Shown here: positions 1 to 5,443 of the stretch, piece by piece
Numbering within the stretch: position 1 is the stretch's first letter
How the letters are laid out: every line of letters starts with the position of its first letter
Assembly: GCA_013288465.1 (NCBI GenBank)
Contig: JABDBT010000120.1
Location: 1 to 5,443, forward strand
DNA length: 5,443 nucleotides
Direction of reading: 5' to 3'
DNA from: Bacteroidota bacterium
GTDB lineage: Bacteria > Bacteroidota > Bacteroidia > Sphingobacteriales > Sphingobacteriaceae
Translations under genes and position numbers: made by a program
The notes under the pieces: model-generated
The model's database searches: none
What the model was told of the DNA's origin: nothing
The model's input: only the letters and a program-made list of their open reading frames with translations

Positions 1-1382
1 CTAATGACGGTATAAACGTGGTACGGTTTGCCAGCCCGACAGATAACCTGGACGATGGGCTGTTGGGCCAGGCCACTACTTTTTACTCGTCGAGAGATGG
101 TGTGCGGTGGGAAGCAGTTGATATTGATATTACGTTTGCGGCCACATCTGCCGTTAGCTGGAACTTTACCACCGGCGCGCCGGGGTCAGCACAATTTGAT
201 TTTGAAACGGCTGCCCTGCATGAGTTGGGCCATGCACAGATGCTGGGGCATGTGAATGACGCTACCGATGTAATGTATGCAAACATTGGCACAGGCACTG
301 CCATAAGGAGCTTAAGCGCCAATGATATTACCGCAGGGAATTATACGATGCAGCTTAGCACGCCCAGCGCAAGTACTTATGTATTTGCCCCTATGACCCC
401 ATCAACAGCCGGGGGCTGCGCTTTGCCGGTAATAACCTCGTTTACGCCAACGGCAGGCAACACCGGCACAACCGTTACCATAACCGGTAACAACTTAACC
501 GACGCGCTGGCTGTTAGCTTTGGTAATACGGCCGCTACATCATTTACAGCAACATCAGCTGCCAATATCAATGCCATTGTTGGTACAGGCACTACAGGCA
601 TTGTATCTGTTACCACACCGGCGGGAATAGCTACGCTGGCAGGATTTAATTATGTATATAGCTTGCCGCCCAACAATTTTCAATTAACTATTACCGGGGC
701 CACCTGTAAGGGCAGCACCAATGGGTCGGTTACTATTACGGCGGCGCAGCCTTTAGCTTATACCGCTACCATTACCGGCAATGGAGTAAATACGCCCTAT
801 GCTTTTAATGATACGCAAACCATTAATAACCTGACAGCGGGTACGTACTCGGTATGTATTACCGTGGCAGGGCAGGCGGGTTATTCGCAATGCTTTACAG
901 CTGTGATCACCGAACCTAAAGACCTAACGCTTTATTCCACTGTTAACATTGGTACGTTTAGCAGTTTGAGCCTGGCCCTAACCGGTGGCGCGCAATATAA
1001 CATACAGCTAAACGGCGTTACTTATACCACTACAGCAAGCACTATTACCCTGCCGCTGAAGGATGGCGTTAATAACCTGGTAGTCACCACCGATAAACCC
1101 TGCCAGGGCACGGTGCTAAAAACTATTAATTTATCGGGCAATTTAGTGCCTTATCCCGATCCGTTTACCGGCACTTTAAACCTTAACCTGGGCATAGCTA
1201 ATGTGGGCAATATAGCGGTTGAGATACATAGCGTTAATGATGGCAAGTTGGTTTTTAGTCAAAAATACACTAACCAGTCGGGCGTGTTACAGCTTGACCT
1301 GAGCGGGCTGGGCAGCGGCATTTACGCGCTGAAACTTACTACGGATAATGTTGAAAAACTATTTAAAATACTGAAGAAATGA
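1..1382 (+). CDS. Secreted metzincin-type zinc metalloprotease with TIG domain and type IX sorting domain (5' partial)
   Basis: The reading frame is open to the left edge (first full codon at 3), so the N terminus and signal peptide lie outside; 459 residues are visible. Counting from the GTG at 18 as residue 1, residues 68-78 are HELGHAQMLGH, the HExxHxxxxxH zinc site of metzincins (H68, H72, H78 as ligands, E69 as general base). VMYAN at 85-89 supplies a plausible Met-turn (M86). Aspartate-rich sequence before it suits a matrixin-like catalytic domain. Residues about 137-213 (PVITSFTPTAGNTGTTVTITG...) form a TIG/IPT immunoglobulin-like domain. Residues about 223-300 resemble SprB-like adhesin repeats (CKGSTNGSVTI, NLTAGTYSVCITV). 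Residues about 378-454 (YPDPFTGTLNLNL... to a basic KLFKILKK end) match the type A C-terminal signal of the type IX secretion system. Inference: an exported, probably surface-attached or released protease; substrate unknown. The Gly usual at the eighth site position is Met here. The stop overlaps the next start. Confidence 0.88.
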   Translation, partial: NDGINVVRFASPTDNLDDGLLGQATTFYSSRDGVRWEAVDIDITFAATSAVSWNFTTGAPGSAQFDFETAALHELGHAQMLGHVNDATDVMYANIGTGTAIRSLSANDITAGNYTMQLSTPSASTYVFAPMTPSTAGGCALPVITSFTPTAGNTGTTVTITGNNLTDALAVSFGNTAATSFTATSAANINAIVGTGTTGIVSVTTPAGIATLAGFNYVYSLPPNNFQLTITGATCKGSTNGSVTITAAQPLAYTATITGNGVNTPYAFNDTQTINNLTAGTYSVCITVAGQAGYSQCFTAVITEPKDLTLYSTVNIGTFSSLSLALTGGAQYNIQLNGVTYTTTASTITLPLKDGVNNLVVTTDKPCQGTVLKTINLSGNLVPYPDPFTGTLNLNLGIANVGNIAVEIHSVNDGKLVFSQKYTNQSGVLQLDLSGLGSGIYALKLTTDNVEKLFKILKK

Positions 1383-2074
1383 AAAGGATAATTGCAGGCA
1401 TATCAGTTATTTTAATGTTATGCGGATGCTCGGGAAAAAACAGTGTCCCGTCAGCTACCGCGCCCGCTGTAGCTATATTGACCGCCCCGGCGCTTAATGC
1501 GGTTTGTACTACCGGAACGGTACTATCTGCCACACAAAGCACAGTTACATTTACCTGGAACCCTGCTGTCAATGCCCAAACATACGACTTGTACCTTAAA
1601 AACCTGTTAACTGCGGTTACCACCACACAAAGCGATATCACCGGCACAACGGTTGCCATTACGTTGTTGCGGGGCACACCTTACTCATGGTATATTGTTT
1701 CAAAAACATCAAAGTCAACCACCACGGCGCAAAGCGCTACCTGGAAATTTTATAACGCAGGCATAGGTGTTGTAACCTACGCGCCTTTCCCGGCGGCTAT
1801 TGTTTCGCCAACCTTTGCCCAAAATGTTACGGCAACAGCAGGCACCATTAATCTGAGTTGGACAGGTAGTTCGGTCAACGCCGGGTCTATTGCCGGATAT
1901 GATATTTACCTAAGCACAAGCGCCACGCCGGCTTTATTGAAAAGCGGGGTTACCGATAGCTTTTTAAACGGCGTGGCCGTAACATCAGGCACTACCTATT
2001 ACTGGCGGGTGATAACCAAAGATGCTTCTGGCGATACTTCCGACTCAGGAGTGTACCAGTTTAAGGTGAATTAG
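1379..2074 (+). CDS. Small lipoprotein with two fibronectin type III-like domains
   Basis: The product has 231 residues. The N terminus MKRIIAGISVILMLCGC is a lipoprotein signal peptide: a basic start, a hydrophobic core and the lipobox LCGC with C17 as the probable lipidated residue. After a Ser/Thr/Ala-rich linker come two similar beta-rich units, about 31-126 and 136-231. Each has the fibronectin-III-like pattern of a Trp strand (VTFTWNPAVNAQTYDLYL; INLSWTGSSVNAG...YDIYL) and a late aromatic strand (TPYSWYIVSK; TTYYWRVITKD). There is no catalytic motif, so it is probably a binding or scaffold protein on the outer membrane or periplasmic face. Its ATG overlaps the TGA of the protease gene (ATGA), which suggests translational coupling and supports this start. 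It may help display or assemble the secreted protease, but that is inference from position only. The product name beyond the domain type is unknown. Confidence 0.85.
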   Translation: MKRIIAGISVILMLCGCSGKNSVPSATAPAVAILTAPALNAVCTTGTVLSATQSTVTFTWNPAVNAQTYDLYLKNLLTAVTTTQSDITGTTVAITLLRGTPYSWYIVSKTSKSTTTAQSATWKFYNAGIGVVTYAPFPAAIVSPTFAQNVTATAGTINLSWTGSSVNAGSIAGYDIYLSTSATPALLKSGVTDSFLNGVAVTSGTTYYWRVITKDASGDTSDSGVYQFKVN

Positions 2075-2103
2075 GGTGCATATCCCAATGTATTGTTGAC
2101 GAT

Positions 2104-2119
2104 CCCGATAGTTATCGGG
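2104..2119. repeat. Perfect 7-bp inverted repeat (CCCGATA / TATCGGG)
   Basis: CCCGATA (2104-2110) and TATCGGG (2113-2119) are exact reverse complements separated by GT, 30 bp after the lipoprotein stop. RNA from this would fold into a tight, GC-rich hairpin, but no T-tract follows, so it is a poor intrinsic terminator. From memory, CCCGATAG(C/T)TATCGGG-like palindromes are common between genes in Bacteroidetes, so this is probably one copy of a dispersed repeat. It might still act in 3'-end processing or transcript stability for the upstream pair. Confidence 0.7.
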
Positions 2120-2120
2120 G

Positions 2121-2211
2121 CTCACCCCCGCCGACGCTTCGCTCTGTCGCCGTTACTCCACAGCGCGCAAAGAAAGCAACAAGAACTTTATTCTTATTGA
2201 CTTTCGCCTTT
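2121..2211. repeat. Candidate dispersed intergenic repeat, GC-rich then hairpin-rich, no gene
   Basis: This stretch follows the palindrome directly. It starts with a C-rich run and a short stem (CGAC 2132-2135 with GTCG 2146-2149 around GCTTCGCTCT). It ends with a two-part stem: GAAAG (2172-2176) with CTTTC (2201-2205), and inside it AAGAA (2181-2185) with TTCTT (2191-2195). Its composition differs sharply from the AT-rich promoter that follows. It lacks a start-to-stop frame of useful length on either strand. The combination resembles repetitive spacer sequence seen in Sphingobacteriaceae genomes, but that is recollection and cannot be tested inside one window. The second stem followed by CCTTTTAAATA could give weak termination. 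Confidence 0.4.
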
Positions 2212-2230
2212 TAAATAAAATAAAAAACAT

Positions 2231-2260
2231 TTTGATTATTAAAAACAAGTTATAAATTTG
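2231..2260 (+). promoter_or_regulatory. Bacteroidetes-type promoter of the ABC transporter operon
   Basis: TTTG at 2231-2234 and TATAAATTTG at 2251-2260, which contains the exact TAnnTTTG (-7) element at 2253-2260, are separated by 18 bp. This fits the known Bacteroidetes sigma-factor consensus. Transcription would begin at about 2265-2268, giving an mRNA leader of only about 20-25 nt before the ATG at 2289. The leader shows no Shine-Dalgarno sequence, as is common in this phylum. Confidence 0.75.
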
Positions 2261-2286
2261 TAGTGTACTATTTAACTAATACACTA
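2261..2286. promoter_or_regulatory. Probable GntR (YtrA-type) operator
   Basis: TAGTGTA (2261-2267) and TACACTA (2280-2286) are perfect inverted repeats around a 12-bp spacer. The symmetry runs through the spacer too: 11 of 13 base pairs across the 26 bp match. It begins at the base after the -7 element, covers the predicted transcription start and ends 2 bp before the ATG, so a bound protein would block initiation. The half-sites AGTGTA/TACACT are those I recall for B. subtilis YtrA, whose spacer is about 13 bp. The only regulator gene in the operon (3897-4271) is of that subfamily, so autoregulation is the natural inference. I saw no second copy in the window. Confidence 0.78.
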
Positions 2287-2288
2287 AT

Positions 2289-3113
2289 ATGATCGAAATA
2301 TCACATCTCACATTTGGTTATGGTAAAAACAAATTGTTCCATGATTTAAACCTGTCATTACAAGCCGGGCATATTTATGGGCTGCTGGGCAAAAATGGTT
2401 CTGGCAAGTCAACCCTGCTCAAAAACATAACGGGGCTGGTTTTTCCTTGGGAAGGCACTTGCCATGTAAACGGCTATACTGCTGCCAAACGGGTGCCCAC
2501 CTTTTTACAGGAATTATTTTTTGTACCTGAAGAAATATACCTGCCACCTGTTACCGCTAAACAATTTGCTGATAGTACGGCACACTTTTACCCCAACTTT
2601 GACAACCATCAGTATAACAATTTACTGGCCGAGTTTGATGTCCCTGCCGATAAGGTGCTGACCAAATTATCCTTTGGCCAGCAAAAAAAGGTAATGATCG
2701 CTTTTGGGTTATCAACCAATACGGCTTTGCTAGTAATGGACGAGCCTACCAACGGGCTTGATATCCCATCAAAAACCCAGTTCCGTAAGATCATTGCTTC
2801 CGCTTTGACCGAAACACGCTGTATAATTATCTCTACCCACCAGGTGCGCGACCTGGATAACCTTATAGATACTGTATTGATATTGCACGACCGGCAAATT
2901 GTAGTTGCCAAAAGCCTGGATGAAATTGCCGAAAAAGTACATTTCGGTATAACCGCCGGCACAGACTACCTGTATGCCGAAGAAAGCATTGGCGGCATTA
3001 ATGCCATAACCTTAAATACAAACGGTGGCTATAGTAAAGTTGATATGGAATTACTATTTAACGTTATAACCGGTAACAATAAAAACATAACTGAAATTTT
3101 AAACAGATCGTAA
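2289..3113 (+). CDS. ABC transporter ATP-binding protein
   Basis: This 274-residue cytoplasmic ATPase would power the membrane protein encoded next. Visible motifs in order: Walker A GKNGSGKS (34-41), a Q-loop region FFVPEE (77-82) with the Pro-Glu-Glu form seen in YtrB/EcsA-like and drug-efflux ATPases, the signature LSFGQQKK (127-134, Phe in place of the first Gly of LSGGQ), Walker B LLVMDEPTNGLD (147-158) with catalytic E152, and the H-loop STHQ (H184). The last 60 or so residues (about 215-274) are a variable C-terminal extension. All residues needed for ATP hydrolysis are present. It is the first gene of a tight operon: 2 bp to the permease, then a YtrA-like regulator. The start at 2289 is supported by the promoter and operator just upstream and by a typical N terminus (MIEISHLTFGYG). 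Substrate is unknown; export or envelope-stress/antibiotic response is inferred from the regulator type. Confidence 0.92.
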   Translation: MIEISHLTFGYGKNKLFHDLNLSLQAGHIYGLLGKNGSGKSTLLKNITGLVFPWEGTCHVNGYTAAKRVPTFLQELFFVPEEIYLPPVTAKQFADSTAHFYPNFDNHQYNNLLAEFDVPADKVLTKLSFGQQKKVMIAFGLSTNTALLVMDEPTNGLDIPSKTQFRKIIASALTETRCIIISTHQVRDLDNLIDTVLILHDRQIVVAKSLDEIAEKVHFGITAGTDYLYAEESIGGINAITLNTNGGYSKVDMELLFNVITGNNKNITEILNRS

Positions 3114-3115
3114 CC

Positions 3116-3892
3116 ATGAATAATGTATTTAATGTAAGAAGGTTTTCAATGCTATTTAAAAAACACAGCATTGAGCATGGCAACACCTATTTATTATCCA
3201 CCGCGGTACTAATTGGCTTATTATTTCTTTCGTTAGGTTTCTTTTCATATACCAGCAGGGGCCATTTGGATAGTAACGCGCAAACTTCAACCTTTATATT
3301 TTTTATGCTGATTGGCGGCAGCATATTTACCAGCTTAACTTTTTTGGATCTGGGTGATAAGAAAAAGTCTATCCCGTTTCTCACCTTACCTGCCTCACAT
3401 ACTGAAAAATACCTGGTAGCGTGGATATACTCATTCGTTATATTTCAATTGGTTTTTTTAGGCGCGTTTTATTTGGTCGCCAATGTCATCGTGGCTATTG
3501 GGGTAACGCCTGCAAATGACCGTGAGCGGGTAATCAATGTATTTGATCCCCAGCAAAAAACCGTAATGACTTTTACAATTTATGCGCTGTTCCATGGCCT
3601 TACCATTTGGGGTGCCATTTTCTTCGAAAAACTGCACTTTATCAAAACAAGCTTTGTTTTCTTTATTGGCCTGGCCATTATTTTATTGATCAATAGCCAG
3701 TTGTTAAATTTATTGATCGGCAAAGAAGCACAAGGGGTGCCTTTCCAGGGAATGGGTATCAATAACAACAATCATTTCTGGCAGATATCTCCCGATAAAG
3801 ACGTGACCTGGTATGGCTGGTATATTTTTAAAATTACAGTACTATTATTATGGACAAGTGCCTTTTTCAGGCTAAAAGAAAAAGAGGTATAA
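3116..3892 (+). CDS. ABC transporter permease, six predicted membrane helices
   Basis: The 258-residue product is strongly hydrophobic. Likely membrane segments lie at about 24-45, 58-76, 98-128 (long, perhaps kinked), 148-170, 176-200 and 232-252, with a basic N terminus (VRRFSMLFKKH) and a charged C-terminal tail (RLKEKEV). The cytoplasmic-looking loop DLGDKKKSIPFLTLPASHTEKYL (about 78-100) contains the LPAS..EK pattern that I recall from Bacteroidetes ABC-2-like permeases; it may form the coupling contact with the ATPase. A polar stretch at about 203-231 (GVPFQGMGINNNNHFWQISPDKD) would be extracytoplasmic. The gene begins 2 bp after the ATPase stop and ends 4 bp before the regulator, so the three are surely cotranscribed. 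The transporter would be a homodimer of this protein with two ATPases, or a heterodimer with a subunit encoded elsewhere. No substrate can be read from the sequence. Confidence 0.85.
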   Translation: MNNVFNVRRFSMLFKKHSIEHGNTYLLSTAVLIGLLFLSLGFFSYTSRGHLDSNAQTSTFIFFMLIGGSIFTSLTFLDLGDKKKSIPFLTLPASHTEKYLVAWIYSFVIFQLVFLGAFYLVANVIVAIGVTPANDRERVINVFDPQQKTVMTFTIYALFHGLTIWGAIFFEKLHFIKTSFVFFIGLAIILLINSQLLNLLIGKEAQGVPFQGMGINNNNHFWQISPDKDVTWYGWYIFKITVLLLWTSAFFRLKEKEV

Positions 3893-3896
3893 GATC

Positions 3897-4271
3897 ATGG
3901 ATTTTAAAGATAAAGAAGCCATATACCTGCAAATTGCAGCCTATGTGTGCGAACATATAACACTGGGCAAATGGCTGCCCGAAGAAAAGATACCATCTGT
4001 ACGTGAACTGGCGGTAACCTTACAGGTAAACCCAAATACCGTAATGCGTACTTATGAGTACCTGCAAAACCAGGATATCCTGTTTAATAAGCGCGGGTTG
4101 GGTATTTATGTAACAAGCCATGCTATTACCAAAATAAAAACTATCAGTAAGGAACGTTTTCTTCAACAGGAACTGCCTGGCTTTTTCAGGAGCCTTTACC
4201 TGCTGGATATAAGCCTTGACGAAGTGCAAAAACGTTATGAAACCTTTATAAAAGAAAACTATCAGCAATAA
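3897..4271 (+). CDS. GntR-family transcriptional regulator, YtrA subfamily
   Basis: The 124 residues are about half the length of typical GntR proteins and right for the YtrA subfamily, which has a winged helix and only a short two-helix tail. The DNA-binding domain covers about 8-75: AIYLQIAAYVCEHITLGKW, then the family motif LPEEKIPSVRELAVTLQVNPNTVMRTYEYL (27-56, helix-turn-helix, recognition helix about 45-56), then the wing KRGLGIYV (65-72). The tail (about 78-124) is helical and probably serves in dimerisation; no ligand pocket of the FadR or UTRA type is present. YtrA-type regulators usually repress neighbouring ABC transporter operons. Here the gene is third in the operon, and the promoter carries a matching inverted repeat at 2261-2286, which argues for autorepression. 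The start at 3897 lies 4 bp past the permease stop and gives the standard N terminus; AAAGAGG upstream (about 3880-3886) could help ribosome binding. The inducing signal is unknown. Confidence 0.92.
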   Translation: MDFKDKEAIYLQIAAYVCEHITLGKWLPEEKIPSVRELAVTLQVNPNTVMRTYEYLQNQDILFNKRGLGIYVTSHAITKIKTISKERFLQQELPGFFRSLYLLDISLDEVQKRYETFIKENYQQ

Positions 4272-4282
4272 ACCTATTTATC

Positions 4283-5047
4283 ATGAAAACAAGTAATAAA
4301 ATATTAGTAGTGGCAAGCCTGATCGTTATTGCCTATTTAACAGTATATGATCTGGGGCTACAAGCTGAATATAGAAAAGGCGATTATAAAAAACAGTTTT
4401 ATCATATGCAGCAGCTAAGCTTTGCCCATTTCAACGTCATTAAACACAATGCAGGGAACATAATTGGCCTGCAAATTGAGAAAGGGCCTTATGGTGTATG
4501 GGTTGATGATAACCTGAAAGATAAAGTAACCATAACCCAACATGATCAAATGCTTCAAATTGATTATACCGGTAAAGAAAATTATAACAATGGGTATAGC
4601 CCGGCAATTATTATCACCTGCCCTGGTGTGGCCGGTGTATTTACTAATGCTTTTATTAAACCCGGTGGCAACCCTGATAACCGGTATCTGCGTAAGAACG
4701 GAAACTCGATGATCATAGATTATTACCCTCATGGCATTACCACGGTTATGCGATTTGATCAGCCTGCAATGACTGTACAGGCAAATGAATTTACCGAAAT
4801 TCACCTAACCAAAAATACCCTTGATGTTTTAAACGCCAAAGTTGGCGACAGGCCAAACGGAAAGGCCGGTTTAACAATTGATGCGGATAATCAGCTAAAA
4901 TATGCCGATTTTGAGGTGCCGGGCAAAAGCACCCTAACTTTAGATAACCTGTTAATTGGTAAAGTAACCTACAAACTGGCCGACAGCGCCCAGGTAAACT
5001 TAACCGGTATGGCAGTGCATTTATTAGATCATCCGTCAACCCCATAA
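4283..5047 (+). CDS. Membrane-anchored exported protein of unknown function, last gene of the transporter operon
   Basis: I do not recognise this 254-residue protein with certainty. It starts with a short basic end and one hydrophobic segment (about 7-22, KILVVASLIVIAYLTVY) without a clear cleavage site or lipobox, so it is probably anchored in the inner membrane with the rest in the periplasm. The remainder looks all-beta: short alternating strands such as FNVIKHNAGNIIGLQIEKG (50-68), KVTITQHDQMLQIDYTG (81-97), AIIITCPGV (108-116) and repeated turns late in the chain (LTLDNLLIGKVTYKLADSAQVNLTG, 218-242). This resembles the right-handed beta-helix style of DUF2807-like proteins, but the match is only suggestive. 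There are no catalytic motifs and only one cysteine (C113). It begins 11 bp after the regulator and ends the operon, so it is under the same control and may sense, bind or deliver the transported substrate. That role is inference from position. Confidence 0.8.
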   Translation: MKTSNKILVVASLIVIAYLTVYDLGLQAEYRKGDYKKQFYHMQQLSFAHFNVIKHNAGNIIGLQIEKGPYGVWVDDNLKDKVTITQHDQMLQIDYTGKENYNNGYSPAIIITCPGVAGVFTNAFIKPGGNPDNRYLRKNGNSMIIDYYPHGITTVMRFDQPAMTVQANEFTEIHLTKNTLDVLNAKVGDRPNGKAGLTIDADNQLKYADFEVPGKSTLTLDNLLIGKVTYKLADSAQVNLTGMAVHLLDHPSTP

Positions 5048-5060
5048 ACTCTAATTCCTT

Positions 5061-5099
5061 CTGCCTAAAAACCGTTCGGCAGTCTGGCTATTATTTTTT
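5061..5099 (+). terminator. Possible weak intrinsic terminator after the transporter operon
   Basis: CTGCC (5061-5065) and GGCAG (5078-5082) form a 5-bp GC-rich stem around a 12-nt loop, 13 bp after the operon stop. A T-rich run (TTATTTTTT, 5091-5099) follows, but 8 nt beyond the stem, further than ideal. Position and composition suit a terminator; the spacing lowers confidence. Confidence 0.45.
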
Positions 5100-5142
5100 C
5101 CTTCCTCTGTAACATAAGTAATTATCATTGCGTCAAATAAAT

Positions 5143-5166
5143 GCAATACATAGTACTATGCATTGC
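5143..5166. promoter_or_regulatory. 24-bp near-perfect palindrome, probable operator of the downstream outer-membrane gene
   Basis: The centre CATAGTACTATG (5149-5160) is a perfect 12-bp palindrome. The flanks GCAATA (5143-5148) and CATTGC (5161-5166) extend it to 24 bp with one mismatched pair (11 of 12 match). A further CATTGC lies at 5126-5131, 35 bp upstream of the same hexamer, so a second, partial site may be present. It sits 55 bp before the next start codon, away from any gene, as expected for a dimeric regulator's site. No regulator gene is adjacent in the window. I could not find a convincing TAnnTTTG promoter element between it and the start. Confidence 0.55.
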
Positions 5167-5221
5167 TTATGACTAAAAACAGCGTAAATGGAAAAGTATT
5201 TTCAATTTAAATAGCAACAAA

Positions 5222-5443
5222 ATGAAATCAAAAAAACTTATCATTTATTTACTATTCATTATAGCCGGATTGTTGCCATTAGCTATGCGGGCGCAGGACA
5301 AGCTTCAACTATCCGGCAAGGTTATTGATTCGGCTACACAAAAGCCGCTTGATTATATAACCGTCAACTTAAAAAACGATAAACAAACACCCGTTAAGGT
5401 ACAGGTGACGAAAAATAACGGGGCCTTTGTTTTTACCGGGCTT
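5222..5443 (+). CDS. N terminus of an outer-membrane protein with carboxypeptidase-regulatory-like domain (3' partial)
   Basis: The ATG at 5222 opens a frame that runs to the window edge (74 codons). The first 24 residues are a classical signal peptide: MKSKK, a hydrophobic core (LIIYLLFIIAGLLPLA) and AMRA before QDK, with cleavage likely after A24. From about residue 28, LQLSGKVIDSATQKPLDYITVNLKN...NNGAFVFTGL is the typical opening of a carboxypeptidase-regulatory-like (CarboxypepD_reg) beta domain. In Bacteroidetes this most often precedes a TonB-dependent receptor or a large outer-membrane beta-barrel protein. The plug and barrel would lie beyond the window, so the family is inferred. The start is chosen because it gives a complete signal peptide and the upstream region is AT-rich and non-coding. 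It is separated from the transporter operon by 174 bp with a possible terminator and a palindrome, so it is probably a separate transcription unit. Confidence 0.82.
   Translation, partial: MKSKKLIIYLLFIIAGLLPLAMRAQDKLQLSGKVIDSATQKPLDYITVNLKNDKQTPVKVQVTKNNGAFVFTGL

What the first reader, a model, noticed from the sequence alone, without database searches (positions are those of the whole stretch)
2231..2291. Promoter, YtrA-like operator and start codon packed into about 60 bp
The -7 element (2253-2260) is followed without a gap by a 26-bp inverted repeat with 11 of 13 pairs matching, which ends 2 bp before the ATG. Its half-sites AGTGTA/TACACT are the ones I recall for YtrA of B. subtilis, in a different phylum, and the operon encodes a YtrA-subfamily regulator. 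If both hold, operator and regulator have stayed paired across a very large distance, with a spacer one base shorter. The site covers the transcription start and nearly the whole leader, predicting tight autorepression.
Basis: partly seen in the sequence, partly recalled or inferred. Interest (0 to 1): 0.7.

Follow-up and report, generated by a model that had tools for sequence, protein, structure and literature searches.

The report
Conserved repressor site of transporter operon
Just downstream of the promoter of a small transporter operon in a Mucilaginibacter-like bacterium sits a 26-base mirror-image DNA site that is almost certainly where the operon's own GntR/YtrA-type regulator binds to switch the operon off, and nearly the same site is found in relatives across the phylum and even in some Firmicutes.

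Summary
79 of 80 orthologous loci carry the site upstream of the ATPase gene (the 80th contig is cut short). In a phylum draw, 28 of 28 genomes encoding the regulator have it (16 exact, 12 variant); 20 of 24 exact sites found blind in 395 genomes lie before such a regulator gene. The half-site equals the published B. subtilis YtrA one, and some Bacillota operons carry almost the same 26-mer (24, 22 and 20 of 26 identical; random maximum 17). The 12-bp spacer is not a phylum mark: Bacillota show 12 and 13. Conserved is the promoter-operator register; the 2-bp gap to the ATG is not (-1 to 29, median 11), and the inferred 24-nt leader is ordinary. In some lineages operator bases change with regulator residues (V27T with GTGCA, P38R with GTGTC), on few independent events and with one counterexample. 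Verdict: autoregulated YtrA-type operon, a well-supported new member of a known kind. Binding, repression, transcript start and signal are untested.

The parts
2231..2234 (+). -33 promoter element (TTTG), 18 nt before the -7 element
   Evidence: Sequence. In 94 of 109 distinct aligned loci a TTG lies in the 12-bp stretch at this distance from the operator; control stretches of equal width 12 and 19 of 109.
2253..2260 (+). -7 promoter element TAAATTTG (TAnnTTTG, Bacteroidota sigma-A type)
   Evidence: Sequence; TAnnTTT[AG] ends exactly at the operator in 64 of 109 distinct loci, TTT[AG] in 74 of 109. Consensus seen in passages of PMC7366714 and PMC9723704.
2265..2265 (+). inferred transcription start (+1)
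   Evidence: TAnnTTTG spans -12 to -5 in Flavobacterium psychrophilum (PMC9723704 passage), so G2260 = -5 and +1 = 2265; inferred, not mapped. Gives a 24-nt leader.
2261..2286 (.). operator: 26-bp inverted repeat TAGTGTACTATTTAACTAATACACTA, half-sites AGTGTA 2262-2267 and TACACT 2280-2285, GTG-N16-CAC; covers about -4 to +22
2289..3113 (+). ABC transporter ATP-binding protein, 274 aa, first gene of the operon
   Evidence: PF00005 E 2.7e-23; best NCBIfam model PmtA, 126.8 bits, below its cut-off of 350
3116..3892 (+). membrane permease partner, 258 aa, no Pfam match; hydrophobic stretches seen by eye only
   Evidence: No Pfam match; tblastn match in 80 of 80 genome loci
3897..4271 (+). YtrA-subfamily GntR regulator, 124 aa; recognition residues V35, R36, N45, P46, N47
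   Evidence: PF00392 E 2.1e-11; PDB 3ic7 E 5.9e-37 over residues 1-121; recognition residues
4283..5047 (+). fourth gene, 254 aa, unknown family, probably in the same operon
   Evidence: Starts 11 nt after the regulator's stop; tblastn match in 56 of 80 genome loci, directly downstream of the regulator in the 8 rows printed; no Pfam match above cut-off

Best explanation
2261-2286 is the operator of the 124-residue YtrA-subfamily regulator encoded as third gene of the operon (ATPase 2289-3113, permease 3116-3892, regulator 3897-4271, unknown fourth gene 4283-5047). A homodimer puts one winged helix on each GTGTA half-site; the GTG and CAC centres are 19 bp (about 65 A) apart. The site starts at the base after the -7 element and covers about -4 to +22, so the bound dimer should exclude RNA polymerase or block promoter opening. 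Because the regulator lies in the operon, this is negative autoregulation of what looks like a one-operon regulon, relieved by an unknown signal. Shown here: the site, its conservation, its register with the promoter, one site per genome in 12 relatives, cross-phylum identity. Inferred: binding, repression, +1 at 2265, relief.
For: 79 of 80 orthologous loci have the site upstream of the ATPase gene (seen, scored; L003 is cut short; the weakest is L031, whose right arm is degraded). Phylum draw: 28 of 296 genomes encode the regulator at E<=1e-25; all 28 have the site, 16 exactly and 12 as best match of a position matrix. Blind exact pattern: 24 sites in 23 of 395 genomes against 5 in 4 for the reversed pattern; 20 of 24 lie upstream of such a regulator gene (16 by the coordinates, at 1.6-2.4 kb; G312, G317, G359 and G383 with ATPase and regulator seen). 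One site per genome: 12 of 12 relatives have their own operator, and six extra one-mismatch sites equal six of the reversed control. Both arms carry the same change in 11 of 45 distinct loci that are not GTGTA/GTGTA (GTGCA 8, CTGTA 2, GTGTC 1). In 7 genomes with two or three such operons, regulators of different type have different operators. Regulators with T at position 27 have GTGCA in at least one arm in 10 of 10 distinct loci, others in 3 of 99. Recognition residues are the subfamily's commonest. B. subtilis YtrA binds AGTGTA-13bp-TACACT. Listeria 24/26, Paenibacillus 22/26, Lachnospira 20/26 identical 26-mers; maximum of 1734 random stretches 17/26.
Against: No binding or expression data exist for this protein. 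In 34 of the 45 variant loci the two arms differ (20 have CTGTA on the right only), so matched changes are the minority. The T27 association rests on about two origins in Bacteroidota, the paired test on the tree has no power, and Lachnospira eligens has T27 with GTGTA. Nonomuraea and Streptomyces regulators have Arg 28 and NPNT but no GTGTA site. L261, a Mucilaginibacter-type relative with V27 (group inferred), has the frame but GTGTA in neither arm. The matrix was trained on 55 sites of the first set, one of them an unrelated coding match in L065 that a filter slip left in; at least four of the 28 genomes (G001, G111, G092, G150) were already in that set. In 12 distant loci (L150-L161) no TTT[AG] abuts the site. 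The regulator is patchy: 28 of 296 genomes at that threshold. Several other non-Bacteroidota loci show no such site.
Confidence: 0.9

Rival explanations
1. The site acts mainly through the mRNA: the 24-nt leader, made mostly of operator sequence, tunes translation or forms a structure with the start codon.
For: The inferred leader is almost entirely operator.
Against: With +1 at 2265 the left half-site is split, so the RNA cannot form the whole palindrome. The distance to the ATG varies from -1 to 29 while the distance to the promoter is fixed in most loci. In the six Bacillota loci with the site it lies about 40-110 bp before the regulator gene.
Confidence: 0.04
2. The site belongs to another DNA-binding protein, and the GntR regulator acts elsewhere.
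For: No binding data; the sequence alone does not name the binder.
Against: Exact site and regulator co-occur: 16 of 28 regulator genomes against 2 of 268 others (Fisher p 4e-17; assumes that the 296 genomes are the first 296). Paralogous operons have regulator-specific sites, residue and base change together, and B. subtilis YtrA binds the same half-site.
Confidence: 0.03
3. The regulator is an activator or dual regulator that uses the site to recruit polymerase.
For: Some GntR proteins activate (recalled).
Against: The site lies at about -4 to +22, downstream of the -7 element, where bound proteins block initiation. PmtR and YtrASa, whose sites overlap the start, repress (passages), and YtrA of B. 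subtilis is a negative regulator (passage).
Confidence: 0.03

Closest known systems
YtrA / ytrGABCDEF operon of Bacillus subtilis
   Same: GntR regulator of the YtrA subfamily, ABC transporter operon, inverted repeat with half-sites AGTGTA/TACACT in front of its own operon, negative regulation (PMC8060467 passage)
   Different: Spacer 13 bp there, 12 here; two target operons there, one site per genome in the relatives searched here; regulator near the front of the operon there, third gene here; other promoter type
PmtR of Staphylococcus aureus (pmt operon)
   Same: YtrA-subfamily repressor of its own ABC exporter operon; footprint overlaps the transcription start (PMC5080381 passages); PmtA is the best NCBIfam model for the window ATPase
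   Different: ATPase and regulator score far below the PmtA/PmtR cut-offs (126.8 of 350; 42.3 of 200 bits); nothing suggests the same cargo
YtrASa of Sulfolobus acidocaldarius
   Same: YtrA-type autorepressor whose site covers the transcription start (PMC6746942 passages)
   Different: 14-bp core site there, 26 bp with 12-bp spacer here; archaeal promoter
YtrA-like regulator of Xanthomonas citri, site GGTG-N16-CACC
   Same: Same GTG-N16-CAC spacing as the window site (passage in PMC6746942)
   Different: Inner bases TA are not part of that motif; other phylum
PDB 3ic7 'Putative transcriptional regulator' (organism recalled as Bacteroides thetaiotaomicron)
   Same: Closest solved protein, E 5.9e-37, aligned over residues 1-121; relatives with the VNANT helix carry the same operator (L163 Phocaeicola, G242, G250)
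   Different: VNANT instead of VNPNT; its own operator and function were not looked up

Membership tests
GntR family, YtrA subfamily | N-terminal GntR winged-helix DNA-binding domain | tested here: met
   PF00392, residues 10-72, E 2.1e-11, 43.7 bits against cut-off 27
GntR family, YtrA subfamily | Short C-terminal domain of about 50 residues with two helices | tested here: inconclusive
GntR family, YtrA subfamily | Gene lies in an operon with ABC transporter genes | tested here: met
   ATPase PF00005; permease match in 80 of 80 loci
GntR family, YtrA subfamily | Long palindromic site with conserved GT/AC far from the centre, mostly a single site | tested here: met
   GTG-N16-CAC; one site per genome in 12 relatives; family description in PMC4494728 sections 5 and 12
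GntR family, YtrA subfamily | Subfamily-typical recognition residues (Val or Thr 27, Arg 28, Asn 37, Asn 39 in the numbering of PMC4494728) | tested here: met
   V35, R36, N45, N47 of the window protein; R36, N45, P46, N47 in 80 of 80 loci, V35 in 78 of 80. The mapping of the numbering onto this protein is mine, through the FadR column of Table 1
GntR family, YtrA subfamily | Regulator binds the site and represses the operon | not testable with these tools
   Needs gel shift, footprint and deletion
Ortholog of PmtR | Score above the curated NCBIfam cut-off | tested here: not met
   42.3 bits against 200
Bacteroidota sigma-A promoter | TAnnTTTG at -7 with TTTG near -33 | tested here: met
   2253-2260 and 2231-2234; register conserved in most loci; start not mapped

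The most novel reading that the evidence does not exclude
An ancient operator-repressor lock: a 26-bp operator kept nearly letter for letter (24/26) between Bacteroidota and Bacillota while the regulators diverged to 44% identity over the DNA-binding part, gene order changed between regulator-first and regulator-third, and the promoter type changed; and where the lock did change, a readable residue code did it (position 27 Val to Thr with GTGTA to GTGCA; position 38 Pro to Arg with GTGTA to GTGTC), which also keeps paralogous operons of one genome apart.
Probability: 0.3. Interest if true: 0.6.

Novelty: new member of a known kind. Interest (0 to 1): 0.42.

Why it matters
The comparative study of YtrA operators that I read in part lists no Bacteroidetes member among its YtrA regulators (PMC4494728, table in a passage), and none of the titles and abstracts listed by my searches is about one; I did not open the other listed papers, and subscription journals are mostly outside the library. 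The site gives an operator for this regulator group in Bacteroidota, a phylum with an unusual promoter type, and a natural set of paired regulator and operator variants with which the recognition code of the subfamily can be tested directly. If the inducing signal is found it also offers a compact repressible promoter for Bacteroidota genetics.

Tried and rejected
Whole genome of the window: none is held, so sites per genome were counted in 12 relatives instead. Spacer length as a phylum mark: rejected, Bacillota loci show 12 (L166, L168, L169, L178) and 13 (L170, L175). Packing against the ATG as a conserved feature: rejected. Extra operator sites elsewhere in genomes: not above the reversed-pattern control; four of 24 blind exact sites have no such operon beside them (G069, G281, G357; one of two in G265 by its place on another contig). 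A wider blind pattern that also takes GTGCA, GTGTC and GTGCC arms rang in 45 of 395 genomes, but its reversed control rang in many too; of the additional sites I looked at four (G230, G351, G260, G029) and found no ATPase-GntR operon beside them; the rest were not examined. More members of the P38R class: none besides G123 itself in the 30 loci read out of 52 matches. More T27 regulators in Sphingobacteriales: one (L230) among 30 loci read of 88 matching genomes; its operator has GTGCA on the left (L260), same clade as L031, not in the count. Independence of the T27 association: two starred independent pairs, no power. Three of 112 rows were repeats of others and were removed for the final counts; the Fisher value for T27 still held them. 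A GC-rich stretch at 2095-2190 was sought in four relatives without a match. The generic sigma-70 scan found nothing, as expected for this phylum. Loss of a row: L003 was dropped from operator counts because its contig ends before the site; L166-L170, L175, L178, L179 (not Bacteroidota) were left out of the 109.

Full report
What is there. The window holds an operon of ABC ATPase (2289-3113), membrane protein (3116-3892), GntR regulator (3897-4271) and a 254-residue protein of unknown family (4283-5047). Upstream of the ATPase gene lie TTTG (2231-2234), TAAATTTG (2253-2260) and the inverted repeat TAGTGTACTATTTAACTAATACACTA (2261-2286; 11 of 13 pairs), then two bases and the ATG at 2289. The finding is accurate in its coordinates. 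A palindrome of this strength arises in 9 of 2000 shuffles of the intergenic region, the motif itself in 0 of 2000. The nearest named relatives of the regulator are Mucilaginibacter (80-86% identity).

Conservation in orthologous operons. A scan of the genome collection with an alignment of 17 relatives returned the 80 best regulator loci, from Mucilaginibacter, Pedobacter, Hymenobacter, Pontibacter, Rufibacter, Dyadobacter, Larkinella, Chitinophaga and others (547 confirmed candidates, 80 kept). 79 of 80 have the site upstream of the ATPase gene (by eye, by matrix); the remaining contig (L003) ends too early. 54 of 80 match GTGTA-N12-TACAC exactly there; the rest are one or a few bases off, for example TAGTGTATTATTTAACTAATACAGTA in many Pedobacter, the weakest being L031 and L059. 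No locus needed another spacing. The permease is found in 80 of 80 and the fourth gene in 56 of 80 loci.

Conservation in a draw of the phylum. 28 of 296 genomes encode the regulator at E<=1e-25. 16 of these have the exact pattern GTGTANTAN6TANTACAC on the upstream side, 1.6-2.4 kb away; in the other 12 the best match of a position matrix in the fetched 4-5 kb is a site of the same spacing, in the eight printed about 1.6-1.8 kb before the regulator gene. Caveats: the matrix was trained on 55 sites of the first set, one of them an unrelated match inside L065 that a filter slip left in; and at least four of the 28 genomes (G001, G111, G092, G150) were already in the first set. The blind exact search gave 24 sites in 23 of 395 genomes, 5 sites in 4 genomes for the reversed pattern. 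20 of the 24 stand before such a regulator gene (16; G312, G317, G359 and G383 with ATPase and regulator seen); four do not.

One site per genome. In 12 genomes searched with one mismatch allowed, each has its own operator; six further sites are matched by six of the reversed control. This agrees with the description of YtrA regulons as mostly single operons with single sites (PMC4494728, section 12).

Promoter register and leader. Over 109 distinct loci (window included; three repeats removed), TAnnTTT[AG] ends exactly where the operator begins in 64 and TTT[AG] in 74; a TTG lies at the -33 distance in 94, against 12 and 19 in control stretches. In 14 Pedobacter-type loci TACTT or TACAT runs into the operator, so the register is kept within about 3 bp; several others (L215-L228) have a near miss such as TAATGTTG. 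By contrast the operator-to-ATG distance runs from -1 to 29, median 11 (111 rows, repeats not yet removed). In F. psychrophilum TAnnTTTG spans -12 to -5 (PMC9723704 passage), so +1 here should be 2265 and the leader 24 nt, equal to the median there (24) and next to the commonest B. thetaiotaomicron length (23, PMC7366714 passage). The site is thus anchored to the promoter, and the short leader is normal for the phylum. In 12 distant loci (L150-L161) no TTT[AG] abuts the site; in five (L154-L158) a TTTG lies some 12-13 bp before it. How promoter and operator overlap there I cannot tell.

Regulator and site belong together. The passage on B. subtilis YtrA gives AGTGTA-13bp-TACACT (PMC8060467). 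The window protein has Val, Arg, Asn and Asn at the positions that PMC4494728 links to specificity (27, 28, 37, 39; mapping mine), which that paper names as the commonest in the subfamily. Nine genomes of a Cytophagales-like draw had two or three such regulators (group inferred, one of them, G485, matches a Flammeovirga record in contig length); I fetched seven of the nine. There SVRQ/VNPNTVAR regulators have AGTGTAATAG... sites and STRE/VNPNTTIK regulators have AGTGCA...TGCACT sites. Over 109 distinct loci, T at position 27 goes with GTGCA in at least one arm in 10 of 10 (both arms in 8), other residues in 3 of 99; a separate Mucilaginibacter clade (L031, L059) is among the 10. One regulator with Arg at position 38 (VNRNT) has GTGTC in both arms (L145/L159). 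Against this: on the tree only two to three independent changes exist and the paired test has no power; Lachnospira eligens has T27 with GTGTA; of the 45 distinct loci that are not GTGTA/GTGTA, the arms differ in 34; L261 with V27 has GTGTA in neither arm.

Across phyla. From the plasmid collection (75 records hit, 60 listed, 22 fetched, of them 3 Bacteroidota and 19 other) 13 Bacillota loci were read. 6 of 13 carry a GTGTA-type site before the regulator: spacer 12 in L166, L168 (two sites), L169 and L178, spacer 13 in L170 and L175; these six all have Arg at 28 and NPNT, and the other 7 lack one or both. Outside Bacillota the rule fails: Nonomuraea and Streptomyces (L182, L183) have both residues and no GTGTA site. 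Identity of the best 26-mer to the window site is 24/26 (L178), 22/26 (L169), 20/26 (L166) and 17/26 (L168), against a maximum of 17 in 1734 random 200-bp stretches. The L178 regulator is 44% identical to the window's over residues 3-74. A gammaproteobacterial site (L167) has the same GTG-N16-CAC frame with other inner bases. The two alphaproteobacterial, two actinobacterial and the Deinococcus loci showed no GTGTA/TACAC pair. In the eight non-Bacteroidota loci annotated with the transporter the regulator is the first gene (L166, L168, L172-L175, L178, L183); in Bacteroidota it follows ATPase and permease. So the pairing is old or was exchanged early, and the 12-bp spacer is not a Bacteroidota invention.

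How it most likely works. A YtrA-type dimer binds the two half-sites, 19 bp between centres, about 65 A along B-DNA; PMC6746942 quotes 62 A between the recognition helices of the C. glutamicum protein (passage). Bound over about -4 to +22 it should block initiation, as reported for sites over the start in PmtR and YtrASa. As the regulator is encoded in the operon, the circuit is negative autoregulation. The signal and the transported substrate are unknown; in characterised relatives they concern cell-envelope stress or exported peptides, which is only a hint.

Verdict. The kind of system is known; what is new is its description in this phylum, its promoter-locked placement, and a set of paired variants that makes the recognition code testable. 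Papers: PMC4494728 sections 5 and 12 and passages; PMC6746942, PMC8060467, PMC5080381, PMC7366714 and PMC9723704 passages only; Salzberg 2011 and Rigali 2002 not read (known through those passages).

Noticed in passing
window 5142-5167: A second 26-mer with 11 of 13 palindromic pairs (TGCAATACATAGTACTATGCATTGCT) in the intergenic region before the carboxypeptidase-regulatory-like gene at 5222; unlike the operator in sequence.
   Followed up: no
window 2103-2118: CCCGATAGTTATCGGG hairpin just after the gene ending at 2074, perhaps its terminator, followed by a GC-rich stretch (about 2120-2165); 2095-2190 had no match in four relatives.
   Followed up: partly
window 4283-5047: Fourth gene of the operon: 254 aa, no Pfam family above cut-off, found in 56 of 80 orthologous loci.
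   Followed up: partly
window 3-2074: Upstream genes: a matrixin-like protease with TIG domain and Por secretion tail (3-1382) and a protein with weak Ig similarity (1379-2074).
   Followed up: no
L145/L159 (G123): Regulator with VNRNT in place of VNPNT and an operator changed in both arms to GTGTC; a natural specificity variant, only one found.
   Followed up: partly
L150-L161: Distant relatives whose operator is not abutted by a -7 element; five (L154-L158) have TTTG some 12-13 bp before the site, as if the operator lay between the promoter elements.
   Followed up: no
L172, L174, L177, L180: Another YtrA-like group (STTQ, STTE or STNE with NPAT or NPST) lacks the GTGTA site; three of the four (L172, L174, L177) have a TTAGTTAC...AAT-type element before the regulator.
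   Followed up: no
L259 (G725): Regulator with VNPLT in place of VNPNT in the recognition helix; its operator was not fetched.
   Followed up: no
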